Source: Deltaproteobacteria bacterium
GTDB lineage: Bacteria; Desulfobacterota; Binatia; HRBIN30; CADEER01
Assembly (NCBI GenBank): GCA_029262455.1
Contig: JAJCZJ010000024.1
Span: 1 to 64,000 of the forward strand
Direction of reading: 5' to 3'
DNA length: 64,000 nt
This document shows positions 1 to 64,000 of this stretch, in pieces. How positions within the stretch are numbered: the first letter of the stretch is position 1; every line of letters starts with the position of its first letter. Below the pieces are notes generated by a model. It was not told the origin of the DNA, did not search any database, and saw only the letters and a list, made by a program, of their open reading frames with translations. The position numbers and the translations under genes were made by a program.

Positions 1-2893
1 AATCGATCGGCGTGCCCGGCTGGCACGCGCCGTCGAGGCAACTGTCCAAGAACGTGCAGTCGTCCCCATCGCTGCAGGCGCCACCAACAAAACGACATCG
101 ATTGCCGATACACTGGTGACACTCGGGGCAGTTGGCGGCGCTCCCCGTCGGATTCGGGTCGCCGCCGCAGTGCCACCCCGCCTTGAGGATACCGATACCA
201 GGATCGGACTCGATCACGCTCCCGTCATCGCTGACACTCCCGGTTCCGATCGCAACGAACTGATTGAGGTCGTGGTCGAACGAGTACATCTCCGTGATCT
301 GGCCAGGTGACAAGCCGTCCGTGTTGGGCAGCGTCAACCGGGCCGGTGGGTCAAAGAGTGCCCCAGCAGGTTGGATCGTGACGATGAACCGGGGTTGCTG
401 TCCAAAGCCCGGTGTCATCGGGACCTTGTCGCCGTGGACCATTGTCGCCGACACCACACCACTCTTGGTACCGCCCGGGAACGTAACCGAGTCGGCGACG
501 ATTTCCAGCGCGAAACCGGGCGCCTCAGCCAAGGTCAAGGTTGCACCGGTAGTCTCGTCGACGAAGACGCCCGCATCCATATTGATCGGCAGCAGATAGA
601 TCGGCCCCCGTTGTATCGAGTTGTCCCGACCAGGGATGACCTCCAAGTCGAAGTGAAGCTCGGGCCAGACTCCAGATCGAGTCGTCGTGGTGCCGTCCAC
701 TCCGAGCCGGGCCCGCCCCGGGGCGACCGCATCGAAGGCAAACTTCCCTTCACCATCGGTTACAGTCTCGGCCGCAACGGTGGTGAGGAGCGTCATCGTA
801 ACCCCCGGCACCGGCCGGTCGGTGTTGTCGAGTACGATACCGACCACACGTGTGTCAGCCGGGTCACCGGGCACCACTCCAGTCGCGGTAAACGAGGCGG
901 GAAAGCCGCTGTTACCGCTGAAGGTAGCCTCGACGAGATTCGCCTCGGCGCCGGTCTCCGGGCCGAGATGCCAAAACGCCAAGGCGCGCCCATCGGAGTC
1001 GGTGTCGATCGTAACAGTGGTTTCTCCGCCAAAGGTCCCACCGCCCTCGACGACGGTAAAGGACACGGGGATGCCCGCAACTCGATTGCTTCCGTCGTCA
1101 ATCACGACGGCGAAGAGGGGCTCCGCCAGACGCTGGCCGACCACTCCGACCTGCCCATTGCCCGCGTCTGCAACGATCAGACCCGGAGGCCCGGTCGCTG
1201 CTTGAGCACAGAACACGACCGATCCATCGAATCCAACGGCTGCGGCCCGCACTAGGTTGAGTCCCGCGCCGGCTCGTCTCCCGAGGATCCAGCGGACGGA
1301 GGCCTGGCCATTGCCATCGGTGTCGACCGAAACCGCCCGCACCGGCGCCGCATCCGAAACGACAAGGCCGTCGTTCTGAATCACACGGAAGATCACCGGT
1401 GTGCCAACGACGGGGGTACCCGAAGCATCATTGACTTGCACGACAATCGGGTTGGCGAGTTCCTCTCCGATCACGCCGCTCTGAAGCTCTCCGGAGACTG
1501 GCAAGATGCGTCGGTCGACCGCGGCGTCGAAGGTCACACCAACAGACGCCGATGACGAGTTCCCCGCCTGATCGGTCGCAATACATGTGATCGTGTTCGA
1601 CCCGGGCGACAACGCAACACCAGCGGCGGCGAAGGTGCGATTAGCGACCGCCGCCACCGTCGAGTTGCACACGACCTGGGCCTGCTCCGCATTGACTGTC
1701 CCGATGACAAGATCGTTGACAGCCCCGGCAACACTCACCGTCGGCGTACTCACGGTGCCTCCATCAGCCGGCACATTGATCACGACAACTGGCGGATCCA
1801 CGTCGCGTACAATCGTCGTGCTGGCAGTGGCCAGCCGGCCGGACGAGTCGGCCGCTGTAGCGGTCAGCAGGTTGCCACCGCTCTCGAGTGGAACCGCCTG
1901 GGCGACGTACTGGCCATCGATGATTGTCGCCGTCACTCCGTTGACGATCACCCACTGCGCAGCCGCATGGACGCTGCCCGATACGTCGATCTGCGCCGCT
2001 CCGGTCACGCTTCCAGGCACTGGGCTATCGACCGAGACCTGAAGACTGAAACAGTCACCGCCGTCACAATCCTGGTCGAGCCCGTCGTCACACACCTCCG
2101 GCTTGGGACCAACACCGCTCTGGACAGTAACAATCGCACCACCGACGCACCCCTCGACGCGGGCGCGGCAAAGACCAACATCACTGCCCGTGCGAACCTC
2201 CAGTCCATCGTCGACTGCACCATTGCAATCATTGTCGAACCCATCGCAAGTCTCCACCAACTTCGGTGCGACCGCTGCGTTCTGATCGTCGCAATCGCCG
2301 TCGCGCGCGCTGAACCCGTCTCCATCCGCGTCGGCCTTCTTGCTTGGCGGAAACTTGAACAGCGTTTTCGTCGACGTATCTTTCGACTCCAGCGCAAGCT
2401 GCTGCGTGTTCGCGTCGCTGCCGATCGTGAGCGTCACCGTCAGCGGCGACGCGATCTCGGGAAGGTTCAGGCCCTTGGCAACGAGTTTGAAAGCGACCTC
2501 ACCGCCTTTTCGCAAAAATGACAGCTTGCTGATTGCGCCCTTACGGCCTTTGTACAACCACCGAGTTTTGGAACCGGTATTCTTGCGCTCGAGTGAGCCC
2601 GGCGGCAGAACCTCGACGAACGGACCGACCGAAACCGTAACCGCTTGGCCAACCAGGTCGAGCACCCCGCTCGCAGGCACTGCGCTGCCCTTGGCGACAA
2701 TCTTGTCCTTGTCGGGTTTTGTTTTGGCAACGATGATTTTGAGTTTCGCAACTTCGAAGTTGACCAACTCTTGACCGAGAGTGGCGATCGGCACCGAAAA
2801 CGCACAGGCAACGACCAGCAGCGTTCGGAAGCTTGGGCGTTTCTGCCAACGACTTCGACACGGCGAACCAGAATCAGAGAATTCCTTTATCAA
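1..2893 (-). CDS. Giant secreted multi-domain protein (partial, C-terminus beyond window)
   Basis: An uninterrupted minus-strand frame runs from about 2917 to the left edge, giving about 964 residues without a stop. No ATG or GTG suits the N-terminus. A TTG at 2893 has a GGGAG about 9 nt upstream and gives an Arg-rich N-region followed by a hydrophobic stretch (FRTLLVVACAFSVPIATLG), which looks like a signal peptide. In order I see: a beta-type region (about residues 40-165) ending in a WLYKGRKG...KLVAKGLNL pattern also found in two other proteins of this window; a Cys/Asp-rich segment with DGDCDD and CDGFDNDCNGAVDDG, the putative metal-binding motif of MopE-type proteins; several Ig-like domains, including Big_1-like invasin/intimin-type repeats (VSFTVVEGGGTFGG); a carboxypeptidase-regulatory-like segment; and a Cys-rich part (CPECHQCIGNRC) at the edge. 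Probably a cell-surface or secreted adhesin-like protein; the substrate is unknown. The start is a judgement. Confidence 0.8.
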   Translation of the reverse strand, partial: MIKEFSDSGSPCRSRWQKRPSFRTLLVVACAFSVPIATLGQELVNFEVAKLKIIVAKTKPDKDKIVAKGSAVPASGVLDLVGQAVTVSVGPFVEVLPPGSLERKNTGSKTRWLYKGRKGAISKLSFLRKGGEVAFKLVAKGLNLPEIASPLTVTLTIGSDANTQQLALESKDTSTKTLFKFPPSKKADADGDGFSARDGDCDDQNAAVAPKLVETCDGFDNDCNGAVDDGLEVRTGSDVGLCRARVEGCVGGAIVTVQSGVGPKPEVCDDGLDQDCDGGDCFSLQVSVDSPVPGSVTGAAQIDVSGSVHAAAQWVIVNGVTATIIDGQYVAQAVPLESGGNLLTATAADSSGRLATASTTIVRDVDPPVVVINVPADGGTVSTPTVSVAGAVNDLVIGTVNAEQAQVVCNSTVAAVANRTFAAAGVALSPGSNTITCIATDQAGNSSSASVGVTFDAAVDRRILPVSGELQSGVIGEELANPIVVQVNDASGTPVVGTPVIFRVIQNDGLVVSDAAPVRAVSVDTDGNGQASVRWILGRRAGAGLNLVRAAAVGFDGSVVFCAQAATGPPGLIVADAGNGQVGVVGQRLAEPLFAVVIDDGSNRVAGIPVSFTVVEGGGTFGGETTVTIDTDSDGRALAFWHLGPETGAEANLVEATFSGNSGFPASFTATGVVPGDPADTRVVGIVLDNTDRPVPGVTMTLLTTVAAETVTDGEGKFAFDAVAPGRARLGVDGTTTTRSGVWPELHFDLEVIPGRDNSIQRGPIYLLPINMDAGVFVDETTGATLTLAEAPGFALEIVADSVTFPGGTKSGVVSATMVHGDKVPMTPGFGQQPRFIVTIQPAGALFDPPARLTLPNTDGLSPGQITEMYSFDHDLNQFVAIGTGSVSDDGSVIESDPGIGILKAGWHCGGDPNPTGSAANCPECHQCIGNRCRFVGGACSDGDDCTFLDSCLDGACQPGTPID

Positions 2894-3206
2894 CTTAGTA
2901 GTCTCCGGGAGCGATGATCAGCGGCTGACACAGCCGAATTCGGGAGTACCCGGACAGTGCGTTCCCAATCATTTGGCAATACCACTGCATCTTTATGAAA
3001 GATGAGGCAGACTAGTCAACACGGGAATCTACCTAATCCAACGAAGACTGATTGGAACGTAGGAGGTGAAGAGGCCTCCTCACTTACGGTTAGCAACTTT
3101 CACTAAACCACTTGACCAGTCGGACAGCAGGTCTTTGTCCGACAACGTGCCGCGACGTATGACGCTCTATCAGTAGACCCAATGACTTCTCACACGTTCC
3201 CGACCC
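2894..3206. other. Intergenic region with stem-loop at 3119-3143
   Basis: No gene is recognisable here. The upstream region of the giant minus-strand gene lies at its left end and the 3' side of the glutathione transferase gene at its right end. Positions 3119-3143 form a perfect 8-bp hairpin (GTCGGACA / TGTCCGAC, 9-nt loop). It sits about 60 nt past the transferase stop and could serve as a terminator, although there is no T tract. A weaker GGAGG/CCTCC palindrome lies at about 3062-3079. Confidence 0.4.
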
Positions 3207-3800
3207 TCAGCCGGCGTCTTTCGCCCATGCGCGCGCTAGCGCTGGTCTGGCATTGCAGCGTTCGAGATAGCGATCGATCAGAGCATCGGCCGGCAGCATG
3301 GCTCGCTCGAAGTGCCCCATGCTGGCCACCAAGATATCTGCACCGGAGAACTCGTCGCCCAGCAAGTACGGCGCGCTAGCCAACGCTTCGAGGATTCGGT
3401 GGTCGACCGCAGCGCGGTCACCGAAGGCTCTTCGGAGGACCGTGTCGTCGCCGAGACCTGCGAACTGGATATTGAGCACCGGCTCTATCACACCCGCGTA
3501 GTAGGCCAGCCACGAGAGGTAGGCGGCGCGATTCATGTCGCCCACCGCCGGGCCGATCCCTGCTGCGGCGAACTTGTCGGTCAGGTACAACACGATTGCT
3601 GCGGACTCGGTGATCAACGTCTTTTCGTCGACCAGCGCCGGTACTTTCTTGTCCGGGTGCGGGTTGCCGGGGTCGGGCGAGCCCGATCCATCTCTTCGCG
3701 AGATGGCGGTAATTCGCAACGCATAGTCGGCTCCGAGTTCCTCGAGAAGCCAGACGATGCGCGACGAGCGCGATAGCGGGGCATGATACAGGGTCAGCAT
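3207..3800 (-). CDS. Glutathione S-transferase family protein
   Basis: A cytosolic GST of 197 residues, normal length for the family. The N-terminal thioredoxin-like domain (residues 1-80) begins MLTLYHAPLSRSSRIVWLLE, with a Ser/Arg-rich catalytic loop after the first strand, the cis-Pro segment KKVPALVDE and the glutathione gamma-glutamyl-binding ESAAIVLYL motif. An all-helical C-terminal domain follows, with the N-capping-box-like GDEFSGADILVA. The family conjugates glutathione to electrophiles or reduces peroxides; the substrate cannot be told. It is read divergently from the cytidine deaminase gene and is not in an obvious operon. A second, only distantly related GST lies at 5084. Confidence 0.88.
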   Translation of the reverse strand: MLTLYHAPLSRSSRIVWLLEELGADYALRITAISRRDGSGSPDPGNPHPDKKVPALVDEKTLITESAAIVLYLTDKFAAAGIGPAVGDMNRAAYLSWLAYYAGVIEPVLNIQFAGLGDDTVLRRAFGDRAAVDHRILEALASAPYLLGDEFSGADILVASMGHFERAMLPADALIDRYLERCNARPALARAWAKDAG

Positions 3801-3961
3801 TCTAGGTGTCCAAGGGATCCACAGAAACGATCAGCAGCGCATTGAAGTTGTTCGCAATCTCCCGCACCTGCTTTCTAGTCGCGACCAGGCGCGGCTGCAA
3901 CGGACACCACAGGCCGCAGTTGCCGTTGCCGGCCGTCTACAGAACGCGTTAAGAGGGAACG

Positions 3962-4372
3962 ATGGAATGGCTTCACAAACGCTGCCCCGATGCCCTTACC
4001 AGCGCGCGCGACGCGCGTGGTCGAGCTTATGTCCCCTACTCCGGCTTTCGCATGGGTGCCGCCGTCGTTACCGACAGCGGCGAGATCCTGCCCGGTGCGT
4101 TGGTCGAAAATGTTTCCCTCGGTCTGGCAATGTGCGCGGAGCGGGTGGCGCTGTTCTCGGCCGTCGCGACAGCGGCCGGCAAGCCGCAGGTCCTCGCGCT
4201 GGTCGCCAAGCGCACCAATAAGCAGCTCACCTTCCCCTGTGGAGCCTGCCTGCAGGTCGCCCTCGAGCTCGGCGGCCACGATCTCATCGTGGTGGTAAGC
4301 GACACAAAGGGTAAGACCGATCAAGCCCGCATCGGCGACCTTGCCGCCCGCCTTCCTCACAAGCCCAACTAG
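3962..4372 (+). CDS. cdd: Cytidine deaminase
   Basis: A zinc-dependent cytidine/deoxycytidine deaminase of 136 residues, typical of the homotetrameric form. It hydrolyses cytidine to uridine in pyrimidine salvage in the cytoplasm. The family motifs are clear: the N-terminal YVPYSGFRMGAAV (usually YSxFxVGAAL), the catalytic ALVENVS...MCAER, where Cys ligates zinc and Glu is the proton shuttle, and PCGACLQV, which provides the other two zinc Cys (the usual form is PCGxCRQ). The ATG at 3962 follows AGAGGGAACG, a suitable ribosome-binding site. The gene stands alone between a divergent GST and the lipocalin gene. Confidence 0.93.
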   Translation: MEWLHKRCPDALTSARDARGRAYVPYSGFRMGAAVVTDSGEILPGALVENVSLGLAMCAERVALFSAVATAAGKPQVLALVAKRTNKQLTFPCGACLQVALELGGHDLIVVVSDTKGKTDQARIGDLAARLPHKPN

Positions 4373-4436
4373 CATCAACGGGACTGACTAGCGGGTCGCA
4401 TCTGGTCAGATCGTTTTCGTCAGCTAGGATTTCGAC

Positions 4437-5018
4437 ATGATCAGAAATCCAATGTTCAAAAAGACCGTCGGCCTGCCCCTCATCCTGCTCGCCTCCGCCG
4501 CACTGAGTGCGAGCAACCTGGCCTGTGGCGCGCGGCGCGGCGAGCCGCTGCAACCGTTGCAGCGCAAGATCGACCTGCAGCGCTTCATGGGTAAGTGGTT
4601 CGTTCTGGCGCACATCCCGATCGACACCTTCTTCGCCAGCGAAGCCGACGCCTACAACGCCGTCGAAGAGTACGAGCTCGCCGCAGACGGCTCGATCCCG
4701 ACGACCTTCACGTTTCGCGAAGGCAGCTTCGACGGCGCCGAAAAGGTCATGCAACCGACCGGCTTCGTTCACGACGCCGAGACCAACGCCGAATGGCGGA
4801 TGCAGTTCGTTTGGCCCTTCAAGTCGGCCTACCTAATCGTCCACCTCGACGACGACTATCAGCAGACCATCATCGGCGTGCCCGGCCGCAGCTACGCCTG
4901 GATCATGGCGCGTACCCCAAAAATACCCGAGGCCGAATACCGAGCCCTGGTCCAGCGCCTCGAAGAAATGGGCCACGACCTGACCAAGCTCCGCAAAGTC
5001 CCGCAGAGCAAGCGTTAG
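4437..5018 (+). CDS. blc: Bacterial lipocalin (Blc-like)
   Basis: A 193-residue exported protein. After a hydrophobic leader (VGLPLILLASAALSASNLAC) comes a lipocalin fold: FMGKWFVLAHIP corresponds to the first conserved motif (YxGxWYEIA), and SYAWIMARTPKI to the C-terminal YxWILSRTP motif of the Blc/apolipoprotein D group. The family binds lysophospholipids or other amphiphiles at the outer membrane. A Cys occurs at the end of the leader, but the residues before it (NLAC) do not make a clean lipobox, so lipid modification is uncertain. The ATG has an AGGA seven nt upstream. Length agrees with bacterial lipocalins of 170-190 residues. Confidence 0.88.
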   Translation: MIRNPMFKKTVGLPLILLASAALSASNLACGARRGEPLQPLQRKIDLQRFMGKWFVLAHIPIDTFFASEADAYNAVEEYELAADGSIPTTFTFREGSFDGAEKVMQPTGFVHDAETNAEWRMQFVWPFKSAYLIVHLDDDYQQTIIGVPGRSYAWIMARTPKIPEAEYRALVQRLEEMGHDLTKLRKVPQSKR

Positions 5019-5083
5019 AGGTCCGGTGTAGAAACAAGAGAAGGCAAGATGCGAATCGTTCACCGAGTTGCTAGTCTTCGTCG

Positions 5084-5767
5084 ATGCAACCGAAAATTTT
5101 GCTGTACACGATTGCCCCTTCCCAGAATGCTGTCCGGCCTGAAATCGCGCTCCTCGAGAAGGGTCTGGAGTTCGAGAAGATCACCGTCGATCTGTTCAAA
5201 GGGGAGCACAAGCAACCGCCGTTCTCCGAGCTGACGCCGCGCGGGCAAGTGCCGACGTTGGTGTACGGCGAGGGTGCGGACAAGATCGTCGTCTACGAAA
5301 GCATCGCCATCATCCGCTTTGTCGACGCCGTGCACCCGCAGCCTCCGTTGATGCCGCCGGCCAGCGACGCGCGCGCCATCGCCGATGCCCTCATGCGTAT
5401 GGAAGAGTTCCAGGCGAAGCTCGATGCCAAGAACATCTTCGGCTCGGTGATGTTTGGCGGACAAACCCGCGAACAACTCGGCGAACGCGTCGACACTCTG
5501 CTCGATGAAATTCCGCGCTGGAACGCATACGCCAGCGGCCGGAAGTTTCTCGCCGGCGAGCAATTCACTCTCGCCGATATCGCCGTCTTCCCGTTGCTCA
5601 TGCACTTCGAGGCCATGGGCTATGACTACGCACAGCACACCCCCGCCCTTTCGGCCTACATGGATCGCTGCAAAGAACGGCCGAGCATCAAAAGGTCGGG
5701 CTGGCTGGATGCCTTTCGCCAGTTCGTAGCAAGCCGCAATCCGAATCAGGTGTTGGCCAACGTTTAG
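5084..5767 (+). CDS. Glutathione S-transferase family protein
   Basis: A 227-residue GST. The thioredoxin-like N-domain carries LLYTIAPSQNAVRPEIALLE, then GQVPTLVYGEG (cis-Pro) and the ESIAIIRFVD glutathione-binding helix. The helical C-domain contains GEQFTLADIAVFPLLMHFEAMG, the usual N-capping box and hydrophobic staple. Function is probably detoxification by glutathione conjugation; specificity is unknown. It follows the lipocalin gene by 65 nt on the same strand, so co-transcription is possible. Its last codons touch a degraded AAA+ fragment lying on the other strand. Confidence 0.87.
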   Translation: MQPKILLYTIAPSQNAVRPEIALLEKGLEFEKITVDLFKGEHKQPPFSELTPRGQVPTLVYGEGADKIVVYESIAIIRFVDAVHPQPPLMPPASDARAIADALMRMEEFQAKLDAKNIFGSVMFGGQTREQLGERVDTLLDEIPRWNAYASGRKFLAGEQFTLADIAVFPLLMHFEAMGYDYAQHTPALSAYMDRCKERPSIKRSGWLDAFRQFVASRNPNQVLANV

Positions 5768-5868
5768 CAGCCCGGCCTACTTCTTCGACGGACTGCAAAC
5801 CCCAGTTCGCGAGCCATAACCTCAGCCGTCATCGTTTTCCCCGTGCCGACGGGCCCGGAGAACGGTGA
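5764..5868 (-). pseudogene. Remnant of an AAA+ ATPase (Walker A region)
   Basis: The minus strand encodes FSGPVGTGKTMTAEVMAREL, an AAA+ Walker A with its following helix, close to the usual GPPGTGKT...EVLARELG. It then ends in a stop 33 residues later, and no Walker B, sensor or arginine-finger region is present. Just upstream the expected preceding strand (ALTVL) is in a different frame, so there is a frameshift at the edge of the motif as well. This is a decayed fragment, not a working gene. The rest of 5868-6190 contains nothing else I recognise. Confidence 0.55.
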
Positions 5869-6190
5869 GGGCCAAGAACAGAGGATGAGCGGGACAGGCC
5901 CCGAGTGAGCGTGACAAGACCGCTCTTGGGAAACGCCCGTACTCACCCCCTGCTCGTCCACCCGACAAGCCGGCGCCGCTCGGGAACGATCTCTTGGTCC
6001 AAGTTCGATCGCGGGATTCCAACCGTCAGCATCAACCCGATCGGCAATGCGGGCGCTTGTAGGCAGATCGCAAGCACAGATCCGTCCCGCCCGGCTCAGT
6101 GAACATTGTTCATCGCGAATGAACGCCTTCCAGGCATACCGGCAAGGCCACCGTGCCGCTGCCGCCATGCTCATGAAAGGTGTTCAATCC

Positions 6191-7909
6191 ATGACCCTAA
6201 GCTCTCGAAATACAATACGATTTCATGTCGCGCTCCTGGGCTTCGTGGGCCTCATCGGCTTCGTGGGCTTCATGGCGGCACCATCGGTCAGCCACGCCGG
6301 CATCCTCCTGACCGACGCCCCGCAGGACTTCGTCTACAGTCCGGACATCCCCGTGGCGACCGGTACCGGTATCGTCATTCTTCACAACCAAGTTGCACCG
6401 GCATCGGTATCCGGAACGCTCGGTGCACCGCTCCCGGTCAACGGGCCGGCCGGCATCGACGCGTACGACGAATTGCCGAACGGTGATTACATCGTCTCGT
6501 ACGATGAACCGGTGCAGCTGACGACAACCTCGGGACCGTTCCTGGTTGCACCGGGCGACGTCGTCCGCTTCGACAAAGACGGTGTCTTCCAGAGCTTCGA
6601 ATTCCGCGCCAGCGACTTCGGACTGCCGACCGGCACCAACGTCGACGCAGCCTGCTTTGTCGGAGACACCGCCAACGCAGCGCAGATCGGGGTATCGTTC
6701 GATCACCCAGTGCGCGCCACGCGCGGCGGCACCTCGCGAACGCTCGAACCCCGCGACCTCCTCTGTGTCGATCGAAACGACCTCGACGACTTCGAGTCCT
6801 GTTTCAGCAGGGCCATCGTCCAGATCCCGCCCGGAGCGAATGTCGACGCCGCCGATCATCTCGGCGGAATCCGCTGGCTCTTCTCGTTCGATGACACGGT
6901 CGACCTCGGCAACTTTTCGGTTGCTGACGAGGACATCGCATTCGCCTCCGGCCCAGCGGATCTCTCCAACCCGGCAACCTGGCAACACTATTTCAACGGC
7001 CGCGAGTTGAGCGCCAACGGGAGCGGCGTCGACCTCGATGCCCTCGGGTTCCCCGGTCCCTTCTTCCCCACACCGACACCAACGGCCACCCCGATCAACA
7101 CCGCGACGCCGACCAACACCGCCACTCCGACCAACACCGCGACGCCGACCAACACCGCCACTCCGACCAATACCGCGACGCCGACCAACACCGCCACTCC
7201 GACCAATACCGCGACGCCGACCAACACACCCACCCCAACCTCGACACCGACGAGCACGCCTACGCACACTTCGACGCAGATCCCCACGGCCACCCGAACG
7301 GCCACCCGAACGGCGACGCGCACCCACACCCGTACGGCAACGCACACGGCCAGCCGAACGGCGACCAGTACGACGACATCGACGGCGACTCAAACCCGCA
7401 CTCCGACCACGACCCCCACCGGCACCCTACCGGCGACGCAAACACCCACCGCAACGCCAACCAACACGCACAGCCAAACCCCTTCACCGGCCGCGACCAC
7501 AATTCCGACATCTTCTCCGCCAGCCACAGCGACAGCCACAGCGCCGACGCAGACGCCAACATCCGCCCAAACACCAGACACGCCAACACCCATGCCGACG
7601 TCTGACACGCCGACGCCTGTCGATACACCAGACACACCGACACCCATGCCAACGTCAGACACACCGACACCTGCCGAGACACAAGACACACCGACACCGT
7701 TCCCCACCACACCCGGACAAGCACCTTGCGCCGGTGACTGCGACGGCGACGGACGGGTCTCGATCGGCGAGCTAGTTCGCGCCGTCAACATCTCTCTCGG
7801 CGGCGCACTGATCAGTCAGTGCGACGCAGCCGACGCCGACGGCGACGGCTCGATTCGAATCAACGAACTCATCAACGCTGTACGAAGCAGCCTCGAAGGC
7901 TGCAGCTAA
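6191..7909 (+). CDS. Secreted protein with Thr/Pro repeat linker and C-terminal dockerin-like module
   Basis: About 572 residues from the ATG at 6191, chosen because an AAAGG lies about 11 nt upstream and a signal peptide follows at once ([24 protein letters not shown]). ATGs at 6167 and 6173 are in frame. Residues 30-290 form an unrecognised globular domain with internal repeats of the kind 'V(R)[19 protein letters not shown]', perhaps a beta-rich fold. Then comes a roughly 220-residue Thr/Pro linker with perfect tandem NTATPT units, grading into TPxPMPTSD repeats. The C-terminus carries two Ca-binding dockerin-type loops, [18 protein letters not shown] and [17 protein letters not shown], ending in Cys. 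Such modules occur at either end of several proteins here. The linker DNA is low-complexity and prone to copy-number change. Function unknown. Confidence 0.8.
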
Positions 7910-7934
7910 TACTCAAACCCAATCAGGAGGACTC

Positions 7935-8912
7935 ATGACCCCTACGCTCAAAGTAGCTACTGTCCTCAGCGCGCTGGCGCTGACGATCCCAGCCACGATG
8001 CACGCGGTCGACGGCGTCATTCAGATCAATCAGGCCAGTGTCGACGCCGGCAGCATCACCATCGGTGATCTACCGGGATTCCCGGTGACGATCTCGCAAC
8101 CCGGCAGCTACCGGCTGACCGGCAATCTAGACGCCTCCCCTCCGGCACCGTTTGCGACCACCAGCGGCACTCCGGCGCCGGCCAACGGAATCGAGATCGT
8201 CGCCGATCACGTCACCATCGACCTCAACGGCTTCAGCCTGATCGGCGACAAGTTGAACACCGGTGGCGGCATCTCCTCGGCTTCCGGCGACAACATCACG
8301 ATCAAAAACGGTTACATTCGCAACTGGGGCAACGCCGGCGTCGAGATCATCGACACCGCCACCATCAGGAACGTACATGTGCTCGGCAACGCCGGACACG
8401 GCATCAACGTTCAAGGCGCCGGCTCGATCGTCTCCGAGAGCACGGTTTCGCAGAACGGCGGTGCCGGTATCTTCGTCGGCGCCGACTGTTCGATCCTCTC
8501 GAACTCCGTCACCGGCAACGGCCTCGACGGTATTCGCAGCGGAGTCGGCGCGACGATCGTAAAGAACACTGCTTCCGACAACGGCGGCAACGGTATCGAG
8601 TGCGGAGACGGGGCGACGGTGAGGTCCAATACCACGAACGGCAATTCGGGCGACGGCATCGGCGCCAAGAACCGGAGCAACATCGCGGAGAACACTTCGA
8701 GCGAAAACGGCGCCCACGGCCTCTGCGCCTTCTCCAGCAATCGCGTCTTCGGTAACGTCCTCGTCAAGAACACCGGCAGCGGACTCGACATCGGAGCTGA
8801 CTCGACCTACGGCGGAAACCTGATCGACGACAACACCGACACGGTCAGTGGGAACACATCCATCCCACAAGTCTCGCCCAACATCTGCAACGGCAATACC
8901 ACCTGTCCCTAG
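7935..8912 (+). CDS. Secreted right-handed parallel beta-helix protein
   Basis: A 325-residue exported protein with an AGGAGG eight bases before its ATG, 25 nt after the preceding gene, so probably co-transcribed with it. A signal peptide (VLSALALTIPATMHAVDG) is followed by an N-terminal cap (ISQPGSYRLTGNL...GIEIVADHVTIDLNGFSLIG) typical of parallel beta-helix (PbH1, NosD-like) proteins. About ten short coils follow, with repeated N-G-G-x-G-I and N-x-x-x-x-N-x-G-x-G-I patterns. The family includes polysaccharide lyases and surface-binding proteins, but I see no catalytic signature, so an enzymatic role is not supported. Confidence 0.82.
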   Translation: MTPTLKVATVLSALALTIPATMHAVDGVIQINQASVDAGSITIGDLPGFPVTISQPGSYRLTGNLDASPPAPFATTSGTPAPANGIEIVADHVTIDLNGFSLIGDKLNTGGGISSASGDNITIKNGYIRNWGNAGVEIIDTATIRNVHVLGNAGHGINVQGAGSIVSESTVSQNGGAGIFVGADCSILSNSVTGNGLDGIRSGVGATIVKNTASDNGGNGIECGDGATVRSNTTNGNSGDGIGAKNRSNIAENTSSENGAHGLCAFSSNRVFGNVLVKNTGSGLDIGADSTYGGNLIDDNTDTVSGNTSIPQVSPNICNGNTTCP

Positions 8913-8965
8913 AATAATTCGGGCTCTAGGTGCCTACAACGCGCGGAAAATCGAGGCGGGACGGT

Positions 8966-9130
8966 TCTCACACGAATCTGATCGGCTTCCCTGCACTGAG
9001 CGTTCCCTGCGGCTTTATCGACGGCATGCCCATCGGACTTCAGATCATCGCCCGCACCCGACGAAGATGTTGCTACGGGTCGCCAATGCTTTCCTCGGCG
9101 CATTCCCGAACGACCAACGACCTTCAATCT
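8966..9130 (+). pseudogene. Frameshifted C-terminal remnant of an amidase-signature enzyme
   Basis: One frame reads TNLIGFPALSVPCGFIDGMPIGLQIIAR, which matches the conserved segment near the C-terminus of amidase-signature enzymes (GatA/amidase). The family's next conserved piece (LLRVANAFLGAF...DQRP) continues in another frame from about 9067. The N-terminal catalytic Lys-Ser-Ser part is absent. The short spacing, one frameshift and no start codon show a decayed fragment. The rest of 8913-9364 holds only this remnant, the inverted repeat described next, and the upstream region of the glutamate dehydrogenase gene. Confidence 0.65.
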
Positions 9131-9146
9131 CGAAAAATTAGGTTGG

Positions 9147-9273
9147 CTTCCTCCTCTGCCTGTGCCTATGCCTTTTTTTGAAGCCAGCGATTGGGTTAGA
9201 TGACGGGCCGCGTTTGCCACCGGGCTCTGTGCTCGAACAAAGGCACGGGCACGGGCAAAGGCAAAGGCAAAGG
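9147..9273. repeat. Intergenic hexamer-type inverted repeat, copy 1 (diverged)
   Basis: A left arm of CTCTGCCTGTGCCTATGCC units and a right arm of GGCACGGGCACGGGCAAAGGC units (GGCAAA repeated) are separated by about 80 nt. The arms can pair to form a long imperfect hairpin. The same architecture occurs at 14214, 21244 and 36728 in this window, always between genes. Confidence 0.6.
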
Positions 9274-9364
9274 AGCGTCGTGCTCCGCGCGACAGTTTTT
9301 TGTGATCCATTGAGGTATGGTGCGGGCTGTTGCCATTGCTCGTCCCCTTTGAAAGGTGCAGACC

Positions 9365-12300
9365 ATGCCGAGATACACCGAGACTGCAAAAGACAAGCTC
9401 ATCAGCCGCGTTGCCGCCGGCGTCAGGCGCCGGCGCGGTGGTGCCCTCAAGGCTCGCTTCGTCGAGCAGTTCTACGACCACGCGGCACCCGAGGAGGTCC
9501 TCACACTCGGCGAAAACAAGTTGCGCGGCGCAGCCTTCTCCGCGTGGTCGATCCTGCAATCCCGCCGCCCGGCGAAGATCGCGCTACGCGCCTTCAATCC
9601 CGAGGCCAGTGCGGACGGTTTCGAGCTCGGTCACAGCGTCGTCGAAATTGTCAACGACGACATGCCATTCCTCGTCGACTCGGTCAGCGCGGAACTGAGT
9701 CGCACCAACATCACCGTGCATCTCGTCATACACCCGGTGCTGCACGTGCAGCGCGACAAAGCGGGCGTACTGACCGACCTCTTCGACCCGGAAGACTCCC
9801 CGCCCGAGGCGAACACTGAATCGCTGATCCAGCTGCACATCGACCACCATTCCGCTGCCGAGGACCTGGCAGCGATCGAAAAGCGCCTCCGGGGCACCCT
9901 CGAGGACGTGCGCGCAACCGTCCAGGATTGGCCGAAGATGCGCAGGAGGGTCGCCGACGCGATTGCCGAGATCGAGTCGACCACGCCGCCGGTTCCGAGC
10001 GAAGAGCTCGACGAGTCGATCGCCTTCCTGCGGTGGCTGGAGGACCATCACTTCACCTTCATCGGCTATCGCGAACACGACTTCATCACCGTCGACGGAA
10101 AGACCCACATCGAGGTCGTGAAGGGCAGTGGTTTGGGAGTCCTGCGCAAGTCTTCGGTCACAGTCTACGAGGCCCTGCTCGAGCTGCCGGTGTTACCCAC
10201 CGAGGTGGCGGCATTCATGAACAAGCCGGAGATCCTGATGGTCGGTAAGGCCAACCGCAACTCGACCGTCCGGCGCAACCACCAGCTCGACACCATTGGG
10301 TTGCGACGTTTCGACGCCGAGGGAAACGTGATCGGCAGCCGTCTGTTCGCCGGTCTCTTCACCTCAACCGTATTCACCAGCTCGCCCCGCCAGATCCCGG
10401 TCCTACGCGGTAAAGTGGCCACGATTCTCGAAGCCTCCGAGTTCGAGCCCAGGACTCACGATGGTCGCGGGCTCCTGCACATTCTCGAGACCCTACCGCG
10501 CCACGAGCTCTTTCAGGTCGACTCGGAGACTCTTCTCGAGACCAGCCTCGGCATCCTCGGGCTGCGCCAGCGACCGAGGGTCGCGCTGTTCGTCCACCCC
10601 GACCCCCTCCGCCGCTGGGTCTCTTGCCTGGTCTACGTGCCGAGCGAGCGCTTTGACACGCGACTGCGCCAGCGGCTGGCGGCGATCCTCACCGAGGGGC
10701 TCGCCGGCACGCTGGCCTCCTTCGAAACCTCGATTTCCGATGATCCGATGGCGCGCGTCCACTTTATCGTCAAAACCGTTTCCGGCGCACCCGCACCACG
10801 CTCGCGCGAACAAATCGAGACCCGCCTGATCGCAGCCGCACGCGACTGGCGCGCGGATCTCCGCACCGACCTCTTGCGCCAACACGGAGCGGAAAAGGGG
10901 CGCGGGCTGCTGCGGATCTACGGCGACTCATTTCCGGTCGGCTATCGCGAGCGCTACGACACGGCAGACGCGGTTGCCGATATCGCCCACGCTGCCGCCG
11001 TGATCGACAGCGGAGCGATCGTGCTCAACCTCTACCGGGCCGCCAGCGCGTCTCCGAACGAGCTTCGCCTCAAGCTCTACCGGCGCGACCAGGCACAGCC
11101 ACTGAGCGACGTTCTGCCGATCCTCGAGAACATGGGCGTCCGCGTCATCGACGAGATTCCCAATGAGGTCGTTCCTCGAGGCGTCGACCATACCGTATGG
11201 ATTCACGACTTCGGACTCTCGCTCAACTCGAGCGCGCCGGTGGACGTTGCCGAGGTCAAGGATCTGTTCGAAGAAGCAATGCTCGGGGTGTGTTGCGGCG
11301 ACACCGAGAATGACGGCTTCAGCTCGCTGGTACTCGCGGCCGGCCTGTCGTCGCGCCGGATCGTCATCTTGCGGGCGTACTGCAAGTTCCTTCTGCAAGC
11401 CGGAATTCAGTTCAGTCAGGCCTATATGGAGACGACCCTGGCGAGCCATCCGGTCGTCGCCCGCAGCATCGTCGAGCTCTTCGAGGTGCTCTTCGACCCC
11501 TCGCGGCGCGATCGCGCCGAGGCCGATCGCAAGCGGCTGCAATCTAGAATCTACCGTTCTCTGGAGGAGGTCGTCTCGCTCGACGAAGACCGTATCCTGC
11601 GTCGCTTCACCAACGCCGTGACCTCGACACTGCGCACCAATTACTTTCAGGAGGACGCGAACGGCGCAGACAAGAATTATGTCTCCTTGAAACTCGACAG
11701 TCGTGCATTGAAAGGGCTGCCACTACCTCGACCTTCGGTCGAGGTGTTCGTTTCCTCGCCGCGCGTCGATGCCGTACACCTGCGTGGCGGCAAGGTCGCG
11801 CGCGGCGGTATTCGCTGGTCCGACCGCCGTGAAGACTTCCGCACCGAAGTGCTCGGCTTGATGAAGTCGCAGATGACCAAGAACGCCGTCATCATCCCGA
11901 CGGGAGCCAAGGGCGGTTTTGTGGTCAAGCGCCCACCTCTCGAGGGTGGTCGCGACGCTGTCCAGGCCGAAGGAATCGAGTGCTACAAGACATTGATGCG
12001 CGGTCTGCTCGACATCACCGACAACATGGTCGATGACCAGGTCGTGCCACCGCCGCAGGTAGTGCGACGCGACGGGGACGACCCGTACCTGGTGGTAGCC
12101 GCCGACAAAGGGACGGCGACGTTTTCCGACATCGCCAACGGTATCGCCGAAGACTACGGCTTCTGGCTCGGCGACGCCTTCGCCTCGGGCGGATCGGCGG
12201 GCTACGACCACAAAGCCATGGGAATCACCGCCCGCGGTGCATGGGAGTCCATCAAGCGGCACTTCCGCGAAATGGGAGCCGACGCGATGACCACCGATTT

Positions 12301-14203
12301 CACATGCGTCGGGATCGGCGACATGTCGGGCGATGTCTTCGGCAACGGCGCACTCTACTCTCGCCACATGCGCCTGGTCGCAGCGTTCAACCACCTGCAT
12401 ATCCTGGTCGACCCCAACCCCGACGCGGCCGCGTCCTACAAAGAACGCAAGCGGCTGTTCGGCCTACCGCGCTCGTCCTGGGGTGACTACAATCGCAAGC
12501 TGATATCGCGCGGCGGCGGGGTCTTCGAAAGGTCGGCCAAAGCGATCCGCGTTTCAGCCGCAATGAGCAAGCTCTTCGGCCTCGGCAAGAAGGCAACCGT
12601 GACGCCCGCCGAGTTGATCCGCGCCATCCTCAAGTGCGAGGTCGACCTACTTTTCTTCGGCGGTATTGGCACGTACGTCCGTGCTAGCGAAGAGAGCAAT
12701 ACCGAGGTAGGCGACCGCAGCAATGACGCCCTGCGCATCTGCGGTAAGGACCTTCGTGCCCGAATCATCGGCGAGGGAGCCAACCTTGGGGTCACCCAAC
12801 GCGGCCGCATCGAGTACGCACTGGCCGCCGGCCGCATCAACACCGACTTTATCGACAATTCCGCTGGCGTCGACTGCTCGGACCACGAGGTCAATATCAA
12901 GATCTCATTGCGGCGCGCCATGACGGCCGGAACGCTGTCGCGAGCGAAACGCGACAAACTGTTGGCTAGCATGACCGAGGACGTAGCCTCGTTGGTGTTG
13001 CGCGACAACTACCGTCAAAGCAACGCCCTCAGCGAAGCGGAACGCCAGAGTGTGCCATTGCTCGAAGATCACGCTGCTTTCTTGGCGACCCTGGAAACCG
13101 ACGGGCGACTCGACCGAAGTGTCGAGTTTCTTCCAAGCGCCGAGGAGATCGACGAACGCCGCGCCCGGGGTATTGGCATGACCCGACCGGAATTGGCCGT
13201 GCTGCTGGCCTACGCAAAGATCGTCTTGAAGGAAGAGGTGCTCGCTTCCGATCTGCCCGACGACCGCCACCTCGCCGACGGCATCGAAGCATACTTTCCG
13301 AAGCCGATGAGACGGAAGTATGCTGACCTGATTCTGGCGCACCCGCTGCGACGCGAAATCACTGCTACCTACGTGGCCAACACAGTCGTCAACCGCACGG
13401 GACCGGCATTCGTAATATCGATTCAGGAGCGCACCGGTGCATCGGCGTCCGACGTGGCGCGGGCTTACATGGTCTGCCGTCAGGTATTCCGCGCCGCCGA
13501 GTTGTGGGCTGACGTCGACGAGCTCGACAACACCGTTTCCGCAGAATTGCAAACCGAGATGCGCCTAGACATCCTCGCCCTGATCAAGCACGGCTCTCGA
13601 TGGTTCCTACGCAATGGCCCGCAAGACGTCAGCATCGACGAGGCGGTCGCGGCCTATGCCGGAGCGCTGCAACTACTGGAGAAAGGTCTCGACCGTCTGG
13701 TGCCGACATCCCGCAAGCGGACACGCGACCGGCGCATTGCCCATTACACGACGAACGGCGCCCCGCACGCAGTGGCGCGGCGCATCGCCAACCTGGACAT
13801 ACTCGCCGCGGGTTGCGACATCGCGCGAATTGCCTGCGAGGCCAAAGTCGAGGTCGCCGAGGTCGCCCGCGCTTACTATGAACTTGGAGCCCGCCTCGGA
13901 GCCGACTGGCTGCGCGAGTCGAGCGCGCGAATCGTCACCGACGGCGACCGCTGGCGCAAGGCGGCAGCGCTCGGCCTGATCGACGACTTTTATACCGGAC
14001 AGACAGATCTCACAGCGAAGCTCATCGCAGCCTCCGGAGCCGACGCAGCCCAGCCCGGCCAGCTCGACGCATGGTTAAGCACGCGGGGATCCGCCGTCGA
14101 CCGACTCCTCGCAATCGTCGCAGACCTGCGCAGCGCGCCAACCGTCGACCTGCCAATGCTTTCCGTGGCCGCCGCCGAGATAAGAGCGCTGGCAGCCGGC
14201 TGA
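9365..14203 (+). CDS. gdhB: NAD-specific glutamate dehydrogenase, large (about 180 kDa) type
   Basis: A protein of 1612 residues, the size expected for the 180-kDa NAD-GDH class that deaminates glutamate to 2-oxoglutarate. The central catalytic core has the diagnostic segment GGIRWSDRREDFRTEVLGLM and SQMTKNAVIIPTGAKGGFVV with the catalytic lysines, followed by FTCVGIGDMSGDVFGNG and the dinucleotide-binding part RIIGEGANLGVTQRGRIEYA. Long N-terminal regulatory (ACT-like) and C-terminal helical regions flank it, as in the Pseudomonas and Streptomyces enzymes. I choose the ATG at 9365, eight nt after GAAAGG, over the in-frame GTG at 9356, which overlaps that site. The gene is single, with intergenic repeats on both sides. 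Confidence 0.95.
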   Translation: MPRYTETAKDKLISRVAAGVRRRRGGALKARFVEQFYDHAAPEEVLTLGENKLRGAAFSAWSILQSRRPAKIALRAFNPEASADGFELGHSVVEIVNDDMPFLVDSVSAELSRTNITVHLVIHPVLHVQRDKAGVLTDLFDPEDSPPEANTESLIQLHIDHHSAAEDLAAIEKRLRGTLEDVRATVQDWPKMRRRVADAIAEIESTTPPVPSEELDESIAFLRWLEDHHFTFIGYREHDFITVDGKTHIEVVKGSGLGVLRKSSVTVYEALLELPVLPTEVAAFMNKPEILMVGKANRNSTVRRNHQLDTIGLRRFDAEGNVIGSRLFAGLFTSTVFTSSPRQIPVLRGKVATILEASEFEPRTHDGRGLLHILETLPRHELFQVDSETLLETSLGILGLRQRPRVALFVHPDPLRRWVSCLVYVPSERFDTRLRQRLAAILTEGLAGTLASFETSISDDPMARVHFIVKTVSGAPAPRSREQIETRLIAAARDWRADLRTDLLRQHGAEKGRGLLRIYGDSFPVGYRERYDTADAVADIAHAAAVIDSGAIVLNLYRAASASPNELRLKLYRRDQAQPLSDVLPILENMGVRVIDEIPNEVVPRGVDHTVWIHDFGLSLNSSAPVDVAEVKDLFEEAMLGVCCGDTENDGFSSLVLAAGLSSRRIVILRAYCKFLLQAGIQFSQAYMETTLASHPVVARSIVELFEVLFDPSRRDRAEADRKRLQSRIYRSLEEVVSLDEDRILRRFTNAVTSTLRTNYFQEDANGADKNYVSLKLDSRALKGLPLPRPSVEVFVSSPRVDAVHLRGGKVARGGIRWSDRREDFRTEVLGLMKSQMTKNAVIIPTGAKGGFVVKRPPLEGGRDAVQAEGIECYKTLMRGLLDITDNMVDDQVVPPPQVVRRDGDDPYLVVAADKGTATFSDIANGIAEDYGFWLGDAFASGGSAGYDHKAMGITARGAWESIKRHFREMGADAMTTDFTCVGIGDMSGDVFGNGALYSRHMRLVAAFNHLHILVDPNPDAAASYKERKRLFGLPRSSWGDYNRKLISRGGGVFERSAKAIRVSAAMSKLFGLGKKATVTPAELIRAILKCEVDLLFFGGIGTYVRASEESNTEVGDRSNDALRICGKDLRARIIGEGANLGVTQRGRIEYALAAGRINTDFIDNSAGVDCSDHEVNIKISLRRAMTAGTLSRAKRDKLLASMTEDVASLVLRDNYRQSNALSEAERQSVPLLEDHAAFLATLETDGRLDRSVEFLPSAEEIDERRARGIGMTRPELAVLLAYAKIVLKEEVLASDLPDDRHLADGIEAYFPKPMRRKYADLILAHPLRREITATYVANTVVNRTGPAFVISIQERTGASASDVARAYMVCRQVFRAAELWADVDELDNTVSAELQTEMRLDILALIKHGSRWFLRNGPQDVSIDEAVAAYAGALQLLEKGLDRLVPTSRKRTRDRRIAHYTTNGAPHAVARRIANLDILAAGCDIARIACEAKVEVAEVARAYYELGARLGADWLRESSARIVTDGDRWRKAAALGLIDDFYTGQTDLTAKLIAASGADAAQPGQLDAWLSTRGSAVDRLLAIVADLRSAPTVDLPMLSVAAAEIRALAAG

Positions 14204-14213
14204 GTTGTCCCTC

Positions 14214-14362
14214 CTCCCTCCTCTGCCTTGGCACTCCTCTGCCTTGGCCTTTGCCCGTGCCTTTGCCTCAGAGCTGAGAGCCCGGTGACCGGAACCGCCC
14301 TTTTTCTCGATTCGAAGAGCGGCAGAGGAAGGCAAAGGCAAGGGCACAGGCAGAGGCAAAGG
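14214..14362. repeat. Intergenic hexamer-type inverted repeat, copy 2
   Basis: The left arm (CTCTGCCTTGGCCTTTGCCC, then GTGCCTTTGCCTC) and right arm (GGCAGAGGAAGGCAAAGGCA, then AGGGCACAGGCAGAGG) are inverted copies around a roughly 60-nt centre with CCCGGTGACCGGAA and TTCGATTCGAAGA. It lies 11 nt past the glutamate dehydrogenase stop, so it could also act in 3'-end formation. The rest of 14204-14522 contains no recognisable gene. Confidence 0.6.
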
Positions 14363-14522
14363 GTGGTTGGCAATCATTTGGCTAGCCGGGCCCAATGGGG
14401 CTGAGGCTAACTGTGGCGCGCTACTCCGAACCCACCTTGTGCTACTTTTGCATTAGATCCCATGGTCTGGCATAATCGCAACATGTCCAATTCGCCGCGA
14501 CTCGAACCGGAGTACATCCCCC

Positions 14523-16457
14523 ATGCCGACATCGACGCCTGAGCTCGAGCGCGAGCTAGAACAGCGATTCGGATTCGCCAGTTTCCGGGATGGCCAGGAA
14601 GCTGCGATTTCCCGACTTCTCGACGGCAAGTCGGTTCTGGCGATCTTCCCAACGGGTGGCGGCAAGAGCCTCTGCTATCAGCTGCCGGCGCTGGTGCTAG
14701 ACGGCCTTACGGTCGTCATTTCGCCGCTGATCGCGCTGATGAAAGATCAGTTGGACTTTCTCGTCGGCAAGGGCGCTCCCGCCGCTCGGCTCGACTCCAC
14801 GTTGACCAAGGACGAGAATCGCAAGCTCTTCGACGACCTGTATCAGGATCGGCTCAAGCTGCTCTACATCTCGCCCGAGCGGCTCGGCAATGAGCGCTTC
14901 CTGCGCGCCATCGCGCGCCAGAAAATCTCACTGCTGGCGATCGACGAAGCCCACTGCATCAGTGAATGGGGACACAACTTCAGGCCGGACTATTTGAAGA
15001 TCGCCCACTTGGCGAAGCAGCTGAAGGTGGAGCGGGTTCTCGCCTTGACGGCAACCGCGACACCGCCGGTCGCGGCCGACATTCGCAATGCGTTCGGCAT
15101 CGCCGACCAGGACGAGGTCCACACCGGATTCTATCGACCGAACCTCGACTTGAGCATCGTGCCGGCGCTCGGCCGCGACCGGAAGGAACTTCTGCTCGAA
15201 CGAATTCGTCGACGACCACAGGGATCGACGATCGTCTACGTCACGCTACAGCGCACCGCCGAAGAAGTTGCCGCCTACTTGTCCGCCAACGGACTGAGCG
15301 CATCTGCCTATCACGCGGGACTGAAAGACGAGGATCGCGCATCCCTGCAGGACGCCTTCATGAGCTCGCCGAATGCTGTGATCGTCGCCACCATCGCCTT
15401 CGGCATGGGCGTCGACAAATCCGACATTCGCTACGTGTATCACTACAATCTGCCCAAGGGGCTCGAGTCATACTCACAGGAGATCGGCCGTGCCGGTCGC
15501 GACGGCGAGCCTTCGGTTTGTGAGATGCTGGCTTCGTCCGAAGACCTGATCACTCTCGAGAACTTCAGCTACGGAGACACACCTCAACCAGAAGCGGTCG
15601 CTGAGTTCACGCAACAAGTCCTCACAGCTGGCGAAGTGTTCGACATTTCTGAATACGAACTATCGAACCGTTTCGACATGCGGCCGCTGGTGGTCAAGAC
15701 GCTGCTGACGTACCTCGAGCTCGAAGGCTGCTTGGCGTCAACCGGCCCTTTCTATACCGAGTACAAGTTTCAGCCACAGTGTTCGTCCGCCGATATCTTC
15801 GCGCGAGTCGGCCAAGAGGAATCAGACTTCTTGAGAGCCGTGTTTCGGCACGCAAAGAAAGGCAGCCGTTGGTTCTCCCTCGACACCACCACGGCCAGTC
15901 AGACGATCGGCCAACCCCGCGATCGCGTTGTCGCGGCCCTCGTCCAGCTGGAGGAAAACGGCGACTTGGTTCTCCAGGCAGCCGGCGTACGCCAAGGATA
16001 TCGAAGGCTACGGATACCGGACGATACGAAAGCCCTAGCGCGCTCCCTGAACCAACGCTTCCAGAAGCGAGAGTCGAACGACATCGAGCGCATTCAACGC
16101 GTCGTCGAGCTAGCCCAGCACGACGGCTGCCTTACCCAGCATCTACTCCGGTACTTCGGCGAAACGCGCAACGCTTGCGAGCACTGCTGCCGCTGCAGGG
16201 ACGAAAAACCAACGCCACTCGGCAACGCCCATCAAACAAAGTTGAGCCATGAGGACGAACAACGCATCCGCGGCCTGATCGAAGAGGGGCACCAATCGAT
16301 CCGCACGCCGAGGCAGCTGACGAGATTCCTCTGCGGCATCACCTCGCCGGCGACGACGCGCGCCAAACTCCGCAAGTCGAGCAACATGTTCGGCGCTTTC
16401 AACACCCGCTCCTTCAAAGCCACCCTCGAATTCGTCGAGCACTTGCTCGGACACTAA
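14523..16457 (+). CDS. recQ: ATP-dependent DNA helicase RecQ
   Basis: A 644-residue superfamily-2 3'-5' helicase of the RecQ group, used in recombination repair and fork restart. Visible motifs are motif 0 (FGFASFRDGQEAAI), Walker A (FPTGGGKSLCYQLPA), Walker B DEAH (LAIDEAHCISEWGHNFRPDY, whose aromatic-rich loop is RecQ-specific), motif III (LALTATATP), motif V (VATIAFGMGVDKSDIR) and motif VI (QEIGRAGRDGE). A winged-helix region and a Cys-rich stretch (CEHCCRCRDE) follow. The C-terminal HRDC domain of E. coli RecQ is not recognisable; the tail (about residues 570-644) is helical and of unknown type. The ATG is the first in the frame. Confidence 0.93.
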   Translation: MPTSTPELERELEQRFGFASFRDGQEAAISRLLDGKSVLAIFPTGGGKSLCYQLPALVLDGLTVVISPLIALMKDQLDFLVGKGAPAARLDSTLTKDENRKLFDDLYQDRLKLLYISPERLGNERFLRAIARQKISLLAIDEAHCISEWGHNFRPDYLKIAHLAKQLKVERVLALTATATPPVAADIRNAFGIADQDEVHTGFYRPNLDLSIVPALGRDRKELLLERIRRRPQGSTIVYVTLQRTAEEVAAYLSANGLSASAYHAGLKDEDRASLQDAFMSSPNAVIVATIAFGMGVDKSDIRYVYHYNLPKGLESYSQEIGRAGRDGEPSVCEMLASSEDLITLENFSYGDTPQPEAVAEFTQQVLTAGEVFDISEYELSNRFDMRPLVVKTLLTYLELEGCLASTGPFYTEYKFQPQCSSADIFARVGQEESDFLRAVFRHAKKGSRWFSLDTTTASQTIGQPRDRVVAALVQLEENGDLVLQAAGVRQGYRRLRIPDDTKALARSLNQRFQKRESNDIERIQRVVELAQHDGCLTQHLLRYFGETRNACEHCCRCRDEKPTPLGNAHQTKLSHEDEQRIRGLIEEGHQSIRTPRQLTRFLCGITSPATTRAKLRKSSNMFGAFNTRSFKATLEFVEHLLGH

Positions 16458-16666
16458 TTCGCCGTGGCACCATCCTCGGACCGTTCGTCATACGAAACGG
16501 CCAAATCGGATTCCCCGGGCTGCATCTGCAGATCTTCGGGAGTCCCCAAGTGCTTGGCCATCGGGCACGTCGCACGCATTGCGCCGTGCTCACCTCGGCC
16601 TGGTATCTTCCAGGCATCGACAATAGCAGCTGCGGCATTCGGCGCGACTGGTAGGATGGAAGGGAC

Positions 16667-18469
16667 GTGCGTGCGCTGGAGCGAGAGATTGAATTGCGGG
16701 AGACCCGCCTCCTGGCGGCGCGGGTACGCTTCGGCCTAGGTGCGTGGTTTTGCACCGCAGTCCTTTTTGTCGCGAGCGATATCGCCTTCGGAATCGACGA
16801 ACCTACGCCGATCCACTACGCACGGAGCCTCAGTCTGGTCGCCCTCGCAGGCTACTTTTTCTTACGCCGGCAGCGCAGCCGGGCGCAGGTCGAGGCAGTG
16901 GCTTTGGCCCTGATGATCGTTGGAGTCCTGAGCCTCGGGCTGACAGCTGCTTATGCCCCGGAGCCGTCGACTTCGCTGATTATCGCTAGCGTGATGGTAC
17001 TCGGATCGGCAACCCTGTTCCCCTGGCACTTCGGGTGTCAGTTCGCGACCGTGCTCGTGGCGTCGCCCTCGCTCGCCATCGGACTGGTGTTGGCCACCGG
17101 GGACAAGTGGAGCGCCGTCTCGGAACCGATGATGGGAGTTTTCGCCAGCTTCGGCACGTCTCTCCTGATTGCGCGAGGCCTCGAACGACAACGTGACGAG
17201 AACACGCGCGCAGCAGTAGCGATCAAGAGCGACGCTGAAGTCTCGAGCGCTCTCGCCCGGGTCGGCCGCGAGTTGATCAGCTCACTCGACGAACCCGCCC
17301 TCCTCCGCCGACTGTGCGAACTGACGTCCGAGGTACTCGAGTGCGACTCGAGCTGCACCTTCCTGATCGACGCTTTCGGCATGCTTTCGGCCGAGGCAAG
17401 ACACGACGGTGACTCCGGCGAACGGCAACAGTTGACTGCAGATTGGATCACACCAAAGGACCTGGCCCCGCTGAAGAGACAATTGGATAGAAGTAGTTTC
17501 ACGCATCTCCATCTCCAGGCCGACTCGGACGGCTTCACCGAAACCTCAGACCCGCGCGATCCACAGTCCATGGTCATCATCTTCGCGTTGAGGAACGGCG
17601 ACGACTTGGTCGGTTTTCAGACAGCGTCGTACTCGAATCGCGTCCGTCCTCCGACTCTCCACGAGGAGCGATTGGCTCGCGGAATGTCCGACCTCGCCTC
17701 ACTGGCATTGAAGTCGGCGGGCTTGGTTAAGCAGCTCGCGAAGGCGAACGAATTTCAAAACGATTTCCTCGCCAACATGTCACACGAGCTGCGCACACCT
17801 TTGAACGTCATCATCGGATACGGTGAGATGATGCTCGACGAGGCGTTCGGCAGCATCAACGAGGAGTTGCGAGCGACGATCGAACGAGTGAACAAGACCG
17901 CTGAGGGGCAACTGCGCCTGATCACCGCGACTCTGCAGATCAGTCAGTTCGAATCGCGCGAAAACAACCTCGAAGCGTACGCCGTCGACCTTAACGCCTT
18001 CGTCGAAGAGCTTCGGCGCGAAACCTCGCTCCTCAGTAGCGGAGAATCGCTCGAGTTGGTTTGGGACACAGCGGCCGACCTGAACCCGATTCGAACGGAC
18101 ATTGTGAAGTTGAAAATGGTCATCATCAATCTCATCGACAACGCCATCAAGTTTACCGATGAAGGTGAGGTCCGGGTTCGAACCCAGCAGGACGAAGACG
18201 GAGTGACGTTCACCATCGAGGATACGGGTCCCGGGATCGCGGAAGGAGCGGTTAGCCAGATCTTCGAAGCGTTTCAACAGCACACCACCCCCGAGACCCA
18301 GGGTCGCGGCGGCGTCGGGATCGGTCTGTACCTGGTCCAGCGATTGCTCGATGCCCTCGGCGGCACGATCGAGCTCGAGACGGAACTTGGCACCGGAACC
18401 TGCTTTCGGGTTTGGGTCCCGAACGATGTCGACGCTCAGCCGGAAGTGCAGCTGCGCGAGTCAGCCTGA
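16667..18469 (+). CDS. Membrane-bound sensor histidine kinase with GAF-like domain
   Basis: A protein of 600 residues from a GTG at 16667 preceded by GGAAGGGA. About five hydrophobic segments (residues 18-170) anchor it in the inner membrane. A GAF-like region follows (about 185-335). The HisKA dimerisation domain carries the phospho-acceptor in FLANMSHELRTPLNVIIGYG (around residue 370). The HATPase domain has an N-box (NLIDNAIKFTDEGEV), G1 (DTGPGI) and G2/G3 boxes (GGVGIGLYLVQRLL and GTCFRVWVP). There is no receiver domain and no response-regulator gene adjacent, so it is an orphan kinase here. The stimulus is unknown. The start is uncertain because the spacing to the ribosome-binding site is short. 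Confidence 0.87.
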   Translation: MRALEREIELRETRLLAARVRFGLGAWFCTAVLFVASDIAFGIDEPTPIHYARSLSLVALAGYFFLRRQRSRAQVEAVALALMIVGVLSLGLTAAYAPEPSTSLIIASVMVLGSATLFPWHFGCQFATVLVASPSLAIGLVLATGDKWSAVSEPMMGVFASFGTSLLIARGLERQRDENTRAAVAIKSDAEVSSALARVGRELISSLDEPALLRRLCELTSEVLECDSSCTFLIDAFGMLSAEARHDGDSGERQQLTADWITPKDLAPLKRQLDRSSFTHLHLQADSDGFTETSDPRDPQSMVIIFALRNGDDLVGFQTASYSNRVRPPTLHEERLARGMSDLASLALKSAGLVKQLAKANEFQNDFLANMSHELRTPLNVIIGYGEMMLDEAFGSINEELRATIERVNKTAEGQLRLITATLQISQFESRENNLEAYAVDLNAFVEELRRETSLLSSGESLELVWDTAADLNPIRTDIVKLKMVIINLIDNAIKFTDEGEVRVRTQQDEDGVTFTIEDTGPGIAEGAVSQIFEAFQQHTTPETQGRGGVGIGLYLVQRLLDALGGTIELETELGTGTCFRVWVPNDVDAQPEVQLRESA

Positions 18470-18516
18470 CCCCCGGCCAATCCTGGGGCGCAGTTCAGAC
18501 CACGATCAGATCCGAC

Positions 18517-21048
18517 TCAGTCGAGGGTCAGTCGAATCCAATTCAGATTCCAGTCGGCGCCCACCGCGTTGATGCGTAGGGTGTGTTCACCAGAAGGAAG
18601 TGCGACGGATTCTGTTTTTTCATTGGTGACCCAGGTCTGCCAGCCGCCCGTGCGAGGAACCGACTGACGATCGATTTCGACACCATCGAGCTGCACTCTA
18701 AAGCCGAAAGTGCCGACTAAACTGGCAACGCGGTATTCGATTCGATAACTGCCCTCGCTGCCGATATCCAAGGTGTACTCCAGCCAATCACCATTGTCGG
18801 TGAAGCCCACGTTCTGACCGCCCCCCGCGTCGGTGGTCTGCTCCAGCTGGAAACCAAACATCGCCGAATAGGATTCAGCTTCGATGGTGCCGGGGATCGA
18901 GATCGTTTCGCCCCCGCCTCCACCACTCTCGGTTTCATCGAGGTCATCGCCCAACGTATCCGTGTCCTGGTAGGTCAACCCGAAGCCGTACGGGAATAAG
19001 GGCTGGTAAACCTCGTCCTTGCGATTGAGCACCAGCTGGACGGCTCGATTGGGCCAGGAGAAAGAAAGCTTCCCGGAAAAGTCGTGGTTGGTCACACCCG
19101 CAGCGCTCGTGAAGATCACGTCGGCGACGCCCGCTCCTTCACTTCCCGGTAGCCAGGCGGCGACGAATGCGTTGGAGGCGTTCAGCTCTTTGTTGACCCA
19201 AAGCGGGCGACCCGACAAAAACACCGAGACGACCGGAATATTTTCCGCCCGCAATCTTCGCAGCAACGAGAGATCGGCCTTGTTGCCGTGCTGATACTCG
19301 ATGCTACTCAAGTCACCAGCATATTCGGCGTATGGCGACTCGCCGTAAACCACGATCGCAACATCCGGGGTCGCGCCAGGATCGAAGGTGCCCGCGGCAC
19401 TATAGGTGACGGTTCCACCCGCCGCCGACACCGCCGACTCGATACCGTCCAAGATGGATGTCGCTTGCGGGAAGTCGAGAGGCCCAGTGCCAGTGCCCTG
19501 CCAGGTCACCGTCCACCCGCCACACTGCTGCGCGATGCTGTTGGCAGCCGCCCCTGCAACTAGAATGTTGCTCGAGGGATCTAAGGGCAACAAGTTGTCG
19601 CTGTTCTTCAGTAGCACCAAGGATGCGCGAACCGCCTGGCGAGCCAAGCTCTTGTGCGCCGCCGATGCGACAAGCGTCGTGTCGGCGGCATGGGTTCTCT
19701 CGGAGGGCCTGCCGGCATCAAACAAACCGGCACGCATCTTCACCCGGAGAATCCGTGCAACGGCATCATCCACCCTCTCCATCGGGATATCGCCGCTGAC
19801 GACTTGCGCCTTGGTGCTCGCGATGAACTCTTTCCAGTCCCAAGGCACCATCATCATATCAACGCCCGCATTGAACGCTTGCGCGCAGCGCTCGTTCGAA
19901 CAGCCAGGCACCTGGGCGTGCCCATTCCAGTCGCCGAGCACAAACCCGTCAAAGCCCATCTGCTCTTTCAGCACTTCGGTGAGCAGATAGCGGTTGCCGT
20001 GCAGCTTGGAACCGTTCCAACTGTTGTACGACGCCATGACCGTTTGCGCGCCGGCCCTCAACGCAGAGAAATACCCCTGGCCGTGGATATCGCGTAGCTC
20101 TTCTTCGGTGGCGACCGTGTTGCCCTGATCATCGCCATTTTGCGTGCCGCCGTCACCAACAAAATGTTTGGCAGTGGCAATGACGTGCGCCGCATCGAAT
20201 AGATCGTCGCTACCCCCTTCGCCCTGCAGGCCGGCAACGATCTCACCAGCATACGCCTTCACAATCTCTGGATCTTCCGAATAGCCTTCATAGGTTCTTC
20301 CCCAGCGATCGTCTCGCACAACCGCCAAGGTAGGCGCGAAGACCCAGTCGATACCAGTTGCCGCCACCTCCAACGCTGTCGCCGCGCCGATCTGTCGCAC
20401 GAGCACCGGGTCATTCGCCGCGCCCAAACCGATGTTGTGCGGGAAAATGGTAGCGCCCCTGACATTGTTGTGGCCATGAACTGCGTCGGTTCCCCACATC
20501 ACTGGTACGGCGCTTCGGCCTCCGCTGGTATCGGTGCTGGCCACATAAAAGCCGTCGGCCAAGCCAACCCAATCGGCAACCGTCGAAGCTTTGTTCTTGT
20601 TGGGCCATGAACCTCCACCATTGAGCACTGCGCCCAGGTGGTAGTCACGCACATCGTCGGCGGTGACCTCCTGAATCTCGGCCATCACCATCTGCCCAAC
20701 TTTTTCATCGAGAGTCATGCTGCGGACGACGTTCGCAACCTCGACATCGACATCGCTCGTAACCACACTATCCACCTGCGGCCAACACACGATCTGCTCG
20801 GGACCATCGCCACATGCCGGCGCGTTGGTCGGCGTCGGTGTCACGGTGGCCGGAGGCGGCGTCGCGGAGGGGGCTACGGTACAACCGTTCAGAGCGACGT
20901 TGACCACGGTGATGATCTCGTTGATCGTCACCCTGCGATCGCCGTTGAAATCTCCGCGACACGATTCGTCGCATTGCGCGGCGGCAGGACTACACTTCGT
21001 CAGCAACAGAACGCCCAGCCAGACTGAACTCGAGAACCACTTCGTCAT
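18517..21048 (-). CDS. Secreted glycoside hydrolase family 3 enzyme with dockerin-like module and CBM6
   Basis: From the ATG at 21048, preceded by GGAGAAAG, the protein has 843 residues; the frame extends 24 codons further without a better start. Order: signal peptide (WLGVLLLTKCSPAAAQC), one dockerin-like loop (GDFNGDRRVTINEIITVV), a TP linker, GH3 N-domain, GH3 C-domain, and a C-terminal CBM6-type beta-sandwich (TIEAESYSAMFGFQLEQTTD ... GDWLEYTLDI). The GH3 N-domain starts VRSMTLDEKVGQMVMAE and has the nucleophile motif GFVLGDWNGHAQVPGC, as in exo-beta-glucanases. The family removes terminal beta-glucosyl or related residues; exo-1,3/1,4-glucanase activity is the likely one, by resemblance of the GDWNGH motif. 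It is probably extracellular or surface-exposed. Confidence 0.9.
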   Translation of the reverse strand: MTKWFSSSVWLGVLLLTKCSPAAAQCDESCRGDFNGDRRVTINEIITVVNVALNGCTVAPSATPPPATVTPTPTNAPACGDGPEQIVCWPQVDSVVTSDVDVEVANVVRSMTLDEKVGQMVMAEIQEVTADDVRDYHLGAVLNGGGSWPNKNKASTVADWVGLADGFYVASTDTSGGRSAVPVMWGTDAVHGHNNVRGATIFPHNIGLGAANDPVLVRQIGAATALEVAATGIDWVFAPTLAVVRDDRWGRTYEGYSEDPEIVKAYAGEIVAGLQGEGGSDDLFDAAHVIATAKHFVGDGGTQNGDDQGNTVATEEELRDIHGQGYFSALRAGAQTVMASYNSWNGSKLHGNRYLLTEVLKEQMGFDGFVLGDWNGHAQVPGCSNERCAQAFNAGVDMMMVPWDWKEFIASTKAQVVSGDIPMERVDDAVARILRVKMRAGLFDAGRPSERTHAADTTLVASAAHKSLARQAVRASLVLLKNSDNLLPLDPSSNILVAGAAANSIAQQCGGWTVTWQGTGTGPLDFPQATSILDGIESAVSAAGGTVTYSAAGTFDPGATPDVAIVVYGESPYAEYAGDLSSIEYQHGNKADLSLLRRLRAENIPVVSVFLSGRPLWVNKELNASNAFVAAWLPGSEGAGVADVIFTSAAGVTNHDFSGKLSFSWPNRAVQLVLNRKDEVYQPLFPYGFGLTYQDTDTLGDDLDETESGGGGGETISIPGTIEAESYSAMFGFQLEQTTDAGGGQNVGFTDNGDWLEYTLDIGSEGSYRIEYRVASLVGTFGFRVQLDGVEIDRQSVPRTGGWQTWVTNEKTESVALPSGEHTLRINAVGADWNLNWIRLTLD

Positions 21049-21243
21049 CAAACTTTCTCCAGCGCTCCAGTCGAGCCGCAGCTGCAGTAATCGGGATGGC
21101 ACCGACCCGCAAAGTCGCACGCAGATCCCGGCTTTGTCAAGCTACCAAACAAAGTCTGGAGTGAGGCTCGGGACAAGGCCCTAATGGCGGGCAACTGTCT
21201 GATTTTGTTTGGAATTGGGGAAACCATCAGACTGCTGAGTCCG

Positions 21244-21434
21244 GGTGATTCGTGACTGGTGAATTCGTGACTGTAAAAACAAAACAAGGCTAAGGCTGGG
21301 GCAATAGGCTGAGGCTAGGGGGGGCGTGGTTGTTTTCGTCTCCAAAACCCTTGCCTCTGCCTTTGCCCTAGCCTCTGACTCAGAAAAACCGGAAGCCCGG
21401 AAACCAACGGTTCGTGATTCGTGACTGGTGATTG
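21244..21434. repeat. Intergenic hexamer-type inverted repeat, copy 3, with GTGATT-rich ends
   Basis: Outer sequences TTCGTGACTGGTGAATTCGT and GTTCGTGATTCGTGACTGGT flank a left arm (CAAGGCTAAGGCTGGGGCAA, then TAGGCTGAGGCTAGG) and an inverted right arm (CCTTGCCTCTGCCTTTGCCC, then TAGCCTCTGACTC), with AACCGGAAGCCCGG next to the right arm. The organisation is nearly that of the copy at 36728. The rest of 21049-21476 shows only upstream sequence of the GH3 gene, with a TTGACA at about 21133 on the minus strand. Confidence 0.65.
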
Positions 21435-21476
21435 CATAGCTCCCAACAGCTTGAGGATTCGCCCAAATTTTGCTAA

Positions 21477-21863
21477 ATGCGCGGCATGAATTGGCTTGTC
21501 CGCTCAGCGAATACCCTACTCCTCGTCGCCGTCCTTGCGGCCCTCCCCGCTGCCAGCGCTTTCGCGGGAGCAGGCGGGTGCTGCTTTTGCAGCTGCATCG
21601 ATGGCGGGCAGGGTGTTGACTTCTGCGTCGGCGAGTTGATGTCTCAGAACCAGTGCAACTCCGCGTGTACTGCAGCGGGTACCGGGCAATGCAACGGCGC
21701 TGTCCTGAACGGGACGTTATGCTCGGAGATCCCGGACTCATGCGGTGCCGAGGCACAGTCGGCAAGCACTATGGCCCCCGCCGCATCGGGCTTCGGTCTG
21801 GCTCTCCTGGCGAGCGCTCTCGCTGCGAGCGGAGTGCTGACGATTCGCCGCCGCTCGAAGTAG
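21477..21863 (+). CDS. Small Cys-rich secreted protein with C-terminal membrane-sorting-like tail
   Basis: A protein of 128 residues. A signal peptide (ANTLLLVAVLAALPAASAFA) is followed by a Cys-rich core (CCFCSC ... CVGELMSQNQC ... CTAAGTGQC ... CSEIPDSC, about ten Cys). A short Ser/Ala linker then leads to one hydrophobic helix ending in Arg/Lys (GFGLALLASALAASGV then LTIRRRSK). This tripartite tail resembles the C-terminal sorting signals cleaved by exosortase- or rhombosortase-type systems, but no family-defining PEP or GG motif is evident. An ATG two codons downstream (MNWLVR) is also possible. Function unknown; the disulfide-rich core suggests an extracellular location. Confidence 0.65.
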   Translation: MRGMNWLVRSANTLLLVAVLAALPAASAFAGAGGCCFCSCIDGGQGVDFCVGELMSQNQCNSACTAAGTGQCNGAVLNGTLCSEIPDSCGAEAQSASTMAPAASGFGLALLASALAASGVLTIRRRSK

Positions 21864-21979
21864 CACGATCCCTGCGCCCGCAATTCCGGGGGCCTTGCGC
21901 GGCGTTGGGCTGAGGTTTCAGCCGCCAAAGGACGCCCAAACAGGTAGTGGGCCCTGTGATTCTGAACGAAGCACATGCG

Positions 21980-22050
21980 GTACGCGGCTCGGCGGCGCCC
22001 TCCCGGTACCCGGCTGCTCCCGTCCGCTTCGATCAAAGTGACCCACCAAC
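21980..22050. repeat. Dispersed GTACGCGGCTCGG repeat, single copy
   Basis: GTACGCGGCTCGGCGGCGCC is followed by CTCCCGGTACCCGGCTGCTC and then CGTCCGCTTCGATCAAAGTG. The same block, including the tail (CGCTTCAATCAAACTG), occurs three times in tandem array at 34753-34963. It is intergenic. Nothing else is recognisable in 21864-22183. Confidence 0.6.
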
Positions 22051-22183
22051 CCCATAACACATGCTGTTGCCCCTGCTCTGCCGCTTTTGTTAGGCTCCCG
22101 AGACCATTGGGGCTGGCGTTATTGAGACCGGCGACATTGGGGCGATCGACATTGAGGCGATCGCCAGTTTGGGGGCTACGGGC

Positions 22184-25100
22184 ATGGCTGATCATGGTGG
22201 CAACTCAGCGACGCGACGTTCTTGGCAGGATCGATTGCGCTTACTAGCCGTTGCGCTCGGTATGGCTCTGATCGCGACCTCCCTGGACGCGCAGATCTTC
22301 GGACCTCCCGGAGTGCTCTCGAACACGATACCCGCGTCCGACTTCGGAGACGACTACGAGCAGCAGCTGAGCACCGACGGCGCCGGCAATTGGGTCGCCG
22401 TGTGGCGCTCCAACGACACGCTCAGCGCCACCACCGGCACCGACTGGGACATCTTCGTCGCGCGCTCGAGTGACGACGGCTCTAGCTGGAGCTTGCCCGC
22501 CGCTCTCAACACCGACGCCGGGACTGATTCCGGCGACGACTACTACCCGCAGATCAGCACCGACGGTGCCGGCAATTGGATTGCCGTCTGGTCCGTCTTT
22601 CATTCCGCCTACATGAGCGGCGTCCTCGTCGTTACAGACATCGACATCCTGGTCGCGCGTTCCACCGACAACGGCGTCAGCTGGAGTCCTCCCGCGATCC
22701 TCAGCTCCGACGCAGCCTCCGAGTCGGGTTATGACCGCAACCCACAAATCAGCAACGACGGTTTCGGTAATTGGATCGCCGTCTGGGATTCCTCCGACAA
22801 CCTCGGCGATACGATCGGCACGGACACCGACATTTTGGTCGTGCGCTCGACCGACGATGGCGAGAACTGGAGCAACCCTGCCCCACTCAACAGCGACGCC
22901 GGTAGCGATTCCGCGTTCGATCTGAACCCACAGCTGAGCAACGACGGCGCCGGCAACTGGGTCGCCGTCTGGTATTCCTCCGAAAGCCCCGGCTCCACCG
23001 CGGGCTCGGAAGCTGACATCCTGGTATCCCGATCGGCCGACGACGGCGCCAACTGGAGTGCGCCCGCCACTGTATCGACTCACACGCGGGCTGAGCACGG
23101 AAGCGCCTACAGACCGCAGGTGAAGACCGACAGCGCCGGCAACTGGATCGCCGTGTGGGAATCAACCGACAGCCTCGGCGCGTCCGTTGACACAGACGAG
23201 GACATTCTACTATCGCGCTCGACCGACAACGGCGCCAGCTGGAGCGCCCCCACCCCGCTCAACACCAACGCTGCTACCGATTCCGGAGACGACGACACTC
23301 CGCACTTGAGCACCGATGGCTCCGGCAACTGGATCGCCGTATGGTCGGTCGCTCATTTCGGCTTGATCTTCGGTGTCGAGGTCGTTGTCGAACGAGACCT
23401 CTTCGTATCCCGCTCGATCGACAACGGTGCGAACTGGAGCGCGCCTGCCGCCATCAACAACGACGCCGCGGCCGCCGATTCCGGGTATAACTATCAACCG
23501 CGGGTCAGCACCAACGGCAGCGGAACCTGGATCGCGACGTGGCGAGCCAACCTCAGCCTCGACAATACGATCGGCACGGACGCGGATATTCTGGTTTCGC
23601 ACTCGACCGACAACGGTGCGAACTGGACCACTCCCGTCGCTTTCAACGCCAACGCCGCGGCCGATTTCGGGGAAGACTACAGTCCAAACATTGCCACCGA
23701 CGGAGCCGGCAACTGGGTGACCGTCTGGGAATCCAACGACACTCTTGGGGGCATCGGCGAGGACAATGACATCATGGTAGCGCGCTCGACCGACAACGGC
23801 GCTAGCTGGAGCGCGCCCGCTACCCTCAACACCAACGCCGCAGCCGATTCAGGCGAAGACAACGACCCGCAGCTGACTACAGACGGCGCCGGAAACTGGA
23901 TCGTTGTCTGGCAATCCACCGACAGCCTCGGAGCTACCATCGGAACCGACGCCGACGTCCTGGTGGCACGCTCGACTGACAACGGCGCGAGTTGGAGCGC
24001 ACCCACTGCCCTCAACGCAAATGCTGCTGTCGATTCCGTCGGCGACGTCGATCCGCGGCTGAGCACCGACCGTGCCGGAACCTGGATCGCCGTCTGGGTC
24101 TCCGGCGACAGCCTCGGAGGTACCATCGGCAGTGACGGCGACATCCTGCTCTCACGATCGACCGACAACGGCGTGAGCTGGAGCGCGCCCAGCGCCCTGA
24201 ATACAAATGCGGCGATCGATACAGGGAACGACTACGCGGTACGAATCAACAACGACGGCAACGGTAACTGGATCGCTGCGTGGTCCTCCGCGGAGAACCT
24301 CGGCGGCACCATCGGCTTGGACTCGGACATCCTGTTTGCGCGATCGTCCGACAACGCCACCACCTGGAGCGCGCCCGCGGTCCTCAACTCAAACGCCGCC
24401 ACCGACTCCGGCGAAGACTTCAATCAGCAGGTGAGCACGGACGGAGTCGGCAACTGGATCGTTGTCTGGAAGTCCAGGGATAGTTTAGGCGGTACCATCG
24501 GCACCGACGAGGACATCCTGACAGCGCGCTCGACCGACAATGGCGCGAACTGGAGTGCGCCCGCGGCGCTCAACGGCTACGCGGCCAGCGACACTTTGGA
24601 CGACCATTTCCCGCAGGTGATCCCCGGCGGAGCCGGCAACTGGATCGCCGTGTGGTACACCCAACACAACGTTGGCGGTAGCATCGGCACGGACGGGGAC
24701 ATTCTGATCGCGCGATCGGCCGACAACGGCGCCAGCTGGAGCGCGCCAGGTCCCCTCACCCCAGACGCCGAAAGCGATTCGCAGCGCGATCAACAGCCGC
24801 ATGTGACCACCGACGGAGCTGGCAACTGGGTCGCGGTCTGGTTCTCCGAGAACAGACTCAACGGCATGGCCAGCTTTGGGGTGGCAGATATCTTTTTCGC
24901 AACCGCAAGCGTGTCATGTCCGGATGCCCCACTGGCTTGTCGCGTCGCGCAGCGGTCGGTGCTGGTCGCAAGAGACAAGTCTGACGACAACAAGGACGTA
25001 TTGGTGTGGAAGTGGCTGAGAGGCGAAGAGACCAGCCAAGCCGCTCTCGCCGACCCGTTGCTCAATGCACATTACACGTTCTGCGTGTACGCCGGCGCAA

Positions 25101-25423
25101 CACCGGTCCTGGTCGCGCAAGCAACCGTGTTGCCGAACGGAGTGAAGTGGAGTCCGATCAGCGACAGGGGCTACAAGTACAAAGACAAGAGCGGCAGCGC
25201 CGCAGGGCTGCAGAGACTGGTGCTCAAGGCCGGCACGTCCGGCCAATCCAAAGTCTTGCTCAAGGGCAAGGGGGCGGATCTCCCTGACATGACACTACCA
25301 ATCGACCTGCCGGTGACCGCCCAGCTGGTGAACGGCGAAACCGGTGTTTGCTTCGAGGCAGTGTACGACACGCTGGAAGTCAGGCGGAATGAGGCCGGTA
25401 AGTTCAAGGCAAAGGCGCCGTAG
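22184..25423 (+). CDS. Secreted protein with 13 Asp-box (BNR) repeats and a shared C-terminal domain
   Basis: A protein of 1079 residues from the ATG at 22184 (a TTG five codons upstream is in frame). The leader is LRLLAVALGMALIATSLDAQ. Residues 35-900 are about 13 tandem units of roughly 65 residues, each with an Asp-box of the type S-x-D-x-G-x-x-W (STDNGASWS, SADDGANWS) and a second element DGAGNWIAVW. Asp-boxes mark beta-propeller turns in sialidases, but the sialidase RIP motif and catalytic residues are not seen, so a hydrolase activity is not supported. The last 165 residues (from CPDAPLACRVAQRSVLVARD) form a separate domain also present in the protein at 27552. Unit-to-unit DNA similarity is high, suggesting recent duplication or conversion. 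Confidence 0.85.
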   Translation: MADHGGNSATRRSWQDRLRLLAVALGMALIATSLDAQIFGPPGVLSNTIPASDFGDDYEQQLSTDGAGNWVAVWRSNDTLSATTGTDWDIFVARSSDDGSSWSLPAALNTDAGTDSGDDYYPQISTDGAGNWIAVWSVFHSAYMSGVLVVTDIDILVARSTDNGVSWSPPAILSSDAASESGYDRNPQISNDGFGNWIAVWDSSDNLGDTIGTDTDILVVRSTDDGENWSNPAPLNSDAGSDSAFDLNPQLSNDGAGNWVAVWYSSESPGSTAGSEADILVSRSADDGANWSAPATVSTHTRAEHGSAYRPQVKTDSAGNWIAVWESTDSLGASVDTDEDILLSRSTDNGASWSAPTPLNTNAATDSGDDDTPHLSTDGSGNWIAVWSVAHFGLIFGVEVVVERDLFVSRSIDNGANWSAPAAINNDAAAADSGYNYQPRVSTNGSGTWIATWRANLSLDNTIGTDADILVSHSTDNGANWTTPVAFNANAAADFGEDYSPNIATDGAGNWVTVWESNDTLGGIGEDNDIMVARSTDNGASWSAPATLNTNAAADSGEDNDPQLTTDGAGNWIVVWQSTDSLGATIGTDADVLVARSTDNGASWSAPTALNANAAVDSVGDVDPRLSTDRAGTWIAVWVSGDSLGGTIGSDGDILLSRSTDNGVSWSAPSALNTNAAIDTGNDYAVRINNDGNGNWIAAWSSAENLGGTIGLDSDILFARSSDNATTWSAPAVLNSNAATDSGEDFNQQVSTDGVGNWIVVWKSRDSLGGTIGTDEDILTARSTDNGANWSAPAALNGYAASDTLDDHFPQVIPGGAGNWIAVWYTQHNVGGSIGTDGDILIARSADNGASWSAPGPLTPDAESDSQRDQQPHVTTDGAGNWVAVWFSENRLNGMASFGVADIFFATASVSCPDAPLACRVAQRSVLVARDKSDDNKDVLVWKWLRGEETSQAALADPLLNAHYTFCVYAGATPVLVAQATVLPNGVKWSPISDRGYKYKDKSGSAAGLQRLVLKAGTSGQSKVLLKGKGADLPDMTLPIDLPVTAQLVNGETGVCFEAVYDTLEVRRNEAGKFKAKAP

Positions 25424-25441
25424 CCCCGGGCTTCTGCGCCA

Positions 25442-26110
25442 CTACTTCGGTAGCGGCGTCGGAGTACGGGTGCGGTTCGGGGTCGCCGTGCAGTGGTTCG
25501 CCTGGTCGATCCAGTGAGTCGCGACTAGGTTCTGATCCGCGTCACTCAAGTCGATCGCGGCTCCGCGCTGCGTTCCGTTGCTCATCTGTACTGAGTACTC
25601 CACCGTACCCCCGCCGCAGGCGCTTACGCCATCCAACAATTCGACAAAGAATGCGCGCGCGGGATCACGGACGGCGGCGCTCCAACAGCAGTCATCACTC
25701 GAGGCCGAGACGCTGATTGATCCGAACTTCTCGGGCCCGTCGGGGAAGCAACCGCGAAACGACGATGAGTCTGGGTCGATCGTGAAATGACACCCGTTTA
25801 CCACCGGAGTCCATGTAGCTTTCGGTGAGGCAGGAGAGCCTGTGGAGCAGCCCAACAGAGCATTGTTGACGGCTCTCACCATCGCCGCAACATCGACGGG
25901 TCCGCCGCCATAGTAACACCCAGGGCACGGCTCCGACGACGTCGTCCCGTCGAGCACACAACGCACGCCACGGACCAGCTCAGCGACGCCAACTTTCAGA
26001 TCCGCGTTGCAGTCGCCCACGCACGGTGCGACGACGCCCGCGCCCGCGCTGTTGGCAACCAGTCCAACCACTCCGCACAAAACAGTCAGCCTGCGTAGTT
26101 TCAGCTTCAC
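25442..26110 (-). CDS. Secreted protein with dockerin-like module and Cys-rich beta-domain
   Basis: A protein of 222 residues if started at the GTG at 26110, which has GGGGGA just upstream and begins a signal peptide (KLRRLTVLCGVVGLVANSAGAG); the open frame extends 30 codons further without leader-like sequence. Residues 30-95 are a degenerate dockerin pair (GDCNADLKVGVAELVRGVR ... VDVAAMVRAVNNALLGC). The C-terminal part (VNGCHFTIDPDSSSF ... GSISVSASSDDCCWSAAV) has the look of a BACON/Ig-like beta-sandwich with paired Cys. A short TP tail ends the protein. It converges on the Asp-box gene, with stops 18 nt apart. Function unknown. Confidence 0.68.
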   Translation of the reverse strand: MKLKLRRLTVLCGVVGLVANSAGAGVVAPCVGDCNADLKVGVAELVRGVRCVLDGTTSSEPCPGCYYGGGPVDVAAMVRAVNNALLGCSTGSPASPKATWTPVVNGCHFTIDPDSSSFRGCFPDGPEKFGSISVSASSDDCCWSAAVRDPARAFFVELLDGVSACGGGTVEYSVQMSNGTQRGAAIDLSDADQNLVATHWIDQANHCTATPNRTRTPTPLPK

Positions 26111-26409
26111 GATTCCCCCGCGCTGCGATCTCCGTGGGTAGAGATGCAGAGATCGCGCACAATGCTGCAGCGGAATCAAGATTCGAGCTTTGCAATCCAC
26201 AAGGACTCATACGCCACGTTCGCAGTGCGCAAGCGTAGCGTCGCATTTGTAACGAACCCACCGCGGACCAATAGGCACCTCGCACCCGCGTCAACAGAAA
26301 ACTTGGCAATCAGCAAAATGGCTGTAGCCGCAGGCCTTTGCGTCATTAGACTCCGGCGGTGTCGCCAATCCCAAGCCGCGACAAGTCCATAGACCACAGG
26401 GAGGTCTCA

Positions 26410-27198
26410 ATGAAACGAATCATCGCTACAGTCATCGCAACATCCATCTCGATCGTGAGCGCTGCATGGGGCCTCAGCCCCGAAGACAAGTGCGAAGCCA
26501 GCAAGAACACGATCGCGGGAAAGTACGCCTTCTGTCTTCAAAAGGCAGAAGCAAAAGCGATCAAGAAGGGCATCGCAGCGGACTACACGAAGTGCGATTC
26601 CAAGTTCGCCAACAAGTGGACCCTGGCCGAGTCGAAATCCGAGGGCACATGCCCGTCCGACGGTGACCAGGCCACCGTGCAGAGTCACATCGTCGCCAGC
26701 GGAGCTCTGCTCGCACAGAAGCTCGAAGGGGCACGATTCGTCGACAACGGCGACGGGACTATCTCCGATACCGAGACTGGCCTGATGTGGGAAAAGAAGG
26801 ACGAGCTCGGCGGCATCCACGACGTTGACGACAGCTACTCGTGGTCGACGGGCGGAATCCTCGCCGACGGCACAATCTTCTCCACGTTCCTCTATACCCT
26901 GAACTACAACACAACCTCACTCGGCAACACGATCAGCCCTTGCTTCGCCAATCACTGCGATTGGCGATTGCCGACCATCGTAGAGCTGAAGAGCATCCTC
27001 GCCGAGCCGTATCCGTGTTCGACGTCGCCGTGCATCGATCCAATCTTTGGGCCTACGCAATCCTTCGTCTACTGGGCATCGACCACCAACGCCACGAACG
27101 ACACCAACGCCTGGCTCGCGCTATTTCAAAACGGCGACGCCGGTGTTTCGCTGAAAACGAGTACGTTTGCCGTTCGCGCCGTCCGCGGCGGGAACTGA
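26410..27198 (+). CDS. Secreted DUF1566 (Lcl C-terminal-like) protein
   Basis: A protein of 262 residues from the ATG at 26410, preceded by GGGAGG; the open frame extends 17 codons upstream without support. Signal peptide: IIATVIATSISIVSAAWG. Residues 20-110 are a Lys/Cys-containing helical segment (CEASKNTIAGKYAFCLQKAE). Residues 115-262 form the DUF1566 domain, with its hallmarks DNGDGTISDTETGLMWEKK, CDWRLPTIVELKSIL, FVYWASTT and a final AVRAVRGG. The domain is common in exported proteins of unknown function. A second DUF1566 protein lies at 61218. It starts divergently from the dockerin-like gene at 26110. Confidence 0.82.
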   Translation: MKRIIATVIATSISIVSAAWGLSPEDKCEASKNTIAGKYAFCLQKAEAKAIKKGIAADYTKCDSKFANKWTLAESKSEGTCPSDGDQATVQSHIVASGALLAQKLEGARFVDNGDGTISDTETGLMWEKKDELGGIHDVDDSYSWSTGGILADGTIFSTFLYTLNYNTTSLGNTISPCFANHCDWRLPTIVELKSILAEPYPCSTSPCIDPIFGPTQSFVYWASTTNATNDTNAWLALFQNGDAGVSLKTSTFAVRAVRGGN

Positions 27199-27551
27199 GA
27201 TCACAGTTGTAGATCGAGGTACACACACATCTCCGGGCGCCAATCTTCGGACAACACTCCGAGACGCCCGGAGATGCGTCACTGTTCAGTCTTCTGGCGT
27301 CGCTCCAGCCTCGCCGCCCACAACAACCTCGCCAATGGTCACTTTTGGCATGAGGTAAGAGTTCGGCAACGCCAACCTGCCCGACTTGCTGAAGACCCCC
27401 TTCGCTTTCCACTTGGAAACCTTCCGGTCGTGTCTCCCAAAGGCGCAACAAGGCCTTGACGGTACGGTCGCGCAAGTGTTCCCTTGACACTGCAGCAAGA
27501 TCTTGAACTTAGAGAAAGACATCTGCGGCAAGCCAATTGGGGGGCTTCACA
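27199..27551. other. Intergenic region without recognisable gene
   Basis: No coding frame here resembles a known protein. A TTGACA at about 27493 with a weak ACTTAG 17 nt on, and GGGGGG at 27539, are the only plausible expression signals; they would serve the gene starting at 27552. Confidence 0.35.
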
Positions 27552-30500
27552 ATGACAAATCGACCGATCGCATCATGGTCTTCGAGCCGAGTTGCGCTCA
27601 CGGCGTTGCAGCTCTTCCTGGTCACGCAAATCATCGCACCCTGGCAGTCGAGTGCGGTGACCTTCACCGTAAGCAAGGCGGCCGACACAGCAGACGGCAC
27701 CTGCGATGCGGACTGTTCGCTGCGTGAGGCAGTCAACGCCGCCAACGCGCTTGCCGGTCCCGATACCATTGATCTCCCGACCGGCACCTACGCCCTGACC
27801 ATTGCCAACACGGCCGGGCAAGAGAACGCCGGCGCGGAAGGTGACCTCGACATCAGTGGCGACCTGACCCTCATCGGAAACGGCCCCAGCGGCACGATCA
27901 TCGACGGCAACGCAATCGACGGCGTCTTGCATATCCTCACCGGCGTCGTCGATATCTCGCGAGTGACCATCCGCAACGGTAACAGCCCAAGCGATGGTGG
28001 CGGCGTATTAATCGATGGCGGTACAGTGACCATCGATGAGAGCGCCATCGTCGACAACGGCTGCGCCGGTCTCGGCGGCGGCATCCAGAACAGTTCCGGC
28101 TCGCTCACCGTCAGCGACAGCACCGTTAGCGGCAACACGGCGAATGCCGGAGGCGGCATCGGCAACTTCGGCCCATTGACACTCACCAACACGACCGTCA
28201 GCGGCAATAGCTGCACCAACGATGCCGGTGGCATCGGTAGCGGACCCGCCACAATCCAGCTGCAGAACGTCACGGTGACGAACAACGCGGCTGGGACCGT
28301 CGGAGGCGGCCTCGAATTGGTCAACGCCAACGTCACCAACAGCATCATCGCCGGGAACTTTCCTACCAACTGTACCGCCTCATCGATCGGCTCAAGCTCG
28401 TACAGCCTCGACGACGACGGTACCTGTAGCCTTAGTGGAACGGGAGACGTCTCGAACGCGCCCGACGCCGGACTCGGCACCCTGCAGGACAACGGCGGCT
28501 CGACCGAAACTCACGCGCTCTGCACCGGCGCCGGAACCCCAGAGGCCGGTTGCGCCGGCGTGAGCCCTGCCCTCGACACCGCCGACCCAGCAGCGCCCGG
28601 GAGCGGTGGTGGCGCCTGCGAATCCAACGACCAGCGCGGTCGCCTGCGTCCCGGCGACGGCGACGGCAACGGGTCGAGCCTATGCGACATGGGAGCTCAC
28701 GAGACCCTCCCGACCTGCCCGCCGGTGCCGTTACAGCTCTGTCGCGGAGCATCGAAGAGCGTGTTGGTCGTCAAAGACAACGCCGACGACTCCAAAGACA
28801 AATTGGTCTGGAAGTGGATCAAGGGCGCCGAAACGGCTTTCGCAGCGTTCGGTACGCCAACCGTCGATACGCCGTACGCCTTCTGTCTTTACGACGGCAA
28901 TCAAAATCTAATCACCAGCGAGGTCCCTCCGGCAGGCACATGCGACGGCAAGGCGTGCTGGAAGCAACTGGGCTCGGCGAGCAACCCGAAGGGCTTCAAA
29001 TACAAGGATAAGGAACTCACCCCCGACGGCGTGAAGAACGTCCTGCTCAAGGCCGGTGCGGCCGGCAAAGCCAAGTCGTTGGTGAAGGGCAAAGGCGCCA
29101 ACTTGCTGCTGCCGCCGTTGGGCGTGACGCCGGACGTCACCGCACAACTAATCAACCAGAACGGCGAATGCTGGGCGGCGGTTTTTACCGCCGACGACCT
29201 GATCAAGAACGATGGCAAAATCCTCAAGGGCAAGGTGACCGGCTTACCGGGAATCTTGCCGACCCCGACACCGGCGAGTACTCCCACGCCGGCTGTGCCG
29301 CCGGTGGCCGTGGGCGATCCCTACGATTCCACCGGTAACGTCGGCATCAATGTACCGGCGGGCTCGGGCGTCTTGGCGAATGACACACTGAACGGCGGGA
29401 GCATCTCAGCGTTCGACGCTGCCAGCAGCAACGGCGGAGACGTGACGATGAACACCGCAGACGGGGCGTTCACCTACGATCCGCCCGCGGGTTTCGAAGG
29501 AGTGGATACCTTTACCTATACCCTCATCAACGGCGCCGGCACCTCGATGGGGACCGTCACCGTGACCGTCAGCGACAGTATCTGGTTCATCGACAACAGC
29601 CAGGGCGCCGGCGACGGCCGCCTCAATTCGCCTTTCAACACGCTGGCAGCGTTCGACGCGATCAACGGCGCCGGCGGCTCGGCTCCCGCGGCCGGCGACG
29701 CGATCTTCCTCTACGAAACAGCCAGCGGTGACTACACCGGTGGCGTCACCCTGGAGAACACCCAGGCCTTGATCGGCCAGGGCGCCGGAGCGACGCTAGC
29801 GTCGCTCACCGGAATCACACCTCCCGTTTTCAGCAACGCACTGCCGGCAACCGGAGGCTCGCAGCCAACCCTTACCAACGCAGCCGGCAACGGGATCGAC
29901 CTCGGGACTGGCAACCTCATCCGCGGGCTCGATATCGGTGCGACCAGTGGCGGTGGTACCGGTATCAACGGCGCGGAAGTGGGAACGTTGAGCGTCGGCG
30001 AAGTAGGAATCTCGGGACCCGGCGGCGCCGTCGATCTAAGTTCGACCTCTGGCGCCGCAATTGCGGTAACTCTCAGCACGATCAGCATCATCAGCTCGGC
30101 CCGTGAAGGCATTCGCCTCAGTGGAGTCAGCGGCTCGTTCTCGATTGCCGCGAGCGACGGAACCATCACCACATCGACAACCCGCGCGATCGATATCGAT
30201 GGGGATCCGAGCATCGCGCTCAGTGTGACCCTCGAATTGGTCCAAGTCGACAACTCCGCCCCCAACGGCATCGTCCTGACGGATACGACCGGCAGCTTCA
30301 CGGTAAGCGGTGGAGCGACTCCCAGCAGCGGCAGCGGCGGCTTCATCATGAGCACCACTGATGACGGCGTCAGCCTGACGCGCGCGACCAACGTCAGCCT
30401 CAACGGCATGATCGTCGACAGCACTGGCGCCCATGGCATCGACGCCGACACAGTGGATGGTTTGACGGTGACGGACTCTGATATCACCGGCGCCGGCGAT

Positions 30501-31586
30501 GCCAACGAAGAGAGTGGCGTCTTCGCTCGCGAGCTCACCGGGACGGTTCTGTTCGAGGATACCGAGATCAGCGATATGACCGAAGATGGCATCGATCTGG
30601 AGAACACCTCGGGCGTGTTGTCCATGACCCTGCGCCGCGTCGTCATCTCCGACAATGTCACTAGCGGTATCGGTGAGAACGGCATGACCGTACGCGCCAA
30701 CGGCACTGCCTCGATGTCAATCGTCATCGAGGACAGCACCTTCGACACTCTCGAGAGCGCCGCGGTCAACATCAACGCCGGCGGTTCCTCAACCGCGAAC
30801 TATTCGCTCACCGCTCGACGTACGACCTTCGACGGCGCTCCCACCGGCGACACCGAAGGTGTCAACGGCCTGCTGGTCCAAGCCACTCGCGGCGGCGCCA
30901 GCACCAGCCTGGCAGCGAGCTTCCTCATCGAGAACAACAACGCTGCCAACACCGGCGGCATTACCAATCACGCATCCAACGCACTCACCTTGAAGGTCGA
31001 CTCAAACGGCTTGATGACCGGCAGTGTCATCAGCAACGACATCGATGGCTCCGAAACAGGCGTCGGCATCGACCTCTTCCCCGACGGCAATGTGGGTGCC
31101 GTCACGTCGCGCTTGCAGACGACCTTGAACGCCAACCGAATCAGCAACACCTCCCTATCCGGCATCTTCGGCGGGCCCCAGGACGGCAACAGCACGACCC
31201 TAGAAGCTACCCTCGCCTGCAATCTGATCGAGGAGCCGACCGGTTCGTTCGAGCATCCAGGAATCTCGATCTCAACGGTCGATGCCGGCACGTTCGCGTG
31301 CTTGAACGTCGCCGACTCTACGGGAGCAGGCCTGAACAACTCGACCGGCGCCAGCTCGTTTCCCGGATTCCGCCTCGGTTACGACTTCTTGGAGCTGGCC
31401 GGGTCGTTCCGCATGCAGGGGATGGGATCGAATATGACCGGCGCCGGTACCACCGCTTTCATCGACGCCAACAACACCAGCACCGATCTTTCACAAGCCT
31501 TCTCCTCGGTCGACGACAACTTCACGAACGCTACTTGCACGACGCCGGCGATCGCACCCGCCTGCGTCTCGACACCCGTGCCGTAA
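27552..31586 (+). CDS. Giant mosaic surface protein: CSLREA domain, beta-helices, shared domain, Big_9-like Ig
   Basis: A protein of 1344 residues. The ATG at 27552 has GGGGGG seven nt upstream (a TTG at 27537 overlaps that site). After the leader come the CSLREA motif (CDADCSLREAVNAANAL) and a first right-handed beta-helix rich in GGGI and VSGN turns (about residues 100-330). Next is a domain (about 380-560; CPPVPLQLCRGASKSVLVVK ... GFKYKDKEL ... VLLKAGAAGKAKSLVKGKG) shared with the protein at 22184. Then follow a TP linker, a Big_9/cadherin-like Ig domain (VPAGSGVLANDTLNGG ... TFTYTL) and a long second beta-helix region (about 680-1300). Probably exported and surface-located; binding or structural role inferred only. 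A strong hairpin follows the stop. Confidence 0.85.
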   Translation: MTNRPIASWSSSRVALTALQLFLVTQIIAPWQSSAVTFTVSKAADTADGTCDADCSLREAVNAANALAGPDTIDLPTGTYALTIANTAGQENAGAEGDLDISGDLTLIGNGPSGTIIDGNAIDGVLHILTGVVDISRVTIRNGNSPSDGGGVLIDGGTVTIDESAIVDNGCAGLGGGIQNSSGSLTVSDSTVSGNTANAGGGIGNFGPLTLTNTTVSGNSCTNDAGGIGSGPATIQLQNVTVTNNAAGTVGGGLELVNANVTNSIIAGNFPTNCTASSIGSSSYSLDDDGTCSLSGTGDVSNAPDAGLGTLQDNGGSTETHALCTGAGTPEAGCAGVSPALDTADPAAPGSGGGACESNDQRGRLRPGDGDGNGSSLCDMGAHETLPTCPPVPLQLCRGASKSVLVVKDNADDSKDKLVWKWIKGAETAFAAFGTPTVDTPYAFCLYDGNQNLITSEVPPAGTCDGKACWKQLGSASNPKGFKYKDKELTPDGVKNVLLKAGAAGKAKSLVKGKGANLLLPPLGVTPDVTAQLINQNGECWAAVFTADDLIKNDGKILKGKVTGLPGILPTPTPASTPTPAVPPVAVGDPYDSTGNVGINVPAGSGVLANDTLNGGSISAFDAASSNGGDVTMNTADGAFTYDPPAGFEGVDTFTYTLINGAGTSMGTVTVTVSDSIWFIDNSQGAGDGRLNSPFNTLAAFDAINGAGGSAPAAGDAIFLYETASGDYTGGVTLENTQALIGQGAGATLASLTGITPPVFSNALPATGGSQPTLTNAAGNGIDLGTGNLIRGLDIGATSGGGTGINGAEVGTLSVGEVGISGPGGAVDLSSTSGAAIAVTLSTISIISSAREGIRLSGVSGSFSIAASDGTITTSTTRAIDIDGDPSIALSVTLELVQVDNSAPNGIVLTDTTGSFTVSGGATPSSGSGGFIMSTTDDGVSLTRATNVSLNGMIVDSTGAHGIDADTVDGLTVTDSDITGAGDANEESGVFARELTGTVLFEDTEISDMTEDGIDLENTSGVLSMTLRRVVISDNVTSGIGENGMTVRANGTASMSIVIEDSTFDTLESAAVNINAGGSSTANYSLTARRTTFDGAPTGDTEGVNGLLVQATRGGASTSLAASFLIENNNAANTGGITNHASNALTLKVDSNGLMTGSVISNDIDGSETGVGIDLFPDGNVGAVTSRLQTTLNANRISNTSLSGIFGGPQDGNSTTLEATLACNLIEEPTGSFEHPGISISTVDAGTFACLNVADSTGAGLNNSTGASSFPGFRLGYDFLELAGSFRMQGMGSNMTGAGTTAFIDANNTSTDLSQAFSSVDDNFTNATCTTPAIAPACVSTPVP

Positions 31587-31591
31587 GCATC

Positions 31592-31618
31592 GAGGCGGCC
31601 GACTTCGTCGGCCGCCTC
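31592..31618 (+). terminator. Strong stem-loop after the mosaic-protein gene
   Basis: A perfect 12-bp inverted repeat (GAGGCGGCCGAC / GTCGGCCGCCTC) with a TTC loop starts 6 nt after the stop codon, followed by AAACAAAAGC. It is intrinsic-terminator-like but lacks a T tract. Confidence 0.6.
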
Positions 31619-31620
31619 AA

Positions 31621-31680
31621 ACAAAAGCTTCATCACTCAAACAAAAGCTTCATCACTCAACCAAGAGCTTCATCAAAGGG
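31621..31680. repeat. 20-bp tandem direct repeat
   Basis: Two exact copies of acaaaagcttcatcactcaa (31621-31640, 31641-31660) and a third degenerate copy (31661-31680) lie just after the terminator hairpin. Confidence 0.75.
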
Positions 31681-31771
31681 AGGATTGGACTTCCCTCCGC
31701 GGCCTTGCTTTATGCGTGGGTTCCACGAGGCATCAGCCTCAAGCCTTTCGCGCACAGGAGATCCTCTGGCA

Positions 31772-33238
31772 ATGAGTCGTTCGATTTTTAGGATGAAGTC
31801 CGTTTTCTTTGGCATTACAGCGAGCATTCTCTTGGCATTGAGCGGATGCGGCGACGATGACTCCGGCCAACCGGCTGTAGTCGGGACTGCAGCCGATCTC
31901 TCGGAAGAGTTCAGCGGCGGTAACGGTCCGTTCATCGGCTCGGCACTGGTGTTCGACGCTCCGGGATACGTCGAGCGCGAGCATGTGGCCGCCGGAATGG
32001 CGACTTCGTACAAGACATCCGAACCGTTCTCGGCGGACGGCCGATGGACGTTTGAGACCGACGACACTGCGTCGTACCGCACCCGAATTCTCGTGCGGCG
32101 CCCCGACAACGCCGCGGACTTCAGCGGCACCGTCGTCGTCGAATGGCTCAACGTCAGCGGCGGACTAGACGCCGATCCCGACTTCGCAAGCCTCGCTGAG
32201 GAACTGATCCGTCAGGGACATGCCTGGGTTGGCGTCTCGGCACAGCTGATCGGTGTCGAGGGCGGCCCGGTCCTCGTCGTCGCACCTGGGGCCGAGGGAC
32301 TTGCAGGGGAAGGTCTGAAGAAACTCGACCCGGCGCGCTACGGCACACTCGACCATCCCGGCGACGGATATTCCTTCGACATCTTCACCCAGATCGCGCG
32401 TGCGCTGCGCAATGGCGAGGCGCTCGGGGGTCTGCGGCCGAATCACGTCCTTGCGTTGGGAGAGTCGCAGTCGGCGATGGCACTCGTCACGTACTACAAC
32501 GGCGTGCACCCGCTCGAGCGCGCCTTCGACGGCTTCTTCGTACACAGTCGCGCTTCGTTCAGTCTTCCCTTGGTTGGACCAGGCGAATTCGCCGACCTTG
32601 CAGGCGCTCTCGGCGGGGTTCCCGCAATTCTTCGCACCGACAGCGACACACCAGTCCTCGAGCTGCAGTCCGAGGGCGATGTAACAGGCCTCCTGTCCTC
32701 AATATCAGCGCGCCAAGACGACACCGACACCTTCCGGCTGTGGGAAGTCGCGGGGGCGGCCCATGCTGACGCCCACTTACTTGGCCCGATCGCCGCTCTG
32801 ACCGACTGCGGGGCGGCGATCAACGACGCACCGTTTCACCTCGTCGCGAAGGCTGCGTTTCGCCATTTCGAAGAATGGGTGCGCGGCGGCCAGCCGCCAC
32901 CATCGGCGCCTCGCTTAGACGATGATGCGCTTGACCCACCAACGCTCCTTCGCGACGACGATGGCATCGCCCTGGGCGGCATCCGCACGCCGCCGGTTGA
33001 CGTTCCGCTGGACCTGCTCTCGGGTGAACCCGGACCGAGCCCCGACCTGATCTGTATACTCCTCGGCTCGACGACGCCGTTCACCGCAGAACGCATCGCC
33101 GCCCTCTACTCATCGCGCGCGGACTACGAACAACAATATGCCACAGCCACCGAAGAAGCCATTGCAGCCGGCTTCGTACTCGAAGTAGACCGCGAAACGC
33201 TGCTCGCTTTTTCCGACCCGTCGAGGGTGGCGAATTGA
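31772..33238 (+). CDS. Lipoprotein alpha/beta-hydrolase domain-containing protein (Abhydrolase_10-like)
   Basis: A protein of 488 residues from the ATG at 31772 (GGAG 11 nt upstream); the open frame begins much earlier, inside the previous gene's frame, without leader-like sequence. A lipobox leader (ITASILLALSGC followed by GDD) predicts an acylated lipoprotein. The body has the features of the alpha/beta hydrolase domain family with GTVVVEWLNVSGGLDADPDF, GHAWVGVSAQLIGVEGG, a nucleophile elbow LALGESQSAMAL (GxSxS type) and a late WEVAGAAHADAH that supplies the His. The family has no well-defined substrate; esterase or lactonase activity is an inference. Confidence 0.82.
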   Translation: MSRSIFRMKSVFFGITASILLALSGCGDDDSGQPAVVGTAADLSEEFSGGNGPFIGSALVFDAPGYVEREHVAAGMATSYKTSEPFSADGRWTFETDDTASYRTRILVRRPDNAADFSGTVVVEWLNVSGGLDADPDFASLAEELIRQGHAWVGVSAQLIGVEGGPVLVVAPGAEGLAGEGLKKLDPARYGTLDHPGDGYSFDIFTQIARALRNGEALGGLRPNHVLALGESQSAMALVTYYNGVHPLERAFDGFFVHSRASFSLPLVGPGEFADLAGALGGVPAILRTDSDTPVLELQSEGDVTGLLSSISARQDDTDTFRLWEVAGAAHADAHLLGPIAALTDCGAAINDAPFHLVAKAAFRHFEEWVRGGQPPPSAPRLDDDALDPPTLLRDDDGIALGGIRTPPVDVPLDLLSGEPGPSPDLICILLGSTTPFTAERIAALYSSRADYEQQYATATEEAIAAGFVLEVDRETLLAFSDPSRVAN

Positions 33239-33336
33239 TTCGACAGCCGCCCCCGGCTAGGCGTCGTTCCCCTTGATCGTCGTAGCCAGACGACGTACCC
33301 AGACAAAGTTAGCAGCAATTCATCGGAGGGTAGACC

Positions 33337-33900
33337 GTGACCAGAGTACGATCACTGGAAGGCCGTGAGGCCGGACTCCTAGCAGGCATCATTCAGCTGA
33401 TCCTGCGTATGAATGTCGGCAAGAACGTCAACCCAATCAAAGTTCAGGCGCACTCCTGGCGTGGGATGCTCGCCAACTTTCTCGCCAACGCGATTCTCAG
33501 CACTGGACGGACAAAGATTGGCAACGACCTCCGTGAGCTCGTAAAGATCCGCGCCGCAGCTCGCAACGGATGCCCCTTCTGAATGGACATCCACGCCGCC
33601 GTCGGCGGCGACGAAGGATTGACCCGCAAGCAGATCGACGCCGCCCTTCTGCGCACCGATGCTTCGGCCCTACCGGTACGAGAACAGCTCGCGCTCGAGT
33701 ACTCCGACCGCGTAAGCGCCACGCCGGTGGATGTACCCGACGATTTCTTCGAAAAGCTCAAGGCCGAGTTTTCGGAGGAAGAAATCGTCGAACTCACTTC
33801 CCACATCGCGCACGAGAACTACAACGCGAAATCAAATCGCCCGCTGCGCGTCGAACCGAACGACTTCTGTCCGATTCCGCCACCCGAACCCGCGAAGTAG
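33337..33900 (+). CDS. AhpD-like / carboxymuconolactone decarboxylase family protein, probable selenoprotein (in-frame TGA at 33580-33582)
   Basis: From a GTG at 33337 with GGAGG eight nt upstream, the frame runs 81 codons, meets TGA at 33580-33582, and continues in the same frame for 105 more codons to TAG. Both halves join to a standard CMD/AhpD-family protein (187 residues). ELVKIRAAARNGCPF is followed by the TGA position and MDIHAAVGGDEGLTRKQ. Family members read NGCxFCxDxH, so TGA stands exactly at the second redox Cys (position 82; Cys79 is kept), giving CPFU. The downstream half retains family signatures (LALEYSDRVSATP, IVELTSHIAHEN). Members are thiol peroxidase-reductase partners or decarboxylases; the CxxC type is redox active. 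AhpD-like selenoproteins are known in bacteria. The alternative is a nonsense mutation at a Cys codon; the intact second half argues against it. No selenocysteine machinery gene is in this window. Confidence 0.75.
33583..33610 (+). promoter_or_regulatory. Candidate bacterial SECIS hairpin
   Basis: Directly after the in-frame TGA (33580-33582), positions 33594-33600 (CGCCGCC) pair with 33604-33610 (GGCGGCG) around a GTC loop. The loop begins 18 nt after the TGA, and its first base is G. Known bacterial SECIS elements have an apical loop roughly 16-37 nt past the TGA, with G among the first loop bases. GC-rich codons alone could produce such a stem, so this supports but does not prove recoding. 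Confidence 0.5.
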
Positions 33901-33947
33901 GCGCGTACCGACAACGGCGCTGCGCGCCGTCGAGGAATTACCCTGCC

Positions 33948-34580
33948 CTACGCTTCCGCTGACTGAATCATGCGGGCGCCAACCCAAACCAGAGCGCAGA
34001 CCACTCCGGTCGCAACGACGATGCTGGCAACCGGGTACGCTACCCACCACGAACCGAGGATCGCCATCACCAACGCCGAAGAGAAAGCACCAGTAGCGAT
34101 CGCCAACAGCACCGAACGAAAAGGCATCTTCGACAACCCCGCCAGTACGACGACGTACTCCGCCGGGCCCCCCAGCGCACGACCCAACGCTACCGCATAC
34201 AAGCCCCAGCGGTCGTAGAAAACACGCGCTCGCTCGAGGTCGCGTTCGCCGACGATGAGCCGCGCACCGCGCTCACCGAGCATTCGAGTGATACCGTACC
34301 CGATCAAACCGCCCACCGTCGCAGCGCTACCGCCGATCAATGCCCCCTGCCATGGGCCGTAGATCAGACCAAGCGTAAAGATCGTCGGATCGGAAGGCAG
34401 CGGCAGCACCGCGTCGCCGACGATCAAGGCAACGCCGGCAGCCCATGCCCAATCGCCATAGCCGCGCAAAATGACCGCGAGCTCGTCGACCGACTCCGGA
34501 AAGTCCAGATGGTCGCCGAAAAGGAACAGCATCGATCCGCCAAAGCAGAGAAATGCCAAAGGGATGAGCAAGAGTCGCAT
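33948..34580 (-). CDS. DedA/VTT-domain inner-membrane protein
   Basis: A protein of 210 residues with about five hydrophobic segments. The VTT (SNARE-associated/DedA) core is visible: DAVLPLPSDPTIFTLGLIYG, GALIGGSAATVGGLIGYGIT, a Gly-Arg pair region YDRWGLYAVALGRALGGPAEY and the re-entrant-loop-like sequence VVVLAGLSKMPFRSVLLAIA. The family includes lipid scramblase/flippase-type transporters (undecaprenyl phosphate or phospholipids). Which lipid it moves is not visible. It converges on the AhpD-like gene and stands alone. Confidence 0.8.
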   Translation of the reverse strand: MRLLLIPLAFLCFGGSMLFLFGDHLDFPESVDELAVILRGYGDWAWAAGVALIVGDAVLPLPSDPTIFTLGLIYGPWQGALIGGSAATVGGLIGYGITRMLGERGARLIVGERDLERARVFYDRWGLYAVALGRALGGPAEYVVVLAGLSKMPFRSVLLAIATGAFSSALVMAILGSWWVAYPVASIVVATGVVCALVWVGARMIQSAEA

Positions 34581-34752
34581 GGTTGTTCTGCGTCGACTAC
34601 CTCAGGGTGCAACGCGCGACAATCGCCGTGATTGGCAGGTAGGGGGTCACCTTGATTCTGAGCTCGGCGCAACCGGAGCGAAGTTGGAAGGGCGCGGCGC
34701 GGCCGAGCCTTTCCGGGGTCGAGTCGTGTCACAGCTACCACCCACCGGAGTT

Positions 34753-34963
34753 GTACGCGGCTCGGCGGCGCCTCTCCCTCCCGGTACCCGGCGGCTCCCT
34801 CCCGCAACTCAGCTCGCGCTGTACGCGGCTCGGCGGCGCCTCTCCCTCCCGGTATTCGGCGGCTCCCGTGCACGACTGCGTGATCTCGTACGCGGCTCGG
34901 CGGCGCTTCGCCCACCCGGTACCCTGCGGCTCCCGTCCGCTTCAATCAAACTGTCCCACCACC
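34753..34963. repeat. Three copies of the dispersed GTACGCGGCTCGG repeat
   Basis: Copies of about 47 bp at 34753-34799, 34821-34867 and 34888-34934 each begin GTACGCGGCTCGGCGGCG, contain CCCGGTA and end GGCTCCC, separated by 20-21 unrelated bases. A tail (GTCCGCTTCAATCAAACTG) after the last copy is shared with the single copy at 21980. On the minus strand they would read as GSRRVPGGRGAAEPRT-type peptides, but no gene context supports translation. Apart from this array, 34581-35180 shows only upstream sequences of the flanking genes. Confidence 0.7.
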
Positions 34964-35180
34964 GATGGCGAGAGGATGAATCGCCGAGAAAGTCCGCGTG
35001 CAAAGAATCGCAGACTCTGCGCCCTCGGTCGTGCCAGCTTTGGCATAGTCCCGGGTGCGAGCGCCATTCCCCGTGGCGTTTCCAGGCTGCATCTCGGGCT
35101 CAGGTCCTTCGGCATGCCCTTTGCGATTTGCAGAACCGCGACGTTCCAGTTCGCCACACACTGCATTGGAGGGAAAGCCT

Positions 35181-36722
35181 ATGGTCCACAAAGAAAGCTA
35201 CTCGAGGACGACATTGGTGCTCAGTTGTCTCGTCCTGCTCGCGATGTCCGCCTGCGGCAGCAACAACAAGAAACGAAACAACGCGACACCGAGTGCGCAG
35301 CCCGCAACCGCAACGACAACACCAGCACCAACCGCGACGCCCGTCCAGGTGGCCGAGTGGGGCGTGACGAAGTTCCGCATCGAGCTAACCGAAGACGACA
35401 TTGAAGTGCAGACGTTCGTCGATGGTTCGCGCTGGCACAACTTGTGGGTCATCGGCCCGAACAACCAGCAGGTGTTCGGCGTCGAGACTGGTGGCAACAT
35501 GCTCCAGCAAGGCCTGAGCGAAATGCAGCTCGACGGTTGGCCAAGCCACTTCCCCATTGTCGGCGATCCGAACCACGTCGAGATCGAATCAATCGACGTC
35601 TATCTGCAACTCTTCCCGGCGGGAACGTACAAATTCGAAGGTGACATCGTCGGCGGCGGCACACTCGTCGGCGAGACCTCTTTCACCCACAACCTACCAG
35701 CCCTACCCGAGATCATCGTGCCCGACGGTGGCGACGAAGCCGAAGTACTGGCTCCCGACGACGCTGTGCTCGAATGGGAAACAGTCACAGAGAACCACTC
35801 GGGCAGCGGCGGAATTGACATCGTCGGATACGAAGTGATCGTCGAACAAGTGGAGCCCTTCCGCAAGCTGAGTATCGTCCTGCCGCCCGCTGCCACCACC
35901 CTGACTGTCCCGCCCGAGTTCCTCGAGTCCGACCAATTCTACGATGTCGAGGTCGTCGCCATCGAGGCAAGCGACAATCAAACGATCTCGGCATCTGAGT
36001 TTAGAACTTCAGATACAGCCGAGGCCCCACCCGAGCCTCCGGCCACTGGACCGAACGATTGGAAGGTCACGAGGTTCTATATCGAGCTGACCGAAGACGA
36101 CATCGAGGTTCAATCGTTCATCGACGGCAGCCGCTGGACCAACCTCGATATCTCGGCTCCAGGGGGCGGCACCGTCTTCAGCGCCGACAGTGCTGGCAAC
36201 ATGCGCCAGCAAGGCCTGAGCGAGCTGACAGTCGACGGATGGCCGAGCCACTTCCCCTTGGTAGGCAACCCGGATCACACCGAGATCGAATCGATCGGCG
36301 TCTTTTTGGGCCAGTTTCCCGCCGGCACTTACAACTTCGCTGGAACAACGGTCGACGGAGTGTCGCTCAGCGGCCAAGCCTCGTTTACGCACGACCTACC
36401 GGCCCTACCGGAGATCATCGTGCCCGAGCCGGCGGAAGATCCGCTCGAACTCGACGCCGCCAACGTCGTGATCGAGTGGCAACCGGTAACGCGGAATTAC
36501 GACGGAACCGGACCGATCGACATCGTCGAATACGAAGTCATCGTCGAGCAGGTCGAACCCTTCCGCAAACTGAGCATCCACCTGCCGGCGTCGGCGACCA
36601 CGCTCACCGTCCCACGCCAGTTCCTCACGCCCGGTGCTCTCTACGACGTCGAGATCGTGGCAATCGAGGCGAGCAACAACCAAACCATCTCCGTTTCCGA
36701 GTTCGTAACTTCCGCACAGTAG
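35181..36722 (+). CDS. Lipoprotein with two tandem copies of a roughly 220-residue module
   Basis: A protein of 513 residues from the ATG at 35181, which has GGAGGG nine nt upstream and starts a lipobox leader (LVLSCLVLLAMSAC). After a TP-rich spacer there are two homologous halves (about residues 55-275 and 285-513). Each begins W-x-VTKF-x-IELTEDDIEVQ and continues DGSRWxNL, QQGLSEM/LxxDGWPSHFP and FPAGTY. Each ends with a fibronectin type III-like domain (YEVIVEQVEPFRKLSI ... YDVEVVAIEASNNQTIS). No known enzyme family is apparent. The clear internal duplication and outer-membrane lipid anchor suggest a binding or structural role. Confidence 0.8.
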   Translation: MVHKESYSRTTLVLSCLVLLAMSACGSNNKKRNNATPSAQPATATTTPAPTATPVQVAEWGVTKFRIELTEDDIEVQTFVDGSRWHNLWVIGPNNQQVFGVETGGNMLQQGLSEMQLDGWPSHFPIVGDPNHVEIESIDVYLQLFPAGTYKFEGDIVGGGTLVGETSFTHNLPALPEIIVPDGGDEAEVLAPDDAVLEWETVTENHSGSGGIDIVGYEVIVEQVEPFRKLSIVLPPAATTLTVPPEFLESDQFYDVEVVAIEASDNQTISASEFRTSDTAEAPPEPPATGPNDWKVTRFYIELTEDDIEVQSFIDGSRWTNLDISAPGGGTVFSADSAGNMRQQGLSELTVDGWPSHFPLVGNPDHTEIESIGVFLGQFPAGTYNFAGTTVDGVSLSGQASFTHDLPALPEIIVPEPAEDPLELDAANVVIEWQPVTRNYDGTGPIDIVEYEVIVEQVEPFRKLSIHLPASATTLTVPRQFLTPGALYDVEIVAIEASNNQTISVSEFVTSAQ

Positions 36723-36727
36723 CGACG

Positions 36728-36953
36728 CGTCGGTTTGTGATTGGTGATTGAAAAAACAAGGCTAAAGGCTGGGGCAATAGGCTGAGGCTGGAGGGTGTGC
36801 GGGCACGATTTGTTATCCTCTCCAAAACCCTAGCCTCAGCCTTTGCCCGAGCCTACTGCCTAAGAAAGACTGGAAGCCTGGAAAGCGTCGGTTCGTGATT
36901 GGTGATTGAAAAAGCAAGGCTAAAGGCTGGGGCAATAGGCTGAGGCTGGAGGG
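36728..36953. repeat. Intergenic hexamer-type inverted repeat, copy 4, with 68-bp direct repeat
   Basis: The 68-bp block at 36728-36795 (CGTCGGTTTGTGATTGGTGA, then a GGCTAAAGGCTGGGGCAATA arm) recurs with few changes at 36886-36953. Between them lies the inverted arm (CCCTAGCCTCAGCCTTTGCC, then CGAGCC) and TGGAAGCCTGGAAAG. This is the copy-3 structure with its left half repeated, as if two elements had been arranged head to tail. Confidence 0.7.
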
Positions 36954-37035
36954 GTGTTGGCACGGGCGAGCAGGCATCGTACTGTCGTAGATACTTCAGG
37001 ATTGATACTCCTCAGAGCGCAGCAAACATGAGAAG

Positions 37036-38202
37036 ATGCGCATCTTTCCCTACGCCATGGTCTGCTTCGGAATTGAACGAATCGCCGCCGTCACCTTGGC
37101 CGCCCTGCTCCTGGTCTCGCCAATGTTGGTATCGGCTGATTGCGCTTGCGACTGCAATGAAGACGGCCGAGTTCAAGTCGGAGAACTCGTGCGCGCGGTT
37201 GGCATTAGCCTGGGACGGCTCGATGTGTCGAGCTGCCCCGCGGTCTTGGACTCGCCTTGTCTAGTTTGCCCCATCGCTGTCGACACCCTGGTCGGCTGCG
37301 TCCGAAACGCCCTCAACGGATGCCCTGGGCGTACCACACCAACGCTCAAACCTCCCCCGACACCAACTCTCGAACCGGACGTCACTACCCCGACTTCGGT
37401 AGCCGGATTCATCATCACCGGCACGGTTAGGGAACGCCCGATTGCTGCGGGCCTCGCGAGAGGAGTGCCTGTGGTCATCGAACCCCTCAATCGAGAGACA
37501 CACACGAGCGTGTCGGACGGAACGTTTCGCTTCGAAGGAATCCCCGCCGGAGACTATACTCTGCGCTCCCGCCTCGGATGCAATCCGTTCGGTTGCTGGG
37601 CTCCACTCGAGCTAACGGTGACATCGGACGCGCACGTTGCGATCGTGATGGTCATACGTACTCCAACACCCACCCGCACATTGACTCACACCCGAACTAG
37701 GCCACCCACCCCGACACCAACCATTACGCCTGGCGGGCCGACGCTTACTCCGACCTCCACCCCCACACCTACGCTGACTCGGACGGGTCCACACACCCGA
37801 ACCCCAACAATGACACCTGGCGGACCGACCCGAACCCCCACACGCACCTGCACGTGCATCCGGCCCGAACTTTTTCCGTCAGGTCGGGCGGTTGCCTCGA
37901 GAGACAGAGTCGTCGCTGGCCAGAGGGTCACGTTGACCGCGGAGCTATCAGGATCGGCGCAACCATCCAGCGTCAAGTGGAAGCAGATCGCCGGAGATGA
38001 CGACCCGGCCGTTCCGATCATACGTCCCAACAGTGTCTCGATAAGCTTCGTAGCTCCGCAAGTGGATCAAGAGGCCGTGATACATTTCTCGATGGAGTAC
38101 TGCGGAATTCGCCAAGGACGGTTCGTGCCGCCAAGAACAGAGTGCGGGAATGATCACGTCAGCGTGACGATCGTCCCGACGCGATTCCTCGACGACCCTT
38201 AG
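37036..38202 (+). CDS. Secreted protein with dockerin-like module, carboxypeptidase-regulatory-like domain and TP linker
   Basis: A protein of 388 residues. The leader (IAAVTLAALLLVSPMLVSAD) is followed by a dockerin-like pair: CDCNEDGRVQVGELVRAVG then CPIAVDTLVGCVRNALNGCP, the second loop being degenerate. Residues 130-195 look like a carboxypeptidase-regulatory-like (transthyretin-type) domain (GTVRERPIAAGLARGVPVVI ... FRFEGIPAGDYTLRSR). A Thr/Pro/His linker of about 60 residues (TPTPTRTLTHTRTRPPTPTP) leads to a C-terminal beta-rich domain (LTAELSGSAQPSSVKWKQIA). Function unknown; exported. Hexamer repeats lie on both sides of the gene. Confidence 0.75.
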   Translation: MRIFPYAMVCFGIERIAAVTLAALLLVSPMLVSADCACDCNEDGRVQVGELVRAVGISLGRLDVSSCPAVLDSPCLVCPIAVDTLVGCVRNALNGCPGRTTPTLKPPPTPTLEPDVTTPTSVAGFIITGTVRERPIAAGLARGVPVVIEPLNRETHTSVSDGTFRFEGIPAGDYTLRSRLGCNPFGCWAPLELTVTSDAHVAIVMVIRTPTPTRTLTHTRTRPPTPTPTITPGGPTLTPTSTPTPTLTRTGPHTRTPTMTPGGPTRTPTRTCTCIRPELFPSGRAVASRDRVVAGQRVTLTAELSGSAQPSSVKWKQIAGDDDPAVPIIRPNSVSISFVAPQVDQEAVIHFSMEYCGIRQGRFVPPRTECGNDHVSVTIVPTRFLDDP

Positions 38203-38235
38203 CCTCGTTCGAGATCGGTGGGATTGAGGCGCGAC

Positions 38236-38299
38236 GAATTGGTGACTGGTGATTGGTGACTGGTGATTAAGAAACAAGACTAAGGCCGGGGCTCAGGGA
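38236..38299. repeat. Partial intergenic repeat, copy 5
   Basis: GAATTGGTGACTGGTGATTG, GTGACTGGTGATTAAGAAAC and AAGACTAAGGCCGGGGCTCA match the left end of the family (copies 3 and 4), but no right arm is present. Confidence 0.5.
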
Positions 38300-38385
38300 T
38301 TGAACAGTTCCTGGGCAGGATGTCCTGAAGAACCATTCTCTGCGATGATGCTTTTGCCTATTCTCCATGTACCGGAGGGACCAGC

Positions 38386-39180
38386 GTGATGCCGCAGCTA
38401 ATTCCTATCATCGACGGACCTGCCGACGCCGCCACCATCGTCTTCATCCAAGGGTGGCCGGACGACGCGTCGCTTTGGGACCGTCACGTAGCGGCCCTGT
38501 CCGATCGTTACCGTTGCGTGCGAACGACGATGCCGAACTTCGACGGGCAACGCAGCGAGCGCTGGGGATACAGCACTGATGAGATCGTCGAGGCCTTGGC
38601 TCAATTGGTCCGAGAGGTGTCGCCCGAGACTCCGATCACACTCGTCCTGCACGATTGGGGCTGCTACTGGGGCTACCTCTTGCACCACCGCCACCCGGAC
38701 CTCGTTGCTCGCGTCGCCGGTCTCGACATCGCACCACACGTAGAGCCAAGCCCAGCGGCAGTTCTCGCTATCATCGCCTACCAATGGTGGCTCATCGCCG
38801 CATTCATGATCGGCGGACCAATCGGCGACGGGATGACGCGACGATTCGCGAAAACCATAGGCGCCCCAGCACCACCCCAACGGATCACATCCTGGATGAA
38901 CTACCCCTACCGCAATGTCTGGAGGGACATCTTCGCGGGGCGCCGCAACGCCACCGAGGACTACTGGCCGAAGGTTCCCCTGCTCTTCGCCTATGGCAAA
39001 CAGAAGCCCTTCCCCTTCCACTCACAGGCTTGGCTCGATCACGTCGAGAGCGGCGGCGGACAAGCTCTTGGACTCGACTGCGGGCACTGGGTATCGGAAG
39101 ATCCTACATTCGCACCCCTCCTCGCCCGGTGGCTCGATACAACGACAACATCAGCCTTTTCAGGCCCTCCAGAAGCCTAG
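38386..39180 (+). CDS. Alpha/beta hydrolase, epoxide-hydrolase/dehalogenase-like
   Basis: A protein of 264 residues. GTG (38386) and ATG (38389) are adjacent; GGAGG lies 7 and 10 nt upstream respectively. The fold is visible: oxyanion region FIQGWPDDASLWDRH, nucleophile elbow LVLHDWGCYWGYLLHH and a late GGGQALGLDCGHWVSEDP, with the catalytic His. The HDWG elbow puts Asp as nucleophile, as in epoxide hydrolases and haloalkane dehalogenases, rather than Ser. The cap region (residues 125-200) is atypical, so the substrate is open. Cytoplasmic; single gene. Confidence 0.82.
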   Translation: MMPQLIPIIDGPADAATIVFIQGWPDDASLWDRHVAALSDRYRCVRTTMPNFDGQRSERWGYSTDEIVEALAQLVREVSPETPITLVLHDWGCYWGYLLHHRHPDLVARVAGLDIAPHVEPSPAAVLAIIAYQWWLIAAFMIGGPIGDGMTRRFAKTIGAPAPPQRITSWMNYPYRNVWRDIFAGRRNATEDYWPKVPLLFAYGKQKPFPFHSQAWLDHVESGGGQALGLDCGHWVSEDPTFAPLLARWLDTTTTSAFSGPPEA

Positions 39181-39691
39181 CAGCCCGCTGAGCAACCCCT
39201 CTCACCCACCGACTCTAGGCGCGAAGCCCGCGACAAGCTCAACGCCCTACACGGATACCCAGTTCAACGTTCGACCGAAGTCGAGACCACCGGCCGCCGT
39301 TCGATGCGTGAGCGAATCGGCAGCTTCGATGGCGACACCTGGCGGGCCACACCGACCGGTCGACTCCAGCGACTCGTGGCGCGGCAAAGCGACGATCGGC
39401 GGCATCGTAGTCTCGGCGCGGGTCAAGGACAGCGTGCTCGCCGGTCGAACCGAATGTGCGCAGGCGACGTACGGGGGCCGGCAACGTGAGCTCAGCCTCC
39501 ATACAAAGCCGTTCCGATCCAATGCCAATGTGTCACTACGGAATGAATACACCTGGTCAGGTCGCGACTCGCCGCTAATTAAATTCCGAGTAAAGTCAAA
39601 GAACGGTTGAGATTCTGCTCGTTTATTGACCAATAATAGGGCCTGAAGCGGCCGGGGGGCCGGCAAACCAAAAAAAGCCAAGGGGGGCAAA
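39181..39691. other. Intergenic region without recognisable gene
   Basis: I recognise no coding sequence. The 3' end (39580-39690) is less GC-rich than the surroundings and contains TTGACC, a GGCCGGGGGGCCGGC palindrome at about 39647 and the purine-rich AAGGGGGGCAAA ribosome-binding region of the next gene. Confidence 0.3.
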
Positions 39692-42328
39692 ATGCATCAG
39701 GTGACGACCAACCGGTCACGTTCGCAGTCTGGCCATGGACGATTGGCGAATTCCGCACTCGCGCGCAGCATCGGGGCAAGCCTGCGGGCTACCGGCACGT
39801 TTCTATCTGCCGCCGCCATCCTACTCGCGGCACTCGCTCCGACAGCTGGTGTCGCCCAGATCACAGAGATTATCGACTCCGCCGGCGATGGGACAAACGT
39901 TCTCGACGAACCCAGGGGGGTTGCGGTCGACGGCGTCGGCAACGTCTATGTCCTCGGTGGGCCGCCCCACAACGCCTTCCGCATAACCCCTGGGGGGACG
40001 ATTACTCAGATCATCGACGCTACTGGAGACGGGACCAATCCTTTCAGTTTCGCATTTGGTATCGACGCCGATGCCGCGGGCAACGCCTATGTCACCGGCT
40101 TTGGCACCAACAACGCTTTCAAGATTTCGCTCGGTGGGACGATCACGCAAATCATCGATTCAACCGGCGACGGCTTAGGCAACACCCTCGTCACGGCACG
40201 GGGAATAGCAGTCGACGGTTCTGGTAACGTCTTCGTCGGCGCCGGCAATGGCGGAGGCTCCTCATTTTATAAGGTCTTCAAGATCACCCCGGGGGGGACG
40301 ATCAGTGTGATCCTCAGTGACGCCCATGGCCTTTCCTCCGGCGCCGATGAAATTTCCACCGACGCCGCAGGCAATGTCTACGTCGCGGTGCGCAACGACG
40401 ACAACGCCTACAAGATCACCCCGGGCGGGACCGTCACTGAGATCATCAACGCGACAGGTGACGGCACCAACCCTCTCGGCGAGCCAATCGGAATCGCAGC
40501 CGATAGCTCGGGCAACGTATTCGTCGCCGGTGTGATCACAGCCAACCTGTTCAAGATCACACCGGGCGGCGCGATCTCCGAAGTCTTTTCCGGGTTTCCT
40601 CTGTTGAGCCCAGTGAAGGTCGCAACCGATGGCGCCGGGAACGCCTACGTAGCATCCTACCTCGGCGATCGGGTGATGAAGTTTACTCCCGGTGGGGCGG
40701 TAAGCTCGATCATCTTGTCGACCGGCGACGGTTTGGGCAACCCTCTAACCAGGCCTTTCGGGGTCGCTGTGGACGCATCCGGCAACGTCTTCGTGTCCGG
40801 AGAGGACAGCGACAACGTCTTCAAGGTCCCGCCGCCGACTCCCACGCCCACCCACACTCCGACGAGCACGCAGACAGACACTCCAACCCAGACTCCGACC
40901 GCTACGCCGACTCACACGCCCACACAAACCCCGACGTCTACTCCCACTCACACACCCACGGACACGCCGACGTCTACTCCCACTCACACACCCACGGACA
41001 CGCCGACTCACACCCCGACGTCTACTCCCACTCACACACCCACGCACACACCGACTCACACGCAGACACAGACCCCGACCGACACGCCGACCCAAACGCC
41101 GACAAGCACTCCAACCCAAACTCCAACCGCTACGCCGACCCCGACATTCACCCCGATCCCGGGAGGCATCGGGGTCATCGGCCCCCTCGGCGGCACGATC
41201 ATCAGCGACAACGGCAGGCTCATCGTGGAGATTCCACCAGGCGCCTTGACCACGAACCAGAACATCAGCCTGCTCGAGAGTCCCGGCGGAAGCGATTTCG
41301 AGATCAGGCGCAATCGCAACAACACGAAAGTGTACAGTATCAGTGCCAAGCCAGCCGGGCTCCAGTTCCTGCTACCTGTGAAGACGACCTTCCTCTGGGA
41401 CGATCGCGACGGCGATGGACTGGTCGATCTCGGCGTTTGCCAGAGTTCTGGACCGGATCTCGGTGAGAGCTGCGACAAAAACGCCGACTGCACCTCGAAC
41501 CGCTGCTCCAGGTTCAGCAATCTCGAGAAGAACAAGTTAGTCCTCAACCGCAACGCCAACCGCTACAACCAGAACGGCTTCAACCAGCCTCCGGACGAGA
41601 CGCTGTGCGACCAGCACTTCGCCCCGGGTAGCTGCACGACCGCCGTCGCCGACTGTAACGATCTCGCGGGAACCGGCAAAAGTACGGTCGCCCAGTGCTG
41701 CGACACGACGAGCAATCAATGGCAGGGGCAGACCTGCAGCTTCAGCGAGTTTTATCTAGGCGAGCACTCCGGCAACTTGATTTCGAGTCGCGGCAACACC
41801 ACCCGCGATTGCAACGCGGAGTGGTCGGTCCTCAACCCGTACAACGACCCGCATCTCTCGGGCCGCGGCTTGCCACACTTCCGGCAAACATGCCAAGACG
41901 GAAACCCCGATTGCGACCAAGACGGCGTAGCCGACGGCAAGTGCTTGTTCGAAACGCGCGTCTGCCTGAACGTCGAGGACAAGCGCTTGGCCGACCGATC
42001 CGGCAACGTCCTCTGTCAACCGACGGACGTGGTGAGCTGGGAACTGCGCCGACCGCGCCCAGATGACAACGACCCCGTCGTTGCGTCCAACGCAGTGGCG
42101 CTGCGAGACGCCGTAGCGGCGCTCGGGAACGCCACCATCAGCGGCAACCACCAACAAACCGTGACTTTCGCCCCCGGCGTGTCTAGCGCAGTCTGCACCG
42201 ACGCAGTCCTCATCGAGGTACCGCTGCGGGCGCCTGGACGCAGGGGACGGTTGGCCATGCGGACCGAGACTGAGTCGTCGGGCGCGGATCGCGACCGCGA
42301 TCCGCTGAGGCTCACCTGCGAACCGTGA
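39692..42328 (+). CDS. Secreted NHL/SBBP-type repeat protein with TP linker and ZU5-like domain
   Basis: A protein of 878 residues, ATG preceded by GGGGGG. A long N-terminal leader contains the hydrophobic stretch [20 protein letters not shown]. Residues 50-380 are about eight repeats built on [15 protein letters not shown] and [15 protein letters not shown], i.e. NHL/SBBP beta-propeller blades. A Thr/Pro/His linker of about 110 residues follows (TPTHTPT units). Then comes a ZU5-like segment ([20 protein letters not shown] then [13 protein letters not shown]) and a Cys-rich C-terminal region ([18 protein letters not shown] ... [13 protein letters not shown]). No catalytic motif is seen. Likely exported and surface-associated. 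Confidence 0.83.
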
Positions 42329-42382
42329 GCGCGGCAGACTAGCCAAGAGGGCGGAACGAGTCGATCTCAAGAAACGTAAACG

Positions 42383-42429
42383 GACACGCGCGGAGCTCAC
42401 CCAACGCCAGGGGAGGCCTCGCGCGTGTC
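42383..42429. terminator. Stem-loop between convergent genes
   Basis: GACACGCGCG (42383-42392) pairs with CGCGCGTGTC (42420-42429) around a 27-nt loop, between the stop of the NHL-repeat gene and the stop of the ferritin-like gene. It could end transcription from both sides. No T tract. Confidence 0.4.
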
Positions 42430-42450
42430 ACGGCTCGGAGCACGATTCGG

Positions 42451-42954
42451 CTAAGACATTTCCTTGCAGGTGCGGTGCAACCAGCGGGTCGTAGCGTCCT
42501 CGTCGTCGAGAATCGTCAGCAGAAGCTCTCGCGTCTCGATATCCGTCAGTTGCTCGGCAGTGCGACGCAGGCGTCCGGTCACGTCACCATCATTCGCCAG
42601 TTGTGCGACCGCCCCCTGTAGTTTTTCGAGGTCCGAAACGTCCCGCGAAGCGAGGGCGGTTAGGCCACCCTGTCTCGCCGCCTCCGGGATCGCCGCTCGA
42701 CACGTCCCGCCCAACTCCGTGAGCCGCTGCTCGAGAAGACTGGCGTGCGCCGCCTCGCGCCGACATATCGTCTTGAGTCCACCTCGGATCTGCGGGTCCT
42801 CGCAGATCTCCAGCCAAACGTTCAACAACTCCGCTCCGAACGCCTCGGCGGCGCGGAATCCATCGAGTAGCGGCAACAACATTGACCGCTCCGATTGATA
42901 GGTCGTACCGTTGTACTCGTAGCGACTTGCGACCGGCGCTGCTCGGGCTCCCAT
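42451..42954 (-). CDS. Ferritin-like diiron-type protein
   Basis: A protein of 167 residues, with GAGGAGGGG six nt before the ATG. It is almost entirely alpha-helical, with a four-helix pattern of potential metal ligands: AEAFGAELLNVW, CRREAAHASLLEQRL (ExxH) and DIETRELLLTILDDEDATTR with a following WLH. This is the arrangement of rubrerythrin/ferritin-like families (Glu, ExxH, Glu, ExxH), although the last pair is degenerate. Function might be iron storage or peroxide reduction; inference from fold only. It is convergent with the NHL-repeat gene. Confidence 0.6.
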   Translation of the reverse strand: MGARAAPVASRYEYNGTTYQSERSMLLPLLDGFRAAEAFGAELLNVWLEICEDPQIRGGLKTICRREAAHASLLEQRLTELGGTCRAAIPEAARQGGLTALASRDVSDLEKLQGAVAQLANDGDVTGRLRRTAEQLTDIETRELLLTILDDEDATTRWLHRTCKEMS

Positions 42955-43198
42955 GGCTGGCCCCTCCTCAGTTTACCTGAAAGCTACGTTGCAGAGTCCT
43001 GGCCCCGTCTGTCAAACAGGGTCCTCTCGGGGTCGTCGGCAATTTCATTCCCGAAGAACTTTCGGCCTGGCGCCGCTCGGTCTTTCCATTACCCTCCCCG
43101 GCCTCTGGCGGCCTCGCCCAGAGGAGGCTGTCGATTAATGCAGCGACACTAGTATTGCGGGAAGCCCGAAAGCCTCCCCCTCTACCTCCGGGAGAGGG

Positions 43199-43398
43199 TT
43201 AACAGCCCGTTGAAAAACAGGACACGCGCTGCAAATGGTCTTTGAGCGCCATGGCCGCGTTGCGAAATCCTCAACAAAAGTCCTGACTTTGCCTCCCACC
43301 TCCGCCAAAGGCTTTGGTGGACAGGCCGGTTTCGCGCCTTGCCCTGACGCTCAAATCCTCATTTTCGCTTGCCTGCCTGTTGTTCAACGGACTGTTAA
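43199..43398. mobile_element. MITE-like element with 23-bp terminal inverted repeats and TTAA ends
   Basis: The left end TTAACAGCCCGTTGAAAAAC plus AGG and the right end (reverse complement TTAACAGTCCGTTGAACAAC plus AGG) match at 21 of 23 positions. TTAA sits at both outer edges, which could be the duplicated target or part of the repeat. The 200-bp element has no coding capacity; inside lies a small CCAAAG/CTTTGG hairpin near 43310. It lies in a 717-bp gene-free region (42955-43671), which also holds a perfect CCTTCTCCC/GGGAGAAGG hairpin at 43513-43533. Confidence 0.7.
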
Positions 43399-43671
43399 GG
43401 GTGAGGGCATCAAAACGGCGACCCCCAGTTTCTCTTGTGGCACAAGGGTTCCAGCACCTCTACGAGACCGACGCCGGCTATCGCCGGCAACATTTCGATC
43501 CTTTCGTCCTAACCTTCTCCCGGAGGGAGAAGGGACCGCGACGTCAGTTTGCGCAATTGTTCAGACAGCCTCCAGAGGGAGAAGAGAGCAAGCCCCAACA
43601 ACCCACCGGAATCGAGCGCCCGACCCGACAAGATGATCGATTCGCGGACACAGAGTGTGTAGGCTGCCCCC

Positions 43672-44733
43672 GTGCAAACATTGTTCGATATAGACGGCGG
43701 TGTTCGGCTTGTCTTGCCGTTAGTGCTGACTCTATTCTTCTCGGCCTTGGTGCTCCGGTTCGCGGATTGGCTCTTGTTCCGGCGACCCGTCACCGGCTTC
43801 CTCGAGGCGCGCGTCGTCCGACAGCTGCTGATGTTGGTCCTGACCACGACGTTGCTCATCCTGGTCTTGTTCACACTGCCATTTGACAATACGGCGCGCG
43901 AGCAACTGCTCCGCGTTCTCGGCCTATTGTTGACAGGTGTCGTCGCGTTCGCATCGACCAGCTTTGTGTCCAACGCGATGGCGGGAGTCATGCTCCGCGC
44001 CGTGCGAAATTTTTCGCTCGGCGACTTTATTGGGGTCAATGGGCACTTCGGGCGAGTCACGGAACGCGGGCTCTTTCATACCGAAATCCAAACGGAAGAT
44101 CGAGACCTCACGACACTGCCGAACCTCCTACTCGTCACCAACCCGGTCAAAGTCGTGCGATCCTCCGGCACGATCATATCGATCAACGTCTCGCTGGGAT
44201 ATGATGTTCCGCGCCAGAAAGTCGAGCCCTTGCTCATCACGGCCGCAGAAGCGGCCGATCTCGAGGGGGCCTATGTACAGATTCGCGACTTGCTTGATCA
44301 CGCGATCGTGTATCGGGTCGCCGGGTTTCTCCGCGATGTAACTAAATTGCTGTCTGCCGGTTCAAGGCTGCGCGCATCCACCATCGATCACCTACACACC
44401 GCCGGCATCGAAATCGCCTCGCCCACACTGATCAACCAGCGCCGACTGGCAGCCAACGTACCGATCCTCTCCGACGTACCCGAATCGCCCGCCGGCAGCC
44501 TGCCCGCGAAACCCAATTTCGAGAAACTCGCATTCGACAAGGCCGAGCGCGCCGCGGAAAAGGAAAAACTACGGGGCCAATTGGCGGACATTGACGACAA
44601 GATCAACGCCCTGAAGAAGGCGGAAGATGAAACCGAGGCGGACACGAACCAGCGCGACATCGATCGACTATCAGGTCGACGTGACCATGTCGCCGGGATG
44701 CTTGCGGCACTGGAACAAGCGCCAGACGAATAG
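43672..44733 (+). CDS. Mechanosensitive ion channel, MscS family
   Basis: A protein of 353 residues from a GTG. Three hydrophobic segments (about 12-34, 50-68, 75-110) come first. The third reads VVAFASTSFVSNAMAGVMLR followed by AVRNFSLGDFIGVNGHFGRV, the pore-helix/beta-domain junction typical of MscS. The beta-domain has LPNLLLVTNPVKVV. The C-terminal part is charged and coiled-coil-like (AERAAEKEKLRGQLADIDDK). The family gates ion and solute release on membrane tension; here probably osmotic protection at the inner membrane. The ribosome-binding site is weak, so the start is uncertain. Confidence 0.85.
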   Translation: MQTLFDIDGGVRLVLPLVLTLFFSALVLRFADWLLFRRPVTGFLEARVVRQLLMLVLTTTLLILVLFTLPFDNTAREQLLRVLGLLLTGVVAFASTSFVSNAMAGVMLRAVRNFSLGDFIGVNGHFGRVTERGLFHTEIQTEDRDLTTLPNLLLVTNPVKVVRSSGTIISINVSLGYDVPRQKVEPLLITAAEAADLEGAYVQIRDLLDHAIVYRVAGFLRDVTKLLSAGSRLRASTIDHLHTAGIEIASPTLINQRRLAANVPILSDVPESPAGSLPAKPNFEKLAFDKAERAAEKEKLRGQLADIDDKINALKKAEDETEADTNQRDIDRLSGRRDHVAGMLAALEQAPDE

Positions 44734-44793
44734 AGCCTCCCGCACGCCTTGGCGCCTCGTACACGTCCCGCACGGCGGAGGGCTCTCCGTCGT

Positions 44794-46005
44794 CTACTTC
44801 GGCCGTAACTCGACACGCATCTCCTTGACGCCGTTGATCAAGTTCGAACGCAGTCGACGCGGCTTGGCGAGTGGGACGATCTCATCTACATGAGCGAAGA
44901 GTTCTTCGCACATGACGCGCAGTTCCAGCCGAGCGAGGCTAGCCCCCAGGCAGAAGTGTTCACCAAAGCCGAAGCTCAGGTGGTCGTTGGGTTGGCGACG
45001 AATGTCGAATCGATCGGGCTCGTCGAAGACAGCTTCGTCGCGGTTGGCCGCAGGGTACCACATGATAGCCTTTTCGCCCTTGCGGATGGTCTGACCGCGC
45101 ACCTCGACATCGCACATCGCCGTGCGACGGAAGTGGTGGATCGGAGGCCAGTAGCGCAACATTTCCTCGATCGCGACAGGGAGCAAGGATGGATCGGCTT
45201 GAACCGCGGCGAGTTGGTCGGGGTGATCGAGCAGGGTGAGCAGACCGCCGCTCATAGCGGTCCGCGTCGTCTCGTTGCCGGCAACGATCAGAAACATGAA
45301 GAACAGGCTGAACTCCCCTTCCGAGAGTCGCCGGCCCTCGAACTCGGCTTCGAGCAGACGCCGACTCAGGTTGTCGCCCGGGTTGGCGGTCTCGGCCTGC
45401 GCCAGCTCCTGCGCGATCATCAGGGTCTCGATGTGCGCGTTCATGCGAAAGTCCGCGGTCGGCGCAATCTCGGGATCCTGGTCGTCGATCAGCGCGGAGC
45501 TCAGCTGAGCCAGTCGCAGGCGTTTCTCGTCTGGAACACCCATCATCTCGCTGATGACGTGCATGGGAATTGCAGCCGCGTAGTCCTCGACGAAGTCGAT
45601 CTGCTTTTTCTCCAGGGCGGTGCGGATCGCCTGTCGCGCAATCCTGCGCACCGCTGCCTCCAGGCCGTCGATGGCGCGCGGGGTAAATGCCCGACTGACC
45701 AAAGCCCGCAGATGCCCATGTTCGGGTGGGTCCATAGCGATCAAGATTCCGCGGTAGGCCTCGAGCTCGACCGGATCCTCGACATCGAGTCGCGAAACGC
45801 CCGCTTCGTAGCTCGAGAACCGCCCCGGATCCTTCGATATCTGCTTGACGTCCTCATGCCGCGTAATCGCCCAGAAGCCGGGACCATCCGGCTCCTCGTG
45901 CCAATACACCGGCGCCTCGCGTCGCAAACGCGCGAACGCCTCGTACGGCACTCCCTCCTCCCAGATCGATTGTGGCAACAAGTCTACTTCCAGTTGATCT
46001 CGCAT
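44794..46005 (-). CDS. Cytochrome P450
   Basis: A protein of 403 residues from the ATG at 46005 (GGGAG four nt upstream); the longer frame overlaps the divergent gene and lacks similarity. All P450 hallmarks are present: I-helix FLIVAGNETTRTAMSGG, ExxR helix EEMLRYWPPIHHFRR, and heme-binding loop HLSFGFGEHFCLGASLARLE with the axial Cys. Soluble bacterial class I; it needs an external ferredoxin system, not encoded nearby. The AGNETT helix and meander resemble CYPs acting on steroid, terpene or fatty-acid-type substrates, but the substrate cannot be assigned. It is read divergently from a SRPBCC protein, with starts about 30 nt apart. Confidence 0.93.
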   Translation of the reverse strand: MRDQLEVDLLPQSIWEEGVPYEAFARLRREAPVYWHEEPDGPGFWAITRHEDVKQISKDPGRFSSYEAGVSRLDVEDPVELEAYRGILIAMDPPEHGHLRALVSRAFTPRAIDGLEAAVRRIARQAIRTALEKKQIDFVEDYAAAIPMHVISEMMGVPDEKRLRLAQLSSALIDDQDPEIAPTADFRMNAHIETLMIAQELAQAETANPGDNLSRRLLEAEFEGRRLSEGEFSLFFMFLIVAGNETTRTAMSGGLLTLLDHPDQLAAVQADPSLLPVAIEEMLRYWPPIHHFRRTAMCDVEVRGQTIRKGEKAIMWYPAANRDEAVFDEPDRFDIRRQPNDHLSFGFGEHFCLGASLARLELRVMCEELFAHVDEIVPLAKPRRLRSNLINGVKEMRVELRPK

Positions 46006-46036
46006 GGTTCTCCCTCTAAACGAGTGGGCACTAGGT

Positions 46037-46597
46037 ATGGGGTCCAAAAAGACGATGAGCGAATACGTTGCATGCACCAAGGTCGGTCTAGACTTTCTCG
46101 AACAAACGAAGAACGTGTTCAAGGCCGAGGAGATCATTCGCGCCACGCCGGAGCAGATTTTCGAGGTATTCGAAGACGCTCATGCTTGGACCGTCTGGGC
46201 AATGCCGATCCAAAAAGTGGAATGGACTTCGCCCAAGCCCTTCGGAATCGGTACGACGCGCACGGTCTCGATGACAGGGGGGCTGGCCGGCTACGAAGAG
46301 TTCGTCGCGTGGGAGCGGGGCAAGCGCATGGCGTTCACCTTCGTCGGCACCACCCAGGAAGGGATCGAAAGCTTCCTCGAGGATTACCGAATCACCGACC
46401 TCGGTGACGGGACATGCCGTGCCGAATGGTACATGGCTCTCGAAACCACCGGGCTATCGGGCCGCATGATGTGGATGACCCGACCGCTGATGCGCGCCGC
46501 CAACCGTTGGATGTTCCGACGATTCAAGCGCTATACGGAAGACTACGTTGCGCGGGCGCAGACGAGTAGCGACGCCGCCCTCAGCCAACCACGCTAG
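46037..46597 (+). CDS. SRPBCC (START-like, polyketide cyclase) family protein
   Basis: A protein of 186 residues if begun at the ATG at 46037. In-frame ATGs at 46004 (which would overlap the P450 start) and 46055 are alternatives. The fold shows FKAEEIIRATPEQIFEVFED, then AWTVWAMPIQKVEWTSPKPF, GIGTTRTVSMTGG and a C-terminal amphipathic helix (MWMTRPLMRAANRWMFRRFK), as in SRPBCC ligand-binding proteins that handle hydrophobic molecules. Its divergent pairing with a P450 suggests a common small-molecule pathway (inference). The stop codon shares a CTAG with the stop of the convergent nuclease gene. Confidence 0.8.
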   Translation: MGSKKTMSEYVACTKVGLDFLEQTKNVFKAEEIIRATPEQIFEVFEDAHAWTVWAMPIQKVEWTSPKPFGIGTTRTVSMTGGLAGYEEFVAWERGKRMAFTFVGTTQEGIESFLEDYRITDLGDGTCRAEWYMALETTGLSGRMMWMTRPLMRAANRWMFRRFKRYTEDYVARAQTSSDAALSQPR

Positions 46598-48018
46598 TTG
46601 AGTCGTACTTGTTCGAGGTACTTGGGCACGACCGCGGTCCAACCGAAATCCTCGTCGAGCCTCGCCCTCAGAGCCGACGCACTTTCAGGCTCACCGTGTA
46701 CTACGAATGCGGTGGTCGGTGCTCTCCGCGCCGTACGCAACCAATCGACGATTTCCTTCTGATCTGCGTGTACTGAGAAGCCCGGTACATTGACGACCTG
46801 GGCTCGCACCGAAACGAAGGTCCCAAATAGCTTCAGCGTCGGCTCACCGTTCAGCAGCCGACGTCCGCGCGTCCCATCAGCCTGGAATCCGACTAGCAGG
46901 ACAGCGTTTTTCGGATCGGGGAGTAGCCGGCGCAGGTGGTGAAGGACCCGACCGCCGGTCGCCATGCCGGAGGCAGATACGATCACCGCCGGACCCCCTT
47001 CTGCGTTGATCTTCTTCGACTGTTCGACCCGCCGGGCTTCGACCAACATCCCGGGATCAAAGGGTTCGCTCGCGCCGTGCAGCTCTTCTCGAATGTCGTC
47101 GCCCCCCTCAGCCAACGCGGCGCGATACACCGCCAGCGCCGAAAGCGCCATTGGGCTGTCGACAAATACCGGGATCCTCGGGACCTGCCCCGACTCCATC
47201 ATACGCCGGAGGTGCCAGAGAATCACCTCGGTGCGGTCGACGGCGAAAGACGGAATGACAACCGTGCCACCCCCCGCGGCCGTATTCCGGATCGTGTTTG
47301 CGAAAAGCTCGATCGAGTCGGCGTCCTCGTGGAGGCGATCGCCGTATGTCGACTCAGTGAGAATGAAGTCGGCATCCGGCATCGGCGCCGGAGGGGACAG
47401 GATCGGGTGAAAAGGGCGCCCGAGATCTCCGGTGAAGACCACGGTCGTCGGTTTCGGTCGCTCGATCTCCAGGGCAATCGTAGCCGAGCCGAGTATGTGT
47501 CCGGCGCGTCGAAAAATTGCACGCACGCCAGGGGCGAGCTGCACCGGCTCTTCGTATTTCACATGCGAAAGATGCTCGAGCGCCTGCTTGGCGTCGGCCT
47601 CGGTGTACAACGGCAACGCCGGGGCGTGTTTCGAATAGCCTCGCCGATTCGCGTAGCGCGCTTCCTCCTCGTGTAGATGTCCACTATCGGGCAAGACGAT
47701 CTTGCAAAGCTGAGCCGTTCCCTGAGTCGCGAAAACAGCCCCTTTGAAACCGTCGCGCACCAGGACGGGAAGAAAGCCGCAGTGATCGATATGCGCGTGG
47801 GTCAAGGCAATCGCATCAATCGACGCGGGGTCTACTGGAAACTGAGCCCAATTGAGCTCTCTCAGCTCCTTGCGCCCTTGAAAGAGGCCGCAATCCACCA
47901 ACACACGCGAATCGGGTGTATCGATGAGGAACCGACTTCCCGTGACGGTGCCCGCCGCGCCGAGAAATCGCAGCATGGCTCGGCCGGGACGAGCCAACTC
48001 ACCTTGAGATTTCGACAT
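46594..48018 (-). CDS. Metallo-beta-lactamase / beta-CASP nuclease (RNA-processing type)
   Basis: A protein of 474 residues. The zinc-binding motif ALTHAHIDHCGFLP (HxHxDH), then HILGSATIALEIE and VVFTGDLGRP, define the MBL core. The beta-CASP part has VDSPMALSALAVY, VSASGMATGGRVLHHLRRLL and the final VVHGE, as in CPSF73-like/YSH1-type bacterial exonucleases. It probably processes RNA in the cytoplasm. Its ATG overlaps the TGA of the triheme cytochrome gene (TGATG), so the two are translationally coupled, an unexpected pairing. Confidence 0.9.
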   Translation of the reverse strand: MSKSQGELARPGRAMLRFLGAAGTVTGSRFLIDTPDSRVLVDCGLFQGRKELRELNWAQFPVDPASIDAIALTHAHIDHCGFLPVLVRDGFKGAVFATQGTAQLCKIVLPDSGHLHEEEARYANRRGYSKHAPALPLYTEADAKQALEHLSHVKYEEPVQLAPGVRAIFRRAGHILGSATIALEIERPKPTTVVFTGDLGRPFHPILSPPAPMPDADFILTESTYGDRLHEDADSIELFANTIRNTAAGGGTVVIPSFAVDRTEVILWHLRRMMESGQVPRIPVFVDSPMALSALAVYRAALAEGGDDIREELHGASEPFDPGMLVEARRVEQSKKINAEGGPAVIVSASGMATGGRVLHHLRRLLPDPKNAVLLVGFQADGTRGRRLLNGEPTLKLFGTFVSVRAQVVNVPGFSVHADQKEIVDWLRTARRAPTTAFVVHGEPESASALRARLDEDFGWTAVVPKYLEQVRLN

Positions 48019-48911
48019 CACTCGACAATCTCCGGTAGCTTCTTGAGGTATTCCACGATCTTCGTGGCGTCAGCCTTCGTCACCTGCCCACGCATATGCG
48101 GCATCAGCGGCTTCTCCGCGCGCAGCATGTGCCAAATCGACTCGCGAAGTTTCGTCGGCGAGACTTTCCCAAAATATTCCGCGTCAAAAACTACCGCCGG
48201 CGCCCCGACGGTCTCGTCAAAGTTACCGATCCCAACGCCATCGTCGCCGTGGCACTGGCCGCAGATCTTCGAGTAGCTTTCGAATCCCGGGCTCAGAATA
48301 CGCACGAAAGCCGCCACGCTTTTCGCATCATCCGGAAGCAAACGCGGCACCATAGCAGGCATGCCCTTGCGCCCGTGACGAACCGCTTTTACCAATTCCT
48401 CTTCATCGATCGAACTCTGAAACTCTTCCGACGCGAGATCGCGCGGCGCCCGAACACCCGCAGGCAGCTGACCTTCGGGTGAACCGAACGGACCGTGGCA
48501 CGCACCGCACCGATTGGCGAAGATCGTCCAGCCGTCCTCGACCGTGAGCCAATCGACCTTCGGCAGCTTCTTGAGGTGTCGTTCGATTGCGCTGACTTCA
48601 CTCGAATGCCGGCGCAGTGCTTTGATGTCCAATTCGAGCGGCAGTTGCCGCCCATCCAAAATTCTCCCAACGAGAGCCTCGGTCGAATACTTTGCGACGA
48701 AACCCTCGCGAAGGTTTCGCGGCTTGGCCATGAACAGGGCGGCGTTTGGACCATCCCCACGGCCCGAGGTCCCATGACATGGCGCACAAGTGCGCAGGAA
48801 TTCCGCGCGCCCCTCCTGCCGGAAGTGCTCATCCCCGACCAGCACCCCGGGCGTCGCCATCGTCAATACCACCAGGATTGGCGGCCAACACCAGACTCGA
48901 CCACGCTTCAT
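48018..48911 (-). CDS. Periplasmic triheme cytochrome c
   Basis: A protein of 297 residues from the ATG at 48911; the longer frame (to 48995) has no leader. Signal peptide: PPILVVLTMATPGVLVGDE. Three CxxCH heme sites (CAPCH, CGACH, CGQCH) lie in three class-I-like cytochrome domains. Candidate axial Met ligands are in AALFMAKPRNL, GMPAMVPRLL and EKPLMPHMRG. It would carry electrons in the periplasm. A -24/-12 promoter lies upstream (48955-48972) and the beta-CASP nuclease gene overlaps its stop. Confidence 0.88.
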   Translation of the reverse strand: MKRGRVWCWPPILVVLTMATPGVLVGDEHFRQEGRAEFLRTCAPCHGTSGRGDGPNAALFMAKPRNLREGFVAKYSTEALVGRILDGRQLPLELDIKALRRHSSEVSAIERHLKKLPKVDWLTVEDGWTIFANRCGACHGPFGSPEGQLPAGVRAPRDLASEEFQSSIDEEELVKAVRHGRKGMPAMVPRLLPDDAKSVAAFVRILSPGFESYSKICGQCHGDDGVGIGNFDETVGAPAVVFDAEYFGKVSPTKLRESIWHMLRAEKPLMPHMRGQVTKADATKIVEYLKKLPEIVE

Positions 48912-48954
48912 CGTCGCTTCTTCATTCGCTTGCCTCGCATGCAACAACGCTGAT

Positions 48955-48972
48955 TCGCAAAAATGAGGCCAA
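48955..48972 (-). promoter_or_regulatory. Candidate sigma-54 promoter for the triheme cytochrome gene
   Basis: The minus strand reads TTGGCCTCATTTTTGCGA. GG (48970-48969) and GC (48958-48957) are separated by exactly 10 nt, as in TGGCAC-N5-TTGCA. A start near 48945 would leave a leader of about 35 nt before the ATG at 48911. Confidence 0.55.
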
Positions 48973-49102
48973 GGAGGCTCATGCGTCGCGGCCAAGGCCT
49001 CAAAAAGAACGTTTCCGAATTCCGAGAAACGCCTTAAAACGGATGCACCTGTCGTCGCCTCGCGGATGGACGGTCATTTTGTCCGAGCCACGACACCAAC
49101 CC

Positions 49103-49537
49103 TCAGTAAGTGCCGTACAGATAGTGCATCAGTTGCTCGTTTTCAAAGGTGATGTGCTGCTTTTGGCGCACAACAATGTCCAGCGGCGTGATCATGCCTA
49201 CGGCCTTATCCCCCTCCATCACCGGCATGTGATGCAGGCCCTTCTTGACCATCGTGTCAAACACTTCGTCCAGCAAGGCCGTCGGCGCTGTCGTAACCAG
49301 AGACGTGGTCATGAACTTGTCGACGCGCTCGCCACTTAGGTCCACGCGCTCGCGGCAGCAGCACCGGATCAAGTCATTCTTGGTGAAAATCCCCACGACG
49401 GAGTTCCTGTCATAAACGAGGAGTGAACTCACCTCGGCATCCAAAAACATCTGTCCGGTGAGCGCAACCAGCGTGTCCCGCTGTACGCCTTGAACCTCAT
49501 GCCCCTTCGCTCGAATCAGTTCAGCGACTGTCTTCAT
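49103..49537 (-). CDS. CBS-domain pair protein
   Basis: A protein of 144 residues made of two CBS motifs in a Bateman module and nothing else: SSLLVYDRNSVVGIFTKNDL and HHMPVMEGDKAVGMITPLDI. Such stand-alone modules bind adenine nucleotides and report energy state to a partner. The ATG follows AGGAGAAGA. It is 66 nt after the other CBS gene and ends the operon that begins with nqrA. A role in adjusting respiration to energy charge is inference from position. Confidence 0.82.
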   Translation of the reverse strand: MKTVAELIRAKGHEVQGVQRDTLVALTGQMFLDAEVSSLLVYDRNSVVGIFTKNDLIRCCCRERVDLSGERVDKFMTTSLVTTAPTALLDEVFDTMVKKGLHHMPVMEGDKAVGMITPLDIVVRQKQHITFENEQLMHYLYGTY

Positions 49538-49603
49538 TCTTCTCCTCCATGCATGTTGGATTACGCGAACCTGAATCGTCCCGCCGGATGCCGATCAGCG
49601 GCT

Positions 49604-50077
49604 TCACCCATCGGAAGGCTCTCGTCCCTTGGGGTAGTCCGGATACTTCTTGTGGCCTTTGCGCTCGTCGCGATGTCGTTCGAGTCCGCGCAGGAGATCG
49701 CGCCGACTGACGACGCCGATCAGGCTACCGTTCTCGAGAACCGGGAGTCGACGCACCCCGTGCTTCACGATCTCCGCAGCGATCGCGTAAACATCGAGAT
49801 CGGGGCCGATGACGTGGGTCGCATCGATCATGAGGTCGGCGACGGTGATGTTGGCATACTGTCCGTAGTCATGAAATTCGCCCTCCGCCACCAGTCGCAG
49901 ACAGTCGAACTCCGACACGAGACCCAACAGAGCCCCGGCTGCGTCGACGACTGGAGCGCCGGAGATGTCGTACTTCAACAACGTCTGTACGGCCTCGAAA
50001 AGCGGCATCTCCGGCCGCAACGTAACCAGCGAGCGCGTCATGACATCGCGCGCCGACGGTACCGATAAGACTACCAT
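49604..50077 (-). CDS. CBS-domain pair protein
   Basis: A protein of 157 residues. First CBS: ARDVMTRSLVTLRPEMPLFE and SGAPVVDAAGALLGLVSEFD; second CBS: VADLMIDATHVIGPDLDVYA and RRLPVLENGSLIGVVSRRDL. A charged C-terminal tail (HRDERKGHKKYP) follows. It starts 15 nt after the nqrM stop, so it belongs to the nqr transcript. Ligand probably AMP, ATP or similar; the partner is unknown. Confidence 0.83.
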   Translation of the reverse strand: MVVLSVPSARDVMTRSLVTLRPEMPLFEAVQTLLKYDISGAPVVDAAGALLGLVSEFDCLRLVAEGEFHDYGQYANITVADLMIDATHVIGPDLDVYAIAAEIVKHGVRRLPVLENGSLIGVVSRRDLLRGLERHRDERKGHKKYPDYPKGREPSDG

Positions 50078-50092
50078 CGCAGGACCTCCCTT

Positions 50093-50293
50093 CTACTCCG
50101 GGTCGCTCGGCCGCCCACCGGAGCCGGCTACAGCCCGGCGACGCGGGCAAGTGCGAGCCTTCCAATCAGCGCACGCGCACGCGTCCTCGCCGCCACAAGA
50201 CCCTCGCAATCGCCGTCCACTTACGACGACCCCGACAGCGAGCCCGAAGACAGCCACACCGAAGGCGGCAAACGTTGCCAAGAAAGTGAACAC
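50093..50293 (-). CDS. nqrM: NqrM, Na+-NQR maturation factor
   Basis: A small protein of 66 residues starting at a GTG two nt after the apbE stop. One N-terminal membrane helix (FLATFAAFGVAVFGLAVGVV) is followed by GRRLRGSCGGEDACACA. This matches the NqrM pattern of a helix, then G(R/K)...KGSCGG and further Cys. In Vibrio this protein delivers iron to the Cys-coordinated iron centre between NqrD and NqrE. The Cys spacing after GSCGG is shorter than the usual arrangement. Position directly after apbE supports the assignment. Confidence 0.75.
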   Translation of the reverse strand: MFTFLATFAAFGVAVFGLAVGVVVSGRRLRGSCGGEDACACADWKARTCPRRRAVAGSGGRPSDPE

Positions 50294-50295
50294 GT

Positions 50296-51405
50296 CTAGC
50301 GAGCTCCCTCAAAACGGACATCGAGGCTCGGCATACCTTCAGCGCTGGACGCACTCGTTCGCATCAAAGGCGCAAATGCGGATGTCCAACGTTCCTCGGT
50401 TGCGTCGCCGCGACGCAGCAAGAACAGAGCAGCGATGCCCTGCTCGTCGGCGAGCGGAATGCCTTCGAGCGGCCCGAGAACGCTGAGTGCCGTCGCCCAC
50501 GCGTCGGCCACCGCGGCGCGTTCGTGGACGACGCTGACCGATGCGACACCGTTCTCAATTGGTCGGCCCGAACGCGGATCGAGCAGATGCGAAAGACGCT
50601 TGCCGCCGCTTTCATAGTAGCTACGGTAGTCGCCAGACGTAGCGAGCGCCCGACCACTGATCGATAGGACGCGCTGGATCTCTCGCCGGGCAGAGCTTGG
50701 GCGCTCGATGCCAAGACGCCACAACTCCCCACCGGGTCGCCGACCGACGGCTCGCAGATCGCCGCCAACCTCGACCAGGGCGTGCATGTAACCGGCACCG
50801 ATCAATGCATCAATGGCGCGATCGACAGCATAGCCCTTGGCGATGGCCGAGAGATCCACCACAACACCCACCCTCCGTTTGGCAACCATGCCGGTGTCGA
50901 AACCGGCATCAATCAGGCGAAAACCAACCCGCGCTCGCGCATAAGCGAGTTCTTCATCGGTCGGTGGGGCCGGCGCCCGGTTCGTCGCACCAAAGCCCCA
51001 GGCTGCGACGAGAGGAGCGATCGTCACGTCGAATGCACCGTTGGTATGTTCGCTGACCAGCCGCGCCAACCGAAGCACTTCCAAAGTCGGCGGCGAGAGC
51101 GGAAACGGACGCGTCGAAGCCACGCGGTTGAAGCGAGATAGCTCGGAGTCGGGATCATAGGTCGACATCAGTTGATCAACCATCGCGAGCTCGGCCTCGA
51201 CCAGGGCCCTCACCGCCCTGCCGTCGCGCGACGACAGCGGATGGCCGAGGCGGACTGTGTAGGTCGTCCCCATCGCGGTGCCACGCAGCACAAATCCGTC
51301 TCGTGGCGCGCCGCCGGCGAAGCCGTTGAGCAGCAACACGATCGCCACCACGCCGACAATCGCGAGCCCTAGAAGGCTTCGCCGCGATTCACCCACCGAA
51401 GTCAT
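50296..51405 (-). CDS. apbE: FAD:protein FMN transferase ApbE
   Basis: A protein of 369 residues from the ATG at 51405; the GTG at 51432 adds nine residues. An N-terminal membrane helix (SLLGLAIVGVVAIVLLLNGF) places it in the periplasm. Family motifs: GTAMGTTYTVRL, VDLSAIAKGYAVDRAID, EVGGDLRAVG and LSHLLDPRSGRPIENG (usually DPRTG). The enzyme transfers FMN from FAD to Thr in S-G-(A/S)-T motifs, exactly those found in NqrB and NqrC of this operon. It overlaps the nqrF 3' end by 17 nt. Confidence 0.93.
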   Translation of the reverse strand: MTSVGESRRSLLGLAIVGVVAIVLLLNGFAGGAPRDGFVLRGTAMGTTYTVRLGHPLSSRDGRAVRALVEAELAMVDQLMSTYDPDSELSRFNRVASTRPFPLSPPTLEVLRLARLVSEHTNGAFDVTIAPLVAAWGFGATNRAPAPPTDEELAYARARVGFRLIDAGFDTGMVAKRRVGVVVDLSAIAKGYAVDRAIDALIGAGYMHALVEVGGDLRAVGRRPGGELWRLGIERPSSARREIQRVLSISGRALATSGDYRSYYESGGKRLSHLLDPRSGRPIENGVASVSVVHERAAVADAWATALSVLGPLEGIPLADEQGIAALFLLRRGDATEERWTSAFAPLMRTSASSAEGMPSLDVRFEGAR

Positions 51406-52624
51406 CGAAGAGAATGTTCTCCTGGGCAACACCCAAGTCGTCGAGCATCTTCAGGCTAGCCTCGAGCATCGCCGCCGGCCCGCACAGGTAGTACTCTACG
51501 TCCTCTGGGCAGGGATGCCGCTCGAGGTAAGCTTCGAAGAGTACCTGGTGAATGAAACCCGTCGCGCCGTGCCAATCGTCCTCCGGCAGCGGGGCGGACA
51601 AAGCCAAATGCCACTTGAAGTTGGCATAGTGCGCCGCGAGGCTCTCAAACTCGTCAATGTAAAACGCCTCGCTCAAACTGCGAGCTCCGTACCAATAGCT
51701 GATCCTGCGTTTCGTATGCCGTCGCTGCAACTGGTCGACGATGTGTGACCGCAGCGGCGCCATTCCGGCGCCACCGCCGATGAAACACATCTCGCTATCC
51801 GTATCGCGCGCATGAAAGTGACCGTATGGACCACTGACGACGACCTCGTCCCCGCGACGCAGGCCGAACAGATACGACGAGACCACCCCCGGTGGGGACT
51901 CCGGCGCATCGAGCGGCGGCAACGCCACCCTCACGTTCAAGGTGATCGCGTCCTCTCCCGGCGGATTCGCCATCGAGTAGGCGCGCTCCGTAATTGCATC
52001 GTTGCGCACGCTCAGCCGGCGCAGCCCGTGACGATCCCACTCGCCTCGATACGCCTCGCCAACATCGAGGTCCGCATAGCTCAGCTCGTAAGGCGGGCAC
52101 TCGACTTGCACGAAACCCCCGGCGCGCATGTGCAACGTTTCCCCGGCCGGAAGGTCCAACACGAGCTCTTTGATGAATGTTGCGACATTGCGAGTCGATC
52201 GCACGCGACAGCGCCAGCGGCCGACATTCATGATCTCGTCGGGCAACAGCACTTCGAGATCGCGTCGCACTTTCAGCTGACAGGCGAGCCGTATGCCGCG
52301 CCGCGCCGCGCCCCGACCGAGCAATCCCACCTCGGCCCCGAGCGCCGGTCCGCCGCCGCTGACAACCTGGACTTGGCAGGCGCCGCATGTCCCCTTTCCA
52401 CCGCAGGCCGACGGCACCAGCACACCGCCGGTCGCAAGAGTTTCCAACAGCGTTCGACCCGCCTCGACCTGCAACGCGCGACTCGGATCGCCGTTGATGT
52501 CGATCGTGACCGGCCCGCGCTCGACCAGGAACCTGCGCGCCAGGAGCAGCGCAGTGACCAGGACGAAGATGATCCCGGTGAACAAGACAAACCCGAGAGC
52601 GACGGTCAACACGCGCGGCCCCAA
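51389..52624 (-). CDS. nqrF: Na+-NQR subunit F (NADH-oxidising, 2Fe-2S, FAD)
   Basis: A protein of 411 residues, the normal size. Membrane helix (LTVALGFVLFTGIIFVLVTA), ferredoxin domain with ACGGKGTCGACQVQV and a fourth Cys in LACQLKV, FAD domain with AYSMANPPGE (RxYSxA/S type), and NADH-binding GPYGHFHA, MCFIGGGAGMAPLRSHI, YYLCGPAAML and a C-terminal FDDFGG. It takes hydride from NADH and passes electrons via FAD and the Fe-S centre. The open frame starts at TTG 52624; the GTG at 52612 is equally possible, as its ribosome-binding site is similar. 27 nt after nqrE. Confidence 0.95.
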   Translation of the reverse strand: MGPRVLTVALGFVLFTGIIFVLVTALLLARRFLVERGPVTIDINGDPSRALQVEAGRTLLETLATGGVLVPSACGGKGTCGACQVQVVSGGGPALGAEVGLLGRGAARRGIRLACQLKVRRDLEVLLPDEIMNVGRWRCRVRSTRNVATFIKELVLDLPAGETLHMRAGGFVQVECPPYELSYADLDVGEAYRGEWDRHGLRRLSVRNDAITERAYSMANPPGEDAITLNVRVALPPLDAPESPPGVVSSYLFGLRRGDEVVVSGPYGHFHARDTDSEMCFIGGGAGMAPLRSHIVDQLQRRHTKRRISYWYGARSLSEAFYIDEFESLAAHYANFKWHLALSAPLPEDDWHGATGFIHQVLFEAYLERHPCPEDVEYYLCGPAAMLEASLKMLDDLGVAQENILFDDFGG

Positions 52625-52651
52625 CTTCCCATAGTCGCATCCATTTCCGCG

Positions 52652-53260
52652 CTACATCCCCGACAACGCCAGAAAGCCGAAGGACATCAGACCGACGACA
52701 ATGAACGAAATCCCCAGTCCGCGCAGAGCTGCGGGAACGTCGCTGTAGCGAAGTTGTTCACGGATCGCCGCCAGGGCGACGATAGCGACGGCAAAGCCGA
52801 CCCCCGAGCCAAACCCGAAAACAGTGCTCTCGGCCAGCGTGTAGTCGCGCTCAATCGTGAACAACGATCCCCCCAAGATGGCGCAGTTGACGGCTATCAA
52901 CGGCAGGAAGATGCCCAGGGCCGCATACAGCTTCGGTGACACCTTCTCAATAGTCAGCTCGACGATCTGCACCGTGGCGGCGATCGTTCCGATGAGGAAC
53001 AGCAGCATCAGGAAGGACAAGTCAACTTCGGCAGCGCCGGGAATCCAAGCCAGAGCGCCCTTGGCCAGAAGGTTGTGGTAAAGGAGGTGGTTGAGGGGAC
53101 AGGTCACCGTCAGAACAAAGGTCACCGCCAATCCCATCCCAAGCGCCGTCTCCACACGCCGCGAAATGGCCAAGAAAGAACACATCCCAAGGTAGTAGGA
53201 CAACGCGAGGTTTTGCGTGAAGATCGCCTCGGTCAGCAGGCCAGCGTACTCACCGAACAT
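52652..53260 (-). CDS. nqrE: Na+-NQR subunit E
   Basis: A protein of 202 residues from the ATG at 53260, overlapping the nqrD end by 11 nt. Six hydrophobic segments. N-terminus [20 protein letters not shown] followed by YLGMCSFLA, and later [14 protein letters not shown]; the two Cys in half-membrane helices pair with those of NqrD to hold the iron centre. Integral inner-membrane subunit of the sodium-translocating part. Confidence 0.95.
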
Positions 53261-53882
53261 CGCGAGCCTCCTGCTGCTTCGGCTTCCACCAACGCAACAG
53301 CCACACAAAGCATCCGATCAACAGAAACCCGGCCGGGGCAAGCTCCATGAGACCGTTGGGAACGTACCAACCGCCGTCGCTGACATTGGGCAGAACGACG
53401 ACACCGAACACCCGACCGCGGCCGAAAAGCTCGCGCACCGAGGCCACGGCCAGGAGCACGACAGCGTAACCGAGCGAGTTCCCTATCGCATCCAGAAGGC
53501 TGGGAAAGGGTGAGTTGCGCATGGCGAACGACTCGGCACGCCCCATCACCATACAATTCGTGATGATCAGCCCGACGAACACCGACAACCGCAAGCTGAT
53601 GTCGAAAAAGTACGCCTTCAGTACTTGGTCGGTGACGATCACCAGGCTGGTGATCACTGTCAACTCGACGACGATGCGGATGTCTGGCGGAATCCGTCGG
53701 CGCAGGGCGCTGATCGTCAGACTCGAAAACACCATCACGAACAGAACGGCCACGCACATGGCCAACGCCGTCGCAACCTGCTTGGTGACCGCCAGTGCCG
53801 AACAAATCCCCAAAACCTGAAGCGCGATCGGATTGTTGTCGAAAAGCGGATCCAAAAGGATCTCGCGACGCGATGCCTTCAT
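53250..53882 (-). CDS. nqrD: Na+-NQR subunit D
   Basis: A protein of 210 residues, six hydrophobic segments. [18 protein letters not shown] and [20 protein letters not shown] hold the two conserved Cys; [20 protein letters not shown] follows. Paralogue and structural partner of NqrE. It starts with the ATG at 53882 just after GGGGAG and overlaps the end of nqrC by 4 nt. Confidence 0.95.
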
Positions 53883-54661
53883 CTCCCCTCCACCGCACGT
53901 AGCTTGTGCAAGAAGGGACCAAAGCCGTGATCACCAAGCCAAAATCGCACCAACCGCGTCACGGCGTCGCTGGTCAACGTGGACCCGGAGATTCCATCAA
54001 CTTGATACGGGTCGTCGGCGGGTAAGCCGGCTTTGCCTTTCTTCACGGCAATCTTGGCCACGCCCTGGTCGTCGTAAGCGAGGCGGCCTCGCCAGCTCCT
54101 CTTCCAATCCGGATCTTCGATCTGCGCCCCAAACCCCGGCGTCTCGGAATGCTCGTAGAACGTAATCCCGCGAATCGTCCGACCGTCGCCTGCCACTGCA
54201 AGGTATCCCCGGATCCTCCCCCAGAGCCCTCGCCCCTCGATCGGCAAGACCAGGACTTCGACCGAGCCGCCGCGTTTGAGCACAAACACACGCGCCCATT
54301 CGGGGACGCGTTCCACACCGGCTTGATTTTCCGGCACGGCGCGACTCGTCGCCGGATCCGCACTTGCACGTTCTTGATCAAAAGCGATGGCGTCCATGCG
54401 ATCGGCGTAGAGGCCTTCCTCGAGGTCGACGAGTCGCGCTTCGAGATCGCTGAACAAGCGTTCGGCGATGTCCTCTCGAGACAACACCGCCGATTCATCG
54501 ATCAAGCCGGCCACCGAGAGAATCTGACGCCCTTGACCCAGCATGCGGCGGTTCGCTTCTTGACGGTCGCGCAGCGTCACAGCCACCGTCGACACCAGCA
54601 GGGCGCAAGCGGCACACAGTCCGACCGAAAAGAACAGCGTATAGCGGACACTAAACTGCAC
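53879..54661 (-). CDS. nqrC: Na+-NQR subunit C (covalent FMN)
   Basis: A protein of 260 residues from the GTG at 54661, with GGGGG four nt upstream. One N-terminal membrane helix ([20 protein letters not shown]) and a large periplasmic part with the FMN-attachment motif [13 protein letters not shown]; ApbE, encoded downstream, would attach FMN to the Thr. [18 protein letters not shown] is the conserved surface before it. It overlaps the end of nqrB by 11 nt. Confidence 0.94.
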
Positions 54662-55781
54662 GATACCCCCTTCGGTAGCGCAGGTGCAGCTCGACCGTGA
54701 CGAAGTTGATGAGCGGCGCAAAGACGTTCATGAACAAAATCGCCAGCATCATTCCTTCGGCATACACGGGGTTGGCGACCCGGATCACGATCGCGAGCAA
54801 ACCGATCCCTACTCCGTAAACCCAACGTCCGCCGTCGCTAAACGGTGCCGAACTCGCATCCGTCGCTAGAAAGACGGTCGCGAACGCCCAGCTCCCGGTC
54901 ACGATGTGCCAGTGAAACGGCAGAGCGTACATGGCGTTGCCGTCAACTCCGACCTGATTGAAGAACGCAACCGCGGCGAATGTACCCAGCACAACGCCGG
55001 CAACGATACGCCACGACGCGACACCGCTGCCCAGCAAGACGATTGCGCCGATGACACAGGCAACGAACGACGTCTCGCCAATCGATCCCGGGATCGTACC
55101 GATCAAAGCACTCCACCAAGCCGTGTGAGACAGCGACTCCTGCCCCAACATCACACTCGCGAGGGGCGTCGCCCCCGAGAAGGCATCGACCTTCTCAAAC
55201 GACGCCGCGATCCACGGCGCATCGCCGCTCATGCCGGCCGGATAGGCAAAGAAGAGAAAGGCTCGTCCCAACAGAACTGGGTTGAGAAATGACATGCCGG
55301 GACCACCAAAGATTTCCTGACCGAAGAGAATCCCGAAACAAGTCGCCAGAAAGGCCTGCCACAGCGGCGTGGTCGGCGGCAGCGTCAGAGCGAGCAGCAA
55401 CCCAAAGATCGGCCATGTAGCGCTGGGCCGGCGTTGACGAAGCCGCGAGTTGATGGTCTCGACTACCCCGGCACCGGCGGCGCAGACGAATACGAGCGGG
55501 CCGACGTAGAGCATCCCAAACAGCACACAATTCAAGGTGCTGGCGGGGTCCGGGGAGACGCCGAGAGCATTCAACAGCACGCTGCGTCCATCAGAGAGCG
55601 GCGTTGCACCGGCAGCGATGGCTCGATTGGCCTGCAAACCGGTGTTGAAAACGGCCATCGCCAAGCACGGCAACAACGAGAGTCCGAAGATCGCTTTGAC
55701 ATGGCGCAGCGCGAAGCCATCGCGAACGAACGGCCCGCTCGAAACGGCAGTCGTCGGCGACGGATCAGGCACGTTGCGCAT
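54651..55781 (-). CDS. nqrB: Na+-NQR subunit B (covalent FMN, Na+ channel)
   Basis: A protein of 376 residues from the ATG at 55781, which overlaps the nqrA end by 17 nt. Somewhat shorter than the usual 410, mainly at the N-terminus. About ten membrane helices. FMN-attachment motif KVDAFSGATPLASVML, plus FGQEIFGGPGMSFLNPVLLG and GNAMYALPFHWHIVTGSWAF, typical of NqrB. It holds covalently bound FMN and riboflavin and forms the sodium path. The longer upstream frame is out-of-frame nqrA sequence. Confidence 0.94.
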   Translation of the reverse strand: MRNVPDPSPTTAVSSGPFVRDGFALRHVKAIFGLSLLPCLAMAVFNTGLQANRAIAAGATPLSDGRSVLLNALGVSPDPASTLNCVLFGMLYVGPLVFVCAAGAGVVETINSRLRQRRPSATWPIFGLLLALTLPPTTPLWQAFLATCFGILFGQEIFGGPGMSFLNPVLLGRAFLFFAYPAGMSGDAPWIAASFEKVDAFSGATPLASVMLGQESLSHTAWWSALIGTIPGSIGETSFVACVIGAIVLLGSGVASWRIVAGVVLGTFAAVAFFNQVGVDGNAMYALPFHWHIVTGSWAFATVFLATDASSAPFSDGGRWVYGVGIGLLAIVIRVANPVYAEGMMLAILFMNVFAPLINFVTVELHLRYRRGYRAV

Positions 55782-57117
55782 CGACCTCTTCGTCCCATTC
55801 GTCGCGCGCCCGGCACAGAGCGTCGCGCAACGATACACCGAAGTCGTTGCGGCCCGGACATACGAAGCTGCACAGAGCGAGATCCTCTTCGTCGAGCTCG
55901 AGACAGCCGAGCTTCTCCGCCTGCTCGAGATCCCCGGCGGCCAGCGCGCGCAGCAGGAACGTCGGCAGGAGTTCGAACGGCCATATCCGTTCGTAGCGTC
56001 CGAGCGGGAGGATCGGCCCGGGCGCCGCAACCGCCGCCCGCAGGCCGAGGCGAGTCAACGTCGACGACAGCCACGCTCGGCTCCCCGAACGAACGACCGT
56101 CCGGCCTGGCAATGCAGTGATTTGCACATGGTAACGCCCAAGAAAGGCCTCCGGCCCATCTGCTGCCATTCGGCCATGCCAGACGGAGCCAGAGATCACT
56201 CGAACGTCCGGCCCCTCGACCTCGTTGCGCATCAGCGCGGCGATGCTTGCGCCAAGACGGGTGCGTAGGAGGCGCGGTTGCCGCACGACAGGACCACCGA
56301 TTGCAATTACACGCCCGACGGGAAGACGGCCTGTACGTGCCAGCTCACCGACGGCGATCACATCCTGATATCCGATCGTCCAAACCCCGCGGTCGCGGCC
56401 GACCGGGAACAACCTGTGGACGTGCAGACCAGACGTACCGGCTGGATGCGGTCCGGAAAAGCGTTCCACAACCACAGACGGATCAACCTCGCCACCAAGA
56501 TCTTCGGCCGCCGCAACACATAAGTACGTCGGCCCTGCGGCAAGCTTTGCCAACAGCGAAAGGCCGATGCGGAAATCCTCCGGCGCCGTAGAGATCACTT
56601 CGAACGGCGCGGCGGCCAAGGGCTGGGTATCCATCGCGTTGACGAAGATCGCATCGGGGATCGCGTCGCAGGCCGGCACGCGGCTGAACGGCCGCGTCCG
56701 CAGCGCCGTCCAAAGACCCGACTCGATCAGTAGATCGCGGATCTCGGATGCCACCAATGCGCTTGGCCGGCGGTTGGAAAACGACGAGAACGACGCCAAA
56801 TCAGACGGAGAAGGACGCCCGGCCCGTTCCTCCGCGCTGAGATCGATGACAATCGACATGAGTTGGCGGCGCGCGCGGCGATGAATCGCCACCACACGCC
56901 CCGCCCCCGGAGCTGTGTAACGAACGCCGCGTGACCGATCCTCGAACAGAACCGCGCCGCGCGCAACGCGATCTCCTTCAGCGACGAATAGACGCGCTCG
57001 CAGCCCGACGTAATCAGCGGCAACGATTCCCACCTGCTCGTCGGCTCGTCGCTCATAGATCTTCTGCTCCGGCTTACCGTCGATATGAAGATCGAGTCCC
57101 TTTTTGATCGTGTGCAA
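55765..57117 (-). CDS. nqrA: Na+-NQR subunit A
   Basis: A protein of 450 residues, the usual length, if started at TTG 57117. No ATG or GTG exists near the conserved N-terminus HTIKKGLDLHIDGKPEQKIY (family: IKKGLDLPIxGxPEQ). GGCGGGAAG lies five nt upstream of the TTG. Other conserved parts: VGIVAADYVGLRARLFVAEG, RYTAPGAGRVVAIHRRARR and the C-terminal CSFVCPGRNDFG with two Cys. NqrA is the cytoplasmic ubiquinone-site subunit. A -24/-12 promoter lies immediately upstream. Confidence 0.94.
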   Translation of the reverse strand: MHTIKKGLDLHIDGKPEQKIYERRADEQVGIVAADYVGLRARLFVAEGDRVARGAVLFEDRSRGVRYTAPGAGRVVAIHRRARRQLMSIVIDLSAEERAGRPSPSDLASFSSFSNRRPSALVASEIRDLLIESGLWTALRTRPFSRVPACDAIPDAIFVNAMDTQPLAAAPFEVISTAPEDFRIGLSLLAKLAAGPTYLCVAAAEDLGGEVDPSVVVERFSGPHPAGTSGLHVHRLFPVGRDRGVWTIGYQDVIAVGELARTGRLPVGRVIAIGGPVVRQPRLLRTRLGASIAALMRNEVEGPDVRVISGSVWHGRMAADGPEAFLGRYHVQITALPGRTVVRSGSRAWLSSTLTRLGLRAAVAAPGPILPLGRYERIWPFELLPTFLLRALAAGDLEQAEKLGCLELDEEDLALCSFVCPGRNDFGVSLRDALCRARDEWDEEVDAQRA

Positions 57118-57142
57118 CAGAACTTCCCGCCGAATAGTGAGA

Positions 57143-57160
57143 TCGCAAGAACCACTCCAA
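57143..57160 (-). promoter_or_regulatory. Candidate sigma-54 promoter for nqrA
   Basis: The minus strand reads TTGGAGTGGTTCTTGCGA. GG (57158-57157) and GC (57146-57145) are separated by 10 nt and the -12 part is TTGC. Transcription would begin near 57133, about 16 nt before the TTG start of nqrA, just enough for the GGCGGGAAG site. Confidence 0.5.
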
Positions 57161-57337
57161 GTCGGATCACCCCCCTCGGGCTGCCGAACCCTCCTCAACC
57201 ACCAGTATCCAGACAAACCCGAGAAGTCGGTTTCCCGTTTCCGAGAAACGGCGCGTTCGCCGAACTCGGCCCCGAAGCCGCGCGCAACAGCCGACGAGAG
57301 TAGAACCCGAAACGAGGTCGGTGCAGCGAAACGGCGA

Positions 57338-57745
57338 TTACTTCTCCTGGACGGACCGGAGGTATTCGGTGATCTCGAGCAATTTCCCTTGCACCTCGCC
57401 AGCGACCGCGTCCGGCGAAGCAGCCGCTTCGAAAGAAAGAATCTCTCCCCAAACGGGCATCTCGGAATCCCCATGGGCGCCGACCGCGCTGCGGCCGTCG
57501 ATCGCTTTCATCACATCGAGGAAAGGGAAATCCCCGCCCGCCCTCTTGGCGAGCCGCGTCAGGTCCGGAGGGGCGGGACGCATCAATCCGGAAACAATCC
57601 CGTCACCTTTCGCGCTCAGCCCATGACAGGCACCGCAATAGCGACGAAAATGAGCCTCGCCCTGTCCCGGAGACTCGGCCGAGGCAGTCGACGCGACAGA
57701 CAAGACGGCGGCGACAAACAGGGACCAACGCACCGGGCTCCTCAT
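57338..57745 (-). CDS. Monoheme cytochrome c
   Basis: A protein of 135 residues. Two ATGs (57748, 57745) follow AGGAGGTAT; the second has the better spacing. Signal peptide: WSLFVAAVLSVASTASAE. One heme site YCGACHGLSAKGDGI and a candidate axial Met in SEMPVWGEIL, with a C-terminal helix ITEYLRSVQ. Small periplasmic class I type. It lies 220 nt upstream of nqrA on the same strand; both have their own -24/-12 site, which suggests joint control though not necessarily a single transcript. Confidence 0.88.
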   Translation of the reverse strand: MRSPVRWSLFVAAVLSVASTASAESPGQGEAHFRRYCGACHGLSAKGDGIVSGLMRPAPPDLTRLAKRAGGDFPFLDVMKAIDGRSAVGAHGDSEMPVWGEILSFEAAASPDAVAGEVQGKLLEITEYLRSVQEK

Positions 57746-57793
57746 CATATACCTCCTCGATCGGTTCAAAGAACGGATGTCCCACACGTTACA

Positions 57794-57810
57794 TCGCACG
57801 AGTCATGCCA
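57794..57810 (-). promoter_or_regulatory. Candidate sigma-54 promoter for the monoheme cytochrome gene
   Basis: The minus strand reads TGGCATGACTCGTGCGA. GG (57809-57808) and GC (57797-57796) are separated by 10 nt and TGGCA matches the consensus. The predicted start near 57785 gives a leader of about 40 nt that contains AGGAGGT. Confidence 0.55.
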
Positions 57811-57874
57811 GCGGCGACACCATACGAACGAACGATTCTTCGGCGTTCTAAGTCCTAGATTCGGGAATGTGGGT

Positions 57875-59206
57875 TTACCGGGTATCGGCGGCCAACTGGC
57901 CGGGAAACACGTAGTGGCGCCGTCTCGCATCGCTGAGAAGATCGGCGCGAAATTCCGGATGAGCAATGGAAATCATCGACTCTGCGCGCTGACGGATCGA
58001 CCGCCCCTGCAGGTCCGCGATGCCGTACTCAGTGACGACAAAGCGGACGTCGCCGCGCGACGTCACGACGCCCGCCCCTGGATCGAGGGTCGCGACGACG
58101 CGACTCACGCTCCCCTTGCGAGCAGTCGACCGCAACGCGATGATCGGCATGCCCCCTTTGCACATTGACGCACCGCGGATGAAGTCCACTTGACCGCCAA
58201 TGCCTGAGTAGAACCGATCTCCGATCGAATCGGCACACACCTGGCCGGTTACATCCACCTGCAGTGCACTATTGATGGCGACCATCTGGTGTTGTTGAGC
58301 GATCAAGGCCGGATCATTCGTCAGGTCGGACGGATGAAAAGTAAAAACCGGGTTTTGATCGACGAAGCGGTACAACGATTCAGAACCGAAGGTGAACGAT
58401 GACGTTACCTTGTTCGGATGGACCGGACAGTGACGGCCCGTGATGTTGCCGTTCTCTAGCAACCCAATCACTCCGTCAGAAAACATCTCGCTCCAAATCC
58501 CAAGATCCTTGCGACTCCCGAGGTGCGACAGCACTGCATCGGGGAGTTGACCAATGCCGAGTTGCAACGTTGCTCCGTCATCGATCAACGATGCGACCAG
58601 GCGACCGATTTCGTCCGCCGCTGCGTCGGGCGGCTGACACACGAGTTCCGGCAGGGGGCGATCCCCGTCCACCCAAATATCGATCTGATCGCACGCAAGA
58701 TACCCGGCCCCAAAGACCACAGGCATCTGCGGGTTGACCTCTGCGACCACTAGCGAAGCCGATTCGACCGCCGCCAGAACGACATCGACCGACACGCCAA
58801 GGTTGACGAACCCGAATCGATCCGGCGGTGAGACTTGAACCAGCGCAACATCGATCGGCAGGCAACGCGACCGCATCAGGTCTGGAATCTGCGACAGAAA
58901 GACCGGTGTGTAATCAGCGCGTCCATCGTGCACCGCCTCGCGAACGTTCGCCCCGATGAAGAACGCGTTGTGGCGGAAGTTGTCCCTAAACTGCGGTGCA
59001 ACATACGGCGCCGGCCCCAGGGTCATCAGATGAACGATCTCGTTGCCGGAAAGACGATCGCACTGCGACACCAATTCCTCGACCAAACCGATGGGCTCGG
59101 CAGCCCCAGAGCCCACAAAGATGTGTTGGCCCGGCCGAATCTCGCCTATAGCAGTGGATCGCTCACGCTTGCGGTCGGCAAAGCGCTGTCGCCAGTCTAT
59201 CGCCAC
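57875..59206 (-). CDS. Acetyl-CoA hydrolase/transferase family protein (4-hydroxybutyrate CoA-transferase type)
   Basis: A protein of 443 residues from a GTG with GGAG six nt upstream. The two-domain CoA-transferase fold is visible: GQHIFVGSGAAEPIGLVEEL near the N-terminus, LQLGIGQLPDAVLSHL, HLG...IWSEMFSDGVIGLLENG, and the C-terminal FVVTEYGIADLQGRSIRQRA with DLLSDARR. The family moves CoA between acetate, butyrate, hydroxybutyrate or similar acids, or hydrolyses acyl-CoA. The acid cannot be named. It starts 43 nt after the NtrC-type regulator gene and probably shares its transcript. Confidence 0.88.
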   Translation of the reverse strand: MAIDWRQRFADRKRERSTAIGEIRPGQHIFVGSGAAEPIGLVEELVSQCDRLSGNEIVHLMTLGPAPYVAPQFRDNFRHNAFFIGANVREAVHDGRADYTPVFLSQIPDLMRSRCLPIDVALVQVSPPDRFGFVNLGVSVDVVLAAVESASLVVAEVNPQMPVVFGAGYLACDQIDIWVDGDRPLPELVCQPPDAAADEIGRLVASLIDDGATLQLGIGQLPDAVLSHLGSRKDLGIWSEMFSDGVIGLLENGNITGRHCPVHPNKVTSSFTFGSESLYRFVDQNPVFTFHPSDLTNDPALIAQQHQMVAINSALQVDVTGQVCADSIGDRFYSGIGGQVDFIRGASMCKGGMPIIALRSTARKGSVSRVVATLDPGAGVVTSRGDVRFVVTEYGIADLQGRSIRQRAESMISIAHPEFRADLLSDARRRHYVFPGQLAADTR

Positions 59207-59249
59207 AAATCACTCCACATCGAGTCCACAGACCCGCCCAACCTACGTT

Positions 59250-60635
59250 TCACTCAGCGTCTCGATCGACGACGCCGAGGTCCTCGATCTTCCGATAGAG
59301 AGAAGACAAGGCAATTCCAAGCATTCCAGCGGCAGCTTTCTTGTCGAAGTCCGCTTTCGCGAGAACCGTCTGGATATGAGACTTCTCATACGAGTGCATC
59401 GCCTCCCGCAAGTTGTCGGAAGTCGAAAGCGGCACGCTGACGCTGTCTCGCATCGCGTTGGGCAGATCATCCACGGTGATCCATTCCCCGTCGCCAAGAA
59501 TCATCGCGTGTTCCAACACGTTGTCCAGCTCACGCACGTTCCCTTTCCAGGGCAGCGACATCAAAGTCTTCATGGTCACGTTGTCGACGCCCTTGAACCT
59601 CCTCTTGAGGTCGAGATTGTGGAGCTTGACGAAGTGATCGACCAGAGCGGGAATATCCTCGCGGCGCTCACGCAATGGGGGAATGGCAATGTCGAATACG
59701 TTGAGGCGGTAGAAGAGATCTTCACGGAAGCGTCCCGCCTCGACCTCCTCACCGAGACTCCGATTGGTGGCGGCGATGACGCGAACGTCGACCTTGACCG
59801 GTGTCGATGCGCCGACCGGGTGGACTTCCCGTGATTCGATCACCCGCAAGATCTTGACCTGGAGATTCAACGGCATTTCGCCGATCTCGTCGAGAAAGAT
59901 CGTGCCGCCTCGAGCACGCAGAAACAGCCCCTCCTGGCTGCTTACCGCGCCAGTGAAAGAGCCTTTGACGTGCCCAAAGAGCTGGCTCTCGAGCAAGTTC
60001 TCAGGAATCGCCCCGCAATTGAGCGGCAGCAAGATCGCGTCACGGCGATCGCTGAAATAGTGGATCGCACGTGCAACGACCTCCTTGCCGACTCCACTCT
60101 CGCCGGACACCAGGACCGTGGTCGGTGTTGGCGCCACCCGGCGCACGCGATGCATTACGTCGTTCATCGCCGCAGACCGGCCGATCAGGTTGTCAAAGTC
60201 CAAACGGCGCTCAGCCTGGTTGCGCAGGAATTGATTTTCCCAAGCGGCTTGCCGATTGCGCAAGAGATACTGAACCTTGTGCAACGCGTCATCGATCAAG
60301 ATCGGCTTCAGCAGATAGTCGTGCGCCCCACGCCGCAATGCTTGGACCGCCGTCTCCACCGAGGCGTGGGCGGTCATCAGCAGCACGAGAACCTGCGGTG
60401 AAACCCTCCTCGCATGCTGCAAGACCTCGAGCCCGTCGGCACCAGGCATCGTAACGTCGGAGATGACAATATCGAACTCTTGCTTGTTCAACGCTTCGAT
60501 CGCCGCCGTGCCATCGGCGACCTGAGTGACGTGATACCCGGCTTCTATCAGCACTTCGGCCAAGCTCTCACGCACGCCGTCCTCGTCGTCAGCGACCAGG
60601 ACCTCGCCTTGCGAACCGTTTTCTGTTGCTTCCAT
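59250..60635 (-). CDS. Sigma-54-dependent response regulator (NtrC family)
   Basis: A protein of 461 residues from the ATG at 60635 (GGAG five nt upstream; GTG 60641 also in frame). Receiver domain (VLVADDEDGVRESLAEVLIE, phospho-Asp in IVISDVTMPG, Lys in YLLKPI). AAA+ domain with Walker A GESGVGKEV, the sigma-54-contacting GSFTGA loop (the usual form is GAFTGA), Walker B GGTIFLDEIGEMP and FREDLFYRLNVF. C-terminal Fis-type helix-turn-helix (KKAAAGMLGIALSSLYRKIE). The cognate kinase is not adjacent. Four -24/-12 sites occur within 15 kb, so it is the natural candidate activator for them (inference). Confidence 0.94.
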   Translation of the reverse strand: MEATENGSQGEVLVADDEDGVRESLAEVLIEAGYHVTQVADGTAAIEALNKQEFDIVISDVTMPGADGLEVLQHARRVSPQVLVLLMTAHASVETAVQALRRGAHDYLLKPILIDDALHKVQYLLRNRQAAWENQFLRNQAERRLDFDNLIGRSAAMNDVMHRVRRVAPTPTTVLVSGESGVGKEVVARAIHYFSDRRDAILLPLNCGAIPENLLESQLFGHVKGSFTGAVSSQEGLFLRARGGTIFLDEIGEMPLNLQVKILRVIESREVHPVGASTPVKVDVRVIAATNRSLGEEVEAGRFREDLFYRLNVFDIAIPPLRERREDIPALVDHFVKLHNLDLKRRFKGVDNVTMKTLMSLPWKGNVRELDNVLEHAMILGDGEWITVDDLPNAMRDSVSVPLSTSDNLREAMHSYEKSHIQTVLAKADFDKKAAAGMLGIALSSLYRKIEDLGVVDRDAE

Positions 60636-61217
60636 CGACACTCCGTACGTACTCGATTTCGGGTGGTATTCACCGAGCCCTGCGACGCTCGGGCAGACCC
60701 GCCACCGCGCCTAAGTAGCCAAATTTCGCCGTATCCGCGAGCTCATCGCTCTGTTCACAGCGTCAGAGCCTACCTCGGTGGCAAAAAGCGCCGCCGTCAG
60801 GTGATCGGCCTGATCGGGGGTACCCAACACATCGCGAACTCCTTCGACACCCCTGCTCAATCAACTTCGCAACTTCCTCGGCAACATCAGAACTCGTACC
60901 AACACTGCAATCACCTTCTGCCGGTCTCCGCGTAGAAAGAGCAACTGGCATGCCAGCAACGCAACGAGTCTGCCGACTCGCATCGGCCGGAGCGCAGCCT
61001 CGTCGATTCTCAATATTCGGAATTGCCCGACGCGGCCTTGCTCCAAGCGCATCGACGAATTCCGACCGAATCCCCTCATTAGATCTGTGAAGTGTTTTCG
61101 AGATTGTGAGAGCGGCATCGGGGCAATGCCAATCAACTCCGACCCACTGGAACTTGGTACGAATCGTGGACGTCGACTGCTGTGGATTCCAAACATCAAA
61201 CAAGGGAGGCCTCACTC
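60636..61217. other. Intergenic region with possible degraded coding sequence
   Basis: No intact gene. On the minus strand, about 60718-60840, a short frame (VEGVRDVLGTPDQADHLTAA then LFATEVGSDAVNRAMSSR) reads like protein and joins, only by a frameshift, to DVAEEVAKLIEQG upstream. It might be a decayed gene end. I do not recognise the family. Confidence 0.25.
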
Positions 61218-62261
61218 GTGAAAACGCACCCCGCGCCCGCCGCTCACTGTTCTGCGGCACCAACCCCTAGTTCCCACAACGACACTGCCAAACCACTTCG
61301 AATTCTGAGCCTCGTCGTCCTGCTATCGGTCCCTCTGAATGGCGCGCCAGCCTTCGCAATTTGTGAGGGCGACTTCAACGACGACAACGTGGTTCGAATC
61401 AACGAACTCGTTCGAGCCGTCGGCAACGCGCTGAACGGCTGTCCCGAGCCACTGCCGACTTCGACTGCCACCTCGACGGAAACCCTTCCCCCCACGGCGT
61501 CGCCGACACCGACAGAGACCGCGAGTCCGTCGCCAACTCATACGCAGCCACCCAGCTGCGGCGACGGTCATAGCGACACCGACGAGGAGTGTGACGGGCG
61601 CGACCTGAACAACCAGAGCTGCGGTGACGTCACGAGCGGATCTTTATTCGGAACACTATCTTGCACCGACGACTGCCGATTCGACATCAGCAACTGCTCC
61701 GATACGCGCTTCGGCGACCTCGGAAACGGCGCAATCCGGGACAATCAAGTGGGGCTCATGTGGGACAAGAAGTGCTCTGTATGCGACAACCTGCACGATG
61801 TAAGCAACCGCTACCCGTGGCACGGTACGTGCGCGGTCTCCAACAATCCGTGTCAGCGCAACGACGATTGCGACCTGTCGGAAATCTGCGAGGCAACCGA
61901 CGGACAAGGCACCGGTCTGACTGTCTTTCAGTGGGTCGATACCTTGAATTCCGAACAGTTCGCCGGGTTCTCAGATTGGCGTCTACCGACCCTCGACGAG
62001 ATCGAGACGATCCGCAATCTGAGCACATTGGATCCCGCGACTTTCACTGATTTCCACCGCAACGCCTGCCCGGATCTCACCGACCCCGCCTGTTCACGTA
62101 CCGGGTCGTCGAACTACTGGTCCGCAACACCCCAGGCCGGAAAACCAGCGAGCGCCTGGTCCCTGAACTTCGACGAAGGCAGCAGCGAAGCCGGGGATAC
62201 CACCGATGCCAACCTCGCCCGAGCCGTTCGAGGTGAAAGTCACCTCGCCAGAATACCCTAA
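61218..62261 (+). CDS. Secreted protein with dockerin-like module, Cys-rich repeat and DUF1566 domain
   Basis: A protein of 347 residues from a GTG at 61218, eight nt after AGGGAGG; the frame is open 12 codons further. A long leader with PLRILSLVVLLSVPLNGAPA. One dockerin-like loop (GDFNDDNVVRINELVRAVGN then ALNGCP), a Thr/Pro linker and a Cys-rich repeat CGDGHSDTDEECDGRDLNNQ of the type seen in myxobacterial surface proteins. Then comes a DUF1566 domain (DNQVGLMWDKKC, FSDWRLPTLDEIETIRN, NYWSATPQ, ARAVRGE). It resembles the protein at 26410 in its last domain. Exported; function unknown. Confidence 0.82.
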   Translation: MKTHPAPAAHCSAAPTPSSHNDTAKPLRILSLVVLLSVPLNGAPAFAICEGDFNDDNVVRINELVRAVGNALNGCPEPLPTSTATSTETLPPTASPTPTETASPSPTHTQPPSCGDGHSDTDEECDGRDLNNQSCGDVTSGSLFGTLSCTDDCRFDISNCSDTRFGDLGNGAIRDNQVGLMWDKKCSVCDNLHDVSNRYPWHGTCAVSNNPCQRNDDCDLSEICEATDGQGTGLTVFQWVDTLNSEQFAGFSDWRLPTLDEIETIRNLSTLDPATFTDFHRNACPDLTDPACSRTGSSNYWSATPQAGKPASAWSLNFDEGSSEAGDTTDANLARAVRGESHLARIP

Positions 62262-62768
62262 GGTCGGACGAAACGGAGTCGGCGATCTGATCGCCCAGAT
62301 TGTCGGCTCCGCAGCTTCACTCGAGCCCCGGGCCAGCCTGAACCCCTGGACCCGTCGGATTCAAATTACGAGCGAGGCGTAGAGTGGGAACGGAACGAGC
62401 ACGCCGACCATCCGGCGACCTGACTGTCGCTATCGAATTGAAAGGAACGTCGGTCTTGCTGGCTCAGGAGGTAGCCAAGTGCAGCTACGGCCTCGCCATC
62501 CGAAACGGTCGCGTCCTGCACAGCAACGACCACATCAAAGAAAGTCGCCCTAGTCGGTCCTTCGTACGCAGTGGCCATAACTCTACTCCATTCGAGGCAT
62601 GACAGGACCAAGGAGCAACGAGCATGCCAGGACCGAAGAAGTGCGGCGAGTATCGACCGACGACTTCTTCCAAAGCGAAGTTCTCAGCCATGAGAATCGA
62701 ACCCTGTTGAGATGGCCGTCTGGGAAAACAGAAGCGACGCGCCGACCTCAGACGTAGCCGCGGCTTTT
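62262..62768. other. Gene-poor region; possible small minus-strand protein at 62366-62578
   Basis: No recognisable family. A minus-strand frame from an ATG at 62578 (GGAG seven nt upstream) to 62366 would give about 70 residues starting MATAYEGPTRATFFDVVVAV. The N-terminal half looks protein-like, the C-terminal half does not. Kept only as a possibility. Confidence 0.25.
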
Positions 62769-62785
62769 GGCACAACCGTTGCGTT
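62767..62785 (+). promoter_or_regulatory. Candidate sigma-54 promoter for the phosphatase gene
   Basis: TTGGCACAACCGTTGCGTT: GG (62769-62770) and GC (62781-62782) are separated by 10 nt. TGGCAC and TTGC match the consensus best of the four sites in this window. Start near 62794, with a leader of about 37 nt containing GAGG before the ATG at 62831. Confidence 0.65.
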
Positions 62786-62830
62786 GTTTATAGATGTTCA
62801 TCAAGAACGCAGCCATCGAGGTACGATCCA

Positions 62831-63391
62831 ATGATATTGAAAAGCACATTGCCGCTCATCCTTTCGTCGCTTTGTTTCTTCGCACCACCGACCAGAGCGG
62901 CTGCACCGATCACGCCGGACGACGTGAGTGAGCCCTCACAGTGGGGGGCAACACATGTCACGAACCTGAAACATCTACGGTTTGCCGGGCAGCCCAACCT
63001 TGAAACCCTGACTCACGCGAAGTCGGACGGCGTGACGCTCATCATCGATCTGAGAGATCCATCCGAACAAGATTGGCCCGAAGCAACTGTCGCGGCGCAG
63101 CAGGACTTGCTCTACCAAAACGTGCCTGTCCCCAAGAATGCACCGTTTAGCACTGAAGCGTTCGAAAAGATCGAATCGCTGATCGCAGAGAACAAAAGCG
63201 GCAACATTCTCATTCATTGCTCGAGTGGCAACCGTGCCGGTGCCTGGCTCGCCACGCATTTGGTTACACGTCACAAAATGACGTTGAGCGAGGCGATGGC
63301 AGTAGCCCGCAAGGCCGGCATCTCGAAGGACGAGATCGCCTCCAAGGTCGAGCAATACCTCAACGCCCCACACGCCGAGGACGACAAGTGA
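62831..63391 (+). CDS. Exported protein-tyrosine-phosphatase-like protein (Blh/DUF442 type)
   Basis: A protein of 186 residues. Signal peptide: LPLILSSLCFFAPPTRAAA. The body has HLRFAGQPNLETLTHAKSDG, VTLIIDLRDPSEQDWPEATV and the active-site P-loop ILIHCSSGNRAGAWLATHLV, a HCx5R motif with nucleophilic Cys and phosphate-binding Arg. This type is related to the 'beta-lactamase hydrolase-like' phosphatases linked with sulfide and oxidative metabolism in some bacteria. Periplasmic. A -24/-12 promoter precedes it. The OsmC gene follows at 74 nt. Confidence 0.85.
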   Translation: MILKSTLPLILSSLCFFAPPTRAAAPITPDDVSEPSQWGATHVTNLKHLRFAGQPNLETLTHAKSDGVTLIIDLRDPSEQDWPEATVAAQQDLLYQNVPVPKNAPFSTEAFEKIESLIAENKSGNILIHCSSGNRAGAWLATHLVTRHKMTLSEAMAVARKAGISKDEIASKVEQYLNAPHAEDDK

Positions 63392-63464
63392 CACCGCAGA
63401 GCCTAGCCGTCCGTTGGAAGACCGGCGAGCTGCTCGTTCCGGAAGCCGGAGAAGAAGACTCGAG

Positions 63465-63896
63465 ATGATCGCACCCTACCCTCACCACTATACCGTCGTC
63501 TGCTCGGGCGGGCCCGAAGCAGATCTCAATCTCACAAGCCACGGACTGCCACCCCTAGGCGTCGCGCCGCCGGAGGAGTTCGGCGGCCCTGGCGACCAAT
63601 GGTCGCCGGAGAATCTAGTTGCCGGAGCGGTCGCCAGTTGCTTCGCACTGACGTTCCGCGCCGTAGCCGCAGCATCGAAACTGGAGTGGACCAGCCTCAG
63701 TTGCAGCGCCAAAGGAGTCCTCGATCGCAAAGATGGCATCGCGCGCTTCACTGAGTTCCACCTCGAGGTCGAGTTGATCAGCTCAGACGAAGAGGCACGC
63801 GCAGGACGTTTGATCGAGAAGGCCGAAAAGAACTGCCTGATCACAAACTCCCTGAACGTCGAGACAGCCCTCAACTTCACAGTCGTGACCAAATAG
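63465..63896 (+). CDS. OsmC/Ohr family protein
   Basis: A protein of 143 residues from the ATG at 63465 (GGAGAAG about 10 nt upstream). The family's GDQWSPENLVAGAVASCFAL holds the first reactive Cys, and a second Cys in KAEKNCLITNSLN completes the peroxidatic pair. OsmC-like proteins reduce organic hydroperoxides or bind thiol intermediates. It probably belongs with the phosphatase-like gene upstream in one transcript, a thiol- or peroxide-stress unit. The last 100 bases of the window hold no further gene. Confidence 0.88.
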   Translation: MIAPYPHHYTVVCSGGPEADLNLTSHGLPPLGVAPPEEFGGPGDQWSPENLVAGAVASCFALTFRAVAAASKLEWTSLSCSAKGVLDRKDGIARFTEFHLEVELISSDEEARAGRLIEKAEKNCLITNSLNVETALNFTVVTK

Positions 63897-64000
63897 CCGT
63901 GCGCAACCGGTCCGATCGAAGCCAGGCCAGACAACAGAACGATCGCACACCCGAATCTACAGACCGGCCCCTGATGATCCGCCCTAGAAGAGCCGTCCGA

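Follow-up and report, generated by a model that had tools for sequence, protein, structure and literature searches.

A probable AhpD-like selenoprotein with a CxxU active site encoded in the genome of a Deltaproteobacteria bacterium

Main finding

In the 64,000-nucleotide stretch of DNA analyzed here (positions 1 to 64,000 of contig JAJCZJ010000024.1 of a Deltaproteobacteria bacterium; hereafter, the window), an AhpD/CMD-family gene carries an in-frame UGA at codon 82, and the gene most probably (probability of about 95%) encodes an AhpD-like selenoprotein, in which this UGA is recoded to selenocysteine (Sec) via a SECIS hairpin. This reading is based on the structure of the gene, the Sec machinery of the genome, homologues with their conservation and covariation, and the fold predicted for the protein, from which we infer both Sec insertion and activity. 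Translation with Sec had been proposed in the initial annotation of this DNA, and at the sequence level the proposal is supported by the machinery, by the homologues at codon 82 and by a covarying hairpin. Proteins of this kind have been known since 2005 and the gene is ordinary in kind; this branch, on the other hand, has no NCBIfam model and its distribution is patchy.

The gene and its active-site motif

The frame extends from the GTG start to a TAG stop at 33898-33900 and, as the initial annotation had described, is open on either side of a single in-frame TGA (Table 1). If this TGA is read, the 187 sense codons specify a 187-residue AhpD/CMD-family protein; with the standard code, the frame is split into two ORFs (33337-33582 and 33583-33900). 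The TGA occupies the second active-site position of an NGCPFU motif, in agreement with its earlier placement at the Cys position of CxxC, giving CPFU. The match to the Pfam CMD domain (PF02627) spans the TGA (residues 52-109, 41.5 bits against a cut-off of 23), and the score with TIGR00778 is also above threshold (37.2 against a cut-off of 27.8).

Table 1. Features of the putative selenoprotein gene (window coordinates)
Feature	Coordinates	Strand	Details
Shine-Dalgarno-like GGAGGG, upstream of the GTG start	33325..33330	+	Sequence
Putative Sec-containing AhpD/CMD-like gene	33337..33900	+	GTG start, TAG stop, UGA predicted to be read as Sec
CxxU active-site motif	33571..33582	+	Cys79 (33571-33573) to predicted Sec82 (TGA, 33580-33582)
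Bacterial SECIS-like hairpin	33594..33610	+	7-bp stem 33594-33600/33604-33610, loop GUC 33601-33603

Predicted fold and proposed mechanism

An AlphaFold model based on a 32-row alignment, with Sec modelled as Cys, is all helical (mean pLDDT of 94.6, pTM of 0.90), and the CxxU motif begins the helix formed by residues 80-92. Foldseek matched this model to AhpD-core structures, including 2prr, 6k40, 2gmy and others, with TM-scores of up to 0.82 on the query, and the predicted structure is an all-helical AhpD-core fold. The relay described for AhpD of M. tuberculosis is formed by Glu118, Cys130, His132, Cys133 and His137, and that of PA0269 by Glu36, Cys48, Tyr50, Cys51 and His55 (PMC3141380). 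Judged by sequence, Glu67, Cys79, Phe81, Sec82 and His86 have this spacing in the window protein, so that the Glu/Cys/Cys/His proton relay is found with Sec replacing the second Cys; the position of His86 is often occupied by Asn or Gly in relatives.

According to the mechanism that we propose, the SECIS hairpin would recruit SelB-GTP-Sec-tRNA(Sec) and thereby assist in recoding the UGA upstream of it, at codon 82, so that Sec is inserted and translation proceeds as far as the TAG at 33898. This would yield an all-helical AhpD-core protein whose redox-active Cys79-Pro-Phe-Sec82 opens the second active-site helix. Sec82, which occupies the position of AhpD's second cysteine, would probably attack a peroxide or an oxidised partner, Cys79 would resolve Sec82 as a selenenylsulfide, and Glu67 and His86 would be the likely proton relay. 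By analogy, the most likely role of the protein is therefore that of a thiol/selenol peroxidase or redox adaptor, in which Sec82 would be the nucleophile and Cys79 the resolving residue.

A real, if lesser, chance has to be given to a selenoprotein that is not a peroxidase and serves as a redox adaptor or disulfide reductase or acts on another substrate, as does the AhpD-fold debrominase Bmp8. AhpD-fold proteins vary in activity, Foldseek also matched our model to Bmp8 (6ohi/6ohj), no peroxiredoxin gene was recognised alongside the gene, and the neighbourhood is not conserved at two homologous loci (L012 and L009). However, the coincidence of Glu67, Cys79, Sec82 and His86 with the AhpD relay positions, as well as the significant E-values of relatives against TIGR01926, a model named "peroxidase-related enzyme", argue against this alternative.

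Relationship to known proteins and family models

The first description of AhpD-like CxxU selenoproteins of the COG2128/YciW type dates from 2005 and came from the Sargasso Sea (PMC1088965), and ocean metagenomes commonly contain them (PMC1088965, PMC2398784, PMC9312934, PMC13188914); the existence of such proteins in bacteria, which the initial annotation took as established, is documented (PMC1088965, PMC13188914). The window protein resembles the COG2128/YciW-type CxxU selenoprotein, which is listed under TIGR01926 (PMC13188914), in its CMD/AhpD core, in having Sec as the second residue of the CxxU pair, in a UGA that is followed by a bacterial SECIS and in the existence of Cys homologues, but it scores only 44 bits with TIGR01926 (cut-off 81.8) and represents a more divergent branch. 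The best family match is NF053654 (GroundWater_YciW, YciW-related (seleno)protein; NCBIfam), the name of which allows Sec and which is matched by all 32 aligned relatives; the window protein, however, reaches 92.7 bits against a cut-off of 310, over residues 59-173 only, and is not a member by the NCBI definition. Falling below the cut-offs of both models, it therefore belongs to a divergent branch without a curated NCBIfam model of its own.

The Cys-type proteins PA0269 and M. tuberculosis AhpD share with the window protein the two-helix active-site motif with Glu/Cys/Cys/His at fixed spacing, but the window protein has Sec for the second Cys. Its chain is longer than that of PA0269, and M. 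tuberculosis AhpD, whose core sits elsewhere in the chain, is a poor fold match; BLASTP against a provisional M. tuberculosis AhpD sequence gave no meaningful match and carries no weight here. The "peroxidase-related" AhpD-core proteins 2prr, 6k40 and 2oyo (about 190 residues) share the overall fold (TM-scores of 0.75-0.82) but show about 20% identity and are not reported as selenoproteins.

Conservation of codon 82 and of the downstream sequence

The nearest relative (L025; 86% identity in the genome search and 84% in the full alignment), a second protein (L054) with 76% identity, and three proteins with 65-68% identity from MAGs deposited as Bacillota and Acidobacteria (L009-L011) are all encoded by genes with TGA at codon 82. 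A class-wide search yielded a match at E <= 1e-10 in 72 of 148 genomes, and nearly all of the best matches had exactly one TGA. Among the loci read in detail, 36 carry TGA at codon 82 and the CxxC relatives carry TGC or TGT, while in very distant CMD proteins that lack CxxC this position is taken by other residues (Glu, Gly); TAA or TAG was found at codon 82 in none of the homologue loci read. Column 82 is an invariant Cys/Sec in the 32-sequence alignment. The expectation of Cys or TGA at position 82 was thus borne out, with TGA in close relatives and TGA or Cys in more distant ones.

The same loci bear on whether translation could end at the UGA and restart at the AUG next to it (TGAATG), yielding two proteins. 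While an ATG at 33583, directly after the TGA, does open a 105-aa ORF, codon 83 is ATG in 12 and GTG in 7 of the 36 UGA homologues and is ATT, CTC, AAG, AGC, ACG or another codon in the rest; since codon 83 is often no start codon, reinitiation is not a common design of the UGA genes. Moreover, the sequence ahead of 33583 has no Shine-Dalgarno-like site, the CMD domain would be severed at its active site, and the Cys homologues are single proteins, all of which leaves two separate proteins highly improbable.

Even less probable is a pseudogene, in which an ordinary AhpD gene of the Cys type would have gained the TGA by nonsense mutation or through a sequencing error. One substitution, from TGC or TGT to TGA, would suffice for this and the frame is otherwise open, but the identical TGA recurs in homologues, both close and distant, from many genomes, including those of other phyla, and the pseudogene reading is refuted by this conservation across independent assemblies. 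Purifying selection on the two halves of the gene also matches: in comparisons of the window gene with L025, L054 and L009, dN/dS was 0.07, 0.12 and 0.14, respectively, upstream of the TGA and 0.09, 0.10 and 0.17 downstream of it. The downstream half is about as constrained as the upstream half (range of about 0.07-0.17), and decay after a nonsense mutation is therefore excluded; the downstream half is intact, as had been noted.

The SECIS-like hairpin

The hairpin described in the initial annotation, with a 7-bp stem and a loop that begins with G 18 nt past the TGA, was recovered exactly, and its local energy is -12.8 kcal/mol. Published constraints for bacterial SECIS elements are a loop of 3-9 nt, a stem of 4-16 bp, a G within the first two loop positions, a distance of 16-37 nt from the UGA and an MFE <= -7.5 kcal/mol (PMC13188914), and with its loop of 3 nt the hairpin satisfies all of them; the fit was judged against these published constraints rather than by bSECISearch.

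Taken by itself, the window hairpin stands out less. When 61 nt of the single sequence were folded, the result did not reach significance (z = -0.22), and an Rfam scan of 33000-34100 gave no match, leaving the hairpin without a known RNA family model. Because Ala-Ala-Val-Gly-Gly in G+C-rich codons is prone to such stems, synonymous-codon randomisation was performed, in which the window gene alone was only marginally better than the null (p = 0.042), whereas p <= 0.05 was reached by 20 of 36 UGA genes as compared to 1 of 24 non-UGA genes. Some Cys relatives (e.g., L035, L049 and L081) form stable local hairpins by composition, and the test therefore lies in the contrast between the UGA and non-UGA groups and not in the stem of any one gene.

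Across homologues, a hairpin is kept at this distance from the UGA in nearly all UGA relatives, with stems that include CGCCGCC/GGCGGCG, CUCUGCC/GGCAGAG and GCAUCC/GGAUGC. In 26 aligned UGA genes, 91.8% of the cells are paired, as compared to 31-67% for slid versions, and 22 cells are changed on both sides of the stem. The covariation score of 0.317 exceeds that of shuffled alignments (0.142 +/- 0.024; 0 of 500 shuffles as high) and of slid versions (<= 0.116). The hairpin thus fits the bacterial SECIS model and covaries across homologues; judged by sequence, it is convincing as a conserved feature and moderate in isolation, and its weight rests on homologue conservation.

Selenocysteine machinery of the host genome

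The four genes that the initial annotation had named as a check, selA, selB, selC and selD, were all found in the host genome (7.34 Mb, 100% complete, 1.63% contamination), and the absence of Sec genes, which would have spoken against a selenoprotein, does not apply to this complete set. The tRNA-Sec (selC) scores 74.9 bits, over the cut-off, and was confirmed by ARAGORN with the anticodon TCA; selA (562 bits) adjoins selB (375 bits) on contig C88, and the selD match (272 bits) lies within a 720-residue protein. A genome-wide reading of UGA as another residue, through an altered code or a Trp, Gly or Cys suppressor tRNA, has only the in-frame TGA itself in its favour and a negligible probability, given that TGA is a stop elsewhere in the window (e.g., at the end of the Abhydrolase_10 gene at 33238), that a canonical tRNA-Sec is present with selA, selB and selD, and that Cys is the residue swapped with TGA in close-enough relatives.

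The selD protein (L021:346-2508, contig C11 of the same genome) has an N-terminal pyridine-nucleotide oxidoreductase-like part, and this 720-aa fusion resembles the Ndh-SelD fusions (PMC2398784). Its motif reads CGGC, without Sec.

Sec/Cys switching and distribution

Every UGA-bearing genome tested has selA, tRNA-Sec or both. Three UGA-bearing drafts (G523, G454 and G447) have tRNA-Sec and lack selA, and two others (G360 and G476) have selA with a tRNA-Sec that is marginal or is below the cut-off or absent; these gaps in the machinery are most likely assembly gaps. Cys forms are also found in several selA-bearing genomes (e.g., G229, G347 and G478), as would be the case with free exchange between Sec and Cys forms.

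On a maximum-likelihood tree of 51 proteins, the Sec label requires 5 changes (shuffled mean 13.2; 0 of 500 shuffles as low). The Cys protein L076 and the Sec protein L071 form a well-supported pair, placing a Cys form within a Sec clade. L076 has no hairpin at the SECIS position, and its host genome, G474, yielded no selA match and no tRNA-Sec over the cut-off, the pattern to be expected of a gene that reverted from Sec to Cys once the Sec trait had been lost. Such switching along with loss of the Sec machinery provides a clean natural case for asking why selenium is kept or lost.

Searches of three other genomes of the same genus (G455, G456 and G457) found no close orthologue of the Sec-AhpD gene, and this absence, together with the 65-68% identical homologues in other phyla, suggests horizontal transfer or repeated loss. 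A plasmid search found distant CMD proteins only, with at most about 34% identity among the matches listed. We tentatively suggest, as a rather doubtful extension, that the window protein, L025, L054, L009, L010 and L011 could form a distinct, unmodelled clade of Sec-dependent AhpD proteins that moved between phyla by single-gene transfer, is kept only with the Sec machinery and acts on a substrate of its own rather than on generic peroxides.

A close relative in another genome (L079:1501-1779, genome G487) shows 67% identity over residues 1-70 and an in-frame deletion of about residues 71-163, which removes the AhpD core and the CxxU site and leaves a 92-residue protein, in a genome that keeps selA and tRNA-Sec. 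Slippage between short repeats is suggested by a CGCGAA close to the junction, unless the deletion is an assembly error.

Annotation and genomic neighbourhood

Standard gene calling gives two fragments, so this conserved redox protein has probably been missed or truncated in annotations of the lineage, and the immediate use of our analysis is annotation correction in a poorly studied lineage. No conserved operon partner was found, as the neighbours differ among L012, L009 and the window. In the window, the gene is flanked by genes for an Abhydrolase_10 protein (31298-33238, + strand) and a VTT-domain membrane protein (33948-34580, - strand), neither of which is the adjoining gene in L009 or L012.

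Elsewhere in the window, two genes on the + strand (37036-38202 and 39692-42328) encode proteins that look secreted and contain long linkers of Thr-Pro repeats (TPTPTxTP). The first of these, starting at 37036, also bears a CDCNxDGxVxVxELVRAV-type repeat, which is similar to a repeat at 25442-26200 on the - strand.
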